Assembly (NCBI RefSeq): GCF_003149085.1
Contig: NZ_QGDT01000001.1
Coordinates: 558,001 to 622,000, forward strand
From: Dyadobacter jejuensis
GTDB taxonomy: Bacteria > Bacteroidota > Bacteroidia > Cytophagales > Spirosomataceae
Direction of reading: 5' to 3'
Length of the DNA: 64,000 bases
The notes beneath the pieces are model-generated. The model made no database searches. It was not told where the DNA came from and saw only the letters and a program-made list of their open reading frames with translations. The position numbers and the translations under genes are program-made. Shown here piece by piece: positions 1 to 64,000 of the stretch. Numbering within the stretch: position 1 is the stretch's first letter; every line of letters starts with the position of its first letter.

Positions 1-529
1 TGCTATAGGCGGCTTTGGTCCACTCGCGACCGACCCCTTTTTTGGTAAGGTATTCTATCTCTGCCTCTCTGGATAGCTTCAGGTCACGGATGGGGGTGAT
101 AATTTCGGCTTCGGGGATGATGATCCGGAAGGCCATGTCGAAGCGCACTTGGTCGTTACCGGCTCCAGTACTTCCGTGGGCAATGGCATTTGCGCCAATT
201 TCCTTAGCATATTCTGCTACCGCTACGGCCTGGAACATCCGCTCGGCACTTACCGAGAGCGGATAGGTATTGTTCTTTAATACGTTTCCGAATATAAGGT
301 ATTTGATGCAGTCGTCGTAGTAAGACTGAGTCTTGACGATGGTAGCATGTTTTTTTACACCGAGTGCATATGCGTTGGCTTCAATAGTCTGTAGTTCGTC
401 CGCCGAAAAGCCTCCTGTATCGACAAGGACTGAGTATATTTCATAGCCTCTATCTTCGGCAAGGTACTTAACACAAAACGAGGTATCTAATCCTCCACTA
501 AACGCTAGAACTACTTTTGGCTTTGACAT
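1..529 (-). CDS. argG: Argininosuccinate synthase, N-terminal part (gene runs off the window)
   Basis: ATP-dependent joining of citrulline and aspartate, the penultimate step of arginine synthesis (cytosolic). About 176 N-terminal residues are visible. The protein begins MSKPKVVLAFSGGLDTS, which carries the SGGLDTS ATP-pyrophosphatase loop, and further on has the family stretch AHGSTGAGNDQVRFD. The ATG is at 527-529 (complement). The rest lies beyond position 1. The gene is 137 bp downstream of the GNAT gene on the same strand, and this GNAT-argG order resembles arginine operons of other Bacteroidota. A CAAAGTAA at 572-579 is close to a -7 element on this strand but has no good -33 partner, so whether argG has its own promoter is unclear. 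Confidence 0.95.
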   Translation of the reverse strand, partial: MSKPKVVLAFSGGLDTSFCVKYLAEDRGYEIYSVLVDTGGFSADELQTIEANAYALGVKKHATIVKTQSYYDDCIKYLIFGNVLKNNTYPLSVSAERMFQAVAVAEYAKEIGANAIAHGSTGAGNDQVRFDMAFRIIIPEAEIITPIRDLKLSREAEIEYLTKKGVGREWTKAAYS

Positions 530-666
530 TATGGGTATATATATGAGGTTTAAAGTTTTAATTCTAAAGTACAAAGTAACGAAAAAATACCTCGCAACAG
601 GCTTATAATGGCGGCCGGGCAAGGTATTCCAAGATATTTAAATCTGATTTTTTTACAGACAAGTAC

Positions 667-1374
667 TTAATGTACGAGTATGGCCCCGGCATTTTTCTTT
701 TTTGCGCGTTCTTCCCTACGCAACAGAATCCTTTGCTTGATGCGCATCCAACGCTCATACAAGCCCGACTCTTTTATGAAATCCCAGGAATTGCTTTCTT
801 TTACCACGGTATTTTTTTTATGATCATCAGGGTTGTACATCATTCCGGTGCATAGGCAATGTTTTTTGCCGGTACGCGTCAACACGTCATAGTTCACGCA
901 GCTAGCGCAGCCTTTCCAAAAAGATTCGTCGGCGGGCAGTTCGCTGAAAGTTACGGGTTCATAACCTAAGTCCGAGTTGATCTTCATCACGGGTAGGCTG
1001 GTGGTAATCCCTATGATTTTGGCATTGGGGTATTTTCTACGCGACAAATCGAAAGCCTTTTCTTTGATAGCCTTGGCCATGCCACTATTACGAAAGTTGG
1101 GGTGTACGATCAGTCCAGAGTTGGCTACGAACTTGCCGTGTTCCCAGGTTTCGATATAACAAAATCCTACCCATTCGCCCTCTATGGTCGTGGCAATAAT
1201 AGCCTTACCTTCCACCATCTTCTCCATGATATAAACAGGGGAGCGTTTGGCGATGCCAGTGCCCCGTTTTTTGGCACTTTCTTCCATTTCGGCGCATATC
1301 ACCTCGGCGTAGGAAAGATGGTCTTCACTGGCAGTTTGAACGATATACTTTTGAACTACTTCGGTATTTTTCAT
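667..1374 (-). CDS. GNAT-family N-acyltransferase of the arginine cluster (candidate glutamate N-acyltransferase)
   Basis: 235 residues with a GNAT fold: the acetyl-CoA loop RNSGMA follows the beta-strand GLIVHPNF at about residue 90, and a C-terminal Cys-containing segment (WKGCASCVNY...CLCTGM) plus a basic tail RREERAKKK follow. The acetyl-CoA binding motif is seen directly. The role is inferred: a GNAT gene sits directly upstream of argG in arginine operons of Bacteroidota, where it is the best candidate for the first step, acylation of glutamate (N-acetyl- or N-succinylglutamate). It does not look like a classical ArgA, which has a kinase-like domain. A -7 element TAATTTTG lies at 1402-1409 (complement), 28 bp upstream of the ATG. 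The cysteine-rich patch is unusual for a GNAT and may bind metal or be redox active. Confidence 0.8.
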   Translation of the reverse strand: MKNTEVVQKYIVQTASEDHLSYAEVICAEMEESAKKRGTGIAKRSPVYIMEKMVEGKAIIATTIEGEWVGFCYIETWEHGKFVANSGLIVHPNFRNSGMAKAIKEKAFDLSRRKYPNAKIIGITTSLPVMKINSDLGYEPVTFSELPADESFWKGCASCVNYDVLTRTGKKHCLCTGMMYNPDDHKKNTVVKESNSWDFIKESGLYERWMRIKQRILLRREERAKKKNAGAILVH

Positions 1375-1401
1375 GAATGATTATTCTGATAAGAATCGGA
1401 A

Positions 1402-1409
1402 CAAAATTA
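1402..1409 (-). promoter_or_regulatory. Bacteroidota -7 element upstream of the GNAT-argG unit
   Basis: Reads TAATTTTG on the minus strand, an exact match to TAnnTTTG. No TTTG is seen 19-21 bp upstream, so only the -7 half is supported. Confidence 0.4.
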
Positions 1410-1738
1410 AATAACCCCAGAACGGAAACGATGGGACGTTGGTAATGAAATTGTAATGCTTTGGGGGGAGAACATTTGCCACGTAGGCAAAATAATATCA
1501 TGCGGTCCGGCAGGACCTAAATCGGAATGGTGTAGTATGAAAAACAGTAAGTATGCCGTTGTTATTCATTGACTTGTTGTCGTGTAAGAAGTTGCAAATT
1601 TTGCACAAATATTATTTACTACAAAGGAACAGATCAATTATTTTTCTGGTTCAGATTTTATAAGAAAATTGCAGATAAACCGAATTGACCATTTCCCGGA
1701 AGATAAGACGTATTTATGGAAGAATGGTAACCCGATGT
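1410..1738. other. Intergenic region between divergent GNAT and aat genes
   Basis: About 330 bp with no gene that I can support. It has only small inverted repeats: TTTGCC-N5-GGCAAA near 1489-1505 and GGTCC-N4-GGACC near 1503-1518. No tRNA or conserved open frame is seen. It must hold the promoter of aat, but no clear TAnnTTTG element stands out on the plus strand. Confidence 0.5.
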
Positions 1739-2380
1739 ATGGAAAATGAGCAAACTTTTTTTGATGTAGAGGATCTTTTAAATGGCTATGTGAATGGCAT
1801 ATTTCCTATGGCCGATGCCGATGGCACCATCCATTGGTATGCTCCTGACCCTCGAGCCATCATACCTATTGAGCAATATAAACCTTCCCGGTCCTTACGA
1901 CCCATTCTTAACAAAAGGGTATTCGATATTAGGATCAACACCGCTTTTGAGGCGGTCATGAGGGGCTGTGCTTTGCCCCGACAGCATAACGACGACGAAG
2001 AAGATGGGACCTGGATATCTGAGCATATCATAGAGGTCTATACCCAGCTGCACGAATTGGGCTATGCCCATAGTGTGGAGGCATGGAAAGATGGCCAACT
2101 GGTAGGAGGGTTGTACGGAGTATGTATTCATGGCGCTTTTTTTGGAGAATCTATGTTCACTCAGATAAGTAATGCCTCTAAGGTGGCTTTTCATTATTTG
2201 ATAGCCATACTAAAGGCTAACGACTTCGCCTTGTTGGACACTCAGTTTATGAATGAAAACGTAAAACGGTATGGAGCCATTGAGATACCCCGAGCTACCT
2301 ATCTGAGCCTGCTGCACGATGCCCTACAGGAGCCTCGCCGTTTCGATCCGCAAGGCATACTTACGGAGGGTCATGCCTAG
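1739..2380 (+). CDS. aat: Leucyl/phenylalanyl-tRNA--protein transferase
   Basis: Transfers Leu or Phe from tRNA to N-terminal Arg/Lys of proteins, marking them for ClpAP/ClpS degradation (N-degron pathway, cytosol). The family core is clear: GYVNGIFPMAD, IHWYAPDPRAIIP, then GLYGVCIHGAFFGESMF and the C-terminal ALLDTQFMNENVKRYGA. I place the start at ATG 1739 (MENEQTFFDVEDLL), giving 213 residues. An upstream in-frame TTG at 1685 and ATG at 1724 are possible but add a basic segment not typical of the family. The gene stands alone between divergent GNAT and the downstream proBA operon, which has its own -7 element. Confidence 0.92.
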   Translation: MENEQTFFDVEDLLNGYVNGIFPMADADGTIHWYAPDPRAIIPIEQYKPSRSLRPILNKRVFDIRINTAFEAVMRGCALPRQHNDDEEDGTWISEHIIEVYTQLHELGYAHSVEAWKDGQLVGGLYGVCIHGAFFGESMFTQISNASKVAFHYLIAILKANDFALLDTQFMNENVKRYGAIEIPRATYLSLLHDALQEPRRFDPQGILTEGHA

Positions 2381-2428
2381 AAATGAATTCAGACCCGTAT
2401 TTCTGGCGGCTGTTTCATTCTAAAAGGG

Positions 2429-2436
2429 TACTTTTG
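2429..2436 (+). promoter_or_regulatory. -7 element of the proBA promoter
   Basis: TACTTTTG matches TAnnTTTG exactly, 83 bp upstream of proB. The -33 box is weak (TTCTG at 2401-2405). Confidence 0.45.
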
Positions 2437-2463
2437 CAGGACCGAGAATAAATTTACCAAAAT

Positions 2464-2501
2464 AGGTCTTGGCATTTACTTGCTAGGAAGGCTCAAGACC
2501 T
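2464..2501 (+). promoter_or_regulatory. Hairpin in the proBA leader
   Basis: Arms AGGTCTTG (2464-2471) and CAAGACCT (2494-2501) pair perfectly, within the transcribed leader between the -7 element and the proB start at 2519. There is no U-tract after it, so it is not an intrinsic terminator. It may affect translation or RNA stability, or be chance. Confidence 0.3.
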
Positions 2502-2518
2502 GTCAATAGCAACTGAAC

Positions 2519-3550
2519 GTGTCAAAACCAATACTAGTCATAAAATTCGGAACGGCATCGATCACTCTACCTTCTGGAGAGCCCGACAGTCGTGTCATAT
2601 CCGAAATTGCCCGCCAAGTGTCGGGCTTGCACCTCCACTACCGGATTATCTTGGTATCTTCTGGTGCAGTAGGGGCAGGAAAGTCCCAAATAAGGCGCTA
2701 TAAGGGAACGATGATCCAGCGGAAGGCCGCTGCTTCGGTAGGGAACCCTCTGTTGGTTGGGCTCTATGCCACGTTTTTTGCGCCCTTCAAAATCCATATC
2801 GCTCAAAGTCTATGTGAAAGACAACATTTCGCACATCGCAATAAGTTTTTACAGCTGAAACAGACCTTCGAGGAATTATGGCGTAGTAATATCATCCCCA
2901 TTGTGAACGAAAATGACGTGATCAGCGATAGGGAGTTGAAGTTTTCGGATAACGACGAGTTGGCTACCCTGCTGGCCGTAGGGTTCGGTGCGGAGACGCT
3001 CATGTACTGCACCTCCGTGGGCGGCTTGCTGGATGCCGACGGGAGTATCGTTCCCCAGGTTACCGATGTCAACGAGGTATTTAAACTGGTCCGGACGGAG
3101 AAATCCTTCTTAGGACTAGGCGGAATGGCTTCCAAGCTTACCTTCGCCAAGTTAGCCACTAGAATGGGCATCAGGGTGGTGATATTTGGGATGAACCAAC
3201 CCGACGAGTTGTTAAGGGCTTTGAAAGGGGAGGTGGGCACGGTGTTTATTCCAGGTAAAAGCACCCTTTCGGCTCGTAACCGGTGGTTGGGCAGTGGAGG
3301 GCTGGTGTCGGGCTACCTGAAGGTAGACGATGGAGCGGGAAAAGCTCTGCTCAAACGCAAAAGCCTTCTGGCCGTGGGGGTATTGGAAGTGATGGGTTCA
3401 TTTGAAGCCGGTGAGCTCATAGAAATTTATTCCTCCCAACAAGAAATGATAGCCGTGGCAAGGGCCAGAGCGACCTCACAGGCTATTCAGGAAAATATCA
3501 AAGCAAATAATTTTGAAGTGGCACATGCCAACGATATAGTATTATTATAA
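2519..3550 (+). CDS. proB: Glutamate 5-kinase
   Basis: First step of proline synthesis: ATP-dependent phosphorylation of glutamate to gamma-glutamyl phosphate (cytosol). 343 residues: an amino-acid kinase domain (VIKFGTASIT at the N-terminus, VSSGAVGAGK, NENDVISDRELKFSDND, GGMASKLTFAK) followed by a C-terminal PUA domain (GYLKVDDGAGKALLKRKSLLAVGV...). The start is GTG at 2519, the only start that keeps the N-terminal kinase strand. The stop TAA overlaps the proA start by one base (TAATG), so the two are translationally coupled and channel the unstable intermediate between the enzymes. Confidence 0.95.
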   Translation: MSKPILVIKFGTASITLPSGEPDSRVISEIARQVSGLHLHYRIILVSSGAVGAGKSQIRRYKGTMIQRKAAASVGNPLLVGLYATFFAPFKIHIAQSLCERQHFAHRNKFLQLKQTFEELWRSNIIPIVNENDVISDRELKFSDNDELATLLAVGFGAETLMYCTSVGGLLDADGSIVPQVTDVNEVFKLVRTEKSFLGLGGMASKLTFAKLATRMGIRVVIFGMNQPDELLRALKGEVGTVFIPGKSTLSARNRWLGSGGLVSGYLKVDDGAGKALLKRKSLLAVGVLEVMGSFEAGELIEIYSSQQEMIAVARARATSQAIQENIKANNFEVAHANDIVLL

Positions 3551-4797
3551 TGGAAACGATCATACCCTTATTGCAAGAAACCCATCAGGCGGCCGTGGCG
3601 GTTAGGCGGTTAACCGACCAACAACGATCCGAATTGCTCCTAGCACTTTCGGAAACCTTGGTGGCGAATGCCCCACTGATTGTAGTTGAAAATAAGAAAG
3701 ACCTCGACGTGATGTCCGACGAGGATCCTAAAAAGGATAGGCTCTTGCTCAACGAGCAGCGGATTCAAGCCATGGCCCAAAGCCTTGTTACGGTTGCCGC
3801 CCTGCCCGATCCGACGGGGGAGGTACTATTGGAGAAAACGATAGAGCAGGGGTTGCAACTCCAAAAAATTGCCGTTCCATTAGGAGTCGTTGGGGTAATA
3901 TATGAATCGCGACCCAACGTCACTGTCGATGTTGCCGCCCTTTGCCTGCGCTCAGCGAATGCTTGTGTATTAAAAGGAGGCAAGGAGGCGCATTACTCCA
4001 ATACCTGCCTGGTAGGGCTTATTCATGGAGTATTGGCGACTTTCGGAATTCCGGCAGCGGCCGTGCAACTGTTGCCTACAGGCCGGGAGTTCGTTGCCGA
4101 GCTGCTCAACGCAGTCCAATATGTGGACATCATCATTCCTAGAGGATCCGAAGGGCTCATTAAGTTTGTACGTCAAAACTCCTTAGTTCCTACCATCGAA
4201 ACGGGTGCAGGCGTCTGCCATACTTACGTAGAACAGACGGCTGATCTGGATATGGCGGCACAGATTGTGGTGAATGCCAAGGTATCGCGTCCTTCCGTTT
4301 GCAATGCCTTGGATACACTGGTTGTCGACAGGTCCGTTGCTTCCGCGCTGTTGCCTCGGTTAACTTCCGAGTTTAACAGGTATAACGTAGAGGTGTTTGC
4401 CGATCCGACTTCCTATCAGATATTACAAACAGTGGGCTATCCCCTATTACAGAAGGCAGCGGATTCCGACTTTGGCAGGGAATTTCTCGATTATAAATGC
4501 TCCATAAAAGTAGTAGATAACCTGGATGAGGCCTTAGATCATATTCGGGCGCATTCTTCACGTCATTCGGAAGCCATAGTTACCAAGGACCATGCGGCAT
4601 TGGAACGTTTCCTCAACGAGGTGGATGCCGCCGCCGTGTATGCGAATGCCTCCACCCGCTTTACCGATGGGGGGGTGTTTGCCTTGGGAGCCGAAATCGG
4701 GATCTCTACCCAGAAGCTACATGCCAGAGGGCCTTTTGCCTTGGAAAAACTTGTAACCGAAAAATGGGTGGTAAGAGGTAATGGTCAGGTTCGTTAG
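3550..4797 (+). CDS. proA: Glutamate-5-semialdehyde dehydrogenase (gamma-glutamyl phosphate reductase)
   Basis: NADPH reduction of gamma-glutamyl phosphate to glutamate-5-semialdehyde, the second proline step. 415 residues, the normal length. Family motifs: GVIYESRPNVTVDVAALCLRSAN (cofactor region), LKGGKEA, IIIPRGSEGLIKFV, the catalytic cysteine in RPSVCNALDTLVV, and ASTRFTDGGVFALGAEIGIST near the C-terminus. It overlaps proB by one base. The cysteine context is complete, so the enzyme should be active. Confidence 0.96.
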   Translation: METIIPLLQETHQAAVAVRRLTDQQRSELLLALSETLVANAPLIVVENKKDLDVMSDEDPKKDRLLLNEQRIQAMAQSLVTVAALPDPTGEVLLEKTIEQGLQLQKIAVPLGVVGVIYESRPNVTVDVAALCLRSANACVLKGGKEAHYSNTCLVGLIHGVLATFGIPAAAVQLLPTGREFVAELLNAVQYVDIIIPRGSEGLIKFVRQNSLVPTIETGAGVCHTYVEQTADLDMAAQIVVNAKVSRPSVCNALDTLVVDRSVASALLPRLTSEFNRYNVEVFADPTSYQILQTVGYPLLQKAADSDFGREFLDYKCSIKVVDNLDEALDHIRAHSSRHSEAIVTKDHAALERFLNEVDAAAVYANASTRFTDGGVFALGAEIGISTQKLHARGPFALEKLVTEKWVVRGNGQVR

Positions 4798-4833
4798 TTT
4801 CCAGTTTATATAAGCTTTTAGCGTGATTATCTT

Positions 4834-5919
4834 ATGAAAATTATTCCTTTGGAACAGCTGCAATCCTTGTCCGATCGGGCCATAAGCTTGCTGAAGTCCT
4901 TGATAGAAACTCCTTCTTTTAGTAAGGAGGAGTCCGAAACGGCAGCCATACTACAGGCTTTTTTCGATGGTCAGAATATTCCATTTCAGCGAAAACTGAA
5001 TAATATTTGGGCATTGAACAAACATTTTGACCCGTCCAAACCTACCTTATTGCTCAATTCGCACCACGATACCGTAAAGCCGAATAAGTCCTGGACCTTG
5101 GATCCTTTCCAGGCACAGGTCATCGAGGACAAACTTTATGGCCTTGGCAGTAACGATGCCGGTGGCTGCCTGGTTTCGCTGATCGCTACCTTTTGTCATT
5201 TCTATGAACGGGACGATCTTACCTATAACATCATATTGGCTGCCACGGCTGAGGAGGAGATATCGGGCAAGGAAGGCTTGGAGCTGGTAGTACCTGAACT
5301 TCCCGAAATAGCCTTCGCCATAGTAGGAGAGCCTACGGAGATGCACCTGGCGGTGGCCGAGAAGGGCCTGCTGGTGCTGGATTGTACGGCCAAGGGGCGC
5401 TCAGGCCATGCCGCACGCGACGAGGGTGATAACGCCATCTATAAGGCTCTAAAAGATATACAGTGGATTTCGAGCTATCAGTTTCCCAAAGTTTCACCCA
5501 CCCTCGGTCCGGTCAAAATGTCGGTAACCATCATTCAGGCAGGCACGCAGCATAATGTAGTGCCCGATCAGTGTAGCTTTACCATCGACGTGCGTGCCAC
5601 CGACCAATACACTTTGGAAGAGATTATTGAGGTGATAGAGGCACATATTGGTTCCGAAATTTCGCCTAGGTCTATTCGGCTTCGGCCTTCCAGCATACCC
5701 ATGGAACACCCTATTGTGCAGGCAGGAGTAGCCATGGGACGTAATACCTATGGGTCGCCCACCACGTCGGATCAGGCCTTGCTCGACTGCCCTTCTTTAA
5801 AGATGGGACCGGGCCATTCGGGACGTTCGCATAGTGCCGATGAGTTTATATATCTGCACGAGATTCCCGAAGGAATACAGCAGTATATCGCGATGGTGGA
5901 AAGTGTGGTAGGATCGTAA
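4834..5919 (+). CDS. M20-family deacylase, probable N-acyl-ornithine/citrulline deacylase (ArgE-like)
   Basis: Zinc-dependent hydrolase of the M20 (ArgE/DapE) family, 361 residues. Metal and catalytic motifs: NSHHDTVKP (first zinc His and catalytic Asp), GLGSNDAGG (bridging Asp), AATAEEEISG (catalytic Glu), VGEPTE, and the C-terminal GPGHSGRSHSADEF (zinc His). The lid/dimerisation domain (GRSGHAARDEGDNAI) is present. Context with proBA and the arginine genes suggests it removes the acyl group from N-acyl-ornithine or N-acyl-citrulline in arginine synthesis. In Bacteroides this acyl group is known to be succinyl, and whether the substrate here is succinyl or acetyl cannot be read from the sequence. 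It lies 36 bp after proA and is likely in the same operon. Confidence 0.85.
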   Translation: MKIIPLEQLQSLSDRAISLLKSLIETPSFSKEESETAAILQAFFDGQNIPFQRKLNNIWALNKHFDPSKPTLLLNSHHDTVKPNKSWTLDPFQAQVIEDKLYGLGSNDAGGCLVSLIATFCHFYERDDLTYNIILAATAEEEISGKEGLELVVPELPEIAFAIVGEPTEMHLAVAEKGLLVLDCTAKGRSGHAARDEGDNAIYKALKDIQWISSYQFPKVSPTLGPVKMSVTIIQAGTQHNVVPDQCSFTIDVRATDQYTLEEIIEVIEAHIGSEISPRSIRLRPSSIPMEHPIVQAGVAMGRNTYGSPTTSDQALLDCPSLKMGPGHSGRSHSADEFIYLHEIPEGIQQYIAMVESVVGS

Positions 5920-5954
5920 TGATAATCGATCGATAACCGTTAAATATAAGATTT

Positions 5955-6782
5955 ATGCGTTTCTACAGTGAAAATGATATCGCTCGCTTCGACAACGTAT
6001 CCTTCGTTTTTATAGAAACGGAGGAGCATGAATCCGTCTTTAAGATCATCCTGAATAGGCCAGAAAAGCGGAATGCCTTTACGCCCACCATGGCCGAGGA
6101 AATCGTGTTTGCTCTGGCCTATGCCCATTATAGCTCCCATATCCGTTGTGTAGTACTATCGGCTCGGGGGCCGGTATTCTGTGCTGGAGCCGATCTGAAC
6201 GCCTTCCACGATGCGTCGGTAGATACGCCGAATCCTACGCTACCCCGCCCCAATGAGCCCGTTAAGCTGGGCGATGCCTTCGCTCAGCTTTTCAAGCCGG
6301 CTATTGCCCAAGTCGAAGGGGCCGTTTTGGCTGGTGGCTTTTTACTTATTTGTGGCTGTACGTTTGTGTACACGATTCCGGAGGCGAAGTTTAGCTTACC
6401 CGAAGTGAAGCGGGGGATATGGCCTATGCAGGTTATGGCGTCACTGAGTGGTTTAGTGGCCGATCGTAAGATATTGGAGATGGCTATTACCGGCAGGTCT
6501 TATTCGGCCATGGAAGCCCTTAATATGGGCCTAGTGACGCAGCTGGAGCCACAAGAGACCCTTTCTGTACGCGTCCAAGAACTGGCCGAACTAATTGCTG
6601 GAAACGCTCCTTTAGCTATTATGGAGGGTATGAAGGCCTTCGCCGCCTTTAAAGATGTAGCAACGGATGAGCGGCACGGGTACCTGCAGGAAAAGTTACA
6701 GGCCATATTGCTATCCAAAGATGCAAAAGAGGGAGTATTGGCCTTTCGTGAAAAACGTAAGCCCAATTGGCAAGGAGAATAA
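5955..6782 (+). CDS. Enoyl-CoA hydratase/isomerase family protein
   Basis: Crotonase-fold enzyme, 275 residues. Oxyanion-hole segments are visible: FCAGADLNAF at about residue 76 and VEGAVLAGGFLLICGC at about 120, followed by FSLPEVKRGIWPMQVMA with the usual Glu. The likely reaction is hydration or isomerisation of an enoyl-CoA in fatty-acid or amino-acid breakdown. The exact substrate is not evident. It is 35 bp downstream of the ArgE-like gene, possibly co-transcribed, and faces the rng gene convergently with a 40 bp gap and no strong terminator hairpin. Confidence 0.85.
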   Translation: MRFYSENDIARFDNVSFVFIETEEHESVFKIILNRPEKRNAFTPTMAEEIVFALAYAHYSSHIRCVVLSARGPVFCAGADLNAFHDASVDTPNPTLPRPNEPVKLGDAFAQLFKPAIAQVEGAVLAGGFLLICGCTFVYTIPEAKFSLPEVKRGIWPMQVMASLSGLVADRKILEMAITGRSYSAMEALNMGLVTQLEPQETLSVRVQELAELIAGNAPLAIMEGMKAFAAFKDVATDERHGYLQEKLQAILLSKDAKEGVLAFREKRKPNWQGE

Positions 6783-6822
6783 GGTATGGGGAACCCAGGC
6801 TATCGGGTCCGCAACGCCTGAC

Positions 6823-8388
6823 TTAGCTGCCAGGGATGATTTCTATTTCTTCTCCATATTGATTATGGAATTTGAAATCGACTACTCCAAACGACGAGTC
6901 TTTCATAAGCCTCACCCAAGTTTTGTATTTGAAGAACCATTTCACCTGTTCCGATATAAGGCCTTTTGTGAAATAGGCGTATAAGAATGGATGTAGGGCG
7001 ATCATGATCCCCTTCTCGTTTTGCTTGGTGAGCATGTAATCGACATTATTGGCTATAATGTCGGAAACCAGGATACTGGCTTGAATGTTACCTGAGCCGC
7101 CACAAGTAGGGCATACCTCCCGAGTAACGATGTTCATCTCGGGCCTTACCCTCTGGCGGGTAATCTGCATGAGTCCAAATTTGGACAGGGGAAGAACGGT
7201 GTATTTAGAGCGCTCCCCTTTCATTTCGGTGCGCATGGTATCGAACAGAATCCTTTTGTTTTCTGCCTTCTTCATGTCGATAAAATCGATCACGATGATA
7301 CCACCCATATCCCGAAGCCGAAGCTGGCGGGCCACTTCCTTGGCTGCCTCAATGTTGACACTCAGCGCGGTCGCTTCTTGATCCTCTTCCGAGTTCGATT
7401 TGTTCCCACTGTTGACGTCTATCACATGGAGCGCTTCCGTGTGCTCTATGATCAGATAGCCTCCATTAGGAAGACTTACCGACCGACCAAAAAGAGATTT
7501 GATCTGCTTTTCGAGTCCGAATTGTTCAAAGATTTTATTCTTACCATTATGCAGCCTAAGGATGTTTTCCTTGTCGGGTGCTATGTTATGAATATAGGCT
7601 TTGATATCGTCATAAACGTCCTTAGAGTCGACGGTGATGCTATCGAAAGATTCGTTGAGCATATCGCGTATGATGGACGAGGCTCGGTTCATCTCTCCGA
7701 TAATTCGGTCTCTTGGCTTGGCATCCCGAAGGTTTTTGATGCCATTTTCCCATTTTTCCAGACAGTCCTGAAGGTCTTTGTTGAGGTCGTCTACGTGCGT
7801 TCCCTGAGCAACGGTACGAATAATGACCCCAAAGTTAGCAGGCTTGATGGACGATAGTAGCTTTTGAAGGCGCTGCCGCTCCTGCTTGTCGGTAATCTTT
7901 TTGGAGAGATTGACCGAGTTGGAAAATGGAACTAAGACGATGTAACGGCCTGCAATAGAAATATCGCAGGATAGGCGGGGACCTTTTGTGGAGATGGGTT
8001 CCTTGACAATCTGGACCAAAATAGGCTGGTTTCTAGAAAGCACCTTGTCTATTTTGCCCAGTTTCTCAATTTCGGGCTCCATTTTGAAGTTATTCAGCTT
8101 GCCTGTCGACTGCCCACGTTTAGCAATAGTGTCCTTGGTGAGTTTGTTGAGCGAATTAATATTGGGACCTAGATCCAAATAATGCAGAAATGCGTCTTTC
8201 TCGAAACCTACGTCTACAAAGGCCGCATTGAGGCCCGATACTAGCTTTCGAACGGTACCTAGGTATATATCTCCTACAGTAAAGTTCTGGTCTGGTACTT
8301 CGACGTGGTATTCTAATAGACGTTTATCCTGCAAAAGGGCAATACGTTCTCCCTTTTGAGTAGAATTTATAAGTAATTCGTTACTCAA
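6823..8388 (-). CDS. rng: Ribonuclease E/G family endoribonuclease
   Basis: Single-strand-specific endonuclease for rRNA 5' maturation and mRNA decay, 521 residues. N-terminal S1 domain (residues about 35-120: FTVGDIYLGTVRKLVSGLNAAFVDVGFEKDAFLHY is recognisable in parts), RNase H-like and DNase I-like catalytic parts with the two Asp-containing motifs IDVNSG and IVIDFIDM, and the zinc-link cysteines C426-P-T-C429-GGSG. The start codon is TTG at 8388: the preceding codons give no ATG, and MSNELLINSTQ is the usual N-terminus of this family in the phylum. No RNase E-type C-terminal scaffold is present, so it is RNase G-like. Confidence 0.94.
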   Translation of the reverse strand: MSNELLINSTQKGERIALLQDKRLLEYHVEVPDQNFTVGDIYLGTVRKLVSGLNAAFVDVGFEKDAFLHYLDLGPNINSLNKLTKDTIAKRGQSTGKLNNFKMEPEIEKLGKIDKVLSRNQPILVQIVKEPISTKGPRLSCDISIAGRYIVLVPFSNSVNLSKKITDKQERQRLQKLLSSIKPANFGVIIRTVAQGTHVDDLNKDLQDCLEKWENGIKNLRDAKPRDRIIGEMNRASSIIRDMLNESFDSITVDSKDVYDDIKAYIHNIAPDKENILRLHNGKNKIFEQFGLEKQIKSLFGRSVSLPNGGYLIIEHTEALHVIDVNSGNKSNSEEDQEATALSVNIEAAKEVARQLRLRDMGGIIVIDFIDMKKAENKRILFDTMRTEMKGERSKYTVLPLSKFGLMQITRQRVRPEMNIVTREVCPTCGGSGNIQASILVSDIIANNVDYMLTKQNEKGIMIALHPFLYAYFTKGLISEQVKWFFKYKTWVRLMKDSSFGVVDFKFHNQYGEEIEIIPGS

Positions 8389-8478
8389 TGTAAAACCAAC
8401 CTAATGGCCGTATAAAGTTAAACTTAGCATCCAAGCATCATGATGAGCCGGAATAAAAACTGAATGGGGGAAAATAAA

Positions 8479-8519
8479 ATCTATGGTCGGAGCAGGGAAT
8501 GCCAAGTCCGACCATAGAT
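8479..8519 (-). terminator. Intrinsic terminator after the mS38-like gene
   Basis: Perfect 13 bp stem (8479-8491 with 8507-8519). On the minus strand it is followed by ATTTTATTTT. It begins 4 bp after the stop of the 29-codon gene and separates the HU operon from rng. Confidence 0.8.
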
Positions 8520-8522
8520 ATA

Positions 8523-8612
8523 TTATTTCTTCTTATGTCTGTTTTTTCTTAGACGTTTTTTTCTTTTGTGAGTGGAGATCTTATGTCTCTTCCTTTTCTT
8601 TCCGCAAGGCAT
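8523..8612 (-). CDS. AURKAIP1/COX24-domain small basic protein (mS38-like ribosomal protein)
   Basis: A 29-residue, extremely basic protein beginning MPCGKKRKRHKIS and ending RKNRHKKK. It matches the short conserved Bacteroidota protein annotated as AURKAIP1/COX24-domain, a domain shared with mitoribosomal protein mS38. It is therefore probably a small-subunit ribosomal component. More than half of its residues are Lys, Arg or His. It is too short for ordinary ORF thresholds and is easily missed. It lies 41 bp downstream of the TPR gene, ends in a strong intrinsic terminator, and is probably co-transcribed with HU and TPR. Confidence 0.85.
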   Translation of the reverse strand: MPCGKKRKRHKISTHKRKKRLRKNRHKKK

Positions 8613-8653
8613 ATTGATATCGTTTATAATAATTAAATTGTTTTCTTACGCTT

Positions 8654-9490
8654 CTACTGGTTCAGGCGCCCCTCTAGCTCGGCTACTGCCTGTTGGATAA
8701 TGGGGTCCTTCTCCTCTTTTTTTACTTCGGCTAGCACTTTACGTGCCTCGTCGTTTTTACCCAGCTCCACCAATGAAAGTCCAAGATAGAACTTTGCTTT
8801 GGTATTCGATGGGTTATTCGTCAATATCTGACGAAAACGATCGGTAGCCTTGGTATATTGATTCGACCGCATCGACAAAATTCCCAGATTAAACAGGGCT
8901 AATTCGTTGGTTGGGTCGTTGTCCAAAACCTCACGTAACATCAAAATCCCTTGCATAGGGTTAGGTGTATTTACGTAAGTCATGGCCATATTGGCTTTCG
9001 CCGTTAACAAACCAGGATTCAAATCTAAGGCTTTCTGGTAATATTCCCTTGTCTTTTGACCTAGGTTTTTTGCTTTTTGATCGTCAACGGCAAATCCGTA
9101 TGCGTCGTAGTAGCGATCACCCGTACGCATATAATTCTCAATGGTGGGGGCTAGCAGGCTGACTTGCTCCGCATAATAAGCCGAACTGTCAAACTTCTGT
9201 AAGCTTCGGAACTGGTCCGAAAGCTTGATGCCAGCGCTGGCCTTCTCTTTTTCTGAAGCCAAGATGAAGCCACTTCTCAACTTATCGACAACTGCTTGCT
9301 GATCAGGGGATAAAGTGGCTCCAGCATGGCTGTCGGAGGACTGTTCCGTTGCAGGAGTTTCCTCCACAGCGACAGATTCTTCCGTTTCCATTTCGCCAGA
9401 CTTGTTGTTTACTACCACTTTAGGTAAACTGTACAATGTACCCGCAAGAGCCACTGCAAGGAAACAAGAAAGGATAATGGATTTTTTCAT
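8654..9490 (-). CDS. Membrane-anchored or periplasmic TPR protein
   Basis: 278 residues. An N-terminal hydrophobic segment (residues 5-22, IILSCFLAVALAGTLYSL) is followed by an acidic low-complexity linker (EETEESVAVEETPATEQ, about 32-60) and then TPR units from about 100 to the end (for example ALDLNPGLLTAKANMAMTYV, VLDNDPTNELALFNLGILSM, ILTNNPSNTKAKFYLGLSLV). The role is probably protein-protein scaffolding. It lies 27 bp downstream of HU in the same operon. The HU-TPR-rng order looks like a conserved gene neighbourhood in the phylum, but the function of the TPR member is not known to me. Confidence 0.85.
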   Translation of the reverse strand: MKKSIILSCFLAVALAGTLYSLPKVVVNNKSGEMETEESVAVEETPATEQSSDSHAGATLSPDQQAVVDKLRSGFILASEKEKASAGIKLSDQFRSLQKFDSSAYYAEQVSLLAPTIENYMRTGDRYYDAYGFAVDDQKAKNLGQKTREYYQKALDLNPGLLTAKANMAMTYVNTPNPMQGILMLREVLDNDPTNELALFNLGILSMRSNQYTKATDRFRQILTNNPSNTKAKFYLGLSLVELGKNDEARKVLAEVKKEEKDPIIQQAVAELEGRLNQ

Positions 9491-9517
9491 GGTTTTTTTT
9501 AAAGATTAGGGAAGAGA

Positions 9518-9823
9518 TTATTTCTCAACAACTTCTTTAATTTTTGCGCTTTCTTTAACTTGCTCAACAAAAACTTTGGCAGGTTTGAAACTAGGAACAA
9601 AGTGTTCATCGATGATCATGGAAGTGCCTTTCGATATGTTACGTGCAACTTTACGGGCACGCTTTTTATTGATAAAACTTCCAAACCCTCTTACATAAAG
9701 ATTTTCACCTTCCGAAAGCGAATCTTTAACAACGGTGAAAAACGATTCTAACGTTTGTTGAACATCGCCCTTCTCTACGCCTGTTTTCTCAGATATTTGT
9801 GCGATTACGTCTGCCTTAGTCAC
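9518..9823 (-). CDS. HU/IHF-family DNA-binding protein
   Basis: Histone-like nucleoid protein, 101 residues. Typical N-terminal helices MTKADVIAQISEKTGVEKGDV, the strand LYVRGFGSFINKKRA, and a beta-arm with R-K-V-A-R-N. The DNA-intercalating tip is replaced by SKGTSMIIDEHFVPSFKPAK, where HU of E. coli has RNPQTG. A Pro is retained in HFVPSFKPA, which is the family's core rather than arm. It carries a charged C-terminal extension (VKESAKIKEVVEK). It is the first gene of an operon with the TPR protein and the mS38-like protein, with a -7 element at 9891-9898. Confidence 0.92.
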   Translation of the reverse strand: MTKADVIAQISEKTGVEKGDVQQTLESFFTVVKDSLSEGENLYVRGFGSFINKKRARKVARNISKGTSMIIDEHFVPSFKPAKVFVEQVKESAKIKEVVEK

Positions 9824-9890
9824 TTTGATAGTTTACTTTAAGTGGATATTATTTCTTGTATTTTTTTGTTCCTCCATTTTTTTGGGAACA

Positions 9891-9898
9891 CAAAGGTA
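9891..9898 (-). promoter_or_regulatory. -7 element of the HU operon promoter
   Basis: TACCTTTG on the minus strand matches TAnnTTTG exactly, 67 bp upstream of the HU start. No clear TTTG is seen at -33. Confidence 0.5.
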
Positions 9899-9974
9899 CG
9901 CTAATTTTACTGTAATTTAAAAGGTTGACGTTTTCATTTTTTTTCTAATTGGTTATATAACAGGGTTTATCAGA

Positions 9975-11066
9975 ATGGCACTGGAAAGTTTGGATAAGGT
10001 TGAAATTCTGTATTTTAACAAAATATTAAATAGTTGGTATAGCCAAAATGCGCGTGACTTGTTATGGCGAAGTACTAAGGATCCATATAAAATATGGTTG
10101 TCGGAAATAATCCTGCAGCAAACCCGAGTGGCCCAAGGGACTCCCTACTACCTTAAATTCGTCAGAGAGTACCCTACCGTCTTCGATTTGGCTAGGGCCG
10201 AGCAGCAGGATGTGCTCCGGCTTTGGCAGGGGTTGGGGTATTACTCTCGGGCACGTAATATGCATGCTACTGCCCAGCGGATCGTAGCAGAATTCGATGG
10301 GTTATTTCCCCGTTCGGCCAAGGAGCTGCTCCAGTTTAAAGGACTGGGTGCTTATACGGCCGCAGCGGTGGCCTCCTTCGCTTTCGACGAAGTGGTGCCC
10401 GCTATCGATGGAAATGTTTATCGGGTATTGGCACGGATCTTCGGGATATCGGCCGATATACTGAAGCCAGAAGGTAAAAGAGAGTTTCAACGGTTGGCCG
10501 AAGGGCTCATTTCTAGGGAGGATCCGGCCACTTACAATCAAGCGATGATTGAGTTTGGTGCCCTGCAATGCGTGCCAGTAGCTCCCGATTGTGCCAACTG
10601 TGTTTTTAGTGACCATTGCTATGCCTACGCCCACCAAGCGCAAGGGAGGCTGCCTGTTAAAACCAAAAAGGCCAAGGCTAGGAATCGTTACCTCAACTAC
10701 TTTATACTGCACAACCATGAAACTTTGGTGATGAAAGAACGTATAGGGAAAGGTATTTGGGAGGGCTTGTACGATTTTTATGAAATAGAATCTGACGAGC
10801 CTATGGCTGTTCTCGACTCTTTTTCGGCCGATAGTGGATTGTTGGATCTGCTTGGGCAGGGGGTAGTGTCGGAAGTCCCCAAATCTTTCGTTCATCTTTT
10901 AACGCATCAAAAATTACATGTTCAGTTTTGGCGGGTCGATTTTAGGGAGGGGGCGATTCCGGATCTGCCAAATGGGTATAAGGTATATCCTTTGCTGGAA
11001 ATAGAAAAATTGCCCAAACCGATACTAATCGATCTGGTATTAAAGGAAGAAGGGCTTCTGGAATAG
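9975..11066 (+). CDS. mutY: A/G-specific adenine DNA glycosylase
   Basis: Removes adenine mispaired with 8-oxoguanine (base-excision repair). 363 residues. HhH-GPD domain with LQQTRVAQGTPYY, the hairpin LLQFKGLGAYTAAAVASFAF, and the catalytic Asp in VVPAIDGNVYRVLAR. A [4Fe-4S] loop is complete (C199-x6-C206-x2-C209-x5-C215). The C-terminal NUDIX-like domain (about 230-360) for 8-oxoG recognition is present, with KERIGKGIWEGLYDF. The gene is transcribed divergently from the HU operon and is followed by ssb and gldE, a neighbourhood seen in other gliding Bacteroidota. Confidence 0.95.
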   Translation: MALESLDKVEILYFNKILNSWYSQNARDLLWRSTKDPYKIWLSEIILQQTRVAQGTPYYLKFVREYPTVFDLARAEQQDVLRLWQGLGYYSRARNMHATAQRIVAEFDGLFPRSAKELLQFKGLGAYTAAAVASFAFDEVVPAIDGNVYRVLARIFGISADILKPEGKREFQRLAEGLISREDPATYNQAMIEFGALQCVPVAPDCANCVFSDHCYAYAHQAQGRLPVKTKKAKARNRYLNYFILHNHETLVMKERIGKGIWEGLYDFYEIESDEPMAVLDSFSADSGLLDLLGQGVVSEVPKSFVHLLTHQKLHVQFWRVDFREGAIPDLPNGYKVYPLLEIEKLPKPILIDLVLKEEGLLE

Positions 11067-11106
11067 AATTTGCTGATTCGCGGGAGCCGAAAATTTGGGC
11101 AGCTGC

Positions 11107-11137
11107 ATTGGAATACGTTTAAACAAGGTTAAATTTG
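11107..11137 (+). promoter_or_regulatory. ssb promoter
   Basis: TTG (11108-11110), 19 bp spacer and TAAATTTG (11130-11137): a full match to the Bacteroidota consensus, giving a leader of about 130 nt before the ssb ATG. Confidence 0.55.
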
Positions 11138-11275
11138 TAAGTAAAGAAGGAGCGAGCTGGGTGAATAGAGTGCCAGCCGTGCCGTCAGTATATTTTACTA
11201 ACGATAAGCAAGGGCGTCTATGGCTCTGAACAAACGCATACTATAGCTATTATTCCATACTAATCGACAATCATC

Positions 11276-11722
11276 ATGGCAGGAAGTGTAAATAAGGTAA
11301 TATTGATAGGGAACTTGGGAGCCGACCCAGAGGTGCGGTATCTGGAGAGTGGATCGGCCGTGGCGAAATTTAATATTGCCACCACAGAGAGCTACACCAA
11401 CAAGAGTGGTGAGCGCGTAGAAAATACCGAGTGGCACAGGATCGAACTATGGGAAGGCTTGGCTAAAGTAGCCGAGAAATATTTGAAAAAAGGTAATCAA
11501 GTATATATTGAAGGGCGGATTCGTACCGACAACTGGACCGACAAAGAAGGGCAACAGCGCTATGGTACCACCATTCGTGCCAACAGTATGACCCTGTTAG
11601 GTGGCCCATCGGGTGGTAGTAGTGAAGGAGGCGCCCCGCGACAAGCCCAGGCACCCCGCCCTACCGATGCCGTACCCCCGACGATGGCCGCTGGGAACGA
11701 CGACGACGATTTGCCATTCTAA
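11276..11722 (+). CDS. ssb: Single-stranded DNA-binding protein
   Basis: 148 residues. OB fold (residues 1-110: MAGSVNKVILIGNLGADPEVRYLESG, FNIATTESY, VENTEWHRIELWEGLAKVAEKYLKKG, VYIEGRIRTDNWTDKEGQQRYGTTI), then a short Gly/Pro-rich linker and the acidic tip NDDDDLPF that binds partner proteins. It is a complete, normal-length SSB. A strong inverted repeat follows at 11746-11797. Confidence 0.97.
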   Translation: MAGSVNKVILIGNLGADPEVRYLESGSAVAKFNIATTESYTNKSGERVENTEWHRIELWEGLAKVAEKYLKKGNQVYIEGRIRTDNWTDKEGQQRYGTTIRANSMTLLGGPSGGSSEGGAPRQAQAPRPTDAVPPTMAAGNDDDDLPF

Positions 11723-11745
11723 TTCCTTTTCAAAAGAATTATGGG

Positions 11746-11797
11746 GCTTCCAGCATGACGCTTGGTCGTTAAAACCACCGAAGTTCATGCTGGAAGC
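11746..11797. terminator. Inverted repeat downstream of ssb, probable terminator or 3' stabiliser
   Basis: 13 bp perfect arms GCTTCCAGCATGA (11746-11758) and TCATGCTGGAAGC (11785-11797), with a small inner TGGT/ACCA pairing. The U-rich tract follows only after 13 bp, so termination is likely but not certain. Confidence 0.5.
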
Positions 11798-11968
11798 GTA
11801 TCGCCCTGTGCTTTTTTAGGGGCGGTCAGGATGTTTTAGGAATTTTATAGATTTTTATATCCTGCATGCATATAAAATGAAACTTTTTGGCGTACTTTAA
11901 GTTAGACTTATCAGTCCCTATGTAGGGGATGCCCGATTGGCCTATTTATTAACGTATTCATTTTCTTA

Positions 11969-13273
11969 GTGAAAGAAGACCCAGATACTGAAGACCCCCT
12001 TTCCCGAAGGCGTAGCTACGCCACTAGCACGCTGTTTTTTAGTCTAGGATTCGTCCCCTCAGTCAATATTGTGGCTATTTATGAGTTGGGTACGGTACTC
12101 GTTTTAATATTCCTGTCTTTGTTTTTTTCCTGGTTAAGGGCGGCTTATGCTACTGCGGGGGCCATGGAAAATCCATGGGATCGTAGGGATGAGGAAGCCG
12201 AACTCCTTCCCAATGAAGTACAACAGCTTACCCTATCCGTACTTCAAAGAGCCTGCACCTTATTAGGGCTCATACTGGCTTCCCGTTTTGCCTGGAATTT
12301 TTTTGATGACCGCCACGAGCCTTATATCTTTTGGGTGGCTGTAGCCTGTATGGTTCTGTGGCTATGGGTCGATACGGTATCTAGGTACGTGGTATCTCGA
12401 AATGCCATCGGATTTATCGCCGAAACGGCGGGCATCTCTAAAGTATTGTTTCTACTGCTGAAGCCCCTTAGTAAGGTAGTCCTTGAGGTGAGCCATTTTT
12501 TTGGAATTTTAGATCGGCCCGGTTCTGAAGTGAATATGGACCGGTTGGAGGCCAAATCGGAGAGTGAAGAAGAGACTGATTTGTTGCGAGGACTGGCTAA
12601 TTTTCGCCAGACCAATGCCCGTAAGGCCATGCAAGCCAGGGTGAATATAACGGCTTTCGACATAGAACTTAATTTTCATGAACTCATGGACCGTATCAAC
12701 AAATCGGGCTACTCGCGGGTACCCGTATTTCGCGACGACCTCGACCATGTGGAAGGAATCCTGAACGTCAAAGACCTATTGCCCCATATTCATAACGATG
12801 AGTATTACGAGTGGCAAAAGCTATTGCGTCCGGTCTATTTTATTCCTGAAAGTAAGCGTCTCGACGACCTGATGAAGGAATTCCAAAATCGTCGGGTTCA
12901 TATGGCCATCGTGGTGGATGAATATGGAGGAACGAGCGGGCTGATCACCCTCGAAGATATCATAGAGGAGATATTTGGGGATATTAACGACGAGTACGAT
13001 GACGACGATGCCATCAACTACACCCAAGTGGATGGTAATACCTTCGTCTTTGAAGGGAAGGTACATATTGGTGACCTATGTAGAATCTTGAATCTGGAGC
13101 CCGACTATTTCGATGAAGTACGGGGTAATAACGAATCCCTTGCTGGTCTCTTACTAGAGCTGTTTTCGCGCCTACCCTTAACGGGCGAGATCGCTACCCA
13201 CCGAAACATCACCTTTAAAGTGCAATCGGCCGATAAACGACGCATCAAGAAGGTAAGAGTACTGGTAACCTAA
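11969..13273 (+). CDS. gldE: Gliding motility-associated protein GldE (CNNM/CorC-type CBS-domain membrane protein)
   Basis: 434 residues, start GTG 11969. The N-terminal membrane domain has at least three hydrophobic spans (about residues 20-55, 95-115, 120-145) corresponding to a CNNM/DUF21 domain. A CBS pair follows (NKSGYSRVPVFRDDLDHVEGILNVKDLLP and RRVHMAIVVDEYGGTSGLITLEDIIEEIFGDI) and then a C-terminal CorC_HlyC domain (FVFEGKVHIGDLCRIL...). In Flavobacterium GldE is needed for gliding and T9SS function with the lipoprotein GldD. Here gldD is not adjacent: it lies at 47307-47906. Position after mutY-ssb supports GldE over an ordinary CorC. Confidence 0.85.
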   Translation: MKEDPDTEDPLSRRRSYATSTLFFSLGFVPSVNIVAIYELGTVLVLIFLSLFFSWLRAAYATAGAMENPWDRRDEEAELLPNEVQQLTLSVLQRACTLLGLILASRFAWNFFDDRHEPYIFWVAVACMVLWLWVDTVSRYVVSRNAIGFIAETAGISKVLFLLLKPLSKVVLEVSHFFGILDRPGSEVNMDRLEAKSESEEETDLLRGLANFRQTNARKAMQARVNITAFDIELNFHELMDRINKSGYSRVPVFRDDLDHVEGILNVKDLLPHIHNDEYYEWQKLLRPVYFIPESKRLDDLMKEFQNRRVHMAIVVDEYGGTSGLITLEDIIEEIFGDINDEYDDDDAINYTQVDGNTFVFEGKVHIGDLCRILNLEPDYFDEVRGNNESLAGLLLELFSRLPLTGEIATHRNITFKVQSADKRRIKKVRVLVT

Positions 13274-13350
13274 GAGGCTGGTAGGCAGATTGGCAAAAAA
13301 TAAAGTTAGCGGAAAAATACAAATAGCTTTATTTCTTGCAAACTTCTTTT

Positions 13351-13358
13351 TAATTTTG
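13351..13358 (+). promoter_or_regulatory. -7 element of the guaB promoter
   Basis: TAATTTTG matches TAnnTTTG exactly, 28 bp before the guaB ATG. The upstream box is only CTTT at 13327-13330 (spacer 20). Confidence 0.5.
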
Positions 13359-13386
13359 CCCCGCAAATAACAATAGATTATTTGCT

Positions 13387-14859
13387 ATGAGCACAGACCA
13401 ATCCAAAGTCCTCTTCGAGGCTCTTACTTACGACGACGTTCTTCTTATTCCGGGCTACTCCGAGATTCTGCCAAGAGACACTTCAACCAAAACAAAGCTT
13501 ACCAAAAACATTGAACTAAATATTCCGATCATCTCTGCCGCTATGGACACGGTTACAGAGTTTGATTTGGCCATTGCGATGGCTCAGGAAGGTGGAATTG
13601 GTATCATTCACAAAAACATGTCCCTAGAGGCCCAGGCTGAACAGGTACGTAAGGTGAAAAGGTCTGAAAGTGGTATGATTCTGGATCCGATTACCCTATC
13701 GGAAGATGCAAACTTAGGCGATGCCCAACAGATCATGCGTGAATTCCGCATTGGTGGTATCCCGGTGATCGATGCCGATCATAAATTGGTGGGTATCCTC
13801 ACTAACCGTGACCTTCGTTTTGAGAAGGATAAGACCAAGTCGGTCACTAAAATTATGACCAAGGAAAACCTGATCACCGCCTCAGAAGGTCTTTCTTTAG
13901 ACGATGCTGAATCGATACTTCAGGAATATAAAATTGAGAAACTTCCCATTGTAGATGAAAATTATCATCTGACTGGACTGATCACTTACAAGGATATCCT
14001 CAAGCGGAAATCCCATCCTAATGCTTGTAAGGACCAGTATGGCCGTTTGCGAGTGGGTGCAGCCGTTGGGGTTACCGCCGATGTACTCACTAGGGTAGAG
14101 GCCCTTGTGAAAGCTGGGGTAGACGTGATCAGCCTGGATACGGCCCATGGTCATTCTATAAACGTTATTAATGCCTTAAAATCTATTAAGGCCAAATTCC
14201 CTAATTTGGATGTTATCGCTGGAAACGTAGCCACGGGTGAGGCTGCCAAGGCCTTGGCCGATGCGGGTGCCGACGCCGTTAAAGTAGGGGTTGGACCAGG
14301 GAGTATCTGTACCACACGAATTATTGCCGGTATCGGGATGCCGCAGCTGTCGGCCGTGATGTTGGCTGCACAGGCTTTGGAAGGTACCGGAGTTCCTATA
14401 GTTGCCGATGGCGGCGTTCGGTTTTCGGGCGATATGACCAAGGCCATTGCCGGAGGTGCACATACGATTATGATTGGGTCTATGCTCGCTGGTAGCGACG
14501 AAGCGCCAGGTGAAATCGTGATCTACGAAGGACGTAAGTTTAAAGCATATCGGGGTATGGGATCTGTGGAGGCCATGGAAGATGGTTCTAAAGACCGGTA
14601 TTTCCAGGATGCCGAAGACGACGTGAAGAAGTTGGTTCCAGAAGGAATCGTAGGACGGGTACCTTTTAAAGGTAAGGTCTCCGAGATTATCTATCAGATG
14701 GTGGGCGGACTTAAGGCTGGTATGGGATACTGCGGTGCCCAGTCCATCGAGAAACTTCAAAAAGCACAATTTGTTAAGATTACCTCAGCGGGGGTGCGCG
14801 AGAGCCACCCACACGATATCATGATCCAAAAGGAAGCGCCGAATTATTCTTCCAAATAA
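13387..14859 (+). CDS. guaB: IMP dehydrogenase
   Basis: NAD-dependent oxidation of IMP to XMP, the committed step to GMP (cytosol). 490 residues. TIM-barrel catalytic domain with the active-site loop GPGSIC308TTR, the IMP-binding segment VADGGVRFSGDMTKAIAGGA, and the flap YRGMGSVEAM. A CBS pair is inserted at about 95-205 (MILDPITLSEDANLGDAQQIMREF, LITASEGLSLDDAESILQEYKIEKLPIV), which in this family tunes nucleotide regulation. Full length and intact. Its stop codon forms one end of a 54 bp palindrome. Confidence 0.98.
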   Translation: MSTDQSKVLFEALTYDDVLLIPGYSEILPRDTSTKTKLTKNIELNIPIISAAMDTVTEFDLAIAMAQEGGIGIIHKNMSLEAQAEQVRKVKRSESGMILDPITLSEDANLGDAQQIMREFRIGGIPVIDADHKLVGILTNRDLRFEKDKTKSVTKIMTKENLITASEGLSLDDAESILQEYKIEKLPIVDENYHLTGLITYKDILKRKSHPNACKDQYGRLRVGAAVGVTADVLTRVEALVKAGVDVISLDTAHGHSINVINALKSIKAKFPNLDVIAGNVATGEAAKALADAGADAVKVGVGPGSICTTRIIAGIGMPQLSAVMLAAQALEGTGVPIVADGGVRFSGDMTKAIAGGAHTIMIGSMLAGSDEAPGEIVIYEGRKFKAYRGMGSVEAMEDGSKDRYFQDAEDDVKKLVPEGIVGRVPFKGKVSEIIYQMVGGLKAGMGYCGAQSIEKLQKAQFVKITSAGVRESHPHDIMIQKEAPNYSSK

Positions 14860-14910
14860 GACATAAAAAAACGGGGTTCGAATTTTCGAACCCCGTTTTT
14901 TTATGTCTTA
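14857..14910. terminator. Bidirectional terminator between guaB and the DedA gene
   Basis: Nearly perfect 54 bp palindrome. Arms 14857-14883 and 14884-14910 mismatch only at the centre. It has A-tract and T-tract on either side of a GC core ACGGGGTTCG. It starts on the guaB TAA and stops 7 bp before the DedA stop codon, so it serves both converging genes. Confidence 0.9.
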
Positions 14911-14916
14911 ATATTA

Positions 14917-15576
14917 TTAAATAGCCTTGGCCGAAGGACTAGAGAACTTACTCTTTAAGAACTGATAGATCATCGGGAGGATAGAGAATCCAATAATGCC
15001 GAATATAACTAATTCGAAGTTATTCTTTACGATCTCCATATTGCCAAAGAAATAGCCCAGTAAGGTTAAGGAGGGTACCCACAGAAACGCACCTATAATA
15101 CAGAAAATGATGTATTTGGAGTATTTCATGCTCCCGGCTCCTGCCACAAAAGGCGCTACTGTACGAACGATGGGAATAAAGCGAGCCATAATAACGGTGC
15201 TACCACCATGTTTTTCGTAAAAGGCCTCGGTCCGTTCGAGATATTCCCTCTTCAGAAACAAGATCCGTTCCCGTTTCTTGATTTCACCACCAAACTTGCT
15301 GCCCACGTAGTAGTTGAGGTTGTCGCCCAGCAAGGCGGCTACAATAAGGATGACGATGACCAACCACACATTAAGAGAGCCCGTGGAGGCTGCTATGGCG
15401 CCGGTGGCGAATAACAAGGAATCGCCAGGTAGCAGCGGCATCAACACGAAGCCCGTTTCCGTGAAAATGATCAGAAACAATATAACATAGGTAAGCGTAC
15501 CATAGTCTTCGACGATCTGAAAGAGATGCTTATCCAGATGTAAGAAGATGTCAATAAACTGCGTGATAAAATCCAT
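14917..15576 (-). CDS. DedA-family (SNARE-associated/VTT domain) membrane protein
   Basis: 219 residues. The DedA core is recognisable: ETGFVLMPLLPGDSLLFATGAIAA at about 40, GDNLNYYVGSKFG with the charged re-entrant motif, and FYEKHGGSTVIMARFIPIVRTVAPFVAGAGSM with the conserved R-x-x-P-x-x-R. Four to five membrane segments. The family carries out lipid (undecaprenyl phosphate or phospholipid) flipping and supports envelope integrity and membrane potential. It lies upstream of no obvious operon partner and converges on guaB. Confidence 0.9.
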   Translation of the reverse strand: MDFITQFIDIFLHLDKHLFQIVEDYGTLTYVILFLIIFTETGFVLMPLLPGDSLLFATGAIAASTGSLNVWLVIVILIVAALLGDNLNYYVGSKFGGEIKKRERILFLKREYLERTEAFYEKHGGSTVIMARFIPIVRTVAPFVAGAGSMKYSKYIIFCIIGAFLWVPSLTLLGYFFGNMEIVKNNFELVIFGIIGFSILPMIYQFLKSKFSSPSAKAI

Positions 15577-15638
15577 GTTAGAGATATGATTGGTTCAAGA
15601 TATGGTGTGCAATAATAGCTGTTTGGTTACAAACAGGC

Positions 15639-16430
15639 TTACTTGTCAATTTTCCATTGCTGCTTGGTGTCGGGATCTAAGAAGTGGTTGAAGGTATCTC
15701 CTCGTAGTCCTAGTCGAATCGTTTCTAATGGGATTAGTTCGTTGGGGGCAATATTACCAAGGTTGACATTCGCGCCCAAGAGTTTTACAAACCAAACTTG
15801 TTGCGATTTTTGAGGGGCTTCCCAGAGCATCCGGTCGAAGGGGATTTGGGTAAGGATTTCTTCTACCAAGCCTTGTCGTACCTCTCCACTCGCACGGAAG
15901 AGACCTACATTTCCCGATTCCCGGGCCTCGCCAATCACCTTCCAAGCACCAGCTTCCAGCTCTGTTTTGATCAGCTCTATCCACTTATAGGGAGGGATAA
16001 TTTTATTTTCGTCCTTCGAGCCCACTTCCGATAATACCGTTACTTGCTGCGAAAGGGTGCTGATAAATTCACATTTTTTGTCTTGGGGTAGTTCTATGGA
16101 TCCATCCGATACTTCGGCATGGGTAAGCTGATACTTATCCAATAATCGACGGTAGTCGTCAAACTGATTCCTCACTACGAAGGCCTCGAAAAGCGTTCCT
16201 CCAAAATAAACGGGGATATTGGCACTCCTATAAACAGCTAGTTTCTCATTCAGGGTGGGGCTTACAAAAGAAGTCGCCCATCCTAGTTTTACAATATCGA
16301 TGTAGGGGGCTGCCGATGAGATCATGTCCTCCACCTGGCGAACGCTGAGGCCTTTGTCCATTACCATGGTGATACCACTTTCGCGTGGTTGTACGCTTCG
16401 TTCCGGTACTTGGGATAAGGTAAAATTCAT
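15639..16430 (-). CDS. comA: Phosphosulfolactate synthase (ComA family)
   Basis: 263 residues. ComA-family TIM barrel: MVMDKGLSVRQVEDMI, YIDIVKLGWATSF, IPVYFGGTLFEAFVVRNQFDDY, HAEVSDGSIELPQDKKCEFI, VLSEVGSKDENKIIPPYKWIELIKTELEAGAWKVIGEARESGNVGLF, LWEAPQKSQQVWFVKLLGANVNLGNI. ComA adds sulfite to phosphoenolpyruvate to form phosphosulfolactate. A partner ComB-type phosphatase lies at 40346-41056. The family also includes the plant heat-stress protein HSA32 whose reaction is unproven, so the activity is inferred. In a gliding member of this phylum a likely sink is sulfonolipid (capnine-type) or sulfolactate synthesis. A promoter is visible at 16467-16498. Confidence 0.85.
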   Translation of the reverse strand: MNFTLSQVPERSVQPRESGITMVMDKGLSVRQVEDMISSAAPYIDIVKLGWATSFVSPTLNEKLAVYRSANIPVYFGGTLFEAFVVRNQFDDYRRLLDKYQLTHAEVSDGSIELPQDKKCEFISTLSQQVTVLSEVGSKDENKIIPPYKWIELIKTELEAGAWKVIGEARESGNVGLFRASGEVRQGLVEEILTQIPFDRMLWEAPQKSQQVWFVKLLGANVNLGNIAPNELIPLETIRLGLRGDTFNHFLDPDTKQQWKIDK

Positions 16431-16466
16431 ATATTGTTATACTAATTTGGCACTTCAAAACTCCGG

Positions 16467-16498
16467 CAAAGGTAATGATAACCTTTAATACGTACCAA
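16467..16498 (-). promoter_or_regulatory. comA promoter
   Basis: TACCTTTG (complement of 16467-16474), 21 bp spacer and TTG (complement of 16496-16498). The -7 is an exact consensus match, about 37 bp upstream of the ATG at 16430. Confidence 0.55.
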
Positions 16499-16597
16499 TA
16501 AAATCCTTAAATTTGACACAATACCACCTATTTGTCTCAGATAATTACTATTTGGCACAAAGGACCTTACGTTTTAATGTTTTAAATTATTAGTCTT

Positions 16598-17095
16598 ATG
16601 AGCGTCTCGCAAATATCCGAATCATCGGACCCATTACGTCTTCAATTATTCCAATCATTTATAGGCCAATCGATGGACCAAAGTATTTCTCCTGTAGGAA
16701 GCTGGTTGAATGGCACCCTCCTGGAGCTCGATAGAGGGGCCATGAAGGTGGCATTTGTAGTAAGGCGCGATATGACCAACCCCATGGGTATCCTTCACGG
16801 GGGCATTGCCGCTGCCATACTCGACGATGTGATCGGTACGATGGTATATGCCTTAGGAAGGCCATTTGCGTTTACTTCGGTTAATTTGAACTGCGATTTT
16901 TTGCATGCTGCCCGACTTGGGGAGTCTATTACAGCCCATGCCTTTGTGGTTCGCGAAGGCAAAAATATTATCCATGTGGAGGGTGAAATTGTGAGTCAGG
17001 ATAATAAAATCATCGCCAAGTGTGCCACCAATATGATTCAAACTACAATTAAAATTCCCGAGCTCAGCCTCCCCGAGCCCGAGAAGAAAAGTTAA
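16598..17095 (+). CDS. PaaI-type hotdog thioesterase
   Basis: 165 residues. The hotdog signature NPMGILHGGIAAAILDDVIGTMVY contains the HGG and the catalytic Asp, followed by FTSVNLNCDFLHAARLGESITAHA. It most likely hydrolyses an acyl- or aryl-CoA. The exact substrate is not evident. It stands 9 bp upstream of mazG and is probably in the same transcript. This pairing of a thioesterase with an NTP pyrophosphatase suggests metabolite house-cleaning. Confidence 0.85.
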   Translation: MSVSQISESSDPLRLQLFQSFIGQSMDQSISPVGSWLNGTLLELDRGAMKVAFVVRRDMTNPMGILHGGIAAAILDDVIGTMVYALGRPFAFTSVNLNCDFLHAARLGESITAHAFVVREGKNIIHVEGEIVSQDNKIIAKCATNMIQTTIKIPELSLPEPEKKS

Positions 17096-17104
17096 CTTTA
17101 CCCC

Positions 17105-17938
17105 ATGGAAAACAAATTTGAAACCCTGCCCGAAAGTCGGCAAGGACAGCTAATGGCCTTCGATAGGCTGCTTACCATCATGGATGATCTTAGGGAAAAA
17201 TGCCCCTGGGACCGCAAGCAGACCATGGAAACCCTACGTCACCTCACTATTGAGGAGACCTACGAGCTTTCGGATGCCATACTTGAAAACGACCTCCCTG
17301 AGGTGAAAAAGGAGCTTGGAGACCTACTGCTGCATATGGTTTTTTACGCCAAGATAGGTTCTGAACCCTCCGAGGGAAAGGAGTATACCTTCGATATTGC
17401 CGATGTCTTACATGGTATTTGCGAAAAGCTCATCCACAGACACCCCCATATATATGGCGACGTGAAGGCTGAAGACGAACAGGCCGTCAAACAAAATTGG
17501 GAGCGCCTAAAGCTTAAGGAAGGGAATAGGTCGGTTTTATCCGGTGTTCCTGCATCTTTACCTGCTTTGGTCAAAGCCATGAGAGTGCAGGAGAAAGCCA
17601 GAGGTGCCGGGTTTGACTGGGATGAAAAGGCTCAGGTATGGCACAAAGTGGAGGAAGAATTGCAGGAGTTTAAGGAGCATTATGATATTGACACGGGAGA
17701 GGCCATCGATAAGCAGGAAGCGGAAGCCGAATTTGGCGACTTGTTATTCTCTTTGGTCAACTATGCCCGCTTTGTCGATATTAATCCTGAAACGGCCTTG
17801 GAGCGCACCAACAAAAAGTTTATCCGACGGTTTCAATTTATGGAAGAGGCTTCTAAAGCCGACGATAAGGTGCTTCATCAGATGACCTTAGAGGAAATGG
17901 ATGAATACTGGAACCAAGCCAAAGCTGCTGGAATATAA
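17105..17938 (+). CDS. mazG: Nucleoside triphosphate pyrophosphohydrolase MazG
   Basis: 277 residues with two MazG domains, as in E. coli MazG. N-terminal: DLREKCPWDRKQTMETLRHLTIEETYELSDAI...KKELGDLLLHMVFYA with the metal-binding EExxE and ExxD. C-terminal: FDWDEKAQVWHKVEEELQEFKE...EAEFGDLLFSLVNYARF. It hydrolyses non-canonical or excess NTPs to NMP and PPi. The last residues DEYWNQAKAAGI are the usual end. Both active-site acidic motifs are intact. Confidence 0.95.
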   Translation: MENKFETLPESRQGQLMAFDRLLTIMDDLREKCPWDRKQTMETLRHLTIEETYELSDAILENDLPEVKKELGDLLLHMVFYAKIGSEPSEGKEYTFDIADVLHGICEKLIHRHPHIYGDVKAEDEQAVKQNWERLKLKEGNRSVLSGVPASLPALVKAMRVQEKARGAGFDWDEKAQVWHKVEEELQEFKEHYDIDTGEAIDKQEAEAEFGDLLFSLVNYARFVDINPETALERTNKKFIRRFQFMEEASKADDKVLHQMTLEEMDEYWNQAKAAGI

Positions 17939-18065
17939 GGCCCACTTGCGGCAGGTACAGGACCGACAGACAAGGGTAGATCATAAAGTTTCGGTCCCAA
18001 AAATCGATAGAAAAGTAAGGTCTTGGTCTTATGTGTGTCAGTTAATGACCAATTATATCGATTCT

Positions 18066-18986
18066 ATGAAAATGTTAAAAATAGGAATTCTTGCCAGTAT
18101 GGCGACCATTATGTGGTCCTGTGGAGGTGGCGAATCGTCCGATCAGATGGTGATAGGTGCCACCATGTTGAGTATGCAAAACGAATTTGTTGTCAACGTG
18201 GCCGACGAAATGCAGCGTACTGCCGATTCGCTGGGCGTACGCCTGGTAGTAGTGGATGCAGAGCGTTCGGCACTGAAACAAGTAGAGCAAGTGGAGCGAT
18301 TCATAGCCCAAGGGGTCGATGCCATCATTATGAATCCCTGTGAGGTGGAGGCTAGCTCCCCGGCCGTTCGCCTGGCACAGAAGGCCCAGATTCCTATATT
18401 AAATGTTAATTCTGAGACCGCCAGTCCGCCCGACGCCTTCGTAGGGTCCGATGATGTAGAGTCGGGAAGAATAGCCCTCCATTATATTAAGGAGCGTTTG
18501 TCGGGCAAGGGGCAGTTGCTCATGATGCATGGGTATATGGGGCAGGCCGCCCAGATTAAGCGTAATGATGGGGCCAAAGAAGTATTGGGTCACAATCCTG
18601 GGCTAAGCTTGCTGGCCGAGCAGTCGGGAGAGTGGGATAGGGCCAAGGCCATGTCGCTTACTGAAAACTGGATACAATCCTATGGAGATAAGATGCAGGC
18701 CATTTTTGCTCAAAACGACGAAATGGGGCTTGGGGCTGTTAAGGCCTTAGAGGCTACCGGAAAGAAAGGACAAGTAATCGTGGTGAGCATCGATGCCATT
18801 CCCGATGCGCTGAAGGCCGTTAAGCAAGGGAGTCTGGATGCGACGGTCTTTCAAAATGCTCGGAAACAGGGTAGCCAAGCGGTACTTAAGGCCGTTCAGT
18901 TAGCCAAAGGAGATAGCGTTCAAAAACAAACGTTGATCCCCTTTCAACTGGTAACGATCGATAATGTGGATTCCTTTTTAAAGTAA
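18066..18986 (+). CDS. RbsB-type periplasmic sugar-binding lipoprotein (no ABC partner nearby)
   Basis: 306 residues from ATG 18066. The start follows the hydrophobic signal MKMLKIGILASMATIMWSCGGG, with a lipobox-like cysteine at residue 19. The mature protein has the type I periplasmic-binding fold: GATMLSMQNEFVVNVADEMQRTADSLGV, IAQGVDAIIMNPCEVEASSPAV, FVGSDDVESGRIALHYIKERLSGKGQLLMMHGY, FAQNDEMGLGAVKALEATGKKGQVIVVSIDAIPDAL. This matches the ribose/galactose-binding family. No permease or ATPase gene flanks it, so its partner lies elsewhere or it works in sensing. An in-frame ORF extending upstream overlaps mazG, but the signal peptide decides the start. Confidence 0.85.
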   Translation: MKMLKIGILASMATIMWSCGGGESSDQMVIGATMLSMQNEFVVNVADEMQRTADSLGVRLVVVDAERSALKQVEQVERFIAQGVDAIIMNPCEVEASSPAVRLAQKAQIPILNVNSETASPPDAFVGSDDVESGRIALHYIKERLSGKGQLLMMHGYMGQAAQIKRNDGAKEVLGHNPGLSLLAEQSGEWDRAKAMSLTENWIQSYGDKMQAIFAQNDEMGLGAVKALEATGKKGQVIVVSIDAIPDALKAVKQGSLDATVFQNARKQGSQAVLKAVQLAKGDSVQKQTLIPFQLVTIDNVDSFLK

Positions 18987-19060
18987 AGTTTACGGTCCTA
19001 TCATGGTGTCCCCCGAATTGCCAGGTTCCAGCAATGGTTTTAGAATCAATGAGTAGGATA

Positions 19061-19110
19061 TCAAAACATAAAAAAAGCTGCCCCAACGGACAGCTTTTTT
19101 TATGTTTTGA
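19061..19110. terminator. Bidirectional terminator between the sugar-binding protein and the zinc peptidase
   Basis: Perfect 20 bp arms (19061-19080 and 19091-19110) with a 10 bp loop. The GC base of the stem is short (GCTG/CAGC) and the flanks are long A and T tracts, so it works in both directions. Confidence 0.9.
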
Positions 19111-19121
19111 TGAAGGGGGAG

Positions 19122-19802
19122 TTAGTCTCTCCTGCCCATCAATAGGCTCACGTAATACAACAGCGTCGCTAGAGAACCCAAAGCCGCTACCAGATATGTT
19201 CGGGCGGCCCATTTTAAGGCATCTGCCGACATGGCATACTCCTGCTGGTTCACTACCCCATTGTTTTTGATCCAGGCCAGTGCCCTGTTGCTGGCGTCGT
19301 ATTCGACCGGAAGCGTTACGAAGCTAAACAAAGTTGTTACTGCAAATAAGGCGACACCTATGGTTAGCGGAATCACGGAGGTGTTAATCATGATGATGCC
19401 CAAGAGGATGATCCATTGCATGTATTTTGAGGAAATAGTAAGAAAGGGTACCATTTTCGAACGCATGCCTAGCCACGCATAGGCCGTGGCATGTTGCACG
19501 GCGTGGCCGCACTCATGAGCCGCTACAGCCGCTGCCGATACACTTCTCCCATAAAATACGTCGTGACTGAGGTTGACAGTCTTGTCTTCGGGATTGTAAT
19601 GGTCGGTAAGGCGACCCTCCACAGAGAGTACCCTCACATCAAAAATATTATTGGCTCTAAGCATGGCCTCGGCAATTTCTTTGCCACTCATCCCATTGCT
19701 CAGACCTACTTGCGAATACTCTTCAAACTTGCTCTTTAGGCGCCATTGCACGTACATGCTGATGGCCATGACGATAATACCTATAAAATATGCTCCTGCC
19801 AT
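19122..19802 (-). CDS. YugP-type membrane zinc metallopeptidase
   Basis: 226 residues. The zinc motif is H96-E-C-G-H100 (AAHECGHAVQHA), in the middle of the chain. It has hydrophobic segments at the N-terminus (FIGIIVMAISMYVQW) and several in the C-terminal half (about 125-175 and 205-225). The upstream part KTVNLSHDVFYGRSVSAAAVAAHE is the family pattern. Function in the family is little known. It is a membrane-bound neutral zinc peptidase. It is separated from rfaE2 by about 90 bp. Confidence 0.85.
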   Translation of the reverse strand: MAGAYFIGIIVMAISMYVQWRLKSKFEEYSQVGLSNGMSGKEIAEAMLRANNIFDVRVLSVEGRLTDHYNPEDKTVNLSHDVFYGRSVSAAAVAAHECGHAVQHATAYAWLGMRSKMVPFLTISSKYMQWIILLGIIMINTSVIPLTIGVALFAVTTLFSFVTLPVEYDASNRALAWIKNNGVVNQQEYAMSADALKWAARTYLVAALGSLATLLYYVSLLMGRRD

Positions 19803-19889
19803 AATCGATTTATTAAGTTGTCAATATTTAAACGCCTTTGTGCTCTAAGCCATATATAGACTAACGAATATTTCAAATCTTAAGATACG

Positions 19890-20378
19890 CTAGTACCCTT
19901 GTTTGATTTTTTCGATTAGAGCGGAGGTGGAGTAACCTTGTACCAAGGCGATGGTTTTAACTTCTCCTCCTCTCGAAAGTACAAAATCCGAACCAGCGAT
20001 GTTTTCGATGGTATAATCGTCACCTTTTACCAAAATGTCAGGTTTTACTGCCTCTATAAGTTGGCTAGGGGTAGGTTCGTCGAACAAAATGACAGCATCG
20101 ACAAAAGATAAGGCAGCCATAAGTCGCGCCCGGGCGTATTCGTTGACCACCGGGCGGAGGGGTCCTTTAAGTCTACTTACTGAGGCGTCGGTATTTAGTC
20201 CTAACACGAGCCGGTCGCCTAAGGCTCTAGCCTTTTCCAGGTAATCGATATGACCAAGGTGCACAATGTCGAAACATCCATTGGTGAATACGACTTTTTG
20301 TCCTGCTTTTTGCCAGTCAGCGATGGTCTCTATGGCATTCTCAATATTTTGAATTTTACTTTCAGTGATTGTATTCAT
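19890..20378 (-). CDS. rfaE2: D-glycero-beta-D-manno-heptose 1-phosphate adenylyltransferase
   Basis: Transfers AMP to heptose-1-phosphate to make ADP-heptose for LPS core. Length 162 residues from ATG 20378, which I prefer over 20399 because MNTITESK resembles the usual start. Nucleotidyltransferase motifs: FTNGCFDIVHLGHIDYLEKAR (HxGH signature at about 39-42), GLNTDASVSRLKGPLRPV, and the ISxTS-like end GYSTSALIEK. It is a single-domain form without the RfaE1 kinase. Clusters of panC, panD, a UPF0104 protein and rfaE2 are known in related genomes. Here panC is 29 kb away. Confidence 0.92.
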   Translation of the reverse strand: MNTITESKIQNIENAIETIADWQKAGQKVVFTNGCFDIVHLGHIDYLEKARALGDRLVLGLNTDASVSRLKGPLRPVVNEYARARLMAALSFVDAVILFDEPTPSQLIEAVKPDILVKGDDYTIENIAGSDFVLSRGGEVKTIALVQGYSTSALIEKIKQGY

Positions 20379-20513
20379 TGGTATGGGCTTAAGTGTCATG
20401 GATAATTGGGGCTCCTACCCTCAGGCTACTAAATTACACTACTTTCCTCAAAGTGCATTTGACTATTGGTGGCTCAAAAAAATGATGCCGACCTTAGTCG
20501 GTAGCTGAAGGGG

Positions 20514-21542
20514 CTAGCGTTTTGGCTGCAAAGGAGGGGTAGCTTCATGATGGGCATTGCGGGGTTTTTTCAAAAGTACCACTACAAAGGCCAGAGCGCC
20601 GACGATCAACATAAAAAGCATCTGAGCTCCATGGATAAAGGTGGCCAGAGTAATCCCATCGGCTTTGGTGAGTCCATAAAGAACCATTACATTCCCCACC
20701 AAAAGGTGATAAGCCCCGATTCCCCCTTGAGTAGGGGCCGTCATACCGATGGCACCTACTACCAGCAGGGTGAGCCCCGCCAAAGGTCCTAAGTTGGAGG
20801 TTTCAGGAATACAAAAGAACAATACGTAGGAAACCAGAAAATATAAAACCCAAATCATCAGGGTGCTGAGTATAAATAATCCGGGGTGGCGGAGATTCTT
20901 GATCGATAATAAACCATCCAACATGCCCTTTCCAAAATCAAGGATCTTGGCTATAAGTGAATTGTTAAGGAGTTTTTGCTGGATGGCCTCGTTCCGAAAG
21001 AGCATAATGGCCGCCGCAAGCAACAGGACCGCTAGTCCGGCGAGCCACCATAATGGTTGGCTGTCGGACTTGGCGCCGGTTTTGCTTTGTACGAGCTCCG
21101 TAAAGAAGGTGCTGAGCCTATCAAACTCTAAGAGGAAATTTAGGCCAATTAATAGTATCAGAACGATGACATCGAAAATCCTTTCGGCCACTACGGTTCC
21201 AAAGCTCCTGTTGACGGGGACGTCTTCTAGGCGGTTGAGGGTTCCACAACGGGTGACCTCCCCCATACGAGGGACGATGTAGTTGGCAAAGTAACCGGTG
21301 AGTACGGCAATGGTGCTGTCGGTTAGGCTGGGCGAGTAGCCCAAAGGTTCCATGAGCATGTTCCAGCGCCAGGCCCTGGTAATGTGCGCTGCCAGGAGGA
21401 ATAGGCAGGAGAGTACGATCCATTTCCAATCGGCCTGGACGAAGCGGTCCATCATTTGAGCCAGATTAATATCCTTGAATACGTACCATATCAGTCCACC
21501 GGCAAGCCCCAGGGAGATGATATATCGGAGTGTGTTTTTCAT
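20514..21542 (-). CDS. UPF0104/LPG-synthase-type transmembrane protein (flippase-like)
   Basis: 342 residues with eight or so hydrophobic segments and the domain core YFANYIVPRMGEVTRCGTLNRLEDVPVNRSFGTVVAERIFDVIVLILLIG. The GEVTR and ERIFD motifs are those of the lysylphosphatidylglycerol synthetase transmembrane family (UPF0104, AglD-like). The catalytic aminoacyl-transferase domain of MprF is missing, so it should act as a lipid flippase-like membrane protein, not a synthetase. The C-terminal tail is basic (KKPRNAHHEATPPLQPKR). It lies downstream of panD but the terminator at 21609-21646 separates them. Confidence 0.85.
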   Translation of the reverse strand: MKNTLRYIISLGLAGGLIWYVFKDINLAQMMDRFVQADWKWIVLSCLFLLAAHITRAWRWNMLMEPLGYSPSLTDSTIAVLTGYFANYIVPRMGEVTRCGTLNRLEDVPVNRSFGTVVAERIFDVIVLILLIGLNFLLEFDRLSTFFTELVQSKTGAKSDSQPLWWLAGLAVLLLAAAIMLFRNEAIQQKLLNNSLIAKILDFGKGMLDGLLSIKNLRHPGLFILSTLMIWVLYFLVSYVLFFCIPETSNLGPLAGLTLLVVGAIGMTAPTQGGIGAYHLLVGNVMVLYGLTKADGITLATFIHGAQMLFMLIVGALAFVVVLLKKPRNAHHEATPPLQPKR

Positions 21543-21601
21543 ATAATGGAAAGGTCCCTTACCGGGATGAGTTAAATGCGGTATTAAAGTATTGTTATGG
21601 C

Positions 21602-21646
21602 ATAAAAAAACGCCCGACAGAGGCTGTGGGCTATGGGTCGGGCGTT
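21602..21646 (-). terminator. Intrinsic terminator after panD
   Basis: On the minus strand the stem AACGCCCGAC / GTCGGGCGTT (21637-21646 with 21609-21618) is followed by a seven-T tract (21602-21609). It lies about 21 bp after the panD stop. Confidence 0.9.
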
Positions 21647-21666
21647 GTTGGTGCTAGAGTCGACAA

Positions 21667-22014
21667 TTATACGAGCTGATTGTTATGGTCAGGGAAAACG
21701 ACCTTCGGTTTAAATGTTTTGGCTTCCTCCTCACTCAGGCTACCATAGGCGATAATGATGACGATATCGCCAATTTGAACCTTTCGGGCGGCTGCCCCAT
21801 TGAGGCAAATCATGCCCGATTTACGCTCCCCCGTAATGACATACGTCACAAAGCGCTCCCCATTATTATTATTGACGATATGTACTTGCTCATTTTCGAT
21901 AAGGCCTGCAGCGTCCATTAAGTCTTCGTCAATGGTGATGCTCCCCACGTAATTAAGTTCCGCTTGAGTGACCTTAACCCGGTGTATCTTAGACTTCATC
22001 AGTGTTATTTGCAT
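21667..22014 (-). CDS. panD: Aspartate 1-decarboxylase
   Basis: Makes beta-alanine for pantothenate and CoA. 115 residues from ATG 22014. The start is well supported: from this Met the self-cleavage site is Gly24-Ser25 (YVGSITID), as in E. coli. A longer in-frame ORF begins at 22152, but a full promoter at 22062-22093 lies inside that extension. After maturation the Ser becomes the pyruvoyl group. Other motifs: [46 protein letters not shown]. Cytosolic, transcribed alone, with a terminator just downstream. Confidence 0.96.
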
Positions 22015-22061
22015 TACTCGGTGCTTCTCGTTGAAAATAGGTTCAATAGGATTATTCCGCA

Positions 22062-22093
22062 CAAAGTTAAGCGATAAATCCCTAGCCTTCAAA
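22062..22093 (-). promoter_or_regulatory. panD: panD promoter
   Basis: TTTG (complement of 22090-22093), a 20 bp spacer and TAACTTTG (complement of 22062-22069). Both boxes are exact matches to the Bacteroidota consensus, 48 bp upstream of ATG 22014. Confidence 0.85.
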
Positions 22094-22307
22094 ACGTACT
22101 TGCCTGCTTTCCGGTTCATTTTTATAAATAGCCCTCCTCTTTTTTCTCTCACATCGTTTTATTTAAACGACTTTCCGTTTATTTGGTACGATGCAATCAC
22201 CTCATTCGAGTGAGGAGTTTTTAGGGTTACTCGACTTTATATTCAGTATACGGGCATAGTTTTGGTTAACTTAAAAGCCTGTGCGTTTTTTTTAAACTGA
22301 AATTGTA

Positions 22308-23492
22308 GTGATACTAAAACACAAACTATTATTACTCTTCCTGATTAGCCTCTTTTTCGGGCAACAGTTACTGTCTGCTCAAGATAGGGGAGGGAGCAAC
22401 GCTGGATGGGAGGTTTCTTTTAATAAGGAGGTATTGACTAGCCGGTTTATTTCGGAAGGAGCCGCCGTTGGGGACGTCAATCGGGATGGCCAGTTAGATG
22501 TGCTTTCGGGTGCGTATTGGTTTGAAGGGCCCCATTGGACGCCCCATCAACTCGCCAAGCCCGATACTTTTAAGGTGGTAGGGGGATATAGCGATTCATT
22601 TCTAAATTTCGCTCAAGATGTGAATGGCGATGGATGGGTGGACCTGATCCGGATCGATTGGCCCGGTAAGGCGGCCTATTGGCACGAGAACCCTAAGAAT
22701 ACGAAGGGACATTGGCCCACCCATTTGATACATACTTCGGTGGGCAATGAATCCCCCATATTTGTCGACATGGACGAGGACGGCCGGCTCGATCTGCTCT
22801 GTAATGATCCGACGGCCAAGGAGGTAATTTGGTTAAAGGCCCCTTCTGTTCCTGGAGTCAACGAATGGACTAAGTATGTGATTAGCTCCTCGCCCGATCG
22901 GGCCACTCATATGTACACCCACGGCTTGGGATATGGGGATGTGGACGGAGATGGACGCAAGGATGTATTGGTGAAAAGTGGCTGGTGGAAAGGCCCTGAA
23001 AATATAGAACAAGAGGCATGGGAGTTTGTGCCGGCAAATTTGGGGGAAGATTGTTCTCAGATGTATGTGCTCGATCTCAATGATGACGGCCTTAACGACG
23101 TGATATCTGCCTCGGCACATCGCTATGGGATATGGTGGCACGAGCAAGGACGCGACAATGGAGGGGCTGCCACTTGGACGAGCCACCTGATCGATTCGTC
23201 GTTTTCACAAACCCACGGCATGGCACTGGCCGATATGAACGGGGATGGGCGATTGGACCTCGTTACGGGAAAGCGATATTTTGCACATAGTGGAAAGGAT
23301 CCGGGAGGGCTGGAGCCCGCCTTAATGTGCTGGTACGAGAAAGCAGCTGGCACATCCTGGGTTCGACATGTCATAGACCAAGACTCGGGAGTGGGGCTTC
23401 ACGTAACCATAGCCGACCTCAATAAGGACGGCCGACTGGACCTGGTAACGGGTAATAAGAAAGGTGTGCGGGTGTTTTTACAGAACCCATAA
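22308..23492 (+). CDS. Secreted FG-GAP/VCBS repeat protein
   Basis: 394 residues. Start GTG 22308 gives a signal peptide (LLLLFLISLFFGQQLLSAQ). It then has about seven Ca-binding blades of the form D-x-N-x-D-G-x-x-D, for example DVNRDGQLDVLSG, DVNGDGWVDLIR, DMDEDGRLDLLC, DVDGDGRKDVLV, DLNDDGLNDVIS, DMNGDGRLDLVTG and DLNKDGRLDLVTG. These form an integrin-like beta-propeller. There is no C-terminal T9SS sorting domain and no enzyme motif, so it is probably an extracellular binding protein of unknown ligand. It is followed by a stem-loop at 23494-23530 and then mqo on the opposite strand. Confidence 0.85.
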   Translation: MILKHKLLLLFLISLFFGQQLLSAQDRGGSNAGWEVSFNKEVLTSRFISEGAAVGDVNRDGQLDVLSGAYWFEGPHWTPHQLAKPDTFKVVGGYSDSFLNFAQDVNGDGWVDLIRIDWPGKAAYWHENPKNTKGHWPTHLIHTSVGNESPIFVDMDEDGRLDLLCNDPTAKEVIWLKAPSVPGVNEWTKYVISSSPDRATHMYTHGLGYGDVDGDGRKDVLVKSGWWKGPENIEQEAWEFVPANLGEDCSQMYVLDLNDDGLNDVISASAHRYGIWWHEQGRDNGGAATWTSHLIDSSFSQTHGMALADMNGDGRLDLVTGKRYFAHSGKDPGGLEPALMCWYEKAAGTSWVRHVIDQDSGVGLHVTIADLNKDGRLDLVTGNKKGVRVFLQNP

Positions 23493-23493
23493 A

Positions 23494-23530
23494 TACGTAA
23501 ACCGACCTTTATTGGAGGCCGGTTTACGTA
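23494..23530. terminator. Stem-loop between the FG-GAP gene and mqo (convergent)
   Basis: Arms TACGTAAACCG (23494-23504) and CGGTTTACGTA (23520-23530) pair perfectly, extending three further bases with one mismatch. No long T tract follows, so it is a probable but imperfect terminator. Confidence 0.6.
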
Positions 23531-23560
23531 TTCTTTAGATAAAGGTCTGATTTCTAGTCC

Positions 23561-25090
23561 TTATACGAAAAATTCTTCTTCAAAATGAGAAGTGCCTAAC
23601 TCTAGGGTTGCACTCGTACGGATTCTGGTGCTGCGAGCAAGCTCGGCTTCTTTGGCTAGCGAATGCCCATAGGATGGAATCATCTCCTTAAAGGCGTTGT
23701 GCCACTCCCGGGTATTGGCCTGGTCCTTAAAACAGCGGTGAATGAGCTCGATCATGATCGATACCGCTGTGGAAGCACCCGGAGATGCTCCTAATAAGGC
23801 AGCCAACGAACCGTTGGCGGCGGTCACCATCTCCGTTCCAAACTCTAGAACCCCTCCTTCTTTCTTATCTTTTTTAATCACCTGCACCCTCTGTCCGGCT
23901 TTCTCTAGTTTCCAATCTTCGAGCTTGGCGTCGGGGAAATAGTCCTTGAGGGCATTGAGCCTATCTTGGGGAGATTGCCGTACCTGGTCGATCAGATATT
24001 TGGTGAGGGGAATATTATGTATCCCTGCCGAAAGCATGGGCTTTATATTATTAAGCTTGATGGAAAGTGGGAGATCCATATAGGAGCCATTTTTCAGGAA
24101 TTTAGTTGAAAAACCTGCGTAGGGTCCGAAAAGAAGGGCCTGTTTCCCATCGATCATGCGGGTGTCTAGGTGCGGTACCGACATCGGAGGAGATCCCACC
24201 GCTGCTTTTCCGTAAACTTTGGCATGGTGCTTTTCGATAATCTCCGGATTGGTACATACCAGCCATTGGCCACTCACTGGAAATCCGCCAAAACCCTTTC
24301 CTTCGGGTATATCTGATTTTTCGAGCAAGGGCAAGGATCCGCCACCAGCCCCAATAAATACGAATTTAGATTTTATTTTGGTGCTTACTTTGGTATCGCG
24401 GTTTTGTACTTTTAGCGTCCAGCTACCATCCTTTTTGGCTTTAAGGTTTTCTACTTCATGATTCAAGTAGAGGTTAACGCCGTCCTGTTGCTCCAAGTAA
24501 CGGAACATTTCCCGGGTTAGGGCTCCGAAGTTGACATCGGTACCCAGCTCCATTTTGGTAGCTGCCACGGGTTGGTCGGCGGGCCTACCTTCCATGATTA
24601 GGGGAGCCCAGGATTTGATTTCTTCCTGGTCTTCCGAATATTCCATCCCTTCAAACAAATGGTGTGCCGTAAGGCTTTCGAACCTCGTTTTTAGGAACGA
24701 CACATTTTCTTTACCCCATACAAAGCTAATATGAGGGATATGGTGTATAAAATCGTCTGGGGAATCGATGATATCGTTTTGTACTAAAAAACTCCAAAAT
24801 TCCTTAGAAACTTCAAAGGACTCGGCTATTTTTATGGCTTTGGTAATGTCTACACTACCGTCCTCTTTTTGTGGGGTATAGTTTAGTTCGCAAAATGCGG
24901 AATGCCCCGTTCCTGCATTATTCCATGCATCGGAACTCTCGGCCGTAACGCGGTCCAAGCGTTCATAAATAGAAATAGTGCATTGGGGATTTAGTTTTTT
25001 TAATAATACCCCAAGCGTAGCACTCATAATTCCTGCTCCAATCAATACTACATCCTGGGCAGGTACTTTGCTGGTTTTATCAATGGCCAT
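23561..25090 (-). CDS. mqo: Malate:quinone oxidoreductase
   Basis: FAD-dependent membrane-associated oxidation of malate to oxaloacetate with electrons to quinone (TCA cycle). 509 residues. Rossmann FAD-binding N-terminus (LIGAGIMSATLGVLLKKL), an ExxDRVT-like stretch ERLDRVTAESSDAWNNAGTGHSAFCELNYTP typical of Mqo, and the closing motif FGTEMVTAANGSLAALLGASPGASTAVSIM. The length fits the family. No signal peptide. The gene stands alone, with the T9SS esterase downstream in the same orientation and a terminator hairpin between (25203-25232). Confidence 0.97.
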   Translation of the reverse strand: MAIDKTSKVPAQDVVLIGAGIMSATLGVLLKKLNPQCTISIYERLDRVTAESSDAWNNAGTGHSAFCELNYTPQKEDGSVDITKAIKIAESFEVSKEFWSFLVQNDIIDSPDDFIHHIPHISFVWGKENVSFLKTRFESLTAHHLFEGMEYSEDQEEIKSWAPLIMEGRPADQPVAATKMELGTDVNFGALTREMFRYLEQQDGVNLYLNHEVENLKAKKDGSWTLKVQNRDTKVSTKIKSKFVFIGAGGGSLPLLEKSDIPEGKGFGGFPVSGQWLVCTNPEIIEKHHAKVYGKAAVGSPPMSVPHLDTRMIDGKQALLFGPYAGFSTKFLKNGSYMDLPLSIKLNNIKPMLSAGIHNIPLTKYLIDQVRQSPQDRLNALKDYFPDAKLEDWKLEKAGQRVQVIKKDKKEGGVLEFGTEMVTAANGSLAALLGASPGASTAVSIMIELIHRCFKDQANTREWHNAFKEMIPSYGHSLAKEAELARSTRIRTSATLELGTSHFEEEFFV

Positions 25091-25202
25091 TGGAAGAACA
25101 AAAGTTATAAGTTATGAGTCGTGACTCGGAAAAATCCTATTAATTATTTATTAACAGAGATTGACTTAAGTTTTGTTTCCGAAATTCGCTCATTTATTAG
25201 GT

Positions 25203-25232
25203 AAAAAGAAGTCTCTTTCGAAACTTCTTTTT
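25203..25232. terminator. Hairpin between the SGNH esterase end and the mqo start
   Basis: Arms AAAAAGAAGT (25203-25212) and ACTTCTTTTT (25223-25232) with a 10 bp loop. T-rich in both directions, it can end the esterase transcript on the minus strand. Confidence 0.7.
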
Positions 25233-25321
25233 TAGGGACAATTAAAACCTTTTTTGTTTCAATTTTATGGCCATTCTATTTCTGTTTCCTTTTAAGGTAT
25301 TGTTAATGTAGTTTTGTTTTA

Positions 25322-27292
25322 TCAATATGAGGTCTTGATAAAATTATACGATTCTCTTCCTGCTCGCACACTATAAAGCCCCTCTGAAAGTGTGCTCAAA
25401 TCGATTTTTGTCTTATAACTTACCGATTGGAACTGCCTTACAATCTGCCCTTTCGAATTGTATATTTCAATGGATTGAGTTGGAGAAGAGGTTTCGATAA
25501 TTAGGAAATTTTGGGCAGGATTTGGGTAAGCGAGCAGGGGTTGGTAGTCGCCAATCAGGGCGTTGGCAATGCGGCTATAACTCCAGCTGCCATCCTTGTC
25601 TACCATCTTCAGACGGTAGTAATATTGAATAGGCGTAGGTGCTTGCAAAAACTCCTGGTCGAAAAAGTTATATTTTGTTAATTTATGGGATTCCCCTTGA
25701 GCCGCTACTTGGGTGAGGGCTGTGAATCGATTAGGGTCGGTACCACGTTCTATTTGAAAGTAGTCGGCGTTGGTTTCGTGCGTAGTGGACCAGCTCAAAG
25801 CGACCGACTTATTCTCTTGGGCCTCTGCCTTAAAATACGCTAAGGTAACGGGTAGGGCGGTAGAGGGGATGAAATAGCTTGGGGTGTACACAATATTGTT
25901 ATAAGCATCGGTGGCTTTTAGTTTGAGCAAGCCAGGGTTGGCTGCATATTGTTGGCCCGAAGCGAGAGGGACATGGCAATCGCCAGCATCCATCCAGTCA
26001 TAGGCGCTCCATCCGGCTTGGGCCATAAGAACAGGGGTGGAACCATTGCCATCGCTGACGATCTGGGGTTGGGGCAATGCCTCGTAGGCCGGGGCCTGTA
26101 GAAAGAAGGCCTCGTCGAGGGAATTGGCCCATTGCTGAGCGAGGAACTCGAGCCCCGGACCCGAAAAGTGGACGCTATCGGACCGATACTCAGCCGAGAA
26201 ATAGGGGTCGGTATCGGGACCGGGGTATACATAAGGGTGGTGTTCCTCGGGAAGTCCCATTCCTGATAAGGCATTTTGTGCTTCAATGACGGGAGGCCAT
26301 ACCCGGCTGGTACCGTTAACCGTAAATCGACTCGCCCTGGCCACTAGCCAGGGAAGGTTGGGCTTGCCAGAAAGGCTGCGGCTGGCGTCTATCACCTCCT
26401 TTAGGTCGTCATAATATTGGGCCTTGGTACGTTCTACCACATTGTCGGATTCGCCTTGGTGCCAGAGAACGGCTCTAACGCCCAGTTGGGCAATATAATT
26501 GTTGAGGGCTAGTCGGAGATGACCGAATGGCAATCCCTGAGGGAAAGCATAACCCCACGGAGTAACGGTAGGCAGGGGATTGTGAAAGTCGATACTCTCC
26601 TTCCAATTCCACAACCCAGTGCTCGACCAGCCTGAATTGAATATCATCACGGGAACACCCAGCTTTTGGACCATTTTGTCTCCGAAACTGCCCCAGCACC
26701 AGGCATAATTTCCAAATGGGGCCGTTTTGGTATCCTGATTAAGATGGACATATTCATAACAGGGGAGCTGGACTTGTTCATAGGGTTTAATGGGGACGTT
26801 TTGGAAATTGACGCTGCTGACAGCATCTTCCTGTGCGCCAGGGCCCGATACATGGTGGTCGCCCCCAGTGGAGTTGGATTGGCCTGCCACCACAAACACT
26901 TCTCCCACGCCCACGTGGTCCACACTAGAGGTGGTGGTAACTTGGCCTGCTTTGATGCCCCGGGCCTCAAGCCGGTACCAGCCGCCACTAACGGTAAGCG
27001 AACTCGTGAAGTTACTGCATATATTGGGACCACTTACCTCCTGCCAACCTGTGGCAGGAGCCGCCGTACCTAGTACCGGACCCGAAGAACTCGATGAGAG
27101 GGGGACTAGCCTATATTCTATTCGGTCCACACAACTTTGTACATAACCCGACACTTGTAAGGTATGTTGGTTGTTTCCATTGCGCTGGAATACCACCCTA
27201 TCTTGAGGGCTGGTCAGGATGATTTGTGCTTCTGCCTGAGGGAGTGCGTATAGCATCAGGCAGAAGATGTTTTGAAAGCAGAATTTTTTCAT
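25322..27292 (-). CDS. T9SS-secreted SGNH/sialate O-acetylesterase-type hydrolase
   Basis: 656 residues. Signal peptide (FCLMLYALPQAEAQ), an N-terminal beta domain to about residue 125, then an SGNH esterase domain of the sialic-acid acetylesterase/acetylxylan type: block I VFVVAGQSNSTGG (nucleophile Ser), WHQGESDN (block V-like), and the DSVHFSGPGLEFLAQQW Asp-His pair near 385. A fibronectin-like region (about 480-580) follows and then a C-terminal type A sorting domain (YPNPAQNFLIIET...KIDLSTLSEGLYSVRA). It should be exported by T9SS and either released or fixed on the cell surface, where it removes acetyl groups from polysaccharide or sialic-acid-like sugars. Base composition is normal, unlike the neighbouring C25 genes. 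Confidence 0.85.
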   Translation of the reverse strand: MKKFCFQNIFCLMLYALPQAEAQIILTSPQDRVVFQRNGNNQHTLQVSGYVQSCVDRIEYRLVPLSSSSSGPVLGTAAPATGWQEVSGPNICSNFTSSLTVSGGWYRLEARGIKAGQVTTTSSVDHVGVGEVFVVAGQSNSTGGDHHVSGPGAQEDAVSSVNFQNVPIKPYEQVQLPCYEYVHLNQDTKTAPFGNYAWCWGSFGDKMVQKLGVPVMIFNSGWSSTGLWNWKESIDFHNPLPTVTPWGYAFPQGLPFGHLRLALNNYIAQLGVRAVLWHQGESDNVVERTKAQYYDDLKEVIDASRSLSGKPNLPWLVARASRFTVNGTSRVWPPVIEAQNALSGMGLPEEHHPYVYPGPDTDPYFSAEYRSDSVHFSGPGLEFLAQQWANSLDEAFFLQAPAYEALPQPQIVSDGNGSTPVLMAQAGWSAYDWMDAGDCHVPLASGQQYAANPGLLKLKATDAYNNIVYTPSYFIPSTALPVTLAYFKAEAQENKSVALSWSTTHETNADYFQIERGTDPNRFTALTQVAAQGESHKLTKYNFFDQEFLQAPTPIQYYYRLKMVDKDGSWSYSRIANALIGDYQPLLAYPNPAQNFLIIETSSPTQSIEIYNSKGQIVRQFQSVSYKTKIDLSTLSEGLYSVRAGRESYNFIKTSY

Positions 27293-27909
27293 AGTGTGTA
27301 TAAAGCGATAATTGGTATTATCGGGGTGAATTTTAGCATGTTTTTAGGATGAATGAGGGTTTTGAGCTATTGGCTGGCAATCTACAAAAGTTCATTGTAG
27401 AAATATGTAGTCTAAAAGTAGTTTTTATTTCCCGGCAAATTCGACTAGGTCTGACGTTATATGATAAATTGAATGTACTACAAAAAAAGCTATACATCAA
27501 TCAATAGAAATTCTATAGTTACTAAAATATCGATTATAGTTTCGTGGTATTTGGTTTTATTTTTGAATTAAATATTAGTTTAATGGCATATTTTAATGAA
27601 GGTAAGCCATTTGTAAACAAGGAGTTACGCGGAAATGAACGGTGTAAATCAGTCAAGGGTTGTCGGAGGGTCCTGGGGGCCAGGAGCCGTTTTAAGGGAA
27701 TTAGCCCTTTTTATGATTGAAAGAATTGAGGTAGAGGCAAGTTATCTTAAGGTTGGTAGGACATTTATTTAAATAAAAGGTCAAATTATTGTAACTTTGA
27801 TCCTTAAAAATCGTATTCTATATGGCAGTTCTGATGCGCTGTCGAACTAATTTAGCTCAAAGCTTCAACAACTTAGAACTATATACCAATAATAAAAACA
27901 GCAGATATT
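27293..27909. other. AT-rich intergenic region before the C25 pair
   Basis: 617 bp with no supported gene. Both strands have many stops. One short frame, 27635-27730, codes 31 residues without resemblance to anything I know. A GC-rich patch (27661-27700) contains a palindrome-like GGGTCCTGGGGGCCAGGA. TAACTTTG at 27792-27799 is the likely -7 element of the C25 operon. This is the left edge of the AT-rich island. Confidence 0.6.
27792..27799 (+). promoter_or_regulatory. -7 element upstream of the C25 peptidase operon
   Basis: TAACTTTG is an exact TAnnTTTG match, 111 bp before the ATG at 27910. No TTTG is found 19-21 bp upstream, so only half the promoter is recognised. Confidence 0.4.
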
Positions 27910-30837
27910 ATGAAAATAAGGATGTTTACGAGAAAACTATGGTTGTTCGCTATCATATTAGGCAGTGTAGCGGTGAACAGTCAAGCCCAGTGGAGTGGGG
28001 CATATGGGAATGAGTGGCTGGAAAATAAATATAGCCAGGAGTGGGTGAAGATTGAAGTGAGTGAAAAGGGGGTGCAAAAAGTGACGCTTACTGGGAATTT
28101 TTTGAACAAAGCGAATCAATTGCATTTATATCACAGAGGTGAGGAGGTTGCCTTGATTTCTGCTTCGGAGTCGGAAATTGAATTTTACGGGGTACCTAAT
28201 GATGGGGAGTCAGACGCTTTACTTTACAGGCCTTATACAGGCGTTCGGGCTAATCCATACTACAGCTGGTTCTCGGATAAAAGTGCTTATTTCCTTACAT
28301 ACTCATCTACTAGTCCAACCAAGTTAGCAGTAAATCAAGCGATTATTGCACCGACGGGTACGCCTGAACCATATCATATAGCAGAGGAACTGATTGTTTA
28401 TTCGAATAGTGACAATTATGATGGTACCCAAAATTTTGTCTATCATAGTTTGGATCAAAGTTATTTTGTTGAGGGGAAAGGTCGATCAAGTAAGGCTTAT
28501 CTAAAAAAAGACAATGGTAATGGGACATTTTTTGGGAATCCAGTATTTGGTTATAACTTTCAATTAAAGAATCTAGTAGTTACGCCAACCAAACAGCCTG
28601 AAATAGAGATCTTGTTAAATGGTAGAACATTTAGTAGTAATAGCATACAAGCTTCGGTCGGAAAGTCTGCTTCAAGTTTGACAGATTATCCTGGTTTAAT
28701 TCAATTTTCAGACTTTATACCTTATAAAGCTAATTACACTATTCCAGTTAGTACAGATTTAGCATCTTCAAGCGTAGATATAAATGGAAATGGTTATTTT
28801 CAAGTTGAATCTAAAAAAGTTACCACTTCTGATTACTCAACTGGGATTTATTCGGTATCATATACTCTGCTGACTTACCCTCAGGCATTTGATATGAATG
28901 CCTCCGAAGAAAAAGTTTTCAAATTGATACCTGCGGCAGGTACCGAGACCACAATTAACATATCCAATGTCCCAACAGGAGTTAGGGTTATGAATATTAC
29001 GGACCTTAATAATGTAAGTTTGATAAATGGGGTTCAAAATGGAAATGATTTGCAGGTTGTCGTTAAGCGTGAAGTTGGACAGGAATTAATACTTTTGGTG
29101 TCGAAAAGGACAATTAATGGAGTTGGAAGTAATGTGGTTTTTAACAATCATATTCCGTCAGACAAGGATTATCTAATAATAACAAATGAGAATCTCTACT
29201 CGGAGGCTTTGAATTATGCGTCATACCGTTCCACATTAGGAGGAGGTTACAGAACTTTGGTTGTCAAAATAGAAGATATATATAATCAATATAATTATGG
29301 AGAGCCTAGTCCGGTTGCTATACGTCGTTTTGTTGATTTTATGTTAAAGGATGGAGTTCGGGATAAACATAACTTATTGTTAATAGGTCCATCTACAACG
29401 GCGTGGAACAAAATGCCTCGAGAACTGGCTGGGGATGTGCCTACCATTGGATTTCCAGGATCTGATGTTCTACTGATAGAGGGTCTCGCTGGAAAGGCAT
29501 CTGAAGTTGGTGCGATCCCAATGGGGAGAATTCCTGCCACTGAGCCGACACAAGTATCAAATTACCTTAATAAAGTCAAGAGTTATGAAGGCTCTCAAGC
29601 AGATTTAACTTGGCGAAAAAATGTCTTACATATTAGTGGTGGTTTAAGGTATAATGAAAATGTGAAATTCGGTAATTATTTGGCTAATGAAGTTGCTAAA
29701 GTAACTTCTTTTCCGTTTGAAGGGTCAGTAAAGGCTTTCATTAAGGCGGATGGGGATTACGGCTATCCGAATACAACATTAAATATTGCCTCTGACATCA
29801 ATAATGGAACAGGGTTTACTGCATATTTTGGACACGGGTCTTCCCATTATACGGATAATAATTTGGGCTATGCCACTGATCCGGCGCGAGGTTACTCAAA
29901 TTCAGGGAAATATCCCGTAATGTATTTTAATGGCTGTGGTGTTGGAAATATTTTCAATGGAGCTTTTGGCGCATATCCAACCTCCCCTGTATCAAATCAA
30001 ATACCGCTAAGTTCGGATTGGCTTTTAGCTGAAAATAAGGGTTCAATAGCATTTATAGGTAATAGTTATTATGCATTTGAAACATCTTCTTACGACTTTA
30101 TCGAGGCATTATATGATCAATTATTCAAAGCTGATGGCTCTAGAGCTACCTTAGGATCGTTACATCGTGCTGCTGGGCTGACAATTATGACGGGTAGTAG
30201 TACTGGAAGGATTGCTGCAAGTTCTTATGATATGGCAAATACGCATCAAACGCTATTGTTGGGAGATCCAGCTTTACAAGTTCTTAATGTTACCGACCCA
30301 CTACCTGTAGAATTAATGAGTTTTAAAGGTAAAATGATGGAGGATAATTCTATTGAATTAAATTGGAGAACTGCTTGGGAGAAGGGGAACAGTCATTTTG
30401 AGGTTCAGAGAAGTGGTGACTCCAAGAGTTTTAAAAGTATTGGGGTCGTTGATGGTAAAGGTGATACGAGCTCGGAGAGCTTTTATGTATTTAACGATTT
30501 AAATCCAATAGATGGGAAAAACTATTATAGATTAGTGCAACATGATCTTGGCACTGATTTGTCTTCTGGTGTTATGTCTAGAATTATTTATGTGGATGGG
30601 TTTACTTCAAAAAATATCATTGTAAAACCTAATCCTACTTATGATAAGGCTCAGTTAGTATTACCTAATGATATTCAAATTGAGTCTTTGGAGTTAACTA
30701 ATGCTAACGGACAATTATACCCTGTTCTCTTTTCAGGTCTCGAGATCGATTTATCTCAAGTTCCTAAAGGATTGTACTTACTACAAATCAAAACGGTTAA
30801 TGGGGAAGTGCTTACTAGAAAAATTTTAAAAAATTAA
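27910..30837 (+). CDS. C25 (gingipain/PorU-like) peptidase with T9SS sorting domain, first of a tandem pair
   Basis: 975 residues. Signal peptide (LWLFAIILGSVAVNSQAQ), a large beta-rich N-terminal domain with a WSGxxGNEWL start, and a C25 catalytic domain about residues 430-800. The catalytic dyad is His642 (YFGHGSSHYTDN) and Cys676 (YFNGCGVGNIF), 34 residues apart as in gingipains (33). The conserved segment GEPSPVAIRRFVD and the SGG-type beta-strands also fit. Then a fibronectin-like domain (PVELMSFKGKMMEDNSIELNWRT) and a type A sorting domain (IVKPNPTYDKAQLVLPN...VPKGLYLLQIKT). It resembles annotated PorU2-type proteins, but is shorter. Likely a surface or secreted cysteine protease or a T9SS sortase-like enzyme. 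It is 33 bp upstream of a paralogue. Confidence 0.85.
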   Translation: MKIRMFTRKLWLFAIILGSVAVNSQAQWSGAYGNEWLENKYSQEWVKIEVSEKGVQKVTLTGNFLNKANQLHLYHRGEEVALISASESEIEFYGVPNDGESDALLYRPYTGVRANPYYSWFSDKSAYFLTYSSTSPTKLAVNQAIIAPTGTPEPYHIAEELIVYSNSDNYDGTQNFVYHSLDQSYFVEGKGRSSKAYLKKDNGNGTFFGNPVFGYNFQLKNLVVTPTKQPEIEILLNGRTFSSNSIQASVGKSASSLTDYPGLIQFSDFIPYKANYTIPVSTDLASSSVDINGNGYFQVESKKVTTSDYSTGIYSVSYTLLTYPQAFDMNASEEKVFKLIPAAGTETTINISNVPTGVRVMNITDLNNVSLINGVQNGNDLQVVVKREVGQELILLVSKRTINGVGSNVVFNNHIPSDKDYLIITNENLYSEALNYASYRSTLGGGYRTLVVKIEDIYNQYNYGEPSPVAIRRFVDFMLKDGVRDKHNLLLIGPSTTAWNKMPRELAGDVPTIGFPGSDVLLIEGLAGKASEVGAIPMGRIPATEPTQVSNYLNKVKSYEGSQADLTWRKNVLHISGGLRYNENVKFGNYLANEVAKVTSFPFEGSVKAFIKADGDYGYPNTTLNIASDINNGTGFTAYFGHGSSHYTDNNLGYATDPARGYSNSGKYPVMYFNGCGVGNIFNGAFGAYPTSPVSNQIPLSSDWLLAENKGSIAFIGNSYYAFETSSYDFIEALYDQLFKADGSRATLGSLHRAAGLTIMTGSSTGRIAASSYDMANTHQTLLLGDPALQVLNVTDPLPVELMSFKGKMMEDNSIELNWRTAWEKGNSHFEVQRSGDSKSFKSIGVVDGKGDTSSESFYVFNDLNPIDGKNYYRLVQHDLGTDLSSGVMSRIIYVDGFTSKNIIVKPNPTYDKAQLVLPNDIQIESLELTNANGQLYPVLFSGLEIDLSQVPKGLYLLQIKTVNGEVLTRKILKN

Positions 30838-30869
30838 TGTTATCAATTAATTAGAGTATCTATAAGCAT

Positions 30870-33800
30870 ATGAGAGTAACATTATTTATCCGTCTCTGTA
30901 TTTGGCTTTGTTTTTTTACCTTTTGTAAGGTAAATGCTCAGTCAAAATGGAGTGGGGTACATGGAAATGAATGGCTAGCTAACCAATATGGGCAACGATG
31001 GTTTAAAATAGTTGTTGACAGCGAAGGGTTACAGCGCGTGATTTTACCTGAAGGCCTAAAGACAAAATATGATAAACTGAAACTTTATCGGAGAGGAGTT
31101 GAGATAAGTTTAATCTCAGCTACTCCTGATTACATTGAGTTTTATGCCGAAAAGAATTTAGGTGAGTCGGATGCATTATTATATAGACCATATACCGGAC
31201 ATAAAGAAAACCCTTATTATAGCTGGTATTCTGATAAAAGTACCTATTTCCTAACATATGGGGAAGAACGGACAAAACAATCTAATACATTAGTAAGTAA
31301 GCTTGAAGATGCCGTAACTGAGAAATTTCATTTGGCAAGTAAAGTACTAACTTTTACTGAAAGTGACACTTATGATGGAAGTCAGAATTATCAATATCAT
31401 ACCTTAGATCAGAGTTATTTAATCGAAGGTAAAGGCCGTTCAAGTAAAGCCATTTTTAAGTTGATAAAGGAAGATGGGACATTTGAAGGGAATCCAAAAC
31501 TTTTGGTACCCATTCAGATAGAAAACATTGCAGAGACAGAGGATTTATCTCCAAGTCTTACTTTCCAATTGAACGGACGTACATTTAGCAGAAGCTTAGT
31601 TAAAGCTTCAATTGGTAAAAGTTCGACTAATCTTAGGGAACTTAATCAAAGTTTTAATCTCGACGGTTTTTCAATATTAAATCAGGTTATAGAACTAAAG
31701 GCTCAAAGTGATTTAAATGGAGATGGTAGTTTTGTTATTCAATTTGAACCTTCAAATAATACCTCGAGTTATTCATCAACAAGTATTTTTTCTGTAAATT
31801 TTATAGAGGTTAAGTACCCTCAATTATTTAATTTAGGATCAGCGGAGTCTAAAATTTATACTTTTCTTCCAACAAACAGAAATACAAGTACATTTATTGT
31901 GCCAGATGCCTCAGATGGAACACGAGCTTTCGATATTTCCGATCCGAGGAATCCAATAATCATCAATGGTATACGGGAAGGAAAGGAACTTAAGTGTACG
32001 ATTCAGAGAGCCCAAGGGAAGAATGCTGCTGTTATTGTGACGAACGGTTATCAAGAAATTGAGGAAATAGAAGAGGTTCATTTTACAGAGTTAAATCCAG
32101 AAGATAGTGACTATTTGATCATTTCAAATGATAAGTTAATTAGTTCCGCACAAAGCTATAGCAACTATCGTTCAAGCTCCATAGGAGGAAGCCATCGTAG
32201 TTTAGTTGTTTCTATCAAGGATATTTATAATCAATTTAATTACGGAGAACCCAGTCCAGTTGCTATACGCCGTTTTGTTGATTATATGGTAAGTGCTGGA
32301 ATCCGTAAGGATCATTATTTACTATTAGTAGGGACTTCAAATACTTTATGGAATCGAATGAAAAAGGAATTGGTAGATGAAGTCCCTACAATTGGTTTTC
32401 CTGGCTCTGATTTACTATTAACAGAAGGATTAGGTGGTGTACCTGTGGATGTTCCGGCGATACCTGTTGGTCGCCTGTCGGCTACTGAAAATGAACAGGT
32501 ATATAATTATTTGAAGAAGGTCCAGAAATATGAAGCCAATACCACAACATACTGGAAAAAGAACGTACTACATGTTAGTGGTGGTAAGTCAGCTAGTGAG
32601 ATCCAGCAACTAGCCAGCATATTGTCAAACCTTGAAAACGTCGTTAAGTCTGGACCTTTAGGGGGACATATTAAGTCCTTTGTAAAACCAAGTCCAATTG
32701 AAGTAAGTGATGTTAATATTACACCTGAAGTCAATTCTGGGGTTGGAATGATCACATATGTAGGACACGGTTCTTCCACTGTAACTGACTATGATTTAGG
32801 GTATGTTTCTGATCCAAATAGGGGTTATCTAAATTCAGAAAATTCACCCTTAATGTATTTTAATGGATGTGGGGTAGCTAATATCTTTAATGGACGAAAC
32901 AATCCAAATGTTTCAGCCGTTGACCGATTGCCGTTGTCAACGGATTGGATTTTAAATGAGACAGGGAGTATTGCAATTATTGCCAATACATATTATAGTT
33001 TTGCTTCGACCTCTGCTCGTTACTTGGATAGATTATATAATAAATTATTTAAATCTAATGATGAATTATCCATTGGGCAAATCCAGAAAGCAATTGCTGA
33101 AGAGCTTGTATCGAATGGGTTTACTGAATTTGATAGGGCCAATCTTCATCAATCACTTTTACAAGGAGATCCATCCTTAAGGCTTCTTAAAATGGATCCG
33201 TTAGACTATTCGGTGCGGAAATCTACTGACATATTTTTGAAATCAATTACACCAGGCAAACTGATTGGCGAAGAGGAAATGATAAATGTAGGTGTTATAG
33301 TATATAATAATGGTGCAAATACATCTACCCAGAGTTTTCCTATTGAAATTTCATTGTTAAACAATTTGGGGGAAATTACAAAAGTTAGTCATAATGCCGA
33401 AGCGATAGCTTATTCTGATACGATACTCGTGGAAATACCTACTCCAAATAATATATCTAGAGTGACTATTTCAGTTGATCCTGAGAATACACTTAAGGAA
33501 ATTAATCGTCTAAATAATAAGAACGATCTATTAGTTAATTGGGGAAATGCGAAGGAGGTCGGTTTTTATTCGGGTATTGATCAAACCGATGAAATAGCGC
33601 CACTGTTGTCGGTGAAATTCAATAATAATAGAATTGTCAACGAGAAAAGTTTTATAAGTTTCCCATTGATTAGCGTACAATTAATGGATAATAGTTACTT
33701 GGTAATAGACAGCACTTTAATAGATTTATATATTAAAGAGTGTTGGGATAGTTCCTGTGAATTTGTCAAGTTGGGATATTCTTCTAATTTATTAGCCATT

Positions 33801-34211
33801 TCAGCTAATGAGGATGGGTCTCTTATAGTTAATTATAATGCAGAGGGTGTAAGGACAGGGCAGTATGAGTTATTGGTAAATGCGAGAGATATCCATGGAA
33901 ATTCAATTGAAATGCCCTATAGAGTTAAATTTGAGGTTGGACAAGTTAATAATAAACCTTCGGTCCTTGTATATCCAAATCCATTTAGGGGTTTTGTGAA
34001 ATTTAACTTTGGTGATCTAAATAGTAAGTCCATAGTTATAGAGTTTTATAATAATAGTGGTCAATTTATTGATAGAGTGACTTCAAATGGTAGCCAGTCG
34101 GAGATATTTTGGTTCCCAGAAGATAAAACGGGCTTACTAATTTATAAGGCAAAAGTGACGTCTTTAACTGGGGAAATAACAGATTTTGCGGGTACAATTG
34201 TATCTTTATGA
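30870..34211 (+). CDS. C25 (gingipain/PorU-like) peptidase, second of the tandem pair
   Basis: 1113 residues, paralogous over the first 800 with the preceding gene (WSGVHGNEWLANQY versus WSGAYGNEWLENKY; GEPSPVAIRRFVD in both). Signal peptide FIRLCIWLCFFTFCKVNAQ. The dyad is His633 (YVGHGSSTVTDYD) and Cys667 (YFNGCGVANIF), again 34 apart. After the catalytic domain come a CARDB-like domain (about 790-895), a further beta domain, and a C-terminal sorting domain (LVYPNPFRGFVKFNFGDLNS...IVIEFYNNSGQ). The two proteins have diverged (roughly half identity by eye), so the duplication is old. Codon use is AT-rich, with many TTA and AAT codons. Separated from the previous gene by 32 bp, so co-transcribed. 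Confidence 0.85.
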   Translation: MRVTLFIRLCIWLCFFTFCKVNAQSKWSGVHGNEWLANQYGQRWFKIVVDSEGLQRVILPEGLKTKYDKLKLYRRGVEISLISATPDYIEFYAEKNLGESDALLYRPYTGHKENPYYSWYSDKSTYFLTYGEERTKQSNTLVSKLEDAVTEKFHLASKVLTFTESDTYDGSQNYQYHTLDQSYLIEGKGRSSKAIFKLIKEDGTFEGNPKLLVPIQIENIAETEDLSPSLTFQLNGRTFSRSLVKASIGKSSTNLRELNQSFNLDGFSILNQVIELKAQSDLNGDGSFVIQFEPSNNTSSYSSTSIFSVNFIEVKYPQLFNLGSAESKIYTFLPTNRNTSTFIVPDASDGTRAFDISDPRNPIIINGIREGKELKCTIQRAQGKNAAVIVTNGYQEIEEIEEVHFTELNPEDSDYLIISNDKLISSAQSYSNYRSSSIGGSHRSLVVSIKDIYNQFNYGEPSPVAIRRFVDYMVSAGIRKDHYLLLVGTSNTLWNRMKKELVDEVPTIGFPGSDLLLTEGLGGVPVDVPAIPVGRLSATENEQVYNYLKKVQKYEANTTTYWKKNVLHVSGGKSASEIQQLASILSNLENVVKSGPLGGHIKSFVKPSPIEVSDVNITPEVNSGVGMITYVGHGSSTVTDYDLGYVSDPNRGYLNSENSPLMYFNGCGVANIFNGRNNPNVSAVDRLPLSTDWILNETGSIAIIANTYYSFASTSARYLDRLYNKLFKSNDELSIGQIQKAIAEELVSNGFTEFDRANLHQSLLQGDPSLRLLKMDPLDYSVRKSTDIFLKSITPGKLIGEEEMINVGVIVYNNGANTSTQSFPIEISLLNNLGEITKVSHNAEAIAYSDTILVEIPTPNNISRVTISVDPENTLKEINRLNNKNDLLVNWGNAKEVGFYSGIDQTDEIAPLLSVKFNNNRIVNEKSFISFPLISVQLMDNSYLVIDSTLIDLYIKECWDSSCEFVKLGYSSNLLAISANEDGSLIVNYNAEGVRTGQYELLVNARDIHGNSIEMPYRVKFEVGQVNNKPSVLVYPNPFRGFVKFNFGDLNSKSIVIEFYNNSGQFIDRVTSNGSQSEIFWFPEDKTGLLIYKAKVTSLTGEITDFAGTIVSL

Positions 34212-34705
34212 ATATAATAATCACTTTATATTCGAAACAATAATCAATTCATAGTTATGGTCGGAAGCTTTTCTTATAAATTTCAGAGAAGTATTTGAGA
34301 CAATTATTAATAGTGAGTTTCTACGATTATCGTATAAATTAAGAAACTTCATTATAATTACATTGGCGGTCAGGCTTGTAAATTCAGTATTATCGTGTAA
34401 GTTCTCAATACTGTTCATACCAATAGTCATAGGAGTGAACTTTTTATTTTATAGTACCGTACTTTGATCTTGTAGCGTAAACAAGCTATGGTTGAGTGGT
34501 GTTGACTTTTCTGAGATAAGGAGTTGGAGGAAGATTAAAGGTTTTGACAATAGAGATATTAATGATACTTTATATGGATTATCAAGAGGTAACAATGGAT
34601 ATAGTAGGTTCTCTTTTAACTTCTAATACCTAGTATTCCTAGATACCTCTTTTACCCCTAAGCACACCTTGTATTGTAAGGGAATAACTAAGGAGATAAA
34701 TCATT
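34212..34705. other. AT-rich non-coding gap between the C25 pair and the lasso cyclase
   Basis: 494 bp, no intact gene. Reading one frame of the plus strand from 34255 to 34626 gives peptide-like stretches broken by a single TGA (see separate entry). A minus-strand frame of 69 codons (34221-34430) has no recognisable features. No terminator hairpin is visible. The two large genes converge here. Confidence 0.5.
34255..34626 (+). pseudogene. Possible decayed protein-coding remnant
   Basis: In one plus-strand frame, 34255-34464 and 34468-34626 are open and joined across a TGA at 34465-34467. The second part ends in NNGYSRFSFNF followed by a stop, resembling the aromatic C-terminus of an outer-membrane barrel. 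No start codon is present. The peptide FETIINS appears twice, with synonymous codons (near 34231 and 34301), which may be chance. I cannot assign a family. Low confidence. Confidence 0.2.
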
Positions 34706-36616
34706 TTATTTTTCAGTAAAATGGTTGACAAATTCATGATTGTCAATTTTATCTAACCAGATAGCTAGATAAACTGTGCGAGAAACATAAAACAACATAC
34801 GATTGTAAACATATAGTTGTTGTTGATCATCTTTCAAAAGTTTTAAGGCTCGGAAAAATGTATTTCTATTCACATAATTCCAAACTTTTGAACTTGTCGA
34901 TAGTAGGGGTTTACTTTGTTCATATAATCCGATAGCTGCGGTACGTCCATACATGCCAAAGTTACCTTTGGATCTTCGTAATCGTACTGATTCCGGTAAT
35001 ATTCCTTTCATCGCTTCTCTAAAATGGGCCCGTCTAATTCCATTCCCAAATTTTAACTCAGAAGGAGTAGATAGGCAAATTTCAAATAATGTTTTGTCAT
35101 AAAAAGGAAAAATACATTTTACACCATAATAATATTCTAGTATGTAGATTTCCTCTTGAAATAGAACAGCTTGTTCTTGAAAAACATCATTATATTGTTC
35201 TGGATCTGTAATATACTCAGGATTTTTTATACTATGTATTGCATTTACTGAATTGCTGTTGAGTAGCTTTTGTTTCTTTAGATTTGGTTGTAAAATATTT
35301 TTAGGTAGCAAGAATTTATCTTTTATTTTTCTAAACAAACTATATATGAAAAAAGTATTTGGAATATTAAAAAAAAATTTAGCGTCCTTAACTAATTTAA
35401 ATAATTCGAAGTAATTGAGTTTAGCCTTTTGTCTTGATAATAGGCTATTAATTGTTTTATAAACGGCTTCGATATGATCTTTGTCCCCAATATTTTGTAA
35501 TATAAGATTGCTATCATTCAATAAAGCTTTAAGTTTAGTCCATTGCCGATTATCAAATAATCTTATTAGATAATCGCCTCCATATCCAACTATTCCGTCA
35601 CCTGGGTGCCCACTAAAAAGGTTGGAACATCCTAATTCTTTTGCTTTTAACAACATTGATTGGTTAAAGGAGGATCCGTTCTGCATAAATTCTGGATGTC
35701 CATAAAGTCCTATATGTAGACTTGCACTTTCATGGAAATTTGATGTTGGAAGTACCTCGAAGTGCTTAGAATTTATTTTTTTTGACACTTCAAGTGCGTA
35801 ATAGGATTCATCAGTTAGTTGAGTATTTGTTTTTGCATAGATTGTGTAAATAGGTATTTTGGAGTCACATTCATGTATCATCGAACTAATTGAAGAAGAG
35901 TCCAAGCCCCCACTTAATTGCGAGCAAACCTTGGAAATTCCTTTCATTCCATAAGAAGTAGATTGTTTAATTGCATTTTTGAACAAATCGGCAATCTCTG
36001 TCAGACTACTTTTTTGGATGGAGTCATTTAATTCAAATTGATTTTTTACCGTAGTTTTACAATGTTGAGAATTTAAATGTATCGTATAGCCTGGCAAAAC
36101 TGTTTTGAAATATTTGTAAAAAGTTGAATCGTCGTAGGGAGCTGAATCTGCACCAAAGGTAAGGTATTGGGTCATTTTAGTACTATCCAATTCTAAGAAA
36201 TCCTTAAAGCGATCCGTTGCAACCAATGAAGAAAGGCTAGAAGAAAAGGCAAAAAATTTATTTGGGATATGAATATAATAAATAGGTGTTATTCCAAATA
36301 TATCCCTTGTAATTTGTATCTCTTTTGAAGCTATACAATAAATGATGGTAGTATCTTTAAAAAATGTATTATTTTGATGTTTTGTACCTAATTCAGTTTC
36401 GAATGCTTCATGATTTGGAAAATGACATACCGAATTGTCATCTATTGTATGACTATCAACTTTTCCATTGGTATGAATAATATTGAAGCGAAGAGTGTGG
36501 GGAACAGAGAGAGGAGAATTTAAAAATCCCACAAAATTTTTTCCAAAAGAAAATAAATTGTGGGATTTAATCTGCAAATTGTCTATTGATTCTTGGCTAA
36601 AATATCCAAAGAACAT
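34706..36616 (-). CDS. Lasso-peptide cyclase-type asparagine synthetase homologue
   Basis: 636 residues. It has the AsnB two-domain layout. The N-terminal glutaminase-like part begins MFFGYFSQES, lacking the catalytic Cys2 that true glutaminase-type AsnB requires. The C-terminal synthetase domain has the PP-loop S235-G-G-L-D-S (QLSGGLDSSSISSM), a downstream GHPGDGIVGYGGDYLIRL, and a terminal region ELKFGNGIRRAHFREAM. Loss of Cys2 with retention of the PP-loop is the pattern of lasso cyclases (McjC-type), which adenylate a side-chain carboxylate and close a macrolactam. The precursor gene at 36646-36789 lies 29 bp upstream on the same strand. Strongly AT-rich. Confidence 0.85.
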   Translation of the reverse strand: MFFGYFSQESIDNLQIKSHNLFSFGKNFVGFLNSPLSVPHTLRFNIIHTNGKVDSHTIDDNSVCHFPNHEAFETELGTKHQNNTFFKDTTIIYCIASKEIQITRDIFGITPIYYIHIPNKFFAFSSSLSSLVATDRFKDFLELDSTKMTQYLTFGADSAPYDDSTFYKYFKTVLPGYTIHLNSQHCKTTVKNQFELNDSIQKSSLTEIADLFKNAIKQSTSYGMKGISKVCSQLSGGLDSSSISSMIHECDSKIPIYTIYAKTNTQLTDESYYALEVSKKINSKHFEVLPTSNFHESASLHIGLYGHPEFMQNGSSFNQSMLLKAKELGCSNLFSGHPGDGIVGYGGDYLIRLFDNRQWTKLKALLNDSNLILQNIGDKDHIEAVYKTINSLLSRQKAKLNYFELFKLVKDAKFFFNIPNTFFIYSLFRKIKDKFLLPKNILQPNLKKQKLLNSNSVNAIHSIKNPEYITDPEQYNDVFQEQAVLFQEEIYILEYYYGVKCIFPFYDKTLFEICLSTPSELKFGNGIRRAHFREAMKGILPESVRLRRSKGNFGMYGRTAAIGLYEQSKPLLSTSSKVWNYVNRNTFFRALKLLKDDQQQLYVYNRMLFYVSRTVYLAIWLDKIDNHEFVNHFTEK

Positions 36617-36645
36617 TTTTAGGAATTATAATAGCTACTAATCAC

Positions 36646-36789
36646 TTAAACTTGGCTAGAAACATTGTTAGCATCCGTACTTCCTGGTTTGGCTCCTTTT
36701 GTCAACGTCTTCACATTCCCAATTTTATTTAAAACGGGCTTGCGGTAGCTTTTCTTTGCTGTGTTAGCGTGCGAGTTCATGTTTATCAT
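36646..36789 (-). CDS. Lasso-peptide precursor (RiPP)
   Basis: 47 residues from ATG 36789 (44 if the next ATG at 36780 is used). The leader has the lasso recognition motif Y15-xx-P18-x-L20-xxx-G24-xxxxx-T30: YRKPVLNKIGNVKTLT. Thr30 is the penultimate leader residue. The predicted core after Lys31 is GAKPGSTDANNVSSQV (16 residues). Gly1 is the classical amine and Asp8 the carboxylate for an 8-residue ring. Directly upstream of the cyclase with a 29 bp gap. No earlier frame signals are seen. It is too short for normal gene callers. Product unproven. Confidence 0.82.
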   Translation of the reverse strand: MINMNSHANTAKKSYRKPVLNKIGNVKTLTKGAKPGSTDANNVSSQV

Positions 36790-36854
36790 GTTAGTGTTTT
36801 GTTAATATCCTTGATAGTATCCGTAGGTAAAAATACGTCTTTTTTAATTGCCTG

Positions 36855-36862
36855 CAAATTAA
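36855..36862 (-). promoter_or_regulatory. Candidate -7 element of the lasso operon
   Basis: TTAATTTG on the minus strand, the same sequence as the glmS -7 box, 66 bp upstream of ATG 36789. No TTTG is present at the right spacing, so weak. Confidence 0.3.
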
Positions 36863-36934
36863 AGGATTAAATATATAAAAAAAAACATTTAATTTGTATT
36901 ATTTATATATTTAATGTGGTGATGGGTGTCTATT

Positions 36935-37645
36935 TTAGAGGTTATTACCATAACTTAGAATCGTTCTGGTCTTATGAGTGCCCGATTCGATGATATAATT
37001 TCCGATACAAGCCTCATCCTGGCAATACTCGTAGTTGATCTGTTGGTCACTTACCAGCCCAGCTCCTAGACCATATTGTTTGATGCCTATGTACTTATTA
37101 ATCAGCGAGGAGTCGCGCCGTTCTACTACGGTCAGGCTCCTGTCGAATGACAAGTCGCCAATGGCTAGAGGCTGGTCAATATCCTCATAATGGTACTTCC
37201 GTGGGTCTTGACTGTTATATAGGTTGCCATTCCATTCCAGACCCGAGCCCACTGGGAACACCAGCGAGAAGGTGGTTTGGTTATCGAGGTTTGTCAGGAT
37301 TTTATCGGGAGACTTCGTGATGGCATATTCCTTAGTTTTTTGCCAATAATCGGCTTCAGAATTTCGTGTGTACCGTGCTACGATATAGGTCGTCGAGAAT
37401 TCCGACTGTTCTGCGATACGGCTCACTTCGTCTTTCTCCTGCCAGGTCTTAACCACGGGGGCCGTTTGGCCTGCCGAGTACGTTGTTTCCGCTACCTGAT
37501 AGACCTGGTATTGCCCGAGTTCCAATGGATAATAGGCATAGCTATCTATAGGCAAGGTATCGTCCTTCTGGCAGGCGTTGAACGCTATGCTTAGTAAGAA
37601 GGCAATAAACGGGGCCAATGGCCTTGTTAGTATAGGTGTTCTCAC
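36935..37645 (-). CDS. Hypothetical lipoprotein
   Basis: 236 residues. Signal peptide with lipobox FNACQKDD (Cys about residue 25), so membrane-anchored in the envelope. The mature part has no recognised domain. It contains the beta-rich stretches YYPLELGQYQVYQVAETTY and IKQYGLGAGLVSDQQINYEY. Base composition returns to the chromosome average here, so this gene marks the right border of the AT-rich island. Not obviously linked to the lasso locus. Confidence 0.75.
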   Translation of the reverse strand: MRTPILTRPLAPFIAFLLSIAFNACQKDDTLPIDSYAYYPLELGQYQVYQVAETTYSAGQTAPVVKTWQEKDEVSRIAEQSEFSTTYIVARYTRNSEADYWQKTKEYAITKSPDKILTNLDNQTTFSLVFPVGSGLEWNGNLYNSQDPRKYHYEDIDQPLAIGDLSFDRSLTVVERRDSSLINKYIGIKQYGLGAGLVSDQQINYEYCQDEACIGNYIIESGTHKTRTILSYGNNL

Positions 37646-37740
37646 GGTATAGTGATGATGGTTTAAAATTTGGGATTACGCTCGGCTGGGATGGTGTTGT
37701 CCCCTAATAAAACTCCCCTTTTATAAGAAATAGTATGAAG

Positions 37741-38376
37741 CTAGCGTCTTTCTTCGATTTTCTTTTGCAAAAACCCTTGAAGCACCTCCAAGCCGGTGTC
37801 ACAATGGGTATTATTATTGATAATGATGTCGGCCTCATAGCGTAAGGGCTCAATAAATTTGTCGTAAGTTGGCCCTACATGGTGTTCCCAGCGGTAGAGT
37901 ACGTCGTTGAGGTCGTAACCCCTTTCATTATTGTCACGGATGATACGGCGCTTTATCTTGACATGCTCTTTGGCGTCAACAAAAACCTTGAGGTCGATTT
38001 GACGGGCAATCTCGGGGAAGAAAAAGACAAATATACCTTCAACGATAATGATGGGTTTTGGGGTGAAATATAATACTTTAGGCGCTATTTTTGGGTTGTT
38101 AAAGGTATATTCCGGATGTTCTATCGTCTTGCCCTGTTTTAAAAGGGAGAGGTGCTCCCCAAACAACTGGTGGTCGATGGTTTCGGGTAAATCAAAATTT
38201 TCTATCCCATTCAGGTCTTTGGGGATGCGGTGAATGGGGTGGTAGTAATTATCCTGGGAAATACGACAAATATCCTCTTCTGCAAAGGATTCGATCAGGG
38301 ATTTCATAAAATATGTTTTGCCCGATGCACTTCCTCCGGTAATGCCTATTATAAAAGGCGCCTTCTCTTCTGTCAT
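37741..38376 (-). CDS. udk: Uridine kinase
   Basis: Pyrimidine salvage: phosphorylates uridine and cytidine with ATP or GTP. 211 residues. P-loop GITGGSASGKTYFM (Walker A), the base-binding segment ISQDNYYHPIHRIPKDLNGIENFDLPETID, and the lid R-R-I-I-R-DNNERGYD. All catalytic motifs are present. Cytosolic. Confidence 0.95.
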   Translation of the reverse strand: MTEEKAPFIIGITGGSASGKTYFMKSLIESFAEEDICRISQDNYYHPIHRIPKDLNGIENFDLPETIDHQLFGEHLSLLKQGKTIEHPEYTFNNPKIAPKVLYFTPKPIIIVEGIFVFFFPEIARQIDLKVFVDAKEHVKIKRRIIRDNNERGYDLNDVLYRWEHHVGPTYDKFIEPLRYEADIIINNNTHCDTGLEVLQGFLQKKIEERR

Positions 38377-38483
38377 GACGTTTATTGGGGGCCCGTAATG
38401 GCCCTTTTACTTAGTTTGTTGATGCAAATTTCCATATATTCCGTATAGAAACAAGGGGCTAGATAGGGTAATATCCAGAATTT

Positions 38484-40304
38484 TTATTTTTCTACACGTA
38501 TTAGCGCACTACCCTTGCCTATCCCCGTCCCACAGCCGCTTTTAAGGCTGCTGATTTTGTATTCCGTAGTTTTTTCTGGCGTTACGGTGATCAGATAGGG
38601 GTTCAGAAAAGTCCCACTGATGCTACTTCCATCGGATAGTGTAAAGGACCATGGAGGGAGGCCGTTTTTGAATTTGAGCATGATCCGTTTGGATTGGCCT
38701 GGCGCCACGATCCCCTGTCCCGATACTTCGCCTAATGCTTGATTAGGGGCAATAAGGTCGAGCTCAGCCTGGGTGCTCGACACCGCCGGTGACGAGGAGA
38801 TAATGCGTATTAGCTGGGTTTTGATCGTATCCGTTTGAGCAATCCCCTTTAGCTGTACCTGCATAGCGGTAGGGGTTACGGTGGTGGGCAGGTCTACGAA
38901 ACGCCCCGTTTTATCGGTGATTTGTACCACAAACCGATTATTAGCATTGAACCGGCCACTGGTCTTATAGGGGATTTCAATAGTTGAGCCCAAGCATGCC
39001 ATATTCTGCGGCAGCCGATCGATATGGATAGACACTGGTGGGCTCTTTACCGATACTTTGGCTTGTCCCGAAAAAGTCCCAACCCCACAGAGGCCACCGG
39101 CAGAGCTAATTTGGTAAACCGTGTTGTAGAGGGGTTTGATCTTGATCTTATGGGGAGACTCCAAAATATTATTCTCGTAAGTTCCATCAGAAAGTAGAAC
39201 GAACCAAGGCCCTTCTCCACTGAACTTAACCGTGAGTTCGCCGGTCTGGTCCTCGTCTAGGTGCAATGAGTCCTTCAATAAGGTTGTAACGGTGGGTTCT
39301 ACTAGGCTAATGTTGGTAGCTTGGCTGTACAATACAGGAGCAGTTGAGGCTACCCGCAATTTATAATTGCCGTGTTTGTAGCTGGCTGGAATTTGGGTGA
39401 CTAGCTGTCCGCTAGAATCAGGAGTAGAAATACTCTTAAATACGCCACTCTTATCGGCCAGTTGGATTACAAATTTATTCCCTTTATTATATTTTCCGGT
39501 GGCGTTAATTGGAACTTGGAAAGGGATACCACTGCATACCTTGGCATATTTATCTGAATCCTTTAGCTCAAGCTTCGGTTCAGGGTTGTCGTCGACGTTG
39601 ACGATAACTTGTCCACTGGCTTGCCCACTACCACATGCATTGGCAATACCCTGAATCGTATAGGCTTTCACTGCTTGTGGCCTCACCCTTACATAATGAG
39701 GGTTGGAGAGCGTTTGCATGACCGTCGTGCTGTCCGATAATTGGAAAGACCAGGGAGCCGCACCGCTCAAACTCACCTTCAGAGAAGCTTCTTGCCCTGG
39801 CATGATGCGTATGGTTTGGCTGCCATCGATTACCGATAATTGTGCCTGTGGCTTGTCTAAGAGTCGCAGTTCGACTTGGTTGCTCTTGGCAATGGGGATG
39901 GTACTGACGACCTGCAGCCTATAGGTTTCACCACCGTTTTTATATGAAGGGATTACGGCTTGTATGGGGCTTTTTTTAAATGGTTTCGAAATGCCTACCG
40001 CTTTTCCTTGGCTGTCGATTAGCTGAGCTATAAATGTATTGTCCTCATCGTAGGGCCCCACCGGTTGGAAAGGGATGGATATGGTGGTGCCTGGGCATAC
40101 CGATAGAAAGTCCATAGAGGGAAGCTGTATTTGGAAAGTATATAAGGTGTCTGCCTGTCCTTTCAGCTCCTTCTCTAAGGCCTCTTCGGCCTCCTTTTCG
40201 GTTACTATTTGGGTGGTGTCGGAAGTAGAGACCGCCGGCGACTGGGCTTGTGCGCTACTCACCAGCAACACATAGATTAGCAACAGCAATGGGTAACGAT
40301 TCAT
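38484..40304 (-). CDS. Secreted protein with three tandem repeats of about 180 residues
   Basis: 606 residues. Signal peptide (YPLLLLIYVLLVSSAQAQ), an acidic/Ala linker, then three units starting at VCPGTTISIPF (about 68), VCSGIPFQVPI (about 258) and ACLGSTIEIPY (about 435). Each has the pattern Cys-x-G-x-x-IxIP, an F(I/V)(A/V)QLxDxxG strand, PWSFxLSDG or PWFVLLSDG, and a second cysteine in ACGSG, LCGVG or GCGTG. Beta-sandwich (Ig- or PKD-like) domains are likely, and the paired cysteines may form a disulfide in each unit. No T9SS sorting domain, and no enzyme motif. Function unknown to me. Confidence 0.8.
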   Translation of the reverse strand: MNRYPLLLLIYVLLVSSAQAQSPAVSTSDTTQIVTEKEAEEALEKELKGQADTLYTFQIQLPSMDFLSVCPGTTISIPFQPVGPYDEDNTFIAQLIDSQGKAVGISKPFKKSPIQAVIPSYKNGGETYRLQVVSTIPIAKSNQVELRLLDKPQAQLSVIDGSQTIRIMPGQEASLKVSLSGAAPWSFQLSDSTTVMQTLSNPHYVRVRPQAVKAYTIQGIANACGSGQASGQVIVNVDDNPEPKLELKDSDKYAKVCSGIPFQVPINATGKYNKGNKFVIQLADKSGVFKSISTPDSSGQLVTQIPASYKHGNYKLRVASTAPVLYSQATNISLVEPTVTTLLKDSLHLDEDQTGELTVKFSGEGPWFVLLSDGTYENNILESPHKIKIKPLYNTVYQISSAGGLCGVGTFSGQAKVSVKSPPVSIHIDRLPQNMACLGSTIEIPYKTSGRFNANNRFVVQITDKTGRFVDLPTTVTPTAMQVQLKGIAQTDTIKTQLIRIISSSPAVSSTQAELDLIAPNQALGEVSGQGIVAPGQSKRIMLKFKNGLPPWSFTLSDGSSISGTFLNPYLITVTPEKTTEYKISSLKSGCGTGIGKGSALIRVEK

Positions 40305-40345
40305 GGAACAAGGTATGGATAGTTCAAAACGAAAGTGTAAGGTAA

Positions 40346-41056
40346 TTAGGGCATCGCAATTAACTTGCCGCCTCTCAATACGGGAACGATGTCGTATAGG
40401 TCGGTTTGAAGACAGTAGGAGATATCCTTTTGTATTCCTAGCCGCTGCAAGCGACGTACATGGGACGAGTTCGCTACGCTAGCCAAAAGGTTGTGTCTAC
40501 TTTCTTGGTACAGCCGCTGGGCCATCAGGGTGCCATCTTCCAGTAGCATAAATTGTTCCTGAAGTGCATCGGCCAAGGCACCAGCGAAGAGGGTATCTTC
40601 AAGGTTAGGTCGGCCTTTCCAGCCTGCGCAAAGGACGGTAACATCGTAAACTTCCGACCTTAAATAATTGGCTAAGGCGCCTAAGTTTAAGAAAGATCCT
40701 ACCAATACCTTTACAGCCGTTGCCTTGGCTTTAGTGATCGACAAAGTCCCGTTGGTGGTTGTCATGGCAATTTCGGCGCCAATAAGGTTATCGGCCATGT
40801 AGCTAAAAGGCGAGTTGTCCAACTGAAAACCCTCCTCTTTTTTAGCATTCCGTTCGGCAGCACCTATCATCCCTCTTTCTTGCAATAGGCGGCACTCCTC
40901 AAGGGTGGCAACGGGGGTAATGCTCTTGACCCCATAGGCTAGGCCCGTTACCATACAGGAGGTAGCCCTAAAAATATCCGCCACCACGACTATGGAGTTG
41001 GATAGGTTATGTAGGTGTAATAATTCAGGAGTTAAACAAACATCTAGTTGTTTCAT
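40346..41056 (-). CDS. comB: 2-phosphosulfolactate phosphatase (ComB family)
   Basis: 236 residues. ComB family signature: VVADIFRATSCMVTGLAYGVKSITPVATLEEC and the block AMTTTNGTLSITKAKA...VLVGSFLNLGALANYL and LCAGWKGRPNLEDTLFAGALADAL. Dephosphorylates phosphosulfolactate to sulfolactate, the step after ComA. The matching ComA gene is at 15639-16430, 24 kb away. It needs Mg2+ and acts in the cytosol. Lies upstream of gcvT's end; no operon evidence. Confidence 0.9.
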   Translation of the reverse strand: MKQLDVCLTPELLHLHNLSNSIVVVADIFRATSCMVTGLAYGVKSITPVATLEECRLLQERGMIGAAERNAKKEEGFQLDNSPFSYMADNLIGAEIAMTTTNGTLSITKAKATAVKVLVGSFLNLGALANYLRSEVYDVTVLCAGWKGRPNLEDTLFAGALADALQEQFMLLEDGTLMAQRLYQESRHNLLASVANSSHVRRLQRLGIQKDISYCLQTDLYDIVPVLRGGKLIAMP

Positions 41057-41110
41057 TAATTTGGGGCCTTGTTACTGGAAAAATAATGTGGATATACGAT
41101 CAAAAATGAG

Positions 41111-42190
41111 TTAAGAAACGAAAGGGAGTTTTACCACTTGCGCTTTTAACAATCGATCGCGTACTTTTACAAAAATAGGAGTGCCTGGCTTGCTGAGGGT
41201 AGTAGGAACCATTCCAAGGCCTATTCCCTTTTGAAGCGTAGGCGACTGGGTGCCCGATGTTACTTCCCCAATCGGAAGCCCTTCGGCATCGCAGAGTTCA
41301 TAATGCCCCCTAGGAATTCCTCTGTCTATCATTTCAAACCCAACCAACTTCTGTTTGATCCCAGCCTCTTTTTCTTTCTTTAAGCTTTCGCTATTGACAA
41401 AATCTTTGCTGAATTTGGTCACCCAGCCAAGGCCTGCCTGTAAAGGGGAGCGCTCGTCATTCAGGTCGTTGCCGTACAAACAGTAGCCTTTTTCTAGGCG
41501 CAGTGTGTCTCTTGCCCCCAAGCCGATGGGCTGAATTCCTAAAGAAGCACCAGCTTCAAAAATGGCCTTCCATACCTTTTCTGCATGGTCGTTAGGGACA
41601 TATATTTCGAAACCTCCTGACCCGGTATAGCCGGTAGCGGATATCAGAACGTCGGGTACACCGGCGAAGTCGCCTATTTGAAAAGTATAATAGGGCATAT
41701 TGGCTAGGGCCACCGCAGTGAGTGGCTGTATGGCTTCAGCGGCTTTAGGCCCTTGAATAGCGAATAAGCAGGTGTTGTCCGAGATGTTTTCCATCGTCAC
41801 ACCTTCTGTGTTATATTGCTGTATCCAGTTCCAGTCTTTCTCGATATTAGAGGCGTTTACTACCAGCAAGTATTCGTCGGCTTTGATGCGATACACCAGC
41901 AGGTCGTCCACTACTCCTCCTTGTTCGTTTGGTAAATAGCTGTATTGGACTTTGCCATCTACCAATACCGAAGCATCGTTAGCCGACACCTTCTGTATCA
42001 AAGCGAGGGCTCCAGGGCCTTTGAGGGTAAACTCCCCCATATGTGATACATCGAATACACCCACGTTATTGCGAACGGCATGGTGCTCGTCCATATCGGA
42101 GCTATAACGTACCGGCATTTCAAAGCCAGCAAATGGGACTATTTTGGCGCCCAGATCAACGTGTATCTGGTGTAAAGGAATGGTTTTCAT
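41111..42190 (-). CDS. gcvT: Aminomethyltransferase (glycine cleavage T protein)
   Basis: Transfers the methylene group of glycine from H-protein to tetrahydrofolate, releasing ammonia. 359 residues. THF-binding N-terminus VPFAGFEMPVRYSSDMDEHHAVRNNVGVFDVSHMGEF, GVVDDLLVYRI, FAIQGPKA, and SATGYTGSGGFEIY near 195. The C-terminal barrel (RGIPRGHYELCDAEGLPIGEVTSGTQSPTLQKGIGLGMV) is complete. TATTTTTG at complement 42219-42226 fits a -7 element. Confidence 0.96.
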   Translation of the reverse strand: MKTIPLHQIHVDLGAKIVPFAGFEMPVRYSSDMDEHHAVRNNVGVFDVSHMGEFTLKGPGALALIQKVSANDASVLVDGKVQYSYLPNEQGGVVDDLLVYRIKADEYLLVVNASNIEKDWNWIQQYNTEGVTMENISDNTCLFAIQGPKAAEAIQPLTAVALANMPYYTFQIGDFAGVPDVLISATGYTGSGGFEIYVPNDHAEKVWKAIFEAGASLGIQPIGLGARDTLRLEKGYCLYGNDLNDERSPLQAGLGWVTKFSKDFVNSESLKKEKEAGIKQKLVGFEMIDRGIPRGHYELCDAEGLPIGEVTSGTQSPTLQKGIGLGMVPTTLSKPGTPIFVKVRDRLLKAQVVKLPFVS

Positions 42191-42218
42191 TGTAGACGCT
42201 TATTTACTTAATAATTTG

Positions 42219-42226
42219 CAAAAATA
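42219..42226 (-). promoter_or_regulatory. -7 element of the gcvT promoter
   Basis: TATTTTTG on the minus strand, 28 bp upstream of the gcvT ATG. A TTTG lies 22 bp further upstream, slightly long for the consensus. Confidence 0.45.
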
Positions 42227-42401
42227 GTCAATGCCAACCAAAGGCTCACAAATTTTATATAAGGACTTCGTTCCAAACGTTTCGGATCATCATCGGGTAC
42301 GGCTCCTCGCCAAGCAACAGGTGGCGGGTGGGTCGGTCGTCGTTAGGGGTTGGTGCGGTATTTATTGACCTTGGTACACAGGGGGATTGTTCCATGCGTT
42401 T

Positions 42402-43532
42402 TTAGAAGGGGAGGGAGGAAAGAGAAACTTGCAAGTACCGTTGAGCTATGGGCTCCAATAGGGCGTGGGCTCCACTGAAGTGATAGGTTCTATGCCTGTG
42501 GCTGAGTCTTTCTCCTTTATTTAGGAAGTGAGCGGCCGAGCTGGATTCCAATTCATAAAAAGGGCCCATTTGGCTGCCGTCCTCTAGTGGGCCATCGTTA
42601 TAGGCGTTTAACACATCGCCTGCATAAGGGTGGGTGTGGTGCTCCCAGGTCGACTTGAGGTAAGCACCATTCTTATCTAAGTCATAAGTCACTATGGTGA
42701 GCAAGCCTTGTTGCCGGTCGTAGCTTCCAACGATCGGATGGGCCAGGGAGGGTGAAAGCCCGATTTTACTCCTATATTGCCCATCGGCCCGAAGAAATAA
42801 TGCCTTTTCGGCCACCACCAGTCGGTCGGAGGGGATGGGGCCGAAATAATCGGCTGTGAGCCCATTTTGTATATTACCATCGAAAGGGACTATGATGGTC
42901 GTAGTGGCTGAGGGTTTAAACATGCCTAAAATCCATATTCCAATGGCCCCGGTAGACGGAGCCCAGTCGGCTCCATGATTGGTAAGCGCATTGGTGGATT
43001 CATATCCTACTACCTCCAAGTTGGCTAGGTTAGCCAGTGTAAAGGTGTTCTGAATGTCCTTGTGATTGAGGATTCGAACTTTGCGATATATCTCAATGTC
43101 GAATGGTGTTCCTGAGTGATTTTTAAGGGCGGCACGCTTGGAAAAGCTCGCCATTTCGTCATTTCTTTCCAGGCGTTCAAAGGGCTCCGAATCGATAACG
43201 GGGGGAGTTTGCCAATGCTCGAAATCGAAGGAACTGCCAGGTGCGAAGTAAAGGGAAAATTGTCCGCCTTCGGGAGAGAGCCAGAGCCGATCTTCCCCAC
43301 CAAAGGCGTTCATATGTGGGCCGAGTGCACCCGAAGCAATAAGCTCGTAGTTGATCCAGCCATAGCTATTCCCTTCCTTTCCTCCAGCAGTACTGGTCAT
43401 CACCCGGCCTTGGTAGTCGGGTGCCACAGCGACCATGGCTTTGGGGTTATCAGCCGCTTGTAAGAGAATGGTATCCTGATGTTTTTGTAAAAAATCGAGG
43501 TCGTGGCCAAAGCTGCCTTCTGAATGTTTCAT
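42402..43532 (-). CDS. DUF6786 family protein (galactose-mutarotase-like fold)
   Basis: 376 residues, no signal peptide. Recognisable segments include FGGEDRLWLSPEGGQFSLYFAPG, FEHWQTPPVIDSEPFE, GADWAPSTGAIGIWILGMFKPS and NAYNDGPLEDGSQMGPFYELESSSAAHFLNKGERLSHRH. This matches the DUF6786 family, which has a beta-sandwich like aldose epimerases. Cytosolic or exported state is unclear. It lies between gcvT and the Wzi-like barrel and may concern sugar metabolism. Confidence 0.7.
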   Translation of the reverse strand: MKHSEGSFGHDLDFLQKHQDTILLQAADNPKAMVAVAPDYQGRVMTSTAGGKEGNSYGWINYELIASGALGPHMNAFGGEDRLWLSPEGGQFSLYFAPGSSFDFEHWQTPPVIDSEPFERLERNDEMASFSKRAALKNHSGTPFDIEIYRKVRILNHKDIQNTFTLANLANLEVVGYESTNALTNHGADWAPSTGAIGIWILGMFKPSATTTIIVPFDGNIQNGLTADYFGPIPSDRLVVAEKALFLRADGQYRSKIGLSPSLAHPIVGSYDRQQGLLTIVTYDLDKNGAYLKSTWEHHTHPYAGDVLNAYNDGPLEDGSQMGPFYELESSSAAHFLNKGERLSHRHRTYHFSGAHALLEPIAQRYLQVSLSSLPF

Positions 43533-43650
43533 ATCTTTAAAGTAATCTATATATCCTGGTTCGTATCAACAGGGGTACGTTTCTCAAGTCCTAAGTTACT
43601 ATCCTCAGGGTGGTTTATTTTTTATTTTCCTAAGAAGCTCCTGTAGTCCG

Positions 43651-45114
43651 TTAAAATGGCTGTAGTAGGGAAACCCGCAGGCCCGAATTGCGGTCAAGGA
43701 GCCGTCCCCGATCTAGGCTCCAAGCGAGTTTAAGCTGGGTCAGATAACGTTTGTTAAATAGCCATTCGGAAGTTAATAATACAGAAGTTTGTGGTATGGC
43801 GGGTGTTATAGGGGAGTCGTTAGTGCCTCTGTTGCGGGAATAGGATATCCTACAGGCCATGTGGAGGTCGGCCATCAAGTCGGCCTTTACGGCCAAATAC
43901 CATACCTGAATCCGCGTATTTGGGAAATAATAGGGGTGACTCCTGCTCACCTCTTCGGTAACTTCGGTGCGTGGAAGCAGGAATGGAGAGCCTAAGCTTC
44001 GCTGTCGATAGGTCCAGCCCTGCGCATATTGCGAATGGTTAAAGTAGTTGTCATTTCCCTGAAATATGGAATGGTTTCGTAAAAAAGTACTTCCACTCTG
44101 TGAAAGCGTATGGAGGTATTCGAACGCCAACTTGCGGATGGCAGGAAATCGGTAGGGCGACCTTTGAGGCTTCCAGGATAGTCCATACAGCCCATCGGGA
44201 ATATTTTGGAGGGCGGCACCCGAAACATCTTCAAAGGGGTGTTGATGGTAAAACAGGACCATTCCTTTAGGGCTATTCCATTGTAGGGCGAGCTCGTAGG
44301 TGCCCATATGGTTTCCGATGCGGTAGTCCTGATCGAAGGCCGTTAAGTTTGCCGATGCCTTGGGCTTAGTCCCCAGTAGTATGTTGTTCCAATAACGGAG
44401 TGATGAGGGGAGCTTTCCATCCAATGCGATGTCGGGGCGGGATTTGAGGTACTCGGCCTCTCCTCCCCATATGACCTGGTGATGAGTCCCCAAGAACACT
44501 TTGAAAGGGTGTTTTGATTGGCCAATTTGGAGATAAAGATACTTCTGATGCCAATATGATTTTTTAATATAATCGTCGTTATTAATTCCAACTCCAAAGC
44601 CCATATTGATGGAAAAGAGCTGGTTCCAAGGTCTCAAAGGGACGAAATTTCTGCTCGATAACAGGACCCGTGGCCTTGGAAGGGCGTTGGCCGACTGAAT
44701 AAAGTTGCCAGAAGATAGGGTGCTGTCGGATAGTCCTACTTGGGCTTGACTCCTTCCTACATGGAGTTCCCACGGTCCGTAGCTAATGCCAGCGTTGGCT
44801 TCAGGCAATAGTAGGCCAAAATTCCCAAGGCTCCGGTTAAGAACCGGTTGCAGGGCTATGGTGTAATCCCACTTTTGGCTGCTATCGATCTTCTGATAGG
44901 GACGGCTCCATCTTAACCGAACAGAGGAAGCTACAGATCCTTCTGGTGTAGTGCCATACCGGTTCGTTGTGAACCAGAATGGGGCATGCGTCCGCTCATT
45001 GGCGTAAATATCCATTTGCAAACTGGATTGCCATTGTGTAGCTGATGTTTGTGCCTGAGCACAAACATCGATACCAATGAGTAACAAGCAGAACAGTAGT
45101 AACTTTATCAACAT
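43651..45114 (-). CDS. Wzi-type outer-membrane capsule-assembly barrel protein
   Basis: 487 residues. Signal peptide (LLLFCLLLIGIDVCAQAQ), then alternating beta-strand pattern with recurrent aromatic ends (FWFTTNRYG, GPWELHVGRSQAQVGLSDS, FKVFLGTHHQVIWGGEAEY, MVLFYHQHPFEDVSGAALQN, FEYLHTLSQSGS). These fit the capsule-assembly Wzi family of outer-membrane barrels. It ends in LLQPF with a terminal Phe typical of outer-membrane proteins. Likely needed for binding capsule or exopolysaccharide at the cell surface. Confidence 0.8.
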   Translation of the reverse strand: MLIKLLLFCLLLIGIDVCAQAQTSATQWQSSLQMDIYANERTHAPFWFTTNRYGTTPEGSVASSVRLRWSRPYQKIDSSQKWDYTIALQPVLNRSLGNFGLLLPEANAGISYGPWELHVGRSQAQVGLSDSTLSSGNFIQSANALPRPRVLLSSRNFVPLRPWNQLFSINMGFGVGINNDDYIKKSYWHQKYLYLQIGQSKHPFKVFLGTHHQVIWGGEAEYLKSRPDIALDGKLPSSLRYWNNILLGTKPKASANLTAFDQDYRIGNHMGTYELALQWNSPKGMVLFYHQHPFEDVSGAALQNIPDGLYGLSWKPQRSPYRFPAIRKLAFEYLHTLSQSGSTFLRNHSIFQGNDNYFNHSQYAQGWTYRQRSLGSPFLLPRTEVTEEVSRSHPYYFPNTRIQVWYLAVKADLMADLHMACRISYSRNRGTNDSPITPAIPQTSVLLTSEWLFNKRYLTQLKLAWSLDRGRLLDRNSGLRVSLLQPF

Positions 45115-45317
45115 TCAGTTGCGGGTATAATGATGATTGTACCGCATTTGCCATGGCCAGATGCAGGATCAAATATGCCTTATTAAACTGTTTTACCCAA
45201 ATTATTAAATAGATTGATAAAATTCACAATAAAAACTTAATGTTGATTTTAGTATTTAGGGGTATCTGATCGGGATCGAAAACCTAATTTATACGGAAAT
45301 ACGCTGGGTACAAGGCT

Positions 45318-46397
45318 TTATTCGTGCAAATAATTTCCATATCCTACCACCAAAATGGAGATGATGATGGCCAATATTCCATAAATAATGGTGGATAAGG
45401 TTTTACGGCTTACTCCTTTCCATTCCTTAAGGATGAGGCCCCAAGCATTGGCCACTAGAATGATAAATGCCATATGGAGAATCCAGGAACTAGGACCATT
45501 ACCTAGCTTGCTTTCGCCCATGCCATAGAAGAAAAATTGTAAGAACCAGGTGGTGCCGGCCAAGGCTGAAAAAAGATAATTTGAAGCCAGGGGTGTTTTG
45601 GGGTTGGTATAGTCGCCAAAGCTTTTGTTGCGGTAGTTCAGTAACATACACCAGAGGAAGTTGGTGGTAAGCCCGCCGAGCATGATGACGATATAGGTAA
45701 CGTTGTTTTGATATAGAAATTCGCCCGCTCCGGGATTGATATTTTGCCAGAGATGGTTGGCCTCTTCGGCCATGGACTTGCCGGAATCAATACCGAAAGC
45801 GAAACAGGCACTAAGTATACCCGAAATAATGGACACGAATAGTCCCAACCCCAATTTGAATTCTGTTTCTGGCAGATCGGTTCCTTTCCCCTTGAGGTCT
45901 CGGTCTTTCATTGATCCTGCCCAGCCGCATATTACGATGCCTATCACGCAGATCAAGAGGCCTAGGAGAACCATCTGTCCCCAGGTGTTGGTAACCAGGT
46001 CATATATAGAGTCTTTGCCAGCAGTAGGGACGTAATAATAGTAAATAGAGGGTATAAGGGCCCCAAAAACGGAACATAGGCCCAATATGATACTACTACC
46101 CAAGGAGACCCCCAGATAGCGTACCCCGAGCCCATAGGTAAGGCCGCCAATGCCCCAAAGAACACCAAAGATATAGGTGACCCAAATGACGGTATCACTG
46201 GCATGAGCCAGGATGTCCCAAAAGTCAGGAATGGTGAGATAAGCCGCTACGGGAGGGACAATAAGCCAGGAAAATAAGCCTCCCACTATCCAGTAACTCT
46301 CCCAAGACCATCCCTTTACTTTTTTGTAAGGTATATAAAAACTGCCAGAGGCAAAGCCTCCAAAAAAATGAAAAATAACACCTAAAATTGCTTGCAT
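45318..46397 (-). CDS. rhaT: L-rhamnose-proton symporter (RhaT family)
   Basis: 359 residues with about ten hydrophobic spans. RhaT features: the N-terminal HFFGGFASGSFYIPYKKVKGWSWESYWIVGGLFSWLIVPP, YGLGVRYLGVSLGSSIILGLCSVFGALIP, and FLWCMLLNYRNKSFGDYTNPKTPLASNYLFSALAGTTWFLQFFFYGMGESKLG near 275. Rhamnose or a related 6-deoxysugar import is likely. No rhaA/B/D in the window, but sugar-acid enzymes occur at 52-56 kb. Confidence 0.93.
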   Translation of the reverse strand: MQAILGVIFHFFGGFASGSFYIPYKKVKGWSWESYWIVGGLFSWLIVPPVAAYLTIPDFWDILAHASDTVIWVTYIFGVLWGIGGLTYGLGVRYLGVSLGSSIILGLCSVFGALIPSIYYYYVPTAGKDSIYDLVTNTWGQMVLLGLLICVIGIVICGWAGSMKDRDLKGKGTDLPETEFKLGLGLFVSIISGILSACFAFGIDSGKSMAEEANHLWQNINPGAGEFLYQNNVTYIVIMLGGLTTNFLWCMLLNYRNKSFGDYTNPKTPLASNYLFSALAGTTWFLQFFFYGMGESKLGNGPSSWILHMAFIILVANAWGLILKEWKGVSRKTLSTIIYGILAIIISILVVGYGNYLHE

Positions 46398-46521
46398 TGC
46401 ACGAGGTATTGATGGTTTTAAAAAATTCTAGAAATGGAATTTGTCCATAAATTACCCTGAAAGATGCAATGTGCTATTGAAAGAGCCATCCTGTACCGTA
46501 CTGCCTTCTATAAATTAGAAA

Positions 46522-47229
46522 TTATTCTTCCGAAAAAAGTTGAGCTTCTAGGTCGTCCATAGTCCCGTCGTCCGAAACAAACAATTCCCTAGGTTTTCTA
46601 CCGGACTCGGGATTGATGGTCATAAAATTCCGGTACTGCTCATCGGAAATTAAACGGAGTTGCAATGCCCGTTTAAGAACCATGGGAAAGGGGACTCGAA
46701 AGAAAGTCGCAATGTCGGAGGCCAGAAATTCGGGAATCTTGACGATATCCTTCCTAAAGAAACTTTCCACCTCTTTTAATGGAAGTAAAGCCTCAAAAAC
46801 AAGCTGTTCGGATCTATTAAAGAGAGATTCTGCTGTGGTATAAAGGGAGTGTAGGCCCAGGGATACGGTAAGTAGGTGAATCTGGTAGTTGCGCTCCGTT
46901 GCTTCGGTGGCGGCATTGACGAAAATCCACCCTTTTTGTTGAAAAATGGCGGAAAAGCCTTTGAATTCAGCCTCACATCCATGGAGCTGGGCGATCTTCA
47001 TTCCCTCCGGATAAGGGAGTTTATGGCCTATATGGGCTACAATATCCTGAGCAAACGATATGTCGGCCACCTCACCTGGAGGCTCTATGATCCACTCTTT
47101 CTGGACGAGTCGCTGAAATAAATCGTCGGCCAATGGGTGGTGTTGTAGCTGGCCTAGGCGGAGTACAATACGGTTTGCATGTACGGAGAAATCCAACGGG
47201 AGCTGGTTTTTAGGGAGCTTTTTAGCCAT
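46522..47229 (-). CDS. ImmA/IrrE-like protein without an intact zinc motif
   Basis: 235 residues. The layout resembles ImmA/IrrE metallopeptidases: the N-terminal half has short beta-helix elements, and a helix HLLTVSLGLHSL stands where the HExxH zinc motif would be, but E is absent. A segment LVFEALLPLKEVESFF...LASDIATFFRVPFPMVLKRALQLRLISDEQY follows, matching the C-terminal helices of IrrE. It is probably a regulatory relic. It lies next to gldD. The family assignment is tentative. Confidence 0.5.
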   Translation of the reverse strand: MAKKLPKNQLPLDFSVHANRIVLRLGQLQHHPLADDLFQRLVQKEWIIEPPGEVADISFAQDIVAHIGHKLPYPEGMKIAQLHGCEAEFKGFSAIFQQKGWIFVNAATEATERNYQIHLLTVSLGLHSLYTTAESLFNRSEQLVFEALLPLKEVESFFRKDIVKIPEFLASDIATFFRVPFPMVLKRALQLRLISDEQYRNFMTINPESGRKPRELFVSDDGTMDDLEAQLFSEE

Positions 47230-47306
47230 GACCGGGTAACTTATAAGATGATGCGCCTATCAAAGATACGGGTTAAATTGCTCGAAGACAATAAGCTAAA
47301 GGTGTT

Positions 47307-47906
47307 TTAGTTCCAAGTTAAGGTGTTGAGTAGATGCACCATATCTTGTTGGATAAAGTCGATGGCAGGAGCCAACGAATCGTTCTTTACCGCAGTCGGA
47401 AAATAGATGGCACCTCTCAAAAAATGGCGGCTGCTGTCGGTGGTATAGAACTGATACGGGCTTGGTACGGGGCCTTCTATCTTGAAAATGATGGCCGTTT
47501 TGCCGGTTTTCGACAGTACGCGTTGTTCTTGAATGGAGGAGGCCCTTATCTGGTGCTTTGCTGCGAGCTTATAGCTGTCGTCTATATATTGATGCAAAAG
47601 GGTAGGGTTTCCGTTCAGAGGCTTGTAGGTGATCTGAATATTAGCGTCTATATCGGGGTAATGAATGAAGATCCAGTCTTTGCCAGCCGTTTTGAAGGTG
47701 TCGGGAAGGACTTGGGCCCATCTTGATACGTCGAATTGATAGGGGTATTTTTTATCGACTTTCACGTACCGGTGTGCGGGTAAGTTAAGCCGGTTATAGC
47801 CCTTAGGTTTGGGGGCATAGTAGGCCTCTTTTTGCTGGCCACAGCCTGCTACTAGAATGAGGCAAGCCCAAAGTATGGTGTAAAAATAAGTAGGTGTGAA
47901 TTTCAT
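47307..47906 (-). CDS. gldD: Gliding motility lipoprotein GldD
   Basis: 199 residues. Signal peptide with lipobox LVAGCGQQ (Cys about residue 22). The GldD core starts YYAPKPKGYNRLNLPAHRYVKVDKKYPYQFDVSRWA and is followed by WIFIHYPDIDANIQITYKPLN and a C-terminal YFPTAVKNDSLAPAIDFIQQDM. GldD is an envelope lipoprotein essential for gliding and T9SS function in Flavobacterium. It usually lies beside gldE, but here gldE is at 11969-13273. Terminator-like repeat follows. Confidence 0.88.
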   Translation of the reverse strand: MKFTPTYFYTILWACLILVAGCGQQKEAYYAPKPKGYNRLNLPAHRYVKVDKKYPYQFDVSRWAQVLPDTFKTAGKDWIFIHYPDIDANIQITYKPLNGNPTLLHQYIDDSYKLAAKHQIRASSIQEQRVLSKTGKTAIIFKIEGPVPSPYQFYTTDSSRHFLRGAIYFPTAVKNDSLAPAIDFIQQDMVHLLNTLTWN

Positions 47907-47960
47907 TTTAAGCCATCTGACAAGTCACAAAGCTAACGAAATCCTTGGGTTTTTATTGAA

Positions 47961-48014
47961 ATGGGGCCCGTGCTGACTCTCAAAAATAATTGAGTGAACA
48001 ATTCCGGGCCCCAT
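47961..48014 (-). terminator. Stem-loop downstream of glmS
   Basis: Perfect 10 bp arms ATGGGGCCCG (47961-47970) and CGGGCCCCAT (48005-48014) with a 34 bp loop containing a small inner CTCA/TGAG pairing. Minus strand continues TTCAATAAAAACCC. Placed 8 bp after the glmS stop. Confidence 0.6.
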
Positions 48015-48022
48015 GCTGAACA

Positions 48023-49861
48023 TTATTCGACGGTCACCGATTTGGCTAGGTTTCGGGGCTGATCCACGTTTCGTCCCCGCATGACAGCGATGTAGTAGGA
48101 CAGCAACTGTAGAGGGATAACCGATACCAAGGGGGTCAGAAGCTCATGTACCTGAGGAACTTCTATAACGAAGTCGACCATGCCTGGTATCCGTGTATCA
48201 CCTTGGGTAATAATGGCGATGACCCTGCCTTTTCTGGCCTTCACTTCTTGAATGTTGGATACAATTTTATCATAGGATCCATCCTTGGTGGCTAGGAAGA
48301 CCACGGGCATATCTTCGTCGATCAAGGCGATTGGCCCGTGTTTCATTTCGGCAGCGGGGTATCCTTCTGCATGGATATAGGAGATTTCCTTCAGCTTTAG
48401 GGCGCCTTCTAGGGCCACGGGGAAATTGAGCCCCCTTCCCAAATAGATGAAGTTGCGGGCATAGGTAAATATAAAGGCGATTTCTTTGATTTTGTCGGCG
48501 TATTCAAATACCTGTTGCACCTTAGTCGGTATGGTCTCTAGCTCAATGAGCAGCTGCCTATAGGTGTCTTCGGTGAGGGCGCCTTTACGTCTGGCCACGG
48601 CAATGGCCATTTGGGTTAGTACGGTCACCTGGGCCGTAAAGGCTTTGGTGCTAGCAACTCCTATTTCGGGCCCAGCGTGGGTATAGGCTCCGGCATGGGT
48701 GGCACGGGCAATGGACGAACCGACCACGTTGCAAACTCCAAAAATGGTAGCCCCTTTGGACTTGGCGAGTTCTATGGCCGCTAGGGTATCGGCGGTCTCT
48801 CCCGATTGGGAGATGGCTATCACCACGTCATTCTCGCCAATGACTGGGTTACGATACCTAAACTCGGATGCATATTCCACCTCTACATTGATGCGGGCCA
48901 GCTCTTCAAAAAGATACTCAGCCACTAGTCCAGCGTGCCAGGATGTTCCGCAGGCTACGATCACGATTCGGTCGGCCTGGGCGAGCTTGTTCATATAGTT
49001 CTCTAGTCCCCCCAGTTGAAGGTGTCCTTCACTGGCTATGAGCCGACCGCGCATACTGTCGGCTATAGAACGTGGTTGCTCGAAGATCTCCTTGATCATA
49101 AAATGATCGTAGCCCCCCTTCTCTATGGTGGCGAGTTCCATTTCGAGCTTTTGAATATAAGGAATGGTAGGAAGGTTGTCTAGGTCGCTAATGGTCAGTT
49201 TATTGTCCCGTACCATTGCTACTTGGTAGTCGTCGAGGTATACCACATCTTTGGTGTACTCTATAATGGGGGTAGCGTCGGAGGCGAAAAAGAACTCGTC
49301 TACTCCTAGCCCTATCACCAGTGGGCTTCCTTTGCGAGCGGCTATCAGCTGCTGTGGGGCATCACGGTCAAGAATCACGATGGCATAGGCCCCTACAATT
49401 TCTTTTAATGCGATACGAACCGCTCCTTCGAGGTTCTCCCCAGTCTCTTTGCGGATCTCTTCGATAAAGTGGATCAGTACCTCCGTATCGGTATCACTGG
49501 CGAATTGGTGTCCCTTTTTAAGTAGGTTTTGTTTTATCGCCCCATAGTTTTCTATGATCCCGTTATGGATGATGGCCAAGGAGTGGTCGTTCGAGAAATG
49601 GGGGTGTGCATTACGGTCATTGGGCTCCCCATGAGTGGCCCACCGAGTATGGCCTATCCCCACGGTCGAAGTCGTTGGTTTGTCGGCCATGATGGCTTCC
49701 AGCTCCGAGACTTTCCCCTTTTTCTTATAAATGTTCAATTGGTTGCCGTCTATTAGCGCTACACCCGAACTATCATACCCTCTATATTCAAGCCGCTTCA
49801 ATCCTTTCACTACAATAGGGTAGGCCTGCTTATTTCCAATGTATGCTACAATTCCGCACAT
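48023..49861 (-). CDS. glmS: Glutamine--fructose-6-phosphate aminotransferase
   Basis: First step of UDP-GlcNAc synthesis, feeding peptidoglycan and LPS. 612 residues. N-terminal class II glutaminase with catalytic Cys after the initiator (MCGIVAYIGNK), GHTRWATHGEPND. Two SIS domains follow (GTSWHAGLVAEYLFEEL, SQSGETADTLAAIELAKSKG, and ALKLKEISYIHAEGYPAAEMKHGPIALI), and the end is DQPRNLAKSVTVE as usual. A full promoter is at 49907-49938. No glmS ribozyme is seen in the 46 nt leader. Confidence 0.98.
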   Translation of the reverse strand: MCGIVAYIGNKQAYPIVVKGLKRLEYRGYDSSGVALIDGNQLNIYKKKGKVSELEAIMADKPTTSTVGIGHTRWATHGEPNDRNAHPHFSNDHSLAIIHNGIIENYGAIKQNLLKKGHQFASDTDTEVLIHFIEEIRKETGENLEGAVRIALKEIVGAYAIVILDRDAPQQLIAARKGSPLVIGLGVDEFFFASDATPIIEYTKDVVYLDDYQVAMVRDNKLTISDLDNLPTIPYIQKLEMELATIEKGGYDHFMIKEIFEQPRSIADSMRGRLIASEGHLQLGGLENYMNKLAQADRIVIVACGTSWHAGLVAEYLFEELARINVEVEYASEFRYRNPVIGENDVVIAISQSGETADTLAAIELAKSKGATIFGVCNVVGSSIARATHAGAYTHAGPEIGVASTKAFTAQVTVLTQMAIAVARRKGALTEDTYRQLLIELETIPTKVQQVFEYADKIKEIAFIFTYARNFIYLGRGLNFPVALEGALKLKEISYIHAEGYPAAEMKHGPIALIDEDMPVVFLATKDGSYDKIVSNIQEVKARKGRVIAIITQGDTRIPGMVDFVIEVPQVHELLTPLVSVIPLQLLSYYIAVMRGRNVDQPRNLAKSVTVE

Positions 49862-49906
49862 CTTCTTTTCGATTTAAATGACTTGATCGAGTATCTTAAA
49901 TGGATG

Positions 49907-49938
49907 CAAATTAATGGGAAAAATAGGGCTATATCAAA
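49907..49938 (-). promoter_or_regulatory. glmS: glmS promoter
   Basis: TTTG (complement of 49935-49938), 20 bp spacer, TTAATTTG (complement of 49907-49914). One mismatch to TAnnTTTG. 46 bp before the ATG. Confidence 0.65.
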
Positions 49939-50046
49939 TGTTTTGGAATAGAATAGGTCAATTAACACTCCTAAGTTAAGGGTGTTCGAACACAATTATT
50001 TATTAAATATTTTTAAAAAATAATATAGCTAATTGGGGGGGAGATA

Positions 50047-50088
50047 CTAAAAAAGCCTCCTCCATATTCTTGGAAGAGGCTTTTTTAG
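50047..50088 (-). terminator. Terminator after the starch synthase gene
   Basis: Arms 50047-50064 and 50071-50088 (CTAAAAAAGCCTC... / ...GAGGCTTTTTTAG) pair over 18 bp with one G-U pair. Followed by T-rich sequence on the minus strand. Confidence 0.85.
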
Positions 50089-50104
50089 AAGGATGCTCTG
50101 AGGA

Positions 50105-50911
50105 TTAGTTCAGTAGATCCGTATACAAATTGTAGTACGACTCGGAGAAGTTAGCCTCCTCTTCGTCCAACTCTACCTTTTTAGGGGTTTCATTGAAGAT
50201 TTGATTCAATAGCTCGCCACAATTCTCTTCGGCTTTCAGTACGGCATCCGCATAGGCGCAGCCAATTTTCACAAAGCCTTCAAAGTCGGCAGAATGCAAA
50301 TGTGCTAAGGCCTCATCGCTTACATCCATGGCCTTGGCCTTGGATTGAAGGTCGGCGTCGAATTTATAATCGAAAGCGTTATTATGAACCGTGAATACGC
50401 TCTTGGTATCCTTAAACATCGGATCGTTCCGATAGGTTGTCTTCAAATACATGGGGATTAGGGCGGTCATCCAGTCGTTACAGTGAACGACATCGGGGGC
50501 CCAGCCTAATTTTTTGACCGTTTCGAGTACTCCTTTGCAAAAGAAAATAGATCGTTCGTCGTTGTCATCATAAAAATTGTTTTCTTTGTCGAAGAAAACA
50601 GATTTACGGTGGAAATAATCGTCGTTGTCGATGAAATAAACCTGTAATTTAGCGTTTGGAATGGAAGCGACCTTGATAATCAAGGGTTTTTCTTCGTCTC
50701 CAACGGTAATATTTATTCCTGAGAGTCTAACTACTTCATGAAGCCGGTTTTTGCGCTCATTGATAAGACCAAATCTTGGGACCAAAATCCTGATTTCGGC
50801 TCCTCGCTCCTGCATTGCTTGTGGCAGCCTGCGCACATAATCAGCAACATCGGTAGTTTGAAGGAAAGGATTGATTTCACTGGCTACATACAAAATTCGT
50901 AGTTTCTCCAT
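50105..50911 (-). CDS. Half-length GT5 glycogen/starch synthase-type protein
   Basis: 268 residues, against about 480 for a full glycogen synthase. Only the N-terminal GT5 Rossmann domain is present: ILYVASEINPFLQTTDVADYVRRLPQAMQERGAEIRILVPRFG, DVVHCNDWMTALIPMYLKTTY, VFTVHNNAFDYKF. The KTGG motif is replaced by QTTD. The C-terminal UDP/ADP-glucose-binding half is missing, so it is probably not an ordinary synthase. This truncated form next to panC is a known conserved arrangement in Cytophagales-type genomes, so it appears to be a real protein, not a fresh truncation. Full promoter at 50943-50974. Confidence 0.85.
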   Translation of the reverse strand: MEKLRILYVASEINPFLQTTDVADYVRRLPQAMQERGAEIRILVPRFGLINERKNRLHEVVRLSGINITVGDEEKPLIIKVASIPNAKLQVYFIDNDDYFHRKSVFFDKENNFYDDNDERSIFFCKGVLETVKKLGWAPDVVHCNDWMTALIPMYLKTTYRNDPMFKDTKSVFTVHNNAFDYKFDADLQSKAKAMDVSDEALAHLHSADFEGFVKIGCAYADAVLKAEENCGELLNQIFNETPKKVELDEEEANFSESYYNLYTDLLN

Positions 50912-50942
50912 AGATATTAGCAGTTTGTGAAAAAAAGTTTTG

Positions 50943-50974
50943 CAAAATTATACAAAAAAAATCGCATTTTCAAA
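50943..50974 (-). promoter_or_regulatory. Promoter of the GT5 gene
   Basis: TTTG (complement of 50971-50974), 20 bp spacer, TAATTTTG (complement of 50943-50950). Both boxes match the consensus perfectly, about 32 bp before the ATG. Confidence 0.85.
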
Positions 50975-51132
50975 AGATATTCCAAACTAATTATGATATT
51001 GCAGGCATTTTCCTTTAAATTGCCCAGTTGCTTCCGCGCTCAGGAAAGGTCCTTTGGCGTCCATTTTTTATGACTCCTAGTGCCAGAAGCCAACCGGTCA
51101 TCCCGTTCTTTTAATACCTTCAAGTACCCGGA

Positions 51133-51978
51133 ATGCACGTATTTACCACTGTTTCTGAGCTGCAGGGCTATCTCCAAGCGGCACGCTTCAATAACCAGTC
51201 TGTAGGCTTAGTAGCCACTATGGGGGCTCTTCACAGGGGGCATATTTCGTTGATTGAGGCGGCCCTCTCCGAAAATGAGGTAGTCGTATGCAGTATCTTT
51301 GTGAATCCTACCCAGTTCAATAACCCCGAAGACCTGGTAAAGTACCCGCGTAGTGAACAGGAGGACCTCGCCTTGTTGCGAAAAGCCGGTTGCCAGGTAG
51401 CATTTGTTCCTCTGGTGTCGGAAATGTACCCGACGCCAAGCATTCTTCAGATGGACTTTGGGCCTATAGCTCAAGTGATGGAAGGGAAATCGCGCCCTGG
51501 GCACTTTAACGGAGTGGGGGTAGTGGTATCGAAGCTTCTGCATATGATCATGCCTGACAGGGCCTATTTTGGCCAAAAGGACCTACAACAAGTGGCAATT
51601 GTCGAACAGCTGATTCGGGATCTTTCATTCTCCGCTCAGCTCGTGGTTTGTCCTACCCTTCGCGAGGAGTCGGGGTTGGCCATGTCATCCCGTAACAAAA
51701 GGTTGTCGGACGAGGAATTGAAGCTGGCTGCGCTGATCTACCAAAAGCTTGCAGAAGCGAAAAATCAATTATTGTCTGGCATATCCATTCCTCAAGTTAT
51801 AGCTTCTATCGAAGCGTATTTCAACCAAATTCCTGAATTTAGGCTAGATTACTTCGAGATAGTGGACCGGGAGACCCTCCAGCGGGTCGAGGGGCTCGCC
51901 GAAGGCCAGTCGGTGGCATTATGCATCGCCATCTATTTGGGTGATGTACGGCTAATCGACAATCTGGTGATAGACTAA
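51133..51978 (+). CDS. panC: Pantothenate synthetase
   Basis: ATP-dependent joining of pantoate and beta-alanine to make pantothenate. 281 residues. VGLVATMGALHRGHISLIEAA (HxGH), FVNPTQFNNPEDLVKYPR, and the pantoate/ATP site HFNGVGVVVSKLLHMIMPDRAYFGQKDLQQ with ESGLAMSSRNKRL (KMSKS-like). Divergent from the GT5 gene. Its partner panD is at 21667-22014. Confidence 0.96.
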   Translation: MHVFTTVSELQGYLQAARFNNQSVGLVATMGALHRGHISLIEAALSENEVVVCSIFVNPTQFNNPEDLVKYPRSEQEDLALLRKAGCQVAFVPLVSEMYPTPSILQMDFGPIAQVMEGKSRPGHFNGVGVVVSKLLHMIMPDRAYFGQKDLQQVAIVEQLIRDLSFSAQLVVCPTLREESGLAMSSRNKRLSDEELKLAALIYQKLAEAKNQLLSGISIPQVIASIEAYFNQIPEFRLDYFEIVDRETLQRVEGLAEGQSVALCIAIYLGDVRLIDNLVID

Positions 51979-51979
51979 A

Positions 51980-52010
51980 ACTGGCCGCCCCTCGGGAAGG
52001 AACGGCCAGT
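51980..52010. terminator. Stem-loop between panC and the Gfo/Idh/MocA gene (convergent)
   Basis: Arms ACTGGCCG (51980-51987) and CGGCCAGT (52003-52010) with a 15 bp loop, one base after the panC stop. Weak T-tract (GCTTT) follows. Confidence 0.65.
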
Positions 52011-52036
52011 GCTTTAAGTAAAGGGATGGGGCGCCA

Positions 52037-53506
52037 TTAGAGCTTCCAGTCGCCTCTATATTTGCGTTTTACGAATTGGTTGGCTGGCTCGAAATTGGTA
52101 ATTTTCATGCTCTTGCCATCCCATAATAGTTTCTTTCTTCCAGGATAATCGAAGCCCTTGCCATTGGCCTTAGTTTCGCGAAGGTTGTAGCTCCGTATGG
52201 CTAGGTTACCCATTATTACCGTTTCGGTAAGCGGGCCCGAGTAGTCGAACGAAGAGGTAAGTGCCTTATGTTCCTTACTCTTAAAGCCTGCCTTACAGGC
52301 GTCTACCCACGAAGTTTGGTGCCCATATTCGGGCATAGAGGTATATTTGTTTTCGAAAGCGCCTTCTGGCATTTCGATCTTCTCTCCCGACTTCATGTAA
52401 ATTTTGGGGTTACGGCCATAGGTTCCACAGGTCATTACACCTTTTTCGCCTATCATTAACACACCATTGCTGCTATCATCTTCACCTAAAGGTTCGTTGG
52501 CAGGGATCCATTCGGGGTGGAAGGGACGTAGACCGCCATCATGCCAAGTCATTTTGAGGTTGGACTTATTGACCTTGGTCGACGGGAACTGAATTTCTAC
52601 CCGCGAAGAAGGTGGGCACCCTTCTGGGATGTACTCTGGCGACCAGTCCTTAATAAAGACGGCTCCGGCGCTACATTCTACCGCGGTAGGGTAGCCAAGT
52701 TCGAAAATACGGAAGGGAGAGTCGATTAGGTGACAGCCCATATCGCCCAGAGCACCGGTTCCGAAGTTCCACCAGCCTCTCCATTTGAAAGGATGGTAAG
52801 CAGGAGTATAGTCTACAAATTCGGATGGTCCTAGGAACAAGTCCCAGTCTAGGGTACTTGGAATGGGTGACTTTTCGGTGGGCACGGGTATGCCCTGCGG
52901 CCATACGGGACGGTTGGTCCATACCTCTACCTCACTCACATTTCCGATGAGGCCTTTCTTAAACCAGTCGACCATTTGCTGCTGACCGGGATTGGAGGCT
53001 CCTTGATTACCCATTTGGGAAACGAGCTTGTACTTACGAGCCGCCTCGGTAAGCATGCGAGCCTCGTAGATATCGTGGGTTAAAGGTTTTTGAACATACA
53101 CATGCTTACCGGCTTGCATCGCTGCCATGGCTATAACGGCATGCGTATGGTCGGGTGTGCTAATGGTAACGGCGTCGATGTCCTTGCCCATTTCGTCGAA
53201 CATCTTCCGGAAGTCTTTATACTTTTTAGCGGTTGGGAATTTCTCAAAGCTCCTTTTGCCTTGTTCCCAGTCTACATCACAGAGGGCCACAATATTTTCA
53301 GCACCATTGTTCCAGGCATTGGCAATGTCTGAAGTTCCCTTGCCTCCTATACCAATTCCCGCAATGTTTAGCTTGTCGCTAGGCGCTTTAAATCCTTTTC
53401 CTAAAACGTGGCGAGGTACAATGAAAAAGCTACCGACAGCGGCTGCAGAACTTTTTAATAAAAAATCGCGGCGGGTAACCGGATTTATCTTTTTTTCTTC
53501 ACTCAT
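52037..53506 (-). CDS. Tat-exported Gfo/Idh/MocA-family oxidoreductase
   Basis: 489 residues. Tat signal T11-R-R-D-F-LLKSSAAAVGSFF near the N-terminus, which suggests export of a folded protein with bound NAD(P). Rossmann start IAGIGIGGKGTSDIANAWNN, catalytic EKP-like motif AGKHVYVQKPLTHDIYEARMLTEAA with Lys, and a long C-terminal domain (NFGTGALGDMGCHLIDSPFRIFELGYP). Members of this family act on sugars or sugar nucleotides and are common in glycan-degrading bacteria. Substrate unknown. The adjacent SDR and dehydratase are also sugar enzymes. Confidence 0.9.
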   Translation of the reverse strand: MSEEKKINPVTRRDFLLKSSAAAVGSFFIVPRHVLGKGFKAPSDKLNIAGIGIGGKGTSDIANAWNNGAENIVALCDVDWEQGKRSFEKFPTAKKYKDFRKMFDEMGKDIDAVTISTPDHTHAVIAMAAMQAGKHVYVQKPLTHDIYEARMLTEAARKYKLVSQMGNQGASNPGQQQMVDWFKKGLIGNVSEVEVWTNRPVWPQGIPVPTEKSPIPSTLDWDLFLGPSEFVDYTPAYHPFKWRGWWNFGTGALGDMGCHLIDSPFRIFELGYPTAVECSAGAVFIKDWSPEYIPEGCPPSSRVEIQFPSTKVNKSNLKMTWHDGGLRPFHPEWIPANEPLGEDDSSNGVLMIGEKGVMTCGTYGRNPKIYMKSGEKIEMPEGAFENKYTSMPEYGHQTSWVDACKAGFKSKEHKALTSSFDYSGPLTETVIMGNLAIRSYNLRETKANGKGFDYPGRKKLLWDGKSMKITNFEPANQFVKRKYRGDWKL

Positions 53507-53768
53507 GACTTAGATGGGGTTAGTAGATTTTTTTTGTATGCAGGATTAAAAGTCGCAAGGTGAGCGTTCATACTGAAATTATTTTTTTGTTAACCTTATA
53601 AAGTAGCCCATCTTATCTGTTTTATATACGATTAAAGTCCTATTAGATACCATGGCTTAGGGGGTTGTTTTTTAGGACAAAATGGCTTCCTTGCAGCGGG
53701 GGGCAGGCCCAGATGGGCTCTTGGATGCCCTGCTACACGAGGCAATACGCTGGATTTGAAAAGGCTGC

Positions 53769-54566
53769 TTAGCTAGCAGGATGCCGCTGGTTAGAAAGGT
53801 CGGGGAGGGGGCTTACGGAAGTCCAGCCTCCGTCTACCACCAGGCTTTGTCCGGTGATATGTCCCGATTGGGGAGAACATAAGAACAAAGCTGCATGGGC
53901 AATGTCTTCGCAGATGGCCGGGCGGCCCAAGGGAGTTATAGCCGACCACATCTTGGGGTAGGTGGGGTCATCTTTGAGGGTACGCTCGGTTAGGGTGGCC
54001 CCGGGGGCTACTGTATTGATCGTGATGCCATGGGGCGACAGTTCCAAGACGAGGTTTTTTGCCAGCATCTCTAAGCCTGCCTTGGTCATCGCATAGGCGC
54101 CCAGATTCTGATGCGCCTGATGTCCTACTACCGACGACATCAGGAGGATCCGTCCGCCCGATTTTTGGAGTCTCATCTGCCGTGCAGCCGCTTGGGTGAG
54201 CAGAAAGGTGCCTACCATATTTACGTCCAGTACTCTGCGGAGGTCGGCCGTTGGGTATTCAAAAAAATCGCCAAAGAGGGTAATGCCTGCATTGGCCACG
54301 GCGATAGTCAGTTTTCCGAAGCAGTTGACGGCCTCTTGTACTAGGCCGTCGATGGTGGTAGCTAGAGAGGCGTCGCCAGGGAATGCGATACATTCACCGC
54401 CTTCGCTGCGAATCTTTTCAGAGGCCTCTTTGGCGAGCCGTTCATCGAAGTCGTTAAGAATGATTCCCGCGCCTTCTAAGGCCATTTGTCGTGCTATTTC
54501 GAAGCCTATGCCTTGCCCAGCACCGGTAATTATGGCTACCTGATCTTGAAATTGTAGCTTGTTCAT
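53769..54566 (-). CDS. SDR-family sugar/alcohol dehydrogenase
   Basis: 265 residues from ATG 54566 (an upstream ATG at 54581 is possible). Cofactor motif VAIITGAGQGIGFEIAR (TGxxxGxG), NAGITLFGDFF, active-site LMSSVVGHQAHQNLGAYAMTKAGLEML with Ser and YxxxK, and the end TGQSLVVDGGWTSVSPLPD. It probably oxidises a sugar or sugar acid (L-fuconate/rhamnonate-type pathways use such enzymes). Adjacent to an IlvD/Edd dehydratase on the same strand with a 129 bp gap. Confidence 0.88.
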   Translation of the reverse strand: MNKLQFQDQVAIITGAGQGIGFEIARQMALEGAGIILNDFDERLAKEASEKIRSEGGECIAFPGDASLATTIDGLVQEAVNCFGKLTIAVANAGITLFGDFFEYPTADLRRVLDVNMVGTFLLTQAAARQMRLQKSGGRILLMSSVVGHQAHQNLGAYAMTKAGLEMLAKNLVLELSPHGITINTVAPGATLTERTLKDDPTYPKMWSAITPLGRPAICEDIAHAALFLCSPQSGHITGQSLVVDGGWTSVSPLPDLSNQRHPAS

Positions 54567-54694
54567 GATCTTTTTTGTCATTCAGGATTCTGTCAAAGAT
54601 ACGGGTTGGCAGGTGGTAACTGCTTAAGGGTAGCCTCTTTCTCATCGGCTAGTGGATGGGAAAGAGGCTGCCGATTTGGTTAAACACCTTGGAG

Positions 54695-56413
54695 TTAGTG
54701 GGAATCGCGCGTGACTTTATCGCCCGAGCCACCCCGTAAAAAGTCTAAGTCGGCACCTTGATGGGCCTGCATGACGTGATTGAGATGCAGCTTCACATAG
54801 CCACGGTTATAGCCTAGTTCCAGCGGCTGGAAGTCGGCCCGGCGCCTTTCTAACTCTGCATCGCTCACCTCGAGGATCAGGCTTCGATTGGCTACGTCTA
54901 GGGCTATCATATCTCCATCTTTTACCAAGGCCAAGTTACCACCGACAGCGGCTTCAGGGGAAACGTGTAGGACCACCGTACCAAAGCCGGTGCCACTCAT
55001 CCGTCCATCGGAAATGCGTACCATATCCACTACACCTTTCGCCAATAGCTTTTTAGGAAGCGACATATTGCCTACTTCTGGCATGCCTGGGTAGCCCTTA
55101 GGGCCTACATTTTTTAGGACCAAGATGCTGTTATCGTCGACGGGCAGGTTGGGGTCGTCGAGTCGGGCCTTATAATCGTCGATATCTTCAAATACGATAG
55201 CGGGCCCTCTGTGGTTCATGAGTTCGGGCTTTAGGGAGGCGGAGGGTTTTATAACGGCCCCATCCTCGCATAAGTTACCCTTTAGGACGGCCAAGCCGGT
55301 GAGGTCCTTAATGGGCTCGGCTAAGGTGGCGATCACGTCGGTATCGAAACATTCGGCAGTGGCGGCATTCTCTGCTATGGTTTTTCCATTGGCCGTGATG
55401 GCCTCTTGGTGCAGCAGTCCTAGCATCTCTTTCATCACTACAGGAAGCCCGCCAGCATAGTAAAAGTCTTCCATAAAGTAGCCTCCTGAGGGCTGGAGAT
55501 TGAGCAATAAAGGAACCTTCTCACATAAGGCATTGAAGTCCTCCAGGGTGAGGTCGACCCCTATTCGGCCGGCTATAGCGAGCAGGTGGATGACAAAATT
55601 GGTAGATCCCCCTATGGCAGCGTTGAGCATAATGGCATTTTCGAAGGCCTGCCGGGTTAAAATATCCGATAAGCGAAGGTCTTCTTTGACCATCTGTACG
55701 ATGCGGCGACCCGATAAATGTGCGATTACCTTGCGGCGTGAGTCGGCAGCGGGAATGGCGGCGTTTTCGGGCAAAGTAAGTCCTAAGGACTCCACCATAC
55801 AGGCCATGGTGGAGGCGGTACCCATTACGGCACAGTGGCCATTGCTACGGCACATACAAGCTTCAGCATTGGAGAGTTCATCCTGAGAGATTTCGCCCTT
55901 TCGGTGCATTTCCGAGAATCGCCACACATCGCTAGTTCCGATACTTTTGCCTCGGTATTTGCCAGTAAGCATAGGGCCTCCAGACACTACGATGGTAGGA
56001 ATATTGACGCTCGCAGCTCCCATGACGAGTGAAGGAGTGGTCTTGTCGCATCCACAGAGTAGCACTACCCCATCTATGGGGTTGGCTCGTATAGATTCCT
56101 CAACATCCATGCTGGCTAAGTTCCTATACAGCATGGCCGTGGGCTTGATCAGGGTTTCGCCGAGCGACATCACCGGAAACTCTACCGGGAACCCACCCGC
56201 TTCCCATACTCCTCTTTTTACCGACTCGGCCAGCTCCCTAAAGTGTCCGTTGCAAGGGGTTAGCTCAGAAAAAGTATTGCAAATGCCGATCACCGGGCGC
56301 CCATCGAATTCGTCGGCGGGGTACCCTTGATTCTTCATCCAAGCCCTGTATATGAATCCATCCTTTCCCGTTTTTCCAAACCAGCCGCGGCTTCGTAATT
56401 GATTATCTTCCAT
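54695..56413 (-). CDS. IlvD/Edd-family dehydratase, probable sugar-acid dehydratase
   Basis: 572 residues. Fe-S dehydratase motifs: VIGICNTFSELTPCNGHFRELAESVKRGVWEAGG, and GVVLLCGCDKTTPSLVMGAASVNIPTIVVSGGPMLTG with Fe-S cysteines, GTASTMACMVESLGL, and the C-terminal MSGTGFGTVVLHVSPEAAVGG. Resembles L-arabonate/D-xylonate-type sugar-acid dehydratases more than IlvD, because of the context with an SDR and a sugar importer. It removes water from aldonate to 2-keto-3-deoxy acid. Cytosolic; likely in one operon with the SDR. Confidence 0.85.
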   Translation of the reverse strand: MEDNQLRSRGWFGKTGKDGFIYRAWMKNQGYPADEFDGRPVIGICNTFSELTPCNGHFRELAESVKRGVWEAGGFPVEFPVMSLGETLIKPTAMLYRNLASMDVEESIRANPIDGVVLLCGCDKTTPSLVMGAASVNIPTIVVSGGPMLTGKYRGKSIGTSDVWRFSEMHRKGEISQDELSNAEACMCRSNGHCAVMGTASTMACMVESLGLTLPENAAIPAADSRRKVIAHLSGRRIVQMVKEDLRLSDILTRQAFENAIMLNAAIGGSTNFVIHLLAIAGRIGVDLTLEDFNALCEKVPLLLNLQPSGGYFMEDFYYAGGLPVVMKEMLGLLHQEAITANGKTIAENAATAECFDTDVIATLAEPIKDLTGLAVLKGNLCEDGAVIKPSASLKPELMNHRGPAIVFEDIDDYKARLDDPNLPVDDNSILVLKNVGPKGYPGMPEVGNMSLPKKLLAKGVVDMVRISDGRMSGTGFGTVVLHVSPEAAVGGNLALVKDGDMIALDVANRSLILEVSDAELERRRADFQPLELGYNRGYVKLHLNHVMQAHQGADLDFLRGGSGDKVTRDSH

Positions 56414-56539
56414 CTTTTGTTTTATTTAGTATTTATGAGGTAAAGCAGCTTTATTCTGAAATATAATTCTATATATTCTTTAAAAGGAAAATATAGTAAT
56501 TTAGGGGCCTTCATTCCCGCTCTTTAAACGATAGTAATT

Positions 56540-57781
56540 TTGAATTCAACACGAGACTTTTGGACGATCATCTTCCTAGTAAGTGCCCTTTCGGTGGGCC
56601 AGGTGAAGTCACAAAATTTGCTGACCAAATTGATGCAAAAGCATCCAGAACGTTTCGAGCAGGTATTTGCTGAGCCAGAAAAGTTTCAGGTTCAGGTTCG
56701 ATACACCCGAATCGATCGTAAAAGGAATAATGATCCGCATTTTACTACCTTCGACTACGGAGTTGATCCCAATCAATACTTTTATCCGGCTAGTACGGTA
56801 AAGCTCGCAGTGGTTGCCCTGGCCCTGGAAAGGCTCAATAAACTGGGGATAGACAAATATACGCCCATGCTAACGGGTGCTGACAGGCCATCTCAAACTG
56901 TAGTTCTGGCCGATTCCTCTTCAGAGTCAGGCCTGCCGTCGGTAGGGCATTATGCCAAAAAAATATTGATGGTTAGCGATAATGATGCCTTTAACAGGTT
57001 GTATGAATTTCTGGGGCAGGAGGCCATTAACGACTCCCTCAAAGCGAAGGGTTATTCCAATACCCGAATCACCCACCGACTGAGTATCGCTTTGTCGGCT
57101 GAGGAAAATCGATACACCAATCCTGTAACCTTCAAAATGGATGGAAAAGTGCTGTGGGACCAGCCTGGTGCTTATTCGCAAAAGACTTACTGGGCTCCTG
57201 AGCCCATATACCAAGGCAAGGGGCATCTTGATGGAGAGGACCGGGTGAGCATGGAGCCTTTCGATTTTTCGCAGAAGAACTACTTTCCTATAGCGGAGCA
57301 ACACCAACTATTACGGGCTCTGTATTTCCCGCTATCGGTGCCTGAGTCGCAGCGTTTTCAGCTATCCGACGACGATTATACCTTCCTATATCGGTATATG
57401 TCTCAATTTCCTGTAGAAACGAGTTTTCCTAAGACTTATACCGACGACTATTATGACGGCTTTTCGAAATTTCTACTTTTTGGAGCCACAAAAACGAGGC
57501 TACCTAGGCATATTCGACTTTTTAATAAATCGGGTGGGGCCTACGGGTATTTGTTAGACAATGCCTATGTGGCAGATTTTGAGAAAGGAATAGAATTTAT
57601 GGTTACGGCTGTAATTTACTGCAACCAGAATGAAATTATTGGAGATGGCGTGTATGAGTACGATAGCATAGGTCTTCCTTTCTTGGCTAATTTGGGGAAG
57701 ACCATTTTTGAGTATGAGCTAGAGCGGAAGCGGAAAATGCGTCCTGATTTGGATCGCTTCGAAGTAGAGTATGATAAATAA
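56540..57781 (+). CDS. Class A beta-lactamase-like serine hydrolase
   Basis: 413 residues, start TTG 56540, needed for the signal peptide (DFWTIIFLVSALSVGQVKSQ). Active-site motifs: S85-T-V-K88 (SxxK), S146-D-N148 (SDN), and NKSGGAYGYLLDNAYVADF (KTG-like, KSG) near residue 330. Longer than typical class A enzymes (about 290), with extra segments between motifs. The E166 omega loop cannot be placed by eye, so it may be a peptidoglycan or ester hydrolase, not a true lactamase. Probably secreted or periplasmic. Confidence 0.85.
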   Translation: MNSTRDFWTIIFLVSALSVGQVKSQNLLTKLMQKHPERFEQVFAEPEKFQVQVRYTRIDRKRNNDPHFTTFDYGVDPNQYFYPASTVKLAVVALALERLNKLGIDKYTPMLTGADRPSQTVVLADSSSESGLPSVGHYAKKILMVSDNDAFNRLYEFLGQEAINDSLKAKGYSNTRITHRLSIALSAEENRYTNPVTFKMDGKVLWDQPGAYSQKTYWAPEPIYQGKGHLDGEDRVSMEPFDFSQKNYFPIAEQHQLLRALYFPLSVPESQRFQLSDDDYTFLYRYMSQFPVETSFPKTYTDDYYDGFSKFLLFGATKTRLPRHIRLFNKSGGAYGYLLDNAYVADFEKGIEFMVTAVIYCNQNEIIGDGVYEYDSIGLPFLANLGKTIFEYELERKRKMRPDLDRFEVEYDK

Positions 57782-57795
57782 TAGGTTAACTGGCC

Positions 57796-58188
57796 TTATA
57801 CCCTCAGCTTGAGTCTTGGGGCGATTTGACAGACAAACAAATTATAGAAATGCCCTATAATTAATAGTCCTGAACCTACATAACCCAACCATACAAATAG
57901 GGAGTTATGCCCTTCTAGAAGAATACTCATCGAAAAAAGGCCTAGAGCGACCCAAAGGAATAGCTTAAGGCCTCGCGCGGGATGCGACTTGGTAGCGTAA
58001 AATACCGCAATGGCATTGATCAAGATAAACAGAAAGTCTAACGACAATAAGCCTGACTGATGGCTATGACCATGGCTCAAAGTAGAACCCAATGATACCG
58101 CAGGCAGCAATAAACAATGAATAATACAAAGTATTGATCCAAATATACCGACATAGTCGGCCTTATTATGTGTATGCGTTGTTCTCAT
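57796..58188 (-). CDS. MerC-domain membrane protein
   Basis: 130 residues from ATG 58188. His-rich start MRTTHTHNKADYVG, then four hydrophobic spans. The first carries IFGSILCIIHCLLLPAVSLGS, with two Cys in the transporter-like CxxxHC region, and HGHSHQSG follows. Matches the MerC domain family of metal transporters. A longer frame starts at 58371, but the promoter with operator lies inside that extension, so 58188 is preferred. Convergent with the hydrolase. It is probably part of a Zur-type zinc regulon. Confidence 0.85.
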   Translation of the reverse strand: MRTTHTHNKADYVGIFGSILCIIHCLLLPAVSLGSTLSHGHSHQSGLLSLDFLFILINAIAVFYATKSHPARGLKLFLWVALGLFSMSILLEGHNSLFVWLGYVGSGLLIIGHFYNLFVCQIAPRLKLRV

Positions 58189-58194
58189 GCTAAA

Positions 58195-58209
58195 TGTAAT
58201 GTTGTTGCA
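58195..58209 (-). promoter_or_regulatory. Degenerate metal-regulator site over the merC start region
   Basis: TGTAAT-GTT-GTTGCA, matching the palindrome TGCAAC-N3-GTTGCA in 10 of 12 arm positions. It touches the -7 element and covers the predicted transcription start. The same relation of degenerate site to -7 box recurs upstream of the TonB receptor (61891-61911). Confidence 0.5.
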
Positions 58210-58239
58210 AAAGTAATGAGGTAAAAGTTCTCGTGCAAC
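58208..58239 (-). promoter_or_regulatory. merC promoter
   Basis: -7 TACTTTTG (complement of 58208-58215), 20 bp spacer, -33 GTTG (complement of 58236-58239). The -33 lies inside the perfect palindrome at 58234-58248. Confidence 0.7.
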
Positions 58240-58248
58240 TTTGTTGCA
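58234..58248. promoter_or_regulatory. Perfect Fur/Zur-type operator upstream of merC
   Basis: TGCAAC-TTT-GTTGCA, a perfect 6-3-6 inverted repeat that covers the merC -33 box. The same palindrome with a different spacer (TAT) lies upstream of the TonB receptor gene. Expected ligand: the Fur-family protein at 58423. Confidence 0.75.
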
Positions 58249-58336
58249 GTCAATTTTTCTGCCTTCAGTACTGGCACATCTCATTGGGCATAAAGTAAAA
58301 GATGGAGCAGGGAAATGGGTAGATTGTCTAAAAATT

Positions 58337-58367
58337 TTTGAAGTAAAGTGAATAGAACTTAACTTTG
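58337..58367 (+). promoter_or_regulatory. Promoter of the Fur-family gene
   Basis: TTTG (58337-58340), 19 bp spacer, TAACTTTG (58360-58367): consensus at both boxes, 55 bp before the ATG. No TGCAAC palindrome overlaps it, so autoregulation would have to come from the operator 90 bp upstream. Confidence 0.8.
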
Positions 58368-58422
58368 ACAAGGATCGTTATAAATTTATGGCAATCCCGA
58401 CAACCGATCAAAATGTATTTAA

Positions 58423-58833
58423 ATGGATGATTTAAGAGAGATTTTGAGGGTACATCATTTAAGAACTACTACCTGTAGGGAGGATGTACTTTCGACTTTT
58501 ATTGATAAAAAAATTGCACTTTCTCATGGAGATTTAGAGGGGGGCTTGGGAGAAAGCTACGATCGTGTGACTATTTATCGAACCCTCAAGACATTTCTTG
58601 AAAAAGGAATCATTCACAAGGTGCTCGACGATGAGGGCTTACGCTACGCCTTATGTTCGCACCAATGTTCCGAAGAGAAGCACCAACACGATCATATCCA
58701 TTTCAAATGCAGTGAATGTGGCCAAACGAACTGTTTGGAAAACCTGCATATTCCGTCTGTTCAATTGCCCGAGGGATATAAGCCCGAGGGGTTCAATCTG
58801 CTGATACAGGGCGTTTGTCCCAATTGTAATTGA
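58423..58833 (+). CDS. Fur-family transcriptional regulator (Zur-like)
   Basis: 136 residues. Winged-helix DNA-binding domain (about 1-80: LRTTTCREDVLSTFIDKKIALSHGDLEGGL, ESYDRVTIYRTLKTFLEKGIIHKV) and a metal/dimerisation domain with HQCSEEKHQHDHIHFKCSECGQTNCLE (two CxxC pairs; structural zinc) and the final CPNCN. The ordered histidines and four cysteines fit a zinc-type Fur (Zur). It represses when metal is bound. The same operator sequence precedes merC and the TonB receptor gene. Divergent from merC. Confidence 0.9.
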   Translation: MDDLREILRVHHLRTTTCREDVLSTFIDKKIALSHGDLEGGLGESYDRVTIYRTLKTFLEKGIIHKVLDDEGLRYALCSHQCSEEKHQHDHIHFKCSECGQTNCLENLHIPSVQLPEGYKPEGFNLLIQGVCPNCN

Positions 58834-58870
58834 ACACTGCTACATCCGCTGGGAGTGGATGTAGCAGTGT
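58834..58870. terminator. Strong hairpin between the Fur gene and the lipoprotein gene
   Basis: Perfect 14 bp arms ACACTGCTACATCC (58834-58847) and GGATGTAGCAGTGT (58857-58870), 9 bp loop, immediately after the Fur stop codon. Only weak T content follows, so a terminator for both convergent genes is likely. Confidence 0.7.
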
Positions 58871-58876
58871 CTAGGT

Positions 58877-59431
58877 CTATTCTATAATTAAAGGAAAATC
58901 AATATTTACATCGTCGGTGCCTGGTGTGGAAGTACCATCTTTGGTACCTGGCTGATGGCGAAGTTGTACCTTCAGTTTCCCTGAAACAGCACTTGCGGTG
59001 TTTACATGGCCGCTTAGTCCCAATGGCAATCCATTGGAGTCCTCATCTGAATAGTGATAAGTTAAGGCCGTAGATGGATTAGGAGTGATCAGAACGAGGT
59101 GATCCACTGCCTCTTCCAAAATCTCCCCTGTGATATCGTCGGTTGGATTCTTGCTTTCATCCAAAAACTCCAGTTCTAGCGTATAACTGCTGTTGGGGGC
59201 TAGCCGAATGGTATCGAACTGGCTGGCATCATTTCCCCCAGTTCCATCCTTGTCTTGAAAAAGAAAAGTACTGGTCGTCCCCGATGCCTCATCGGTAAAG
59301 TGAAGCGTAACTGTGGTAATCAACTCATTTTCCTCATCGGGTTCTAGTTCCTCTCCCGAATCCTTGCATTGCATAAACAGAGGGGCTGCGGCTAAGAATA
59401 ATAAAAGAGCGATTTTCTTGTTGTTTCTCAT
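58877..59431 (-). CDS. Hypothetical lipoprotein of the metal regulon
   Basis: 184 residues. Signal peptide with lipobox (AAAPLFMQCKDSG, Cys about 22). The mature part is very acidic (GEELEPDEENE) with beta-strand patterns TTVTLHFTDEASGTTSTFLFQDKDG and LVLITPNPSTALTYHYSDEDSNGLPLGLSGHV. No metal-binding histidine cluster is visible. It lies 44 bp downstream of the TonB receptor gene and is probably co-transcribed. Similar lipoproteins accompany TonB receptors in zinc-responsive loci of the phylum. Confidence 0.75.
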   Translation of the reverse strand: MRNNKKIALLLFLAAAPLFMQCKDSGEELEPDEENELITTVTLHFTDEASGTTSTFLFQDKDGTGGNDASQFDTIRLAPNSSYTLELEFLDESKNPTDDITGEILEEAVDHLVLITPNPSTALTYHYSDEDSNGLPLGLSGHVNTASAVSGKLKVQLRHQPGTKDGTSTPGTDDVNIDFPLIIE

Positions 59432-59475
59432 GGTTATTACATTTTAGGGTGAAAATTAATTTGATTGGGTAATTA

Positions 59476-61800
59476 TTATGATTGGGTATTGAACTGCCAT
59501 TTTAACCTTATAGACACCTGTCGTCCAAGTTCCAAAGAATAGTAGCGCAACCGATTCATATAGTCGCGGTAACGGGTGTTGAATAGATTGTCGACCGCCA
59601 AGCTGATATTCAATTTATTGGATTCGGAAAGGGGTAATTCTGCACTTAATTTGGCATTCCATAGGCTATAGGCCGGGGGAGGTGGGGCATAATCGCTATT
59701 CGGCAGGACGCGTTTCTGTTGGGCCACCCAAAGGTTGCCAAAAGTTAAGTGGAGGTCTGTAAGGCCGGCGACTGGAGGTATTTTCCATATGATGGAATTT
59801 TCGATGCGATTAGGGGGGATCATTACCAAGTATTGATCGTTGCTCAGGTCATAAGCCCTTAGGTAGGTAGCTTTGCTGCTCCATGATAGGGCGGGAACGA
59901 AGCTCCATAGCCCACTGAGATCGATTCCTTTAAAACTAGCGTTGGTTTGGGTGTACTGAAAGGCGGGAAAGGCCCCTCTGATGGTGAGTATAGGGTCGGG
60001 TAATGGGTTGAGATAAATATAATTATGAATCCGATTGAGATAAGTGCCTAATTCAATAGTGAGGCGATCGGAACGATACTGCACACTAAGTTGATTGTTG
60101 TAGGCCATTTCGACTCCCAACGAAGCATCTCCACGTTCATATGCCGCTGCTCCATGGTGTACCCCATCGCTAAAAAGCTCACTGACATTTGGAGCCCTCC
60201 AGGCTGTCCCTACATTAAGCTGGGCTGAAAGCTGGTCGTTGAAGCGGTAATTAGCCCCAGTTGTTCCCGAAAAATTGGAGAAATTGAATTCATTACTCAC
60301 TTTTTGCTGGTTCACGAATTGATGCGTGAGCAGATTGCGGTAGTCGAACCGGACACCCGCTTCCAATTCCCATTGCTTATGGGTATAGCGTTCCATGGCA
60401 AATAGGCCTACGGTCCATTGGTTAAAATTGGGTATGAGCGGGCGGCCTGTCATCAGGTTATATTGGTATAGGGTACTTATACCCATTTGACCAGTAAATT
60501 TTCCTGCTAGTGGCTTATGATCCCATAATAAGTCGGTAGTCAGGGTGTTGAGCTTCATGGCCAACTCCGGATGATTCAGTGCGGCTATGGAGTCGTTTCG
60601 TGGAGTATGTAGGTCATATTCAGAACGATCGTTGCGTTGATTGGCTAGGGTCCACTGTAGGCGATTGCCATCGGGAAAGTGGTAGTGGGCCTCCACCTTT
60701 GCGAGTTGGTGGCGCACCTCTTGTCTGGGGCGTCCTACCAGATAGGTAAAGCCCGATTGAATTAATGGTTCTCCATTTTCTATTACTTGAAGCAGGTCGG
60801 TGATACTACCTATATGCGAGCCAGAGAAAAGGCCTATATGGGTGTCGAAAAGACTATAAAAAGCGTCAATGCCGAAGCCCTTGTAGCGGTAGCCCGTAGA
60901 AAGAGAAAAGTTCCGCTCTTTGGTGCCCGTGTTGTCCAAGTAATAATCGGGTGTTTTGGTGTTTCCACCCCGTTTAATGGTCCCCTGTGCTCTCCAAGCT
61001 AGGCCTACCTTTGGCAGGCTTCCCTGAACAGTGCCCGACACTACTCCTTGGCGGCCGTTGGTGAGGCCTACCGTGTTGATTTCTCCGCTAATCGGACTAT
61101 TGTAGGGCAATTCATCCATGTCGACGCGAATCACCCCTCCGATGGCGTCGGAGCCATAACGGACACCGGCAGCACCTTTGATTACCGATATCTGAGTGGC
61201 TATAAAGGGGTCGATCTCCGGAGCGTGTTCAGAACCCCATTGTTGCCCCTCTTGGCGCACGCCATTATTCATGATCAATACCCGATTGCTATGCAACCCA
61301 TGTATCACTGGCTTGGCTATGGAGTTTCCGGTTTGAAGGGTGCTCACGCCTGTGAGCCCTTTCATACTTTCGGCGAGGGTTTGTCCCCTAGTCTCGAAAA
61401 GGGCCTTGCCTTTCAGCACATCCAGGGGCTGCGACGAAGGAGCGTCTGAGCGTTGGGCGGTAATCTCAATATCTTTGAGGTGAATCTCTTGTTCAGCAAG
61501 GCCTATATTTTCTTCGTGACTTTCTTGTAGGTCGATCTCCAAGTGAAATGGACTATAGCCTACCATCCTACATTCGATCGTATACTTTCCGGGACAAAGG
61601 CCCGAAAGTAGATATTCACCACGTAAATCGGTAACGACACCTTGGTTTTTGTCGAGTAGCAGTAAGGTGGCTCCTGGCAAGGGAAGCCCCGTATGTTGGT
61701 CCTTAATGACCCCCTTCAGAAAACATTGACAATCTGCTTTTTGTCCACGACTGATAGAAGATATAACTAGGAAAAGCAGTAGCGTTATATAATATTTCAT
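59476..61800 (-). CDS. TonB-dependent outer-membrane receptor (candidate zinc/metal uptake)
   Basis: 774 residues. Signal peptide (YYITLLLFLVISSISRGQ), then a carboxypeptidase-regulatory-like domain (CFLKGVIKDQHTGLPLPGATLLLLD to about residue 110), a plug domain (LFETRGQTLAESMKGLTGVSTLQTGNSIAKPVIHGLHSNRVLIMNNGVRQEGQQWGSEHAPEIDP), and a 22-strand barrel ending in RLKWQFNTQS. A plug variant with the sequence GSEHAPEID occurs in metal-uptake receptors (ZnuD/ZnuA2-type). Control by the Zur-like operator at 61891-61933 supports zinc. Confidence 0.85.
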   Translation of the reverse strand: MKYYITLLLFLVISSISRGQKADCQCFLKGVIKDQHTGLPLPGATLLLLDKNQGVVTDLRGEYLLSGLCPGKYTIECRMVGYSPFHLEIDLQESHEENIGLAEQEIHLKDIEITAQRSDAPSSQPLDVLKGKALFETRGQTLAESMKGLTGVSTLQTGNSIAKPVIHGLHSNRVLIMNNGVRQEGQQWGSEHAPEIDPFIATQISVIKGAAGVRYGSDAIGGVIRVDMDELPYNSPISGEINTVGLTNGRQGVVSGTVQGSLPKVGLAWRAQGTIKRGGNTKTPDYYLDNTGTKERNFSLSTGYRYKGFGIDAFYSLFDTHIGLFSGSHIGSITDLLQVIENGEPLIQSGFTYLVGRPRQEVRHQLAKVEAHYHFPDGNRLQWTLANQRNDRSEYDLHTPRNDSIAALNHPELAMKLNTLTTDLLWDHKPLAGKFTGQMGISTLYQYNLMTGRPLIPNFNQWTVGLFAMERYTHKQWELEAGVRFDYRNLLTHQFVNQQKVSNEFNFSNFSGTTGANYRFNDQLSAQLNVGTAWRAPNVSELFSDGVHHGAAAYERGDASLGVEMAYNNQLSVQYRSDRLTIELGTYLNRIHNYIYLNPLPDPILTIRGAFPAFQYTQTNASFKGIDLSGLWSFVPALSWSSKATYLRAYDLSNDQYLVMIPPNRIENSIIWKIPPVAGLTDLHLTFGNLWVAQQKRVLPNSDYAPPPPAYSLWNAKLSAELPLSESNKLNISLAVDNLFNTRYRDYMNRLRYYSLELGRQVSIRLKWQFNTQS

Positions 61801-61890
61801 GGGGCTTAAAACGATTTCCGGCCTGGCAATACTTAAATTGTCAGTTGCGCTTGCCTTGGAGTCGTTTTATATAGGTTAATTGCGCTTTTT

Positions 61891-61933
61891 TGTTACAACG
61901 TTGCAAATGTAATTCAAGTGCAACTATGTTGCA
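61891..61933. promoter_or_regulatory. TonB-receptor promoter with paired operator sites
   Basis: Perfect palindrome TGCAAC-TAT-GTTGCA (61919-61933) and a degenerate site TGTTAC-AAC-GTTGCA (61891-61905). -7 box TACATTTG (complement of 61904-61911), spacer 20, -33 TTG (complement of 61932-61934). The palindrome overlaps the -33 and the degenerate site meets the -7, as at merC (58195-58248). GTTGCAAAxGTAAT is common to both loci. Confidence 0.75.
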
Positions 61934-62034
61934 ATGCTAGGGGCAATTATATTTTCAAAAGCAGAGAGGAAAAGTATGGTGGCAGAAGGTATTTTAACCG
62001 CGGTACACCCATGAGGGAGCCGTTTGTTAACTAT

Positions 62035-62074
62035 ATCCTGCTACCGATGGCCGAGGGGCCATCGGTAGCAGGAT
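62035..62074. terminator. 18 bp perfect hairpin after the NHL protein gene
   Basis: Arms ATCCTGCTACCGATGGCC (62035-62052) and GGCCATCGGTAGCAGGAT (62057-62074) with a 4 bp loop. It starts 14 bp after the stop of the minus-strand gene. No T tract follows. Confidence 0.55.
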
Positions 62075-62087
62075 GGGGTTGAAGTGA

Positions 62088-63149
62088 TTATACCCTTTCC
62101 AATTTAATGGGATAACTCTTTTTTGCGTTCCATTGACATACATAAATATTATCGTCCTGATCCACGCAAACGTCGTGGCAATGCATGAAAATGGGTTGCT
62201 GCTGAACCATGAGCTGCAGCTTTCCATTTTTGTATTCGGGGGAGGTGCCTCCGGGGTTAGAAATCACCTTGTCGTTTTTATCTAGGATCGTAACAAAACC
62301 CGAATTGGGTGTTTGATTCAGATAACGTAGCCTCGACCAACACACGCCGGCATAGAGGGTGTCTTCCTTAAAAACCGGGCGACATACGTAGGCGCCAGGT
62401 AGGAAAATGGTACTGAGGTATTTCCCCTCTAAGGTGAAACGTTTGAAGGCGTTATGGGCACGGGAGGTGACCAATAGCGTGGGGTTCGCCTTGTTACGAT
62501 AATCGATAGCTACTCCATGGGCAGTCGAAAACTGCTCATCTCCATCACCCGCTCCACCAAACTTGCCCATAAATTCGCCTGTGGCGCTGTATCTTAGGAT
62601 CCATTGGGATCCGTAGCCGTCGGCGACGTAGATACTGCCATCGGGGCCGATAGTGGTTTCAGTGGGTTTAAAGGCGTCTCCTTCTTTGTAAGCGCCCACC
62701 GTAGACGGATGGCCGATCGTGAGCAGCACTTTCCCTTTAAGGTCCGTTTTGAAGACTTTTCCAAGGTTAGGATCACAGATGAACAAGAACTCCTCCCCAT
62801 TGGCATTCCAGAGTGTAAGTCCGTGGCCTCCTGGAAAGTCGTGGCCCCAGCTTTCCAATAGTTTACCGGAGCGGTCGTATATCAGGATATTGTTCTTTAC
62901 TTCATCGCCTACCATGATGAGCCTCCCTTTGCTATCCTGCACCATTTCATGGCAATTGTTGACCGGGAATTTGGACGTATCCAAGCTTCCCCATTGCTGG
63001 TGTACCCGGTATCGATGTTTTCCATGGCCGATGATCTCCCCGGTTGCTTTGGGTTGCGCCTTTAGGATATGGAAAGGAGTTATGGTTAGAGCAGCGGCAG
63101 CTAGGGCGGCTTGCTTGCCAAAATCGCGTCGATTTTGTTTGATGTTCAT
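62088..63149 (-). CDS. Tat-exported NHL-repeat/beta-propeller protein
   Basis: 353 residues from ATG 63149 (an upstream ATG at 63176 adds nine residues). The N-terminus MNIKQNRRDFGKQAALAAAALTITPFHILKAQ is a twin-arginine signal. The rest has repeating NHL/6-bladed-propeller segments: GRLIMVGDEVKNNILIYDRSGKLLESWG, DLKGKVLLTIGHPSTVG, DGSIYVADGYGSQWILRYSATGEFMGKFGG, DDNIYVCQWN. Probably a secreted or periplasmic protein binding sugars or quinone cofactors. No catalytic motif is seen. Substrate unknown. Confidence 0.82.
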   Translation of the reverse strand: MNIKQNRRDFGKQAALAAAALTITPFHILKAQPKATGEIIGHGKHRYRVHQQWGSLDTSKFPVNNCHEMVQDSKGRLIMVGDEVKNNILIYDRSGKLLESWGHDFPGGHGLTLWNANGEEFLFICDPNLGKVFKTDLKGKVLLTIGHPSTVGAYKEGDAFKPTETTIGPDGSIYVADGYGSQWILRYSATGEFMGKFGGAGDGDEQFSTAHGVAIDYRNKANPTLLVTSRAHNAFKRFTLEGKYLSTIFLPGAYVCRPVFKEDTLYAGVCWSRLRYLNQTPNSGFVTILDKNDKVISNPGGTSPEYKNGKLQLMVQQQPIFMHCHDVCVDQDDNIYVCQWNAKKSYPIKLERV

Positions 63150-63281
63150 GGGTCTTAAATAATTTTGGTCCAGCACTAATGCTCTAATAATAATTCATTC
63201 TAGGGCCAATTCTACTGTAGTCCCTCACGAAGATGCATAGCAGGAGTCATGATTGGGGCCCATCGGACTGGCTAGCAAGGC

Positions 63282-64000
63282 CTAGGAAGAGGTAACATAG
63301 CGTTTATCGTAGCGGTTGAGCCAGTCCATTAATTTGCCTACATCTTGCATTTTGAATAACTCGCTTCCGAGATTCATCGTAGCGGCCGATCCACAGGCTA
63401 CTCCCATGCGAACCGCCTCCCGGAGCGATTTTCCTTGGGCCAAGGTCCATATCATGCCAGCCACCATGCTATCGCCGGCGCCAACGGTACTCTTGGGCTG
63501 CACGGGTGGGGCGGGGATATGTTCGACCAGGTCTTCGGTGACGAGCATAGCTCCCATGGCTCCCATAGAAACGACCACAATTTCGCATTGCCCTCTAATG
63601 ATGAGGGCCCGAGCTGCATCGTCTACCTCATCCATTTCCAATTTGTCGACGCCCACCAGTTCGCTGAGCTCGGTAATATTGGGTTTTAGTAGGTAAAGCC
63701 CGCTGTCACTTACCGACCGCAAGGAGTCGCCAGAAGCATCCACGATAAACTTGGCCCCTTGTTGTTGGGCAATATTGGCGACTCGGGCATAAAAATCGTC
63801 TGGTACTCCCGGTGGCAAGCTTCCACTTGCAATAATGTAGGATGGTTTGGGGTCGAGGTCTTCGAGGACTTCCAGGACCGTCCGTACTTCGGTGGGCATC
63901 ATTTCGGTGCCTGGCATGCCAAATCGGTATTGAAAACCGGTACTTTTTTCCAGTATATGAAAGTTCTCCCGAGTCCATTGTTTCGTTTCTACTACCAAGG
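63282..64000 (-). CDS. PfkB-family sugar kinase, C-terminal part (cut by the window end)
   Basis: About 239 C-terminal residues of a PfkB kinase; the N-terminus is outside the window. Motifs: SYIIASGSLPPGVPDDFYARV, KPNITELSELVG, and the catalytic ATP-anion-hole PKSTVGAGDSMVAGMIWTLAQG with GAGD. This matches 1-phosphofructokinase/LacC-type hexose kinases, which phosphorylate phosphosugars such as fructose-1-phosphate or tagatose-6-phosphate. Substrate cannot be told. Confidence 0.85.
   Translation of the reverse strand, partial: LVVETKQWTRENFHILEKSTGFQYRFGMPGTEMMPTEVRTVLEVLEDLDPKPSYIIASGSLPPGVPDDFYARVANIAQQQGAKFIVDASGDSLRSVSDSGLYLLKPNITELSELVGVDKLEMDEVDDAARALIIRGQCEIVVVSMGAMGAMLVTEDLVEHIPAPPVQPKSTVGAGDSMVAGMIWTLAQGKSLREAVRMGVACGSAATMNLGSELFKMQDVGKLMDWLNRYDKRYVTSS

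Follow-up and report, generated by a model that had tools for sequence, protein, structure and literature searches.

We found that a 47-codon open reading frame in the window (the whole stretch of Dyadobacter jejuensis DNA analysed, 64,000 nucleotides) can with considerable confidence be taken as the precursor gene of a lasso-type peptide whose biosynthetic genes are split between two fixed chromosomal loci. A lasso precursor (A) beside its cyclase (C) is the best-supported reading of the frame and its larger neighbor, and the pathway very likely works like a lasso pathway. Judged by its genes, the system belongs to the lasso class, an assignment in which the genes are not clustered, C and the RRE protein B1 score under the curated cut-offs of their models, and threading is a prediction. 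The features of the locus are collected in Table 1.

Table 1. Coordinates of the precursor, its cyclase and their neighbors within the window
Feature	Coordinates	Strand	Evidence
Lasso precursor gene (A), 47 aa	36646..36789	-	NF033521, homologues in Dyadobacter cyclase loci, purifying selection
Leader, residues 1-31, YxxPxL + G + Thr at -2	36697..36789	-	sequence
Core GAKPGSTDANNVSSQV, predicted Gly1-Asp8 macrolactam, Gly-Ser within ring	36649..36696	-	residue conservation
Lasso cyclase (C), 636 aa, AsnB-like, without Cys2	34706..36616	-	NF033535, PF00733, AF2 model
hyp236 lipoprotein, lipobox Cys25, LolA/YmcC-like beta fold, recurrent C neighbor	36935..37645	-	alignment, AF2 model
PorU2-type C25 peptidase, convergent with cyclase, weak type IX tail match	30870..34211	+	NF052324, PF01364
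Second C25/PorU2-type peptidase, tandem, type IX tail	27910..30837	+	NF052324, TIGR04183

The precursor gene and the adjacent cyclase

The short frame encodes MINMNSHANTAKKSYRKPVLNKIGNVKTLTKGAKPGSTDANNVSSQV, its coordinates including the stop codon. Rereading the window sequence bore out the coordinates, strand and sequence given in the initial annotation, together with its leader pattern YxxPxLxxxGxxxxxT, which is matched exactly (Y15xxP18xL20xxxG24xxxxxT30), and the spacing that it proposed for an 8-residue macrolactam, Gly32 and Asp39 being core residues 1 and 8. The frame therefore has both the YxxPxL...G leader with Thr at -2 and a residue 1 followed by an acidic residue within positions 7-9, here Gly1 and Asp8, a pair with exceptions in the genus. 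The Thr at -2 of lasso leaders is called invariant in the available text of PMC10885120. A search of the 47-residue peptide against lasso-precursor models, suggested earlier as a check, gave a narrow pass for the NCBIfam model NF033521 (lasso_leader_L3), the score being 19.5 bits and the cut-off 19. When this model was run in six frames over the 5.76-Mb genome, the frame was the sole match above the cut-off (E = 0.009; next E = 1.24), and six-frame searches of 14 control genomes gave no match above it. Scans of the window for tRNAs and for Rfam families were both empty.

The AsnB-like frame starts 29 bp on from the precursor, the gap originally reported, and the description of its product as a protein without Cys2 that keeps the PP-loop also holds: the N-terminus reads MFFGYF, and SGGLDSS is retained at residues 235-241. 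Of the NCBIfam models, the lasso cyclase NF033535 matches the protein best (162.8 bits, E = 1.3e-47), with a score far under the curated cut-off of 525; the asparagine synthase model TIGR01536 gives 117.4 bits against a cut-off of 267.1, and PF00733 gives 90.1 bits. Across the whole genome, NF033535 matches only this protein at E 0.001. We therefore have an AsnB-like C with an ATP site and no Cys2, though under the NF033535 cut-off, and one that lacks the catalytic Cys2 of glutamine-dependent asparagine synthetases. A functional asparagine synthetase, the outcome that the initial annotation named as fatal to its proposal, is disfavored by the absence of Cys2 and by the lead of the lasso model (162.8 versus 117.4 bits). 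Both the lasso-cyclase and the asparagine-synthase models match 33 of 33 relatives, with best E-values of 7e-138 and 2.4e-67, respectively. An alignment of cyclases (A3) comprised 32 chosen ones and that of the window.

The AF2 model of the cyclase (pLDDT 90, pTM 0.91) has the fold shared by AsnB and beta-lactam synthetase. It superimposes on the hydroxyamidotransferase TsnB9 with a Z of 28.7 over 489 residues at 3.6 A, on carbapenam synthetase with a Z of 24.1, on beta-lactam synthetase with a Z of 22.1 and on AsnB with a Z of 21.8, and no lasso cyclase was among the solved structures matched by VIA-align. Given these matches, the fold alone cannot tell a lasso cyclase from its relatives. Searching PDB sequences with the window cyclase alone returned no match; a profile search matched TsnB9 and AsnB.

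Conservation of leader and core

Homologues of the short frame accompany the cyclase throughout the genus. Using a pattern confined to the leader, we found a precursor frame in 42 of 43 Dyadobacter cyclase loci (the window locus included), in all 30 loci of a second Dyadobacter set that has species in common with the first, and in 18 of 25 loci of other Spirosomataceae, one of which is an unplaced Cytophagales MAG. The sole Dyadobacter locus missed, L071, yielded a precursor with another pattern. These scans ran over whole loci, beyond the gap beside the cyclase, and covered 43 of the 48 Dyadobacter genomes (all but G064, G148, G172, G181 and G193); another pattern scan had partly favored GS, and the leader-only scan repeated it free of that bias. 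The absence of such frames beside the cyclase in relatives had been put forward as evidence that would count against a precursor, and the 42/43 and 30/30 loci show the opposite.

The same is true of a leader conserved apart from the Gly/Asp pair, the other outcome held to be damaging. Among 36 unique Dyadobacter leader/core pairs, drawn from 40 of the 43 loci, Gly1 is present in 31, Asp8 in 30 and both in 30, leaving 5 exceptions for Gly1 and 6 for Asp8. Three loci gave no core in that set (L071, L076 and L081); with these added the counts become 32/39 for Gly1 and 31/39 for Asp8. None of the 36 pairs has an acidic residue at core positions 2, 3, 4 or 6. In an alignment of 19 chosen precursors (A4), Y15, P18, G24, T30 and core D39 are invariant, and GS..D occurs in every unique frame of three locus sets (38/38, 29/29 and 18/18). 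The nearest precursors, from D. tibetensis and G213, have G1, K3, G5, S6, D8 and the C-terminal QV in common with the window. For the leader we obtained a pN/pS of 0.12 and for the core one of 0.21 (14 close pairs with overlapping members, hence not independent), values that indicate purifying selection on the precursor codons.

Outside Dyadobacter the core is of another type. Spirosoma and its relatives (L108-L126 and others) have LT-LKxGSxxD cores without Gly1, in which the spacing from Thr to Asp is one residue shorter than in most Dyadobacter precursors; these cores are compatible with neither Gly1 nor an identical ring count. A precursor of this sister-genus type (LT-LKTGSSTD core) also occurs in D. 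diqingensis, at the PorU2 locus (L097:9406-12339, order A-C-hyp236-<PorU2), as though one cassette had replaced another at that site.

Lasso peptides usually need bulky plug residues. Of the 37 unique Dyadobacter cores, 32 contain F, W or Y behind residue 8; the tail is without a bulky residue in 5, including the window core (tail ANNVSSQV, with Val as its C-terminal residue) and its two nearest relatives, and for the window peptide a threaded knot may therefore not hold. This bears on an alternative in which the product of the A-C pair is branched-cyclic but unthreaded, closed by the Gly1-Asp8 macrolactam and no true lasso. Such a ring needs just Gly1, Asp8 and an AsnB-like ligase, and the low score of the cyclase against the NF033535 cut-off is compatible with it. 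Against it, the lasso cyclase is nevertheless the best family match of the window protein, lasso-type B1 and B2 are encoded in the same genomes (see below), and the large majority of cores do have F, W or Y behind the ring. We consider an unthreaded product improbable.

A second locus with B1 and B2

The window encodes neither B1 nor B2; each has a single match in the genome, on contig C4 at 110.4-111.1 kb, where the gene order is aldehyde dehydrogenase, B1 (88 aa), B2 (149 aa), an HprK-like kinase and an NTP_transf_5 nucleotidyltransferase (NTase). B2 passes NF033537 (lasso_biosyn_B2) with 75.1 bits against a cut-off of 33. The best model for B1 is lasso_PqqD_Bac (NF033536), at 69.7 bits and under its cut-off of 80, and among solved lasso B1 proteins it matches 9x90 (E = 2.4e-13) and TbiB1 (E = 4.2e-12). 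The kinase match is weak (PF07475, 18.5 bits, below cut-off). In searches of PDB sequences, B2 had one unrelated match only (E = 0.61) and the best match of the kinase was at E = 0.18. The genome thus has both a B1 (RRE) and a B2 (transglutaminase-like peptidase), located apart from A and C; clustering of the four genes is usual but is not required for the chemistry. The initial annotation was right that the precursor is paired with its cyclase but went too far in letting that pairing define a lasso locus, since B1 and B2, on another contig, are part of the pathway as well.

This arrangement is a property of the genus. The cyclase was found in 48 of 48 Dyadobacter genomes examined (34/34 and 14/14), as was B2, and in none of the 48 do the two lie within 10 kb: they are on different contigs in 27 genomes and on one contig in 21. 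In the latter the distance is 0.36-4.8 Mb, with 15 of the 21 at 0.56-0.70 Mb; the value of 0.36 Mb (G139) runs to a second, divergent cyclase. The order B1-B2-kinase-NTase recurs in all 30 of the B2 loci examined (of 48), with the aldehyde dehydrogenase ahead in 28. The A-C pair, for its part, is mostly at one chromosomal place: uridine kinase is in the flanks of 25 of 30 Dyadobacter loci and PorU2 in those of 26. What had been presented as a new member of the lasso class in a single bacterium is therefore a lasso system, as claimed, but one that is genus-wide and split.

Two other accounts of the missing neighbors were considered and rejected. A pathway broken for want of B1 and B2 is contradicted by the presence of both on contig C4. 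An assembly effect is contradicted by positions well inside contigs (the contig of the A-C locus is 1.03 Mb long and has the locus at 594 kb; that of B2 measures 503 kb, with B2 at 110 kb) and by the 21 genomes in which C and B2 are far apart on one contig.

Some genomes have more cyclase loci than B2 genes. A single B2 accompanies three C loci in G190 (D. bucti) and two in each of G096 and G157. Precursors of their own are present at the additional loci (L086, L091, L116 and L131), and these extra copies beside a canonical one are also the four of the 30 Dyadobacter loci without PorU2. The Runella rosea plasmid NZ_CP030852.1 carries a precursor, a cyclase, a lipoprotein and a C25 peptidase, with no B2 in its 87,933 bases; two B2 genes lie on another contig of G063, the genome whose contig C3 has the cyclase coordinates of this plasmid. 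A cyclase search of plasmids returned 3 records, one of them (Runella) nearly full length. Several A-C cassettes per single B2 are most simply read as B1-B2 acting in trans on precursors with a constant leader. Because both loci are in every Dyadobacter genome examined, presence alone cannot show that one depends on the other, and the co-occurrence of C and B2 is not proof of processing in trans.

In other lineages the homologous A, C, B1, B2, kinase and NTase genes form joined clusters, as seen in Spirosoma, Runella and cyanobacteria. Of 27 genomes assigned to Spirosoma by contig coordinates, 19 have C and B2 no more than 10 kb apart, and B1 or B2 is in the flanks of 15 of 25 loci of other Spirosomataceae/Cytophagales and of 22 of 25 more distant loci, compared with 0 of 30 in Dyadobacter (some flanks end at contig ends). 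In Rhabdobacter (L109), aldDH-B1-B2, A-C, PorU2 and kinase-NTase all fall within 20 kb, which suggests one ancestral region that was later broken in Dyadobacter.

The closest known gene sets are of the paeninodin/pseudomycoidin type, which likewise comprise separate B1 and B2, an HprK-like kinase, an NTP_transf_5 nucleotidyltransferase, A and C. The Dyadobacter system differs in having its genes at two distant loci, and no exporter was recognized among the scanned neighbors at either. The leader differs too, with YxxP in Dyadobacter and, in the portion of PMC13381572 available, Trp favored by paeninodin RREs; the same portion describes paeninodin-kind genes in Bacilli as patchy, with at least 102 inferred gain/loss events. 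The C-terminal Ser of paeninodin-type peptides is a known phosphorylation site according to the accessible part of PMC8498205. The window core lacks this kinase target, and Ser is the last residue of only 8 of 63 unique family cores (4 of the 36 Dyadobacter pairs), so that a C-terminal phosphorylation site cannot be general here. Of the hydroxyl residues, just the ring Ser recurs in every core identified, which would make it the likeliest target of modification. A precedent for a leader peptidase encoded away from its precursor exists in the unclustered lanthipeptide proteases, as far as PMC8960859 is available; these belong to another RiPP class, whereas here the whole B1-B2-kinase-NTase set is remote, at a conserved locus and genus-wide.

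The Bacillota clusters for linear polyphosphorylated peptides (LPP) have an RRE, an HprK-like kinase, an NTase and a Tyr leader motif in common with the Dyadobacter system; they differ in having no cyclase and, as the partial text of PMC13381572 has it, a signal-peptidase-like enzyme in place of B2. By analogy with them, the distant B1-B2-kinase-NTase set could serve another peptide, for example a linear phosphorylated one of the LPP kind, with some other unlinked peptidase processing A, and indeed neither the leader model, the cyclase model nor the genes of the locus revealed a precursor or cyclase beside B1-B2. The locus nevertheless retains B2, the canonical lasso leader peptidase in the passages of PMC13381572 at hand, no other frame with a lasso leader in the genome passes the model, and sister genera have these genes in a single cluster with A and C; we regard two separate peptides as very unlikely. 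That the cyclase is a small-molecule amidotransferase of the asparagine- or hydroxyamide-synthase kind beside a coincidental frame is hardly credible, since its AsnB fold, its structural and profile matches to TsnB9 and AsnB, the asparagine-synthase matches in 33/33 relatives and the NCBI name of the Runella homologue (asparagine synthase-related) are set against the absence of Cys2, the higher score of the window protein with the lasso model and an adjacent frame that is conserved and under purifying selection.

Proposed maturation and envelope neighbors

For the split lasso pathway we propose the following course. A and C would be made from the window locus, and B1, the PqqD-family RRE from the other contig, would bind the constant YxxPxL leader. 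B2, encoded beside it, would cut after Lys31, one residue beyond Thr30. C would then activate Asp8 with ATP and join it to the Gly1 amine, giving an 8-residue ring and the tail ANNVSSQV, and the kinase and nucleotidyltransferase encoded with B1-B2 would probably decorate the product, most plausibly on the ring Ser. As B1-B2 would read the constant leader only, a single such locus could suffice for several A-C cassettes, in which core and cyclase may diversify in step.

The neighbors of the A-C pair point to the cell envelope. Upstream of A is the lipoprotein hyp236, and downstream of the cyclase are two tandem C25 peptidases, convergent with it. The one next to the cyclase scores 685.6 bits with NF052324 (cut-off 450), 222 bits with PF01364 and, for a type IX tail, 19.8 bits with TIGR04183, under the cut-off of 23; the other scores 597 bits with NF052324 and 34.3 bits with TIGR04183 (cut-off 23), and a second C25 peptidase likewise adjoins PorU2 in syntenic Dyadobacter loci. 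In 40 aligned hyp236 sequences (alignment A2, made up of copies other than L108, L137 and the second ones in L090 and L099), Cys25, W101, W138, N141, C208 and C213 are invariant. The best folds for its AF2 model (pLDDT 91) are the Bacteroidetes lipoproteins 3fzx (YmcC-like, Z 13.6) and 4fvs (Z 12.7), followed from Z 9.3 downward by beta-barrels, lipid-transfer and LolA-type proteins. Two Dyadobacter species have a tandem second hyp236 copy upstream of the usual one (L090:7966-8715 and L099:7841-8587).

In a count over 99 C matches and 28 B2 places, a sample with few of the weak or partial C matches and with 14 of the Dyadobacter genomes left out, at least 71 of the 99 C loci have hyp236 within 5 kb, and at least 52 have a PorU2 within 10 kb. 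The Dyadobacter order is hyp236-A-C-<PorU2, that of Spirosoma PorU2>-<hyp236-C>-<NTase-<kinase-<B2-<B1-<A and that of Runella C-A-PorU2-<hyp236-B1-kinase. Outside Dyadobacter, PorU2 is in the flanks of 17 of 25 loci of other Spirosomataceae/Cytophagales, and 16 of the 25 have both PorU2 and hyp236; none of 25 more distant loci (cyanobacteria, Rhodothermus and others) has either. We rejected the idea that hyp236 and PorU2 are lasso-specific families, as they occur in at least 144 and at least 147 of 200 family genomes, compared with 94 for C, and shared ancestry of the region may accordingly explain part of the association. Among the matches listed, 78 hyp236 copies are away from C, of which 10 are near a PorU2 and 6 of these within 12 kb of B2; further copies could shift this share, which as it stands counts for a specific link. 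On balance, the case for a functional link of the peptide with the lipoprotein and the C25/PorU2-type peptidase, the product probably acting at the envelope, is about evenly poised.

A 606-aa protein at 38484-40304 (-), whose main Pfam match is Ig-like (POM152, E = 4e-9), has counterparts of 62-76% identity beside the locus in Dyadobacter, and the gliding motility lipoprotein GldD lies at 47307-47906 (-; PF25593, 205.6 bits), as suits a gliding organism. The lasso genes of sister genera, and those of an extra Dyadobacter locus, often adjoin a gene for a secreted protein whose C-terminal part is type-IX-like and whose N-terminal part varies (L106, L109, L110, L113, L114, L117, L118, L128, L131 and L133; L165:11901-13127). 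One neighbor on the Runella rosea plasmid is annotated by NCBI as an ice-binding family protein, and some of these secreted neighbors resemble ice-binding proteins.

A more specific picture can be offered only tentatively and is rather doubtful: a housekeeping lasso peptide, with a fixed B1-B2-kinase-NTase hub and interchangeable A-C cassettes (on a plasmid in a relative), might be an endogenous ligand, inhibitor or cargo of the C25/PorU2-type peptidase and the LolA-like lipoprotein, with a tie to type IX secretion and with the ring Gly-Ser as the kinase site. A literature search, with most subscription journals outside its reach, returned no paper linking a lasso peptide to type IX secretion or PorU2; for lasso peptides in Dyadobacter or Spirosoma the only match was on another RiPP. 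In the same literature we found no report of a split, genus-wide lasso pathway with envelope partners, which we take to be new.

The presence of the pathway in each of the 48 Dyadobacter genomes examined, mostly at one place, suggests a physiological role over that of an occasional weapon. Genome mining that demands B1/B2 beside the precursor would miss loci of this kind. One B1-B2 pair serving several precursor-cyclase cassettes would offer a ready-made way to learn which enzyme recognizes the leader and which the core, and the neighboring lipoprotein and C25 peptidases are concrete candidates for what lasso peptides may do in the bacteria that produce them.
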